Part shown: in pieces, positions 1 to 14,670 of the stretch
How positions within the stretch are numbered: position 1 is the first letter of the stretch
Layout: every line of letters starts with the position of its first letter
NCBI GenBank assembly: GCA_029210545.1
Contig: JARGFV010000063.1
Span: 1-14,670 of the forward strand
From: a bacterium
GTDB taxonomy: Bacteria > BMS3Abin14
DNA: 14,670 bases
Reading direction: 5' to 3'
Notes under the pieces: generated by a model
What the model saw: only the letters and a program-made list of their open reading frames with translations
Told to the model about the DNA's origin: nothing
The model's database searches: none
Made by a program: the position numbers and the translations under genes

Positions 1-119
1 CTCCACGGAAAGGGAAAAGCGTCGTTTTCCCTTTCCTTACAAATCAATGACTTATGGTGCGGGTCATTGATTTGGGCGCCCCGCGCGGGGCGCGTTGATG
101 GACTTTTTGCGAGTCCATC
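1..119 (-). repeat. Multi-hairpin MITE-like element, copy A (cut by left window edge)
   Basis: Copy of the element also seen at 9406-9558 and 11031-11182, in reverse orientation and truncated by the window start. On the + strand it shows a 12-bp stem (7-18 with 25-36), a 12-bp stem (40-51 with 63-74), an 18-bp perfect GC palindrome (76-93) and an end hairpin (94-104 with 112-122). It abuts the 3' end of dnaA. The 8 bp after its end (120-127) would be one copy of the target duplication; the other lies outside the window. Confidence 0.8.
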
Positions 120-143
120 AACTCTTAGCATCGCTAAGAGTTG
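119..143. terminator. Hairpin over the dnaA stop codon
   Basis: Perfect 11-bp inverted repeat (119-129 with 133-143) around a 3-nt loop. It includes the last codons and TAG stop of dnaA. No T tract follows on the dnaA strand, so it may protect or process the 3' end rather than act as a classical intrinsic terminator. Its left arm overlaps the presumed target site of repeat copy A. Confidence 0.5.
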
Positions 144-1504
144 TTCCCTTCCAGTTCCCGTGTGATGTGATCGATGGTATTGGCAAAGTCCGGGTCGTTA
201 TGAACGATATTTTCCAGCTTGTGGACCGCGTGGAGAACTGTGGAATGATCCCGGCCCCCGAAATGGCGGCCGATCTCGGGAAGGGAGAGATCCGTCAACT
301 GGCGGGTCATATACATGGCCGTGTGGCGAGGCAGGATAAAGGCCTTGTTCTTTTTCTTGGATTTCATATCCGACATCTTGACGTTGAAAAAGGAGGACAC
401 CCTTTTCTGGATGTCGTCCACCGTTATAACCTTCTTTTTTTGCTCAAGAAAGTTCTTCAGGGCATCCTGGACAAGTTCCGTGGAGATAACCCTGGTTCTG
501 GCGAAAACGGCAAATGCCGTTACTCTCTGAAGGTAACCCTCGAGTTCCCTGATATTGGATCCGGTGTTTTCAGCCAGGAACAAAGCGGCATCCTTGGGCA
601 GTGACCACCCGGCCAGATCCGCCTTCTTTTCCAGGATGGCGATCTTCGTTTCCAGATCGGGAGCCTGGATGTCCGCGATAAGCCCCCACTCAAAACGGGA
701 CCTGAGCCTCTCCTCCAGGTCGGGGATCTCCCTGGGGAACTTGTCTGAAGATACGACGATCTGTTTGTGGGAGTCGAAGAGGGTGTTGAATGTATGAAAA
801 AACTCCTCCTGGGTCCTTTCCTTTCCGGCGATGAACTGGATGTCGTCCACGAGAAGAATATCCATGTTACGGTAGGTTTCCCTGAATTGGGGCATGCGGT
901 CGAACCGGAGGCTGTTGATCAGTTCGTTCATGAACCGTTCGGAGGACAGGTAGCAAAGGCGGATATCGGGGTTCCGGGACCGGGCGTAGTTGCCGATGGC
1001 GTGCATGAGGTGTGTTTTACCCAGGCCGACGCCGCCATAGACAAAAAGAGGGTTATAGGAACGAGCCGGCTGTTCGGCAACGGCGAGGGCCGCGGCGTGG
1101 GCGAACTGGTTGCTGTTGCCGACGACAAACGTGTCGAAAGTATATTTCGGGTTCAACGTCAAATGGCTGTTGGCCTGGCTGGACGGCGGCGGGAGGTCCG
1201 GGTGTATTGTCCTGGCTGGAGCGGCGGGGGGCAGGTCCGGAATGGAGGCGGGCGCCGCCGGTTCGGTGACCTCGATCCTGATGGAAAGATCCACGCCCGT
1301 GATCCCTTGCGCCGCGTTGATAAGGGTGGCCAAATAGTTTTCTTCGATCCAGTCCCTGATAAACGTGTGGGGTGCATCGAGGGTCAGATAATTTTCATCC
1401 AGGGCTGCCGGGTTCAGGGTCCCGAACCAGGTGTTGAAGATCTGGGGGTTGACCTCGTCCTTGAGGTCGGCCAGAATTTTTTTCCAGAGTTGTTGGGCCT
1501 TCAT
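134..1504 (-). CDS. dnaA: Chromosomal replication initiator DnaA
   Basis: DnaA is the AAA+ ATPase that binds DnaA boxes at oriC, melts the duplex and loads the helicase. The 456 residues are full length. Domain I is at the N terminus (about 1-80), followed by a Pro/Ala-rich linker (about 80-115). The AAA+ core has Walker A GGVGLGKT (157-164), Walker B ILLVDD (216-221), an arginine-finger region ERLRSRF (265-271) and sensor II GSNIRELEG (315-323). Domain IV carries the DNA-binding signature GRHFGGRDHSTVLHA (412-426). The ATG start gives the family N terminus (MKAQQLWKKIL); AAAGG lies just upstream as a modest RBS. It faces away from rpmH with the putative origin between. A repeat element abuts its 3' end; dnaN may lie further left, outside the window. 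Confidence 0.98.
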   Translation of the reverse strand: MKAQQLWKKILADLKDEVNPQIFNTWFGTLNPAALDENYLTLDAPHTFIRDWIEENYLATLINAAQGITGVDLSIRIEVTEPAAPASIPDLPPAAPARTIHPDLPPPSSQANSHLTLNPKYTFDTFVVGNSNQFAHAAALAVAEQPARSYNPLFVYGGVGLGKTHLMHAIGNYARSRNPDIRLCYLSSERFMNELINSLRFDRMPQFRETYRNMDILLVDDIQFIAGKERTQEEFFHTFNTLFDSHKQIVVSSDKFPREIPDLEERLRSRFEWGLIADIQAPDLETKIAILEKKADLAGWSLPKDAALFLAENTGSNIRELEGYLQRVTAFAVFARTRVISTELVQDALKNFLEQKKKVITVDDIQKRVSSFFNVKMSDMKSKKKNKAFILPRHTAMYMTRQLTDLSLPEIGRHFGGRDHSTVLHAVHKLENIVHNDPDFANTIDHITRELEGNNS

Positions 1505-1573
1505 TTTGCCTTTGATTACGAGACCTTGCAGTTGCCGCGACCGTCCGATGACACGCCCGGTTTACACACAGGC

Positions 1574-1582
1574 TATTCCACA
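1574..1582 (+). promoter_or_regulatory. DnaA-box-like site TATTCCACA
   Basis: Differs from TTATCCACA at two positions. It lies about 70 bp upstream of the dnaA start and only 2 bp from a second, oppositely oriented box, so the pair is well placed for origin binding and dnaA autoregulation. Confidence 0.55.
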
Positions 1583-1584
1583 GG

Positions 1585-1593
1585 TGTGGAAAA
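1585..1593 (-). promoter_or_regulatory. DnaA-box-like site TTTTCCACA
   Basis: Minus-strand 9-mer with one mismatch to TTATCCACA. It faces the box at 1574-1582 and directly borders the AT-rich stretch. Confidence 0.6.
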
Positions 1594-1672
1594 GTTAAAA
1601 AGTCATGAAAAAACAACCGGTTACGCAAGTAGTTTGTAATACTTTTAAGTTAGATTCACAGCTCTGTAGATT

Positions 1673-1681
1673 TGTGGAAAC
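1673..1681 (-). promoter_or_regulatory. DnaA-box-like site GTTTCCACA
   Basis: Minus-strand 9-mer with two mismatches to TTATCCACA, inside the AT-rich part of the presumed origin. Weaker than the pair at 1574-1593. Confidence 0.45.
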
Positions 1682-1863
1682 AGCGGAAAAAAGTACCGTT
1701 TTAACAGAAACTTAACCGGTTTCATCTTTGGTGGAGTAACCCCCTTTGCCCCCTGCCGGTTGATCCAAAAAAAGACCCCATCGGGCAGGACATGAAAATT
1801 GGCACCATCTCTCCCCGGAAGAGCGAATGATTTGTATAACAGAACGCCAATGAGAGTGGCAAG

Positions 1864-1903
1864 CCCCAAAATCGGGTATCCATTGAACTGCCCGATTTTG
1901 GGG
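1864..1903. repeat. 13-bp perfect inverted repeat in the origin region
   Basis: CCCCAAAATCGGG (1864-1876) is repeated inverted at 1891-1903 around a 14-nt loop. The loop and right arm fall between the -35-like TTGAAC (1883-1888) and -10-like TATATA (1905-1910), so it could be an operator on a rightward promoter or a structural part of the origin. Confidence 0.7.
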
Positions 1904-1910
1904 ATATATA
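1883..1910 (+). promoter_or_regulatory. Sigma70-like promoter candidate, distal
   Basis: TTGAAC (1883-1888), a 16-bp spacer and TATATA (1905-1910), reading toward rpmH. It is about 310 bp upstream of the rpmH start and overlaps the inverted repeat at 1864-1903. Found by inspection only. Confidence 0.4.
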
Positions 1911-1931
1911 AAAGACCAGAAATCCGCTTAA

Positions 1932-1957
1932 CCAGACCCCTTTCCCAGACCCCTTTC
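1932..1957 (+). repeat. Perfect tandem repeat of a 13-mer
   Basis: CCAGACCCCTTTC occurs twice head to tail (1932-1944, 1945-1957) inside the presumed origin. It is GC-rich, so unlike the AT-rich 13-mers of an unwinding element. It could be an iteron-like site or a slippage duplication. Confidence 0.7.
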
Positions 1958-2069
1958 GTAGTGGCTGTAATTGCGTGTAGCTGTCTCCTGCCTGCGAAAG
2001 AGTTGTTTTCTGGAGAACAGGCTGCCAAAAGAGCCCCATGGTGGCCTGATATAGGGAGGCTAAAACCAA

Positions 2070-2098
2070 TTGCAGATTTCAGGTTTCTTTGTTATATA
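2070..2098 (+). promoter_or_regulatory. Sigma70-like promoter candidate for rpmH/rnpA
   Basis: TTGCAG (2070-2075), a 17-bp spacer and TATATA (2093-2098) would start transcription near 2105, about 60 nt before the rnpA ATG at 2163 and 120 nt before the rpmH TTG. The -10 and spacing are good, the -35 is weak. Confidence 0.45.
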
Positions 2099-2162
2099 GG
2101 CACGTTCTACGCCGGATGTGTGAGCGGTTTTCACCGGAAGGCGGCTGAAGGGCAGAAATACC

Positions 2163-2732
2163 ATGAAAAACGGGATTCGTCCCCGGGGTACAGTTGCGGG
2201 GGCTGAAGGCAGGAGGAAGGGATTTGAAAAGGACATTTCAACCCAGCAATGTTTCCAGGCAGAGGACCCACGGGTTCCGGCTCCGCATGAGGACCCGGGG
2301 CGGGCGCCTCATACTGAAAAGAAGGCGCGCCAAGGGAAGAAAGCGGCTGACGGTCTGACCGGGGGAAAAACCGATCCCCGCTTTCCCCGTGAAGCCCGGA
2401 TCCGATCCCGGGCTGAATACCTAAAGGTCCAGAATACGGGACGAAGAGCGCGGGGACGATACCTTCTTCTTCTTTCTGTTGATAACGACCTTCCCATTAC
2501 CCGCTTCGGCATCACCGTATCCAGGAAAACAGGCAATGCAGTCACCAGGAACCGGGTCAAGAGGCGTCTCCGTGAGATCCAGCGCCAGAACAGGGGCCGG
2601 TTCGTCCCCGGGAAAGACCTGGTTGCCATAGCCACACGGCAGGCGCCGCAAGCTTCCTACTCCGAACTGGAGGGAGAGTTCTTGAAACTGGCAACAAGCG
2701 CTGGGCTGACGGAAGGTGCAACACCGGCATGA
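2163..2732 (+). CDS. rnpA: RNase P protein component, long frame enclosing rpmH
   Basis: RnpA is the protein subunit that helps the RNase P RNA bind pre-tRNA and mature tRNA 5' ends. The family domain is the C-terminal part (about residues 74-189): [16 protein letters not shown], then [25 protein letters not shown] (about 118-142), which contains the RNR signature. The start is a real puzzle. The only ATG, GTG or TTG ahead of the domain is ATG 2163, with GAAGGG 9 nt upstream. It gives 189 residues against the usual 110-130, and the first third overlaps rpmH in another frame. A CTG at 2355-2357 overlaps the rpmH stop as CTGA and would give a normal 125-residue protein. The stop overlaps the yidD start as ATGA, implying coupled translation. 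Confidence 0.85.
2224..2358 (+). CDS. rpmH: Ribosomal protein L34 (bL34)
   Basis: Short basic protein of the large ribosomal subunit. The 44 codons read [38 protein letters not shown] and KRLTV, which is a complete and typical L34. The start is TTG, preceded by a strong AGGAGG (2211-2216) with 7 nt spacing. The gene lies in a different frame from rnpA and is wholly inside the rnpA reading frame if that begins at ATG 2163. A gene caller that forbids nested genes would miss it. It is the first gene of the rpmH-rnpA-yidD-yidC block, whose promoter is probably in the presumed origin region. Confidence 0.97.
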
Positions 2733-3109
2733 AATCTTCCCTGCTTTCTGCTATCCGTTTTTACAGGAAATGGATATCTCCGGCCTTCCCCCGGTCGTGC
2801 CGGTTCATGCCCACCTGCTCTGCCTACGCCATACAGGCCATCGAGAGACACGGATCTTTAAAGGGTGCAGCCCTTGCGGCAGGACGGCTGGCCCGGTGTC
2901 ACCCGTTTCACCCCGGCGGGTGGGACCCGGTACCAACTGTATCGGAGTATGAGGGTAACGGAAAAACGGGGTCAAAGCTTGGCGGATGTGGTCACAATCA
3001 GGAGATAAAATCCGCCCATAAAAATTACGCGGGTGATCAACACGCCCAGAGTTCGGTTTTTTACTCCGACACCCCGACACCCCGACGCCCCGACACTCTA
3101 CGAGGTTAA
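2729..3109 (+). CDS. yidD: Membrane protein insertion efficiency factor YidD, long C terminus
   Basis: Small membrane-associated protein that assists YidC-dependent insertion of inner-membrane proteins. The family core is residues 1-68: an amphipathic N terminus ([13 protein letters not shown]), the cysteine motif [11 protein letters not shown] and the end motif [14 protein letters not shown]. Family members usually stop soon after this at 70-90 residues. Here the frame runs on to 126 residues through a polar tail with no recognisable motif, its last part encoded by an 8-nt tandem repeat (3066-3097). The ATG overlaps the rnpA stop as ATGA, so translation is probably coupled, and yidC begins 3 nt after its stop. 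The tail is likely acquired by read-on into intergenic repeat DNA. Confidence 0.9.
3066..3097 (+). repeat. Period-8 tandem repeat just before yidC
   Basis: Four head-to-tail copies of CCGACACC, the third with A to G and the last ending in T. It lies in the 3' part of the yidD frame and ends 15 nt before the yidC start, just ahead of the yidC RBS. Confidence 0.85.
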
Positions 3110-3112
3110 TTC

Positions 3113-4837
3113 ATGGACGATCAGGGAAAAAGACTGCTCATCGCTCTGGCGATCTCCTTCGCCTTTTTGTTCTTTTATCAGAACTATATTGTACCTCCGG
3201 CCCCGGTTGACACGATCCGGGAAGAGAAGGGCGCAACGGAAACCGTGGGGGGCGGAGACATCCCGGGATCCGCAGCTGCCATGGAGACCGTTATTGCTAC
3301 CGTCGCGGTCGCGCCGGCCGGAACCCTCGAGCCCATCGCCGCCCAGGGGGAGGAAACAATCACTGTCGACACCCCACTTTTCAGGGTCACTTTGTCGAAC
3401 CGGGGAGCTGTCATCAGGAGTCTGACCCTTGACCGGTACCGTGAGGAACTCAAAGAGCTCGAATCCCACGTGGAGATGGTCCATGCCCAGCCTGGGGAGA
3501 CGGCCTTTCCCCTGTCTGCCGAGTTCGTCGCGGCAGGCGGCCCCCTTGGTTTTTCCCAGGCCCTGTTCCTTACGGAGGGAAAAGACATGGTGCTGGAACC
3601 GGGACAGAGCCAGGATGTGATATACCGGTACAGGACCCCTGAGGGCCTCGAGATGATCAAGACCCTCGGTTTTACGGCCGACACCTATGAAGTGATGGTC
3701 TCTGTCCAGCTTATCAACCGGTCCAGGGAATCGTTGGGAGGGCGGGCCGAGTTGATGTGGGCACCGGGACTCGAACCGGCAGCCGGCGCCAAGGAAGGCA
3801 GCAAGTTATCCGCGAACCGATACGGATACAAGGGGGCCGTCTACCTGGACGGAGGCAAGGCCGAAAAGATCAAGGGCGGCAAGCTGGAAGGGACCACCTC
3901 TTTCGAGGGGCCCATGCAGTGGATCGCGTCCGAAGACATGTACTTTGTGGCGGCTTTCATGCCCACGGAAGGGGTGACCGGCGCTCTGGCGCGAAAGGGC
4001 ACCGGGGACAGAGTCGACGTGGGTGTCTATTCGCAGCTCCGCATCCCTCCCGGTGGTGGCGCTGCCATGGCCGCGACCGCCTATATCGGGCCCAAGGAGA
4101 TGGCCTCCCTGAAGGCCGTTTCGCCGGCGTTGATCAAGGTCATAGACCTGGGCTTTTTCAGTATCATCGCCAAGCCCCTGCTCGACATGCTCAATTTCTT
4201 CCACCGTTACCTGGGCAACTACGGACTTGCCATCATTATCCTTAGCGCGCTGATCAAGATCGTCTTCATCCCCTTTTCCAGCATCAGCCACCGATCCATG
4301 AAAAAGATGCAGACGCTGCAGCCCCAGATCAACGCCCTCAGGGACAAGTACAAGAAGGATCGCGACCAACTCAACCAGGAGATCATGAAGCTGTACCAGA
4401 TAAACAAGGTCAACCCCGCGGGCGGCTGCCTACCCATCCTGGTCCAGATTCCGGTCTTTTTCGCCCTGTACCGGGCACTGCTGGGCGCCATCGAACTGCG
4501 CCACGCCCCGTTCGCTTTATGGATCGTTGATCTTTCAGCCAAGGACCCACTTTACATAACACCAATCTTCATGGGCGCTACCATGTTCCTGCAGCAGAAG
4601 ATGACCCCTACGACCGGCGATCCCCGTCAGGCTCAGATCATGATGTTCATGCCCATCGTTTTCACAGCCCTGTTCCTGAGCTTCCCTGCCGGCCTGGTGA
4701 TCTACTGGACCGTCAACAACGTTCTGACCATCGGCCACCAGTGGTGGATGAACCGCGGCCTGAATGTTCCCGTGGCGGTAGAGGAGGAGAAAAAGGACAA
4801 GAAGGGAAAGGGAAAAAGTAAAAGCCCACGTACGTGA
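3113..4837 (+). CDS. yidC: Membrane protein insertase YidC
   Basis: YidC inserts proteins into the inner membrane, alone or with Sec; known substrates include ATP synthase c subunits. The 574 residues match the Gram-negative form: an N-terminal membrane anchor (about 7-27), a large periplasmic domain (to about 340), then the conserved five-helix core. The core has LSALIKIVFIPFS with a basic residue (K382) where the substrate-binding groove has its positive charge, a cytoplasmic coiled-coil loop (MKKMQTLQPQINALRDKYKKD), NPAGGCLPILVQIPVFFALY and FPAGLVIYWTVNN. The C tail is Lys-rich, as in ribosome-binding forms. The start has GAGG 7 nt upstream. The jag gene often found after yidC is absent here. 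Confidence 0.97.
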   Translation: MDDQGKRLLIALAISFAFLFFYQNYIVPPAPVDTIREEKGATETVGGGDIPGSAAAMETVIATVAVAPAGTLEPIAAQGEETITVDTPLFRVTLSNRGAVIRSLTLDRYREELKELESHVEMVHAQPGETAFPLSAEFVAAGGPLGFSQALFLTEGKDMVLEPGQSQDVIYRYRTPEGLEMIKTLGFTADTYEVMVSVQLINRSRESLGGRAELMWAPGLEPAAGAKEGSKLSANRYGYKGAVYLDGGKAEKIKGGKLEGTTSFEGPMQWIASEDMYFVAAFMPTEGVTGALARKGTGDRVDVGVYSQLRIPPGGGAAMAATAYIGPKEMASLKAVSPALIKVIDLGFFSIIAKPLLDMLNFFHRYLGNYGLAIIILSALIKIVFIPFSSISHRSMKKMQTLQPQINALRDKYKKDRDQLNQEIMKLYQINKVNPAGGCLPILVQIPVFFALYRALLGAIELRHAPFALWIVDLSAKDPLYITPIFMGATMFLQQKMTPTTGDPRQAQIMMFMPIVFTALFLSFPAGLVIYWTVNNVLTIGHQWWMNRGLNVPVAVEEEKKDKKGKGKSKSPRT

Positions 4838-4961
4838 GTAAACGCGTAGAGCGTTCATGCGGGATGCGCCCATCGCCGGATGTCCCTTTGCCCGTCACAC
4901 ACCTACGCTCACACGAACTTACGGACGTACGTACCAAGGCAGCCACGGAAGGATTGAGCCG

Positions 4962-6386
4962 ATGATCGATGATCTGGATAAAACAAAGGTCACATCATCG
5001 GCTCGCGCATCTGAGGATACCGTGGCTGCGATAAGCACCCCCCCCGGCCCTGGAGCCGTGGGTCTGGTTCGGATCAGCGGCCCCGCAGCAGTTGAGGTGG
5101 GCCAGCGGATCTTCACACCCTTGAGCGGCGCCCGGCCCGATATGCAGGCCAACCGCCGTGCCGTCATCGGCCACGTTCACCCTCCCGGCGACTCCGGATC
5201 GCCCATTGACCAGGCTGTCTGGCTTTTTTTCGCAGGACCTCGCTCCTATACAGGGGAGGACATTGTGGAGATCACCGTCCACGGCGGCCCCCTCATTATG
5301 GCGGAACTGCTCGGGGCCGCGACGGCGGCCGGGGCCCGGCTGGCCGAAGCGGGGGAATTTACCAGGCGCGCCTTTCTCAACGGGCGTCTGGATCTCTCCC
5401 AGGCCGAGGCCGTGGCTTCCCTCATCTTTGCGGGCACCAGCAAGGCTCGCCGCGTCATGCTTGGACAGGTGGAGGGCGCCATGGGCAGGGAGGCAGGCGT
5501 TGTCAGGCGGGCCCTTCTCGACGCAAAGGTCCTCCTGGAAACGGCCATCGATTTTTCCGAGGATGTCCATGGGGATATGGCCGGCGAGGAGCTCGGCGGG
5601 CTGGAAGTCCTGCTCGAGCGGGCGGTACAGATCACAAGCCGGCTCCTGGCGACCTCCCGGCAGGGTATCGCCCTGAAGGAGGGACTCAAGGTCGTCATCG
5701 TCGGCGCCCCCAACGTTGGCAAGTCGAGCCTTCTCAACGCCCTCATCGAGGAAGAAAGGGCCATTGTCCACGAAGTCGCAGGGACGACAAGGGACTTTAT
5801 CGAAGGACGCATCAGTATCGAGGGTGTCCCTATGGTCGTTGTGGACACGGCCGGGATAAGGGAAGGTGCCGCATCCGTGGAAGAGGAGGGGATCCGCAGG
5901 ACCCAGCGGCTCATGGAAAGGGCCGACCTGCTCCTTGTTGTCCTGGACGGGTCCCGGCAGCCGCTTGACGATGAGCTCGAGCTGCTTGAGGCCACGGCTG
6001 GCATGGTGAGGGTCGTCGTCGCCAACAAATGCGATCTGCCGTCTTCCGGAAACGGGCCTCTGCCCGCAGGGGTGGTTCACGCCTCTGCTCTGACAGGCCA
6101 CGGTGTCGGGAAAGTCAAGGAGGCGATTTACGGGGCCTGCGTCGGAGGCGATCCGGCCCTGGAGGAAACCGGGGGGGTGGTGACATCCCTGAGGCAGGCC
6201 GATGCCCTGACAAAGATACGGGACGGGTGCCGACAGAGCCTCGAGGGACTCGGTGCCGGACATGGGCCGGAACTCCTGGCGGTGGGTGTGGACGAGGCGC
6301 TCCTCGGTGTGGGGGAGTTAAGTGGCGAGATCGCTACCGACGAGGTCTTGAACATGATCTTCGAAAGGTTTTGTATAGGGAAATAA
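4962..6386 (+). CDS. mnmE: tRNA modification GTPase MnmE
   Basis: With MnmG it installs the (carboxymethyl)aminomethyl group on wobble U34 of certain tRNAs, using formyl-folate and GTP hydrolysis. The chosen ATG gives 474 residues and has GGAAGGA upstream; the open frame extends left to 4857, but that part lacks family character. Residues about 20-140 form the folate-binding N domain (DTVAAISTPPGPGAVGLVRISG). The inserted G domain has GAPNVGKS (248-255), the TTRD switch, DTAG and NKCDL. The end is FCIGK, with the essential cysteine. mnmG follows after 283 nt of hairpin-rich DNA containing a parS. The 124 nt between yidC and this gene show a loose 8-nt periodicity (TACG/CACG-rich) and no gene. 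Confidence 0.97.
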   Translation: MIDDLDKTKVTSSARASEDTVAAISTPPGPGAVGLVRISGPAAVEVGQRIFTPLSGARPDMQANRRAVIGHVHPPGDSGSPIDQAVWLFFAGPRSYTGEDIVEITVHGGPLIMAELLGAATAAGARLAEAGEFTRRAFLNGRLDLSQAEAVASLIFAGTSKARRVMLGQVEGAMGREAGVVRRALLDAKVLLETAIDFSEDVHGDMAGEELGGLEVLLERAVQITSRLLATSRQGIALKEGLKVVIVGAPNVGKSSLLNALIEEERAIVHEVAGTTRDFIEGRISIEGVPMVVVDTAGIREGAASVEEEGIRRTQRLMERADLLLVVLDGSRQPLDDELELLEATAGMVRVVVANKCDLPSSGNGPLPAGVVHASALTGHGVGKVKEAIYGACVGGDPALEETGGVVTSLRQADALTKIRDGCRQSLEGLGAGHGPELLAVGVDEALLGVGELSGEIATDEVLNMIFERFCIGK

Positions 6387-6419
6387 AACAGTGCAGACTT
6401 ACGATCACACTGTTTTATT
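6382..6419. terminator. Bidirectional hairpin terminator over the mnmE stop
   Basis: AATAAAACAGTG (6382-6393) and CACTGTTTTATT (6408-6419) form a perfect 12-bp stem with a 14-nt loop. The A-rich and T-rich arms would give an A tract before and T tract after in either direction. The mnmE stop codon lies inside the left arm. Confidence 0.65.
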
Positions 6420-6420
6420 A

Positions 6421-6437
6421 TGCAAGCTGCGCTTGCA
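6421..6437. repeat. 7-bp hairpin after mnmE
   Basis: TGCAAGC, 3-nt loop TGC, GCTTGCA. One of several short-loop hairpins packed into the mnmE-mnmG gap. Confidence 0.6.
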
Positions 6438-6472
6438 AGAAAGCATAACTGGGGTTTTCGTAATGTATTCCC

Positions 6473-6501
6473 ACATGCTGATCGCTTTGCGATCAGCATG
6501 T
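6473..6501. repeat. 13-bp perfect hairpin sharing 3 bp with parS1
   Basis: ACATGCTGATCGC (6473-6485), loop TTT and the exact inverse (6489-6501). The right arm runs into the first three bases of the parS at 6499-6514. The second parS has the same arrangement in mirror image. Confidence 0.85.
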
Positions 6502-6514
6502 TTCACGTGAAACA
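6499..6514. promoter_or_regulatory. parS: parS centromere site 1
   Basis: TGTTTCACGTGAAACA is an exact match to the canonical 16-bp parS palindrome bound by chromosomal ParB. ParB encoded at 11238 has the matching family motifs. It is the loading site for ParB-CTP clamps and marks the origin-proximal domain. Confidence 0.97.
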
Positions 6515-6517
6515 TTT

Positions 6518-6532
6518 GCCTGCTGTGCAGGC
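6518..6532. repeat. 6-bp hairpin right of parS1
   Basis: GCCTGC, loop TGT, GCAGGC, 3 bp after parS1, so this parS is framed by hairpins on both sides. Confidence 0.55.
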
Positions 6533-6565
6533 TCAAGCCCAAAGCCTAAAGTCCAACGTCCAAAG
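6531..6565 (+). repeat. Degenerate heptanucleotide array, 5 units
   Basis: Head-to-tail 7-nt units such as CCCAAAG (6538-6544) and TCCAAAG (6559-6565), each sharing the pattern YCYAAMG. Non-coding. Confidence 0.75.
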
Positions 6566-6617
6566 AAAAGGACATCAGGAAAACATCCAGAATAAGGGGC
6601 ATTTCGAAAAACTCATC

Positions 6618-6647
6618 GCAACGTGTCGGTAAAGTCCGACACGTTGC
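6618..6647. repeat. 12-bp perfect hairpin before mnmG
   Basis: GCAACGTGTCGG (6618-6629) and its inverse (6636-6647) around a 6-nt loop, ending 22 nt before the mnmG start. It could be a leader structure or the terminator of a short transcript. No T tract follows. Confidence 0.7.
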
Positions 6648-6669
6648 TAGACCCAGAGGGTTTAAGAGG

Positions 6670-8560
<1,891 letters not shown>

Positions 8561-8568
<8 letters not shown>

Positions 8569-8592
8569 GTGCGTACGTGCGTACGTGCGACT
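8561..8592 (+). repeat. Period-8 tandem repeat starting at the mnmG stop
   Basis: Four units: GTGAGTAA (holding the mnmG stop), GTGCGTAC twice exactly, and GTGCGACT. The sequence looks as if it grew out of the gene end. Confidence 0.85.
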
Positions 8593-8614
8593 AGGCCGAT
8601 CTGTGTCCGCTTTT

Positions 8615-8696
8615 TCGCATTAACGCACGCACGCTTTACGCATGCACGTGGTTTATCGCATTAACGCACCCACGCTCCACGCATTCACGAGGTAAA
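8615..8696 (+). repeat. Two tandem 41-nt units between mnmG and rsmG
   Basis: Units at 8615-8655 and 8656-8696 match at about 34 of 41 positions. Each is built from shorter CGCA/ACGC motifs of about 8 nt (for example CGCATTAA, CGCACGCA). Confidence 0.8.
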
Positions 8697-8706
8697 TGAA
8701 CAGCCA

Positions 8707-9330
8707 ATGAAAAAAAGCGCTTTAATTTCCCGTATCATGGATGGATCAAAAGCCATGGGGGTCGATCTCACAAAAGAGGGTGCAAACCGGCTGTTCATTT
8801 ACCATTCCGAACTCGAGAAGTGGAACAGGAAGGTCAACCTGGTGTCCCGGAAGCAGCCGGACTGGGTGAGGATCCACTTCCTCGACTCCCTGGTCCCCCT
8901 TGGCATGGGGCTTATCTCAGGCAGCGAGCGCACGGTGGACCTGGGAGCGGGGGCCGGGTTTCCCGGTGTGCCCCTCAAGGTGGCCCGGCCCGGCCTGAAG
9001 CTGGACCTTGCGGAAGCGTCGGGGAAAAAATGTGCCTGGTTAAGCCACCTCCTTCGAACCCTGGAGTTGAAAGATGCCAGGGTACTGAGTGGGCGTTTCG
9101 AGGACCTCCTAGAGGAGGGACCGGGCGGACAGTACGATCTGGTTGTGAGCCGGGCCGCGGCCAGGCCGAAGGAGGTCTGGAAATGGGCCGACCGATTCCT
9201 GGTACCCGGAGGGAAAGCCCTTATCTATACGACAAGAGCCCTCGTGGACGAGGGGGTAGGTGTCGAGCATCCTTACACGGTGCCGGGTTCGAAGGTGCCA
9301 AGCGTGATCTGGGAGGTGCCGAAAAGATAA
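8707..9330 (+). CDS. rsmG: 16S rRNA (guanine527-N7)-methyltransferase RsmG
   Basis: SAM-dependent enzyme that methylates G527 of 16S rRNA. The 207 residues match the family. The N-terminal helices carry YHSELEKWNRKVNLVS and HFLDSL (about 32-62); the SAM-binding motif is VDLGAGAGFPGVPLKV (77-92); YDLVVSRAA follows in the catalytic region; the C terminus is PGGKALIY with a short tail. It ends a little shorter than some homologues. The ATG is supported by homology rather than by an RBS, since GAGG lies 14 nt away. Its TAA stop begins a 7-nt repeat array. The next 887 bp up to parA hold no convincing gene. Confidence 0.95.
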   Translation: MKKSALISRIMDGSKAMGVDLTKEGANRLFIYHSELEKWNRKVNLVSRKQPDWVRIHFLDSLVPLGMGLISGSERTVDLGAGAGFPGVPLKVARPGLKLDLAEASGKKCAWLSHLLRTLELKDARVLSGRFEDLLEEGPGGQYDLVVSRAAARPKEVWKWADRFLVPGGKALIYTTRALVDEGVGVEHPYTVPGSKVPSVIWEVPKR

Positions 9331-9356
9331 TTTCAAATTTCAGATTCCAGATTTCA
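9329..9356 (+). repeat. Degenerate heptanucleotide array at the rsmG stop
   Basis: Four clear 7-nt units, AATTTCA twice, then GATTCCA and GATTTCA, starting within the TAA stop. The same unit family follows parA (10981-11008). Reverse-complement versions (TGAAGTT, TGAAATG) appear at 9566-9579, beyond element B. Confidence 0.8.
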
Positions 9357-9405
9357 AACAACTGAACAGGTCGACATAACGCCATACCCTTGTAATTTGA
9401 AAGGT

Positions 9406-9558
9406 GATGGACTCGCAAAAAGTCCATCAACGCGCCCCGCGCGGGGCGCCCAAATCAATGACCCGCACTCTAAGTCATTGATTTGTAAGGAAAGGGAAAA
9501 CGACGCTTTTTCCTTTCCGTGGAGCGAAAAGTCCCGGACTGGACTTTTCGCGACTCTA
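9406..9558 (+). repeat. Multi-hairpin MITE-like element, copy B (153 nt)
   Basis: Five consecutive hairpins: 9405-9413 with 9421-9429; palindrome 9432-9449; 9451-9462 with 9474-9485; 9489-9500 with 9507-9518 (one G.T pair); 9524-9534 with 9541-9551. The ends are related inverted repeats with core TCGCAAAAAGTCC at the left and TCGCGAAAAGTCC at the right read inverted. Flanks TGAAAGGT (9398-9405) and TAAAAGGT (9559-9566) match at 7 of 8 positions, as an aged target duplication. No coding capacity. Confidence 0.9.
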
Positions 9559-9600
9559 TAAAAGGTGAAGTTTGAAATGGTTATCCCCCTGTCCGCATAG

Positions 9601-9616
9601 TGTTTCACGTGAAACA
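9601..9616. promoter_or_regulatory. parS: parS centromere site 2
   Basis: Exact TGTTTCACGTGAAACA, 0.6 kb upstream of parA and 3.1 kb from parS1. Its last three bases are also the first three of the hairpin at 9614-9642. Confidence 0.97.
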
Positions 9617-9642
9617 CAGCCGATGGATACCATCGGCTGTGT
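9614..9642. repeat. 12-bp perfect hairpin sharing 3 bp with parS2
   Basis: ACACAGCCGATG (9614-9625), 5-nt loop, exact inverse (9631-9642). Mirror image of the parS1 arrangement: a perfect stem running into the centromere palindrome by three bases, with a different stem sequence. Confidence 0.85.
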
Positions 9643-9645
9643 AGG

Positions 9646-9701
9646 TTTACAGTCTACAGTTTACAGATTACTGTGAACCGTGAACTGTGAACCGTAAACT
9701 A
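9646..9701 (+). repeat. Heptanucleotide array with internal strand switch, 8 units
   Basis: Three units of the TTTACAG type (9646-9666) are followed, after a junction unit, by units that read CTGTGAA or CCGTGAA when phased from 9672. The second half is therefore close to the reverse complement of the first, and the whole could fold into an imperfect hairpin. Confidence 0.8.
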
Positions 9702-9747
9702 TGGACTTTTTATACCTTCTATATTACTTTTCTAAACTCAACGATGA

Positions 9748-9940
9748 TAGGGTCGCAAAAAGTCCGTGCTGGCCTTTCGCTCAACGGAAAGGAAAAAGCG
9801 GGGTTTTTCCTTTCCTCACGGATCGCTGACATATTTGGCGGTCATCGATCCGGGCGCCGCTCCCAGGCGCGGCAGTTTTCACTGGTCATTGATTTGGGCG
9901 CCTCGCGCAGGGCGCGTTGATGATTTTTTACAAAGCCATC
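9748..9940 (-). repeat. Multi-hairpin MITE-like element, copy D (193 nt, subfamily II)
   Basis: Reverse orientation relative to B. It has the same ends but is longer: after the end hairpin, GC palindrome and one arm of the third stem (9885-9896) it carries a second GC stem (9854-9858 with 9866-9870), a variant third stem (9819-9830 with 9841-9852, 11 of 12 paired) and a perfect variant fourth stem (9786-9797 with 9804-9815). It is flanked by perfect 8-bp direct repeats AACGATGA (9740-9747, 9941-9948), the clearest target duplication in the window. Confidence 0.9.
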
Positions 9941-10026
9941 AACGATGATGATCGATGATCCAGGGGGTGGTTCCAGGGCCGCCCCCTTGTCTGTTTCCAT
10001 TAAAACACCTGTTTTTAAAGGGAAAA

Positions 10027-10162
10027 TGAAAACAAAAACCTTGATCACAGCCTATCTTCTAACAAAGCTCCTCTTCCTGTCCGTCTTTTTTGCCCGTCTG
10101 GAGGGCCGAAGGCTTGTCCTGAAACGGGCCAGGAGGAGCTGATCGAGATGTTTTTGTTTTCA
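10027..10162. other. Long nested foldback upstream of parA
   Basis: Arms pair in strict order: TGAAAACAAAAAC (10027-10039) with 10150-10162, 13 bp perfect; GATC (10043-10046) with 10141-10144; GCTCCTCTTCCTG (10067-10079) with CAGGAGGAGC (10130-10139), leaving a 3-nt bulge; GCCCGT (10092-10097) with ACGGGC (10124-10129); a small GCC/GGC hairpin near the tip. It could be a structured leader RNA for parA or the remnant of another inverted-repeat element. A 38-codon frame (ATG 10026) inside it does not look like a gene. Confidence 0.55.
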
Positions 10163-10195
10163 AGCTGTCTACTGTCTCCTGTCTACTGTCTACTG
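10161..10195 (+). repeat. Heptanucleotide array before parA, 5 units
   Basis: TCTACTG three times plus TCTCCTG and CAAGCTG, head to tail, starting at the right edge of the foldback and ending 22 nt before the parA start. Confidence 0.85.
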
Positions 10196-10217
10196 ACATG
10201 CGGCGGAGCGTGCCGCC

Positions 10218-10982
10218 TTGGGTAGGGTCATTACCATAGCCAACCAGAAGGGGGGGGTGGGGAAAACAACAACCGCAGTGAACCTTGCGGCTTCCCTGGC
10301 TGTCGCTGAACGCAGAACCCTCCTGGTGGATATGGACCCTCAGGCCAACGCTACCAGCGGTCTGGGAGTTGTGTCGGAAGAGCTCAAGGCTACCATGTAC
10401 CAGGTGATGGTCACCTCGGAGTGCCTTGAAAAGGTGGTTCAAAAGACCGAGTTGGAGTTCCTGGAACTGGCCCCGTCCCATGTGGATCTTATCGGCGCCG
10501 AGGTGGAGCTGGTTTCGGCCCTCTCCAGGGAGACGATCCTGGTCCGGGCCCTCGAAGAGACGAGGCAGAGTTACGACTACGTGCTTATCGATTGCCCGCC
10601 GTCCCTGGGCATCCTGACTCTCAACGCACTGACAGCCGCCGATGCGGTGCTGGTGCCCCTGCAGTGCGAGTACTATGCCCTGGAAGGGCTGTCCAGGCTC
10701 CTGAACACCATCAAGCTGGTCAAGGGGGCCCTTAACCCCGCGGTGGAGCTGGAGGGCATCCTCCTGACAATGTTCGATCCCCGGAACAACCTGTCCCACC
10801 AGGTAGCCGAGGAGGCCAGGAACTACTTTCCCGGCAGGGTGTTTAAAACGGTGATCCCGAGGAACGTCAAGCTGAGCGAGGCCCCAAGCTACGGCCGCCC
10901 GGCCCTTCTTTACGACATCAACTCCCCGGGGGCCCAGGGGTACCTGGATCTGGCGCGGGAGATACTGAACGGAAAAGGATAA
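10218..10982 (+). CDS. parA: Chromosome partitioning ATPase ParA (Soj)
   Basis: Dimerising ATPase that moves ParB-parS complexes over the nucleoid. The 254 residues are the short chromosomal type without an N-terminal helix-turn-helix. The deviant Walker A KGGVGKTTT spans residues 11-19 with signature lysines K11 and K16; Walker A' is LLVDMDPQANATSGLG; Walker B is YVLIDCPPSLG. The end (VFKTVIPRNVKLSEAPSYGRP) is typical of Soj. Homology fixes the start at TTG 10218. GGAG lies 9 nt upstream inside a small GGCGG/CCGCC inverted repeat (about 10203-10217), which could mask the RBS. parB follows after a 255-nt gap filled by repeat copy C. Confidence 0.97.
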   Translation: MGRVITIANQKGGVGKTTTAVNLAASLAVAERRTLLVDMDPQANATSGLGVVSEELKATMYQVMVTSECLEKVVQKTELEFLELAPSHVDLIGAEVELVSALSRETILVRALEETRQSYDYVLIDCPPSLGILTLNALTAADAVLVPLQCEYYALEGLSRLLNTIKLVKGALNPAVELEGILLTMFDPRNNLSHQVAEEARNYFPGRVFKTVIPRNVKLSEAPSYGRPALLYDINSPGAQGYLDLAREILNGKG

Positions 10983-11008
10983 TTTCAGATTCCACATTTC
11001 ACTTTTCA
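10981..11008 (+). repeat. Degenerate heptanucleotide array at the parA stop
   Basis: AATTTCA, GATTCCA, CATTTCA and CTTTTCA, starting in the TAA stop. Closely related to the array after rsmG. Reverse-complement units sit at 11196-11230 on the other side of element C. Confidence 0.8.
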
Positions 11009-11030
11009 AAAAAGCAGCGGTATGAAGCTT

Positions 11031-11182
11031 GATGACTTCGCAAAAAGTCATCATCGCGCCCCGCGCGGGGCGCCCAAATCAATGACCCGCACCGTAAGTC
11101 ATTGATTTGTGAGGAAAGGGAAAACGACGCTTTTCCCTTTCCGTGGAGCGAAAAGTCCCGGATTGGACTTTTTGCGACTCTA
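11031..11182 (+). repeat. Multi-hairpin MITE-like element, copy C (152 nt), between parA and parB
   Basis: Five hairpins: 11031-11038 with 11045-11052; palindrome 11056-11073; 11075-11086 with 11098-11109; 11113-11124 with 11131-11142, perfect; 11148-11158 with 11165-11175, one wobble. Flanks TGAAGCTT (11023-11030) and TCAAGCTT (11183-11190) match at 7 of 8. The first stem differs from copy B on both arms. Confidence 0.9.
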
Positions 11183-11195
11183 TCAAGCTTGTCCC

Positions 11196-11230
11196 TGAAA
11201 TTTGAGACCTGGAGTTTGAAATTGAAAGGA
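11196..11230 (+). repeat. Heptanucleotide array before parB
   Basis: Units TGAAATT, TGAGACC, TGGAGTT, TGAAATT, GAAAGGA. In reverse complement these are AATTTCA-type units, so this array is inverted relative to 10981-11008. The last unit supplies the parB RBS (AAAGGA). Confidence 0.75.
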
Positions 11231-11237
11231 AGCGTTG

Positions 11238-12110
11238 ATGTCATCCGAGCGTAAACGGCAGGCCCTGGGCAAAGGTCTCGGGGCACTCATCCCCACCGTG
11301 GAGAAGGCGGCCGGGCAGGGGGAACTGGTCCATGTTCTTCTGGACGAGATTTTCCCCAACCCCGGACAGCCCCGCCGGCGCTTCGAGGAGGGGGCGTTGG
11401 GGGAGCTGGCCGACTCCATAAAAGAGCAGGGTGTTCTGCAGCCCCTGCTGGTCCGCCGGGTGCCGGGCGGTTACGAACTGGTGGCCGGCGAGAGGCGCCT
11501 GCGCGCCAGTCGCCTGGCAGGGCTGGACAGGGTCCCCGTCCTGGTTCGGGGTATCAAGGACGATCGCACACTGGAGCTTGCGCTCATCGAGAACATCCAG
11601 CGCGAGAACCTCAATCCGGTGGAAGAGGCTCAGGCGTATCGGGAGCTTCAGTCCCTGAACGCCTACACCCAGGAGGAAGTGGCCAGAAGGGTCGGGAAGG
11701 ACCGGGCCACCGTGGCAAACGCTCTTCGTCTCCTGTCCCTTCCCGAGTTCGTGCGAGCCGAGCTCGTTGAGGGTACCATCTCGGCCGGCCATGCACGGGC
11801 CCTTTTGTCCCTCAAGGAAGAAAAGGCCATCCGGGAGATGATGGGGCGGATCCTGAAACGGGGCCTTTCGGTCAGAGAGGTTGAACTGGCTGTGTCGAAG
11901 GCTGTTTCGGGCAAGGAAAAGCGCCCGGACCCGGGGCCTGCCGGAAAGGTGTCGGCGGAAACCAGGGACCTGGAGAAAAGGCTCACCAGGGCCCTCGGCG
12001 CCAGGACCCGGATACACGAAGGCACCCGGGGTGGAAAGGTAGAGATCCGGTACGCGACCCTTGACGAGCTCAACGATATAGCGAAAAAGTTGCTAAGAGC
12101 TAAGAGCTAA
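11238..12110 (+). CDS. parB: Chromosome partitioning protein ParB
   Basis: CTP-dependent DNA clamp that loads at parS and spreads, recruiting ParA and condensin. The 290 residues are full length. The N-terminal LGKGLGALI (10-18) is the usual ParA-stimulating segment. The ParB/Srx domain has NPGQPRR (41-47), the CTP-binding GERRLRAS (84-91) and [10 protein letters not shown] (118-127). A helix-turn-helix follows ([24 protein letters not shown] is 143-166 in two parts), then a C-terminal dimerisation region. ATG 11238 with AAAGGA 7 nt upstream is preferred over the adjacent TTG 11235. Two exact parS sites lie upstream at 6499 and 9601. The last codons and stop belong to a 14-unit heptad array. 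Confidence 0.98.
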
Positions 12111-12189
12111 GAGCTGGGAACCAGGAACCAGGCACTGGGAACTGCCACGTGTCAGCCTGGAACCTGGAACATGGAACATGAAACTCTAA
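12092..12189 (+). repeat. Heptanucleotide array spanning the parB stop, 14 units
   Basis: Starts inside parB with three exact GCTAAGA units (12092-12112, containing the TAA stop), drifts through GCTGGGA and ACCAGGA (12120-12126), then becomes GCCTGGA, ACCTGGA and ACATGGA (12155-12175). The CCAGG-containing units in the first half and CCTGG-containing units in the second can pair. It fills the parB-bactofilin gap up to the bactofilin RBS. Confidence 0.85.
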
Positions 12190-12205
12190 ACCGGAGGTTT
12201 AGCTT

Positions 12206-12646
12206 ATGAATCGCAAGGAACCTGCAGCATCCCGCGGTGAGATCAAGGCGTTTCTCGGGGAAGGAACCGATTTCAAGGGTGTCCTCACGTTCGAGGGCAC
12301 CGTTCGCATCGACGGAAAGCTCGAGGGCGAGGTCTACACAAAGGACACCCTCATCGTGGGTGAGAGCGCCGTGGTCAACGCCGAGATCAATGTGAACACC
12401 ATCGTCATCTCCGGCGTCGTGCGGGGCAACATCAACGCTACAGGGAAGATCGAGGTTCACCGTCCCGGAAAGCTGTTCGGCAACGTCAAGACCCCCAGTA
12501 TCTTTATCGAGGAGGGGGTTATCTTCGAGGGCAACTGTGCCATGGCTTTCGACGCGGGTGAGGATAAGAAGGTGTCCCCCTTCACCTCCCGGACGGGTAA
12601 AACCCTTTCCGAGGAGGAGCTGGCGTCAGCGTCAAAAACCGATTGA
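12206..12646 (+). CDS. Bactofilin family cytoskeletal protein
   Basis: Bactofilins polymerise without nucleotide into filaments that act in cell shape, polarity and, in some Myxococcota, positioning of ParAB-parS. The 146 residues have the short right-handed beta-helix core (about 25-115) built from hydrophobic repeats: FKGVLTFEGTVRIDGKLEGEV, LIVGESAVVNAEI, ISGVVRGNINATGKIEV, LFGNVKTPSIFIEEGVIFEGNC. The N tail (about 1-20) and C tail (about 120-146) are polar. GGAGG lies about 10 nt before the ATG. Its place right after parB suggests a link to segregation or polar organisation; that link is inference. Confidence 0.95.
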   Translation: MNRKEPAASRGEIKAFLGEGTDFKGVLTFEGTVRIDGKLEGEVYTKDTLIVGESAVVNAEINVNTIVISGVVRGNINATGKIEVHRPGKLFGNVKTPSIFIEEGVIFEGNCAMAFDAGEDKKVSPFTSRTGKTLSEEELASASKTD

Positions 12647-12652
12647 AGAATT

Positions 12653-12694
12653 CTGTGGGATACAGTATATTGTATACGGTATTCGGGTCCACAG
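12653..12694. repeat. Heptad array folded as a hairpin before atpI
   Basis: Six units from CTGTGGG to TCCACAG, including ATACAGT and ATACGGT. The same bases form a dyad: ATACAGTATA, loop TTG, TATACGGTAT with one mismatch, capped at the base by CTGTGG with CCACAG. It ends 1 nt before the GTG chosen for atpI. Confidence 0.65.
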
Positions 12695-12695
12695 G

Positions 12696-13073
12696 GTGAC
12701 GTCCTTTGAGCGTTATGTGCGCCGGGTCTTTTTCGGCACCCTGTCGCTGGTCCTTTTGTTTGCAGGCATCTTCCTGCTTCTGGGATATAAGCCGTGGGCC
12801 CGGGGAGCTGTTCTGGGCGGAGCGGCCAGCCTGCTGAACCTGCTTGTCATGGCGGGGGATGTCCGCAGGCAGGGAGGGGCGGCAGAAATTCAGGGCGTGC
12901 GGCCGACTTACGGGAGGTATGCCCTGAGGATGGCAGGCATCGCCGCGGTCCTTGTCTACTCCGTCACCAACGAAAACGTCGCCCTTTGGGCAACAGTGCC
13001 GGCACTTTTCGCGTCGCAGTTCGTGATGACCTGCGGGGAGCTGCTGGGAGGCAGTGAACAGGAACCTTCGTGA
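12696..13073 (+). CDS. atpI: AtpI-like small membrane protein
   Basis: Four hydrophobic segments (about 10-30, 36-58, 75-92, 97-118) in 125 residues, directly before atpB, identify it as the AtpI-type protein that accompanies F-type ATP synthase membrane-sector genes and is thought to help c-ring assembly or ion supply. Sequence similarity to named AtpI proteins is not obvious by eye. The frame stays open back to 12537, but that overlaps the bactofilin gene and reads as unrelated Arg/Pro-rich sequence. GTG 12696 (MTSFERYVRRVFFG) is the most reasonable start, though its RBS is poor and it immediately follows a hairpin. The stop lies 1 nt before the atpB ATG. Confidence 0.75.
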   Translation: MTSFERYVRRVFFGTLSLVLLFAGIFLLLGYKPWARGAVLGGAASLLNLLVMAGDVRRQGGAAEIQGVRPTYGRYALRMAGIAAVLVYSVTNENVALWATVPALFASQFVMTCGELLGGSEQEPS

Positions 13074-13074
13074 T

Positions 13075-13746
13075 ATGGGCGATGTGACCCACGTACCGAC
13101 ATTTGTTTTCGAGCTCTTCGGGATAACCCTTACGGTGAACTATGTCACCGTGGTCAACACCTGGATCATCATGGCGGTCCTCATCGTGGTGGCCCTTATC
13201 GTCCGGCGGCGCATCCAGAAAACACCAGGGCCCGCTCAAAGGATGGCCGAGCTGTACATCTCGGCCATGGACGGCCTTACAAAGGAAACGCTGGAGACCA
13301 CAAGCAGAGCCTATTTCCCCCTGGTGGCCACCATGTTCATTTTCCTGCTTTTGTGCAACTGGTGGGGCATCATCCCGGGCTTTGAGGAGCCCACCAAGGA
13401 CCTCAATACGCCGCTCAGCCTGGGGATCATGGGCTTTTTCCTTACCCACACGGCCGCCATCCGGGCCAAGGGGATCGGCACCTACCTCAAGGAGTACACA
13501 CACCCCTTTATCATCATGGCTCCCCTCAACGTGGTGGGCGAGCTCGCGAAGGTGGTCTCCATTTCCTTCCGTCTTTTCGGGAACATCATGGGGGGAGCGA
13601 TCATCATAACGGTTGTTTCCTGGATGGTTTACAGCCTGGTCCTTCCGCCCTTCCTCTACGTGTTCTTCGGCATGTTTGTCGGCACGGTGCAGGCTTTTGT
13701 GTTTACCATGCTGACCATCACCTACATCGCAGTGGCGACAAAATAG
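13075..13746 (+). CDS. atpB: F-type ATP synthase subunit a
   Basis: Subunit a forms the ion half-channels against the c ring. The 223 residues include the signature FRLFGN with the essential arginine at R166 and conserved N170, and VQAFVFTMLTITYIA near the end with Q206. Earlier parts are typical: PGPAQRMAELYISAM, FPLVATMFIFLLLCNWWGIIPG, HPFIIMAPLNVVGELAK. ATG 13075 follows the atpI stop by 1 nt and has AGGAA 10 nt upstream; a GTG at 13054 in frame is poorly placed. Unusual: the residue 9 after the arginine is A175 where E. coli has Glu219, and the residue 7 before the glutamine is G199 where E. coli has His245. atpE follows after 9 nt. Confidence 0.96.
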   Translation: MGDVTHVPTFVFELFGITLTVNYVTVVNTWIIMAVLIVVALIVRRRIQKTPGPAQRMAELYISAMDGLTKETLETTSRAYFPLVATMFIFLLLCNWWGIIPGFEEPTKDLNTPLSLGIMGFFLTHTAAIRAKGIGTYLKEYTHPFIIMAPLNVVGELAKVVSISFRLFGNIMGGAIIITVVSWMVYSLVLPPFLYVFFGMFVGTVQAFVFTMLTITYIAVATK

Positions 13747-13755
13747 GAGCGACGA

Positions 13756-14490
13756 GTGGACCCGGCATTGACCGTCAAAGCACTGTATGCTCTTGGGGCC
13801 GCCTTCGCCGTCGGTTTCGGAGCTGTCGGCCCGGGGACCGGCATGGGCATGTCCGCGGCCTCGGCCGTGGAAGGGATGGGGACGCAGCCCAAAGTCTCGT
13901 CGGACCTCTTCCGGATCATGCTCATCGGGCAGGGAGCGACCTCGACACCACCGACCTTTGCTCTGGTCATCGCCATCCTGCTGCTCTTCGGGACCGGGGA
14001 GACGACCGAGCTGATCAAGGGTTTTGCCGGCCTGGGAGCGGGGATCTCCATTGGAGCCGCTTCCTTCGCCTCGGGCCTCGGAAGCTCCCTGCCGGCTTCC
14101 ATGGCCTGTGAGGCCATCGCGCGCCAGCCTCACCTGCGCAGGCCCTTCACAACCCTGATGCTTGTGGGACAGGCCCTCAGTCAGACACCCCTGATCTTCG
14201 CCCTGCTGGTGTCGTTCCTGCTCATCTTCATGCCTTCGAAGCCTGATGCGGGGTTCGTGAATTACGTAACGGTTCTGTCGGCGGGGATCTGCATGGGGTT
14301 CGGATCCATCGGGTCTTCCATCGGGTCGGGGTTCGCCGCGGAATCGGCCATTGTGGGAATCAGGCACCACCGGGAGCCTGAAAAGGCCTCGGGCCCCATA
14401 ACGCGGACCATGCTGCTGGGGCTGGCCGTGGCCCAGTCACCAAGTGTTTTCGCGCTGGTCATTTCATTTGTTCTGCTGCTGGCGGTCTGA
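13756..14490 (+). CDS. atpE: ATP synthase subunit c, three-hairpin (triplicated) form without helix-2 carboxylates
   Basis: The c ring carries ions past subunit a. Bacterial c is usually one hairpin of 70-95 residues; this 244-residue protein holds three (about 5-80, 84-160, 165-244). Repeat 1 shows the typical GPGTGMGMSAASAVEG and repeat 2 the IARQP loop. Against a Na+ type c (LGQAIAES), the ion-binding glutamate position is S63, Q143 and Q227 in the three hairpins, so no helix 2 has a carboxylate. An extra glutamate, E196, lies in the first helix of hairpin 3 (GSGFAAESA). The GTG start has GGAG 6 nt upstream and follows atpB by 9 nt. The frame is clean, so this is not a broken gene. Confidence 0.93.
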   Translation: MDPALTVKALYALGAAFAVGFGAVGPGTGMGMSAASAVEGMGTQPKVSSDLFRIMLIGQGATSTPPTFALVIAILLLFGTGETTELIKGFAGLGAGISIGAASFASGLGSSLPASMACEAIARQPHLRRPFTTLMLVGQALSQTPLIFALLVSFLLIFMPSKPDAGFVNYVTVLSAGICMGFGSIGSSIGSGFAAESAIVGIRHHREPEKASGPITRTMLLGLAVAQSPSVFALVISFVLLLAV

Positions 14491-14504
14491 ACCCGGCCAG
14501 GGCA

Positions 14505-14525
14505 GGGAGTTTACTGTTTAGAGTT
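14505..14525 (+). repeat. Short heptanucleotide array after atpE
   Basis: GGGAGTT, TACTGTT, TAGAGTT head to tail, all ending in GTT or following the same pattern. It leads straight into repeat copy E, whose presumed target site (14519-14526) lies inside it. Confidence 0.55.
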
Positions 14526-14526
14526 T

Positions 14527-14670
14527 GATGACTTCGCAAAAAGTCCATCAACGCGCCCCGCGCGGGGTGCCCAAATCAATGACAAGCCGCGCCTGGGAAG
14601 GGCGCCCGGATCGATGACCGATAAATATGTCAGCGATCCGTGAGGGAAGGAAAAACCCCGCTTTTTCCTT
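14527..14670 (+). repeat. Multi-hairpin MITE-like element, copy E (subfamily II, cut by right window edge)
   Basis: Begins like copy C (GATGACTTCGC) and has the GC palindrome with one change, then a single arm of the third stem followed by the extra GC stem, the GGATCG-type third stem and the AAGGAAAAA fourth stem. This is the same composite order as copy D. The first stem is imperfect because only one arm carries the GATGACT form. The element continues beyond the window. Confidence 0.85.

What the first reader, a model, noticed from the sequence alone, without database searches (positions are those of the whole stretch)
13756..14490. Triplicated ATP synthase c subunit with no helix-2 carboxylate and a glutamate moved to helix 1
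Seen: three tandem hairpins in one 244-residue protein, and Ser, Gln and Gln (63, 143, 227) at the position of the ion-binding Glu/Asp. The only new acidic residue inside a membrane helix is E196, in helix 1 of hairpin 3, facing Q227 in helix 2. In Na+ rotors helix 1 gives Gln and helix 2 gives Glu, so hairpin 3 looks like a swap. Known: multi-hairpin c/K subunits occur in V/A-type rotors, and E. coli c tolerates moving the carboxylate to helix 1 (A24D with D61 changed), though at a different level of the helix. Inference: a rotor with one ion site per three hairpins would have an unusually low ion-to-ATP ratio, favouring ATP-driven pumping, unless a second normal c gene exists.
Basis: partly seen in the sequence, partly recalled or inferred. 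Interest (0 to 1): 0.8.

Follow-up and report, generated by a model that had tools for sequence, protein, structure and literature searches.

The report
Siteless triple subunit of hybrid rotor
This gene encodes three fused rotor units of a bacterial ATP synthase that have all lost the ion-carrying acid; it is made next to a normal rotor gene, so the motor's ring is probably built from both, and dozens of other bacteria have similar genes with two to six fused units, which tests how large a dead sector a rotary motor can tolerate.

Summary
In detail: 13756-14490 encodes a 244-residue protein of three fused c hairpins with Ser, Gln and Gln at the ion-site carboxylate. The interpretation needs changing. 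A normal single-hairpin c gene (c2) with a complete two-carboxylate Na+ motif lies immediately downstream: the contig ends inside a repeat between the two genes, and relatives show the order unbroken (a-c1-c2-b'-b-delta-alpha-gamma-beta-epsilon). The triple protein is best read as the c1 subunit of a hybrid c ring of the Acetobacterium woodii type; the best PDB match by sequence and fold is 4bem_J, A. woodii c1. Seventy-one complete relatives in several phyla carry 2 to 6 hairpins, 0 to 3 carboxylates, and always an intact c2. Thirteen have no carboxylate, by repeated loss. E196 is conserved in the window's family, but sits five residues and about 140 degrees from the ion-site position, and also occurs where a site is present; the 'swap' is not supported. 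Likely effect (inferred): a three-hairpin siteless sector that lowers ions per ATP. A new variant of a known kind, notable because one Glu-to-Gln per ring stops a lab ATP synthase, and because several genomes pair one F1 with two Fo sets.

The parts
13756..14490 (+). c1: three fused c-type hairpins (residues about 3-78, 86-157, 167-243), no helix-2 carboxylate
   Evidence: ORF; Pfam ATP-synt_C three times; AF2 model pLDDT 93; best PDB match 4bem_J, A. woodii c1, by sequence and fold
13942..13944 (+). S63, ion-site position of hairpin 1 (Glu in G004/G009 of the same family)
14182..14184 (+). Q143, ion-site position of hairpin 2
14434..14436 (+). Q227, ion-site position of hairpin 3
14341..14343 (+). 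E196 in helix 1 of hairpin 3; aligns with Gly37 of Ilyobacter numbering, not with the ion site
13054..13746 (+). a1: ATP synthase subunit a with intact stator arginine (SISFRLFGN)
   Evidence: Pfam ATP-synt_A 165.7 bits; motif
12537..13073 (+). AtpI-like protein (ATP-synt_I); true start probably downstream of the listed GTG
14520..14670 (+). left part of a ~160-bp interspersed repeat that ends the contig; its right part begins contig C91, which carries c2-b'-b-delta-alpha-gamma-beta-epsilon
   Evidence: full copy at window 11026-11185

Best explanation
The protein is the c1 subunit of a hybrid (heteromeric) rotor ring of an F1Fo ATP synthase. It occupies three neighbouring positions of the ring, and copies of the single-hairpin c2, encoded next to it, fill the rest. 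Only c2 carries ions, most likely Na+, through a two-carboxylate site. c1 gives a sector of three hairpins with neutral side chains at the ion level that can pass the stator arginine and the lipid without taking or giving an ion. Each turn of the ring, still worth three ATP, then moves fewer ions than it has hairpins. If one c1 sits in an 11-hairpin ring (an assumption from known Na+ F-rings), about 8 ions per 3 ATP. That favours ATP-driven pumping, or synthesis at a high ion gradient. Shown: sequence, operon, conservation, fold. Inferred: co-assembly, ring size, ion, gear ratio.
For: Next gene is c2: own genome C91, with contigs C63 and C91 ending in two halves of one repeat in matching orientation; order unbroken in relatives. 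c2 keeps V63, E65, S66, T67, Y70 in 71 of 71 loci and E or Q at 32 in 71 of 71, while c1 hairpins are siteless in 190 of 267, with Gln in 168 of those 190. Closest solved relative is A. woodii c1 by sequence and by fold (Foldseek E 9e-8, Z 16.7). A. woodii and C. aceticum c1 have one intact hairpin and one with Glu to Gln, beside a normal c2 (PMC7911925). Purifying selection on c1. Subunit a keeps the arginine.
Against: No biochemistry: co-assembly of c1 and c2, ring size and c1 copy number are untested. In the Bacillus PS3 ring fused from ten hairpins, one Glu-to-Gln abolished ATP synthesis (PMC8809890), so a three-hairpin gap might not support synthesis at all. The c1-c2 junction is not in one contig of this genome; it is inferred from the repeat halves and from relatives.
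Confidence: 0.8

Rival explanations
1. Relocated carboxylate: E196 in helix 1 of hairpin 3 takes over as the ion-carrying acid, so c1 has one site per three hairpins.
For: E196 is present in every family member whose third hairpin was read. Glu or Asp at this column is found only in last hairpins (25 of 71), never in c2 or other hairpins. c1 proteins with no site have it more often (10 of 13 against 16 of 55, Fisher p 0.003).
Against: Five residues (about 7.5 A) and about 140 degrees away from the ion-site position on an ideal helix, unlike E. coli A24, which faces the site. Also present in relatives with an intact site (G004, G009, Desulfobacterota). The association rests on at most 4 to 7 independent comparisons and does not hold up on the tree.
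Confidence: 0.08
2. c1 is not part of the working ring but an assembly or closing factor, or sets ring size as a template.
For: Its sites are dispensable (13 of 71 have none) while hairpin number is kept within lineages.
Against: In A. woodii c1 is in the crystallised ring (4bem chain J beside nine c2 chains). The Gln-bearing sites and Na+-ligand neighbours are conserved rather than eroding.
Confidence: 0.1
3. Decaying pseudogene or redundant duplicate.
For: All carboxylates lost; loss occurred several times.
Against: dN/dS 0.07-0.22 at dS up to 1.9, open frames in whole families, conserved operon place.
Confidence: 0.02

Closest known systems
[quoted passage not shown] PDB 4bem; PMC7911925)
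   Same: Multi-hairpin c1 encoded just before single-hairpin c2 in one F-type operon; c1 partly siteless through Glu to Gln; Na+ ligand motif; best match by sequence and fold.
   Different: Here three hairpins (2 to 6 in the wider family) instead of two, no carboxylate left in c1, two-carboxylate c2 (Glu at position 32 instead of Gln), not an acetogenic clostridium.
Two-carboxylate Na+ c ring of Fusobacterium nucleatum (PMC3692424)
   Same: c2 carries the same E32 / E65-S66-T67-Y70 set.
   Different: The Fusobacterium ring is homomeric (11 identical c subunits).
V-type proteolipids (NtpK, Vma3 and relatives) and multi-hairpin archaeal c subunits (PMC2359735)
   Same: Fused hairpins with loss of sites in some; fold match to 2bl2.
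   Different: Here in an F-type operon beside a separate normal c; sequence is closer to F-type c.

Membership tests
Hybrid c1/c2 rotor (A. woodii type) | F-type operon with a multi-hairpin c gene beside a single-hairpin c gene | tested here: met
   Relatives: a-c1-c2-b'-b in one stretch; own genome: two contigs joined through repeat halves
Hybrid c1/c2 rotor (A. woodii type) | c1 has fewer ion sites than hairpins | tested here: met
   0 of 3 here; 77 of 267 hairpins active over 71 loci
Hybrid c1/c2 rotor (A. woodii type) | c2 has a complete Na+ motif (Q or E at 32, E65, S/T66, T67, Y70) | tested here: met
   71 of 71 loci; own c2 GIGEG...VAESTGIY
Hybrid c1/c2 rotor (A. woodii type) | Closest homology to A. 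woodii c1/c2 | tested here: met
   4bem_J top in PDB by sequence and fold
Hybrid c1/c2 rotor (A. woodii type) | c1 and c2 co-assemble in one ring | not testable with these tools
   needs a purified ring; not done
Hybrid c1/c2 rotor (A. woodii type) | Na+ as coupling ion | not testable with these tools
   only the ligand motif was read
E. coli A24D/D61-type relocated carboxylate | Acid on helix 1 facing the helix-2 site | tested here: not met
   E196 aligns five residues past the Gln32 position, about 140 degrees round
V-type c/K subunit | Member of a V/A-type operon | tested here: not met
   Operon is F-type; a separate V/A-type K gene sits on contig C16

The most novel reading that the evidence does not exclude
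One F1 motor shared by two interchangeable Fo motors with different gear ratio and perhaps different ion: a hybrid Na+-type Fo (a1-c1-c2, low ions per ATP) and a remote ordinary Fo (a2-c). In the window's family and in three Desulfobacterota chromosomes there is one F1 gamma gene but two a genes and two c sets, and the remote a2-c locus, where read, has no b, delta or F1 genes of its own. Cells could then choose between synthesis and pumping by swapping rotors on the same F1.
Probability: 0.35. Interest if true: 0.88.

Novelty: new variant of a known kind. Interest (0 to 1): 0.64.

Why it matters
In a lab ATP synthase a single Glu-to-Gln in one of ten hairpins stops ATP synthesis (PMC8809890). 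Here whole lineages have kept rotor proteins with two to five neighbouring hairpins without a site. These are natural test cases for how elastic coupling lets a rotor cross a dead sector, and for how the ion-to-ATP ratio evolves by losing sites rather than by changing ring size. The series from 3 to 0 carboxylates in c1, at constant c2, makes the question directly testable.

Tried and rejected
The E196 swap was tested by alignment, helix geometry, conservation and a tree-aware comparison and is not favoured. Pseudogene rejected by dN/dS. The possibility that the triple c is the only c gene was rejected. Chromosome-like assembly G008 shows c1 broken in hairpin 3 with no c2 and F1 175 kb away; the record holds runs of N and is 81% complete, so it is treated as an assembly fault, not as evidence. 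Literature searches for F-type c proteins with three or more hairpins, or for two Fo sets on one F1, found nothing in the held library (one search's terms were too loose to be informative); the key survey (Brandt and Muller 2015) was met only as a citation and the 4bem paper is not held, so absence of earlier description is not proven. From memory, that survey reports a dozen species with one Fo- and one Vo-type c gene in an operon.

Full report
What is in the window. The window is one contig (C63) of a 2.7-Mb draft genome, from an origin-type region: dnaA, rnpA, yidD, yidC, mnmE, mnmG, rsmG, parA, parB, a bactofilin, then AtpI, subunit a and the triple c (gene names other than the atp genes and bactofilin were read from the translations). 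The triple c ORF, 13756-14490, is real and as described: three ATP-synt_C matches, Ser63, Gln143 and Gln227 at the carboxylate position, and a confident three-hairpin model (pLDDT 93).

The missing gene. Contig C91 of the same genome begins (read in reverse) with the other half of that repeat in the matching orientation, followed by a single-hairpin c gene, b', b, delta, alpha, gamma, beta and epsilon. In relatives the order is unbroken: bactofilin, AtpI, a, triple c, single c, b', b and, where the stretch is long enough, delta, alpha, gamma, beta. The single c (c2) reads GIGEGF...LVGQAVAESTGIYA: all the Na+ ligands of the Ilyobacter ring, with Glu in place of Gln at position 32, the two-carboxylate motif of Fusobacterium nucleatum (PMC3692424).

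Family. A scan of genome contigs gave 79 loci in Desulfobacterota, Hydrogenedentota, Planctomycetota, Cloacimonadota, Coatesbacteria, Lentisphaerae, Omnitrophota and others (names as in the record titles). In 71 with a complete c1, c1 has 2 to 6 hairpins and is followed by c2, the first matched c2 codon lying 30 to 270 bases after the c1 stop. c2 is invariant at V63, E65, S66, T67 and Y70 in all 71. Of 267 c1 hairpins 77 keep a carboxylate; the 190 others carry Gln (168), Ser (11) or Gly (11). Thus the siteless state is held at Gln, not drifting. Thirteen c1 proteins have no carboxylate. On a tree of the neighbouring a subunits the state changes at least seven times, and the window's own clade (SQQ) is sister to one with a full site in hairpin 1 (EQQ; G004, G009). 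c1 is under purifying selection (dN/dS 0.07-0.22), and the a subunits next to it keep the stator arginine.

What it is. By sequence and by structure (Foldseek rank 1; Z 16.7) the closest solved protein is 4bem chain J, the c1 subunit of the A. woodii ring. That enzyme and the one of C. aceticum have a two-hairpin c1 with one site lost by Glu to Gln, beside a normal c2 (PMC7911925); the A. woodii ring has 10 sites, 3.3 Na+ per ATP (PMC7793690). The window's gene is the same kind of subunit, extended to three hairpins and stripped of its last site.

E196. It aligns with Gly in GQGFAAGK of A. woodii c2, that is five residues on the cytoplasmic side of the Gln32 position, and on an ideal helix it points about 140 degrees away, whereas E. 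coli A24 points to the site (the E. coli and Ilyobacter numbering is from memory). It is fixed in the family, including members with an intact site in hairpin 1, and acids at this column occur in 25 of 71 last hairpins but never in c2 or in other hairpins. Acids are commoner where c1 has no site (10 of 13 against 16 of 55), but the comparison does not stand once relatedness is allowed for. A role at the c1-c2 boundary or near the loop is more likely than ion carriage, but this is a guess.

How it may work (inference). A ring with one c1 has a sector of three neutral positions. While it passes subunit a, no ion is exchanged, and torque must come from the stalks' stored strain or from F1. Ions per ATP fall to (number of c2)/3. 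In Bacillus PS3 a single Gln in ten stops synthesis (PMC8809890), so either these enzymes have adapted to cross the gap or they act mainly as pumps.

A second Fo. In the nine other family genomes counted there is one main F1 gamma gene (none found in one incomplete genome, a weaker second match in another) but two a genes or more, fragments included. In five genomes whose surroundings were read, the second a, next to an ordinary c, lies beside nuo-like and multihaem-cytochrome-like genes with no b, delta or F1 genes detected. In this genome that c is on contig C54 and its a gene would lie beyond the contig end. Three Desulfobacterota chromosomes likewise have one gamma, two full a genes, and a hybrid cassette AtpI-a-c1-c2-b'-b apart from F1. 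In five genomes of other lineages there is one a and one gamma, so the hybrid rotor is the only F-type Fo found. A shared F1 is therefore possible but untested.

Noticed in passing
window 63-125, 9405-9557, 9745-9942, 11026-11185, 14520-14670: An interspersed repeat of about 160 bases with a palindromic GC-rich part, in both orientations between genes; it also ends contigs and probably broke the assembly.
   Followed up: partly
G000:C54:15974-16165 (L001/L008) and L158-L162: A second, ordinary a-c pair without b, delta or F1 genes, beside cytochrome- and nuo-like genes, in genomes that have a single main F1.
   Followed up: partly
G000:C16:4716-4895 (L003): A third c-type gene followed by a V/A-type E-like subunit: the genome also seems to have a V/A-type ATPase.
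   Followed up: no
L062 5362-6837: A c1 with six hairpins, only the first of which keeps a carboxylate (five siteless in a row).
   Followed up: no
window 14353-14376 and family members: The loop of hairpin 3 is two residues longer (RHHREPE) than in canonical c, throughout the family.
   Followed up: no
G008:C1:541958-542608 (L164): c1 is cut in hairpin 3 and c2 was not found; F1 genes lie 175 kb away; probably a scaffolding fault.
   Followed up: partly
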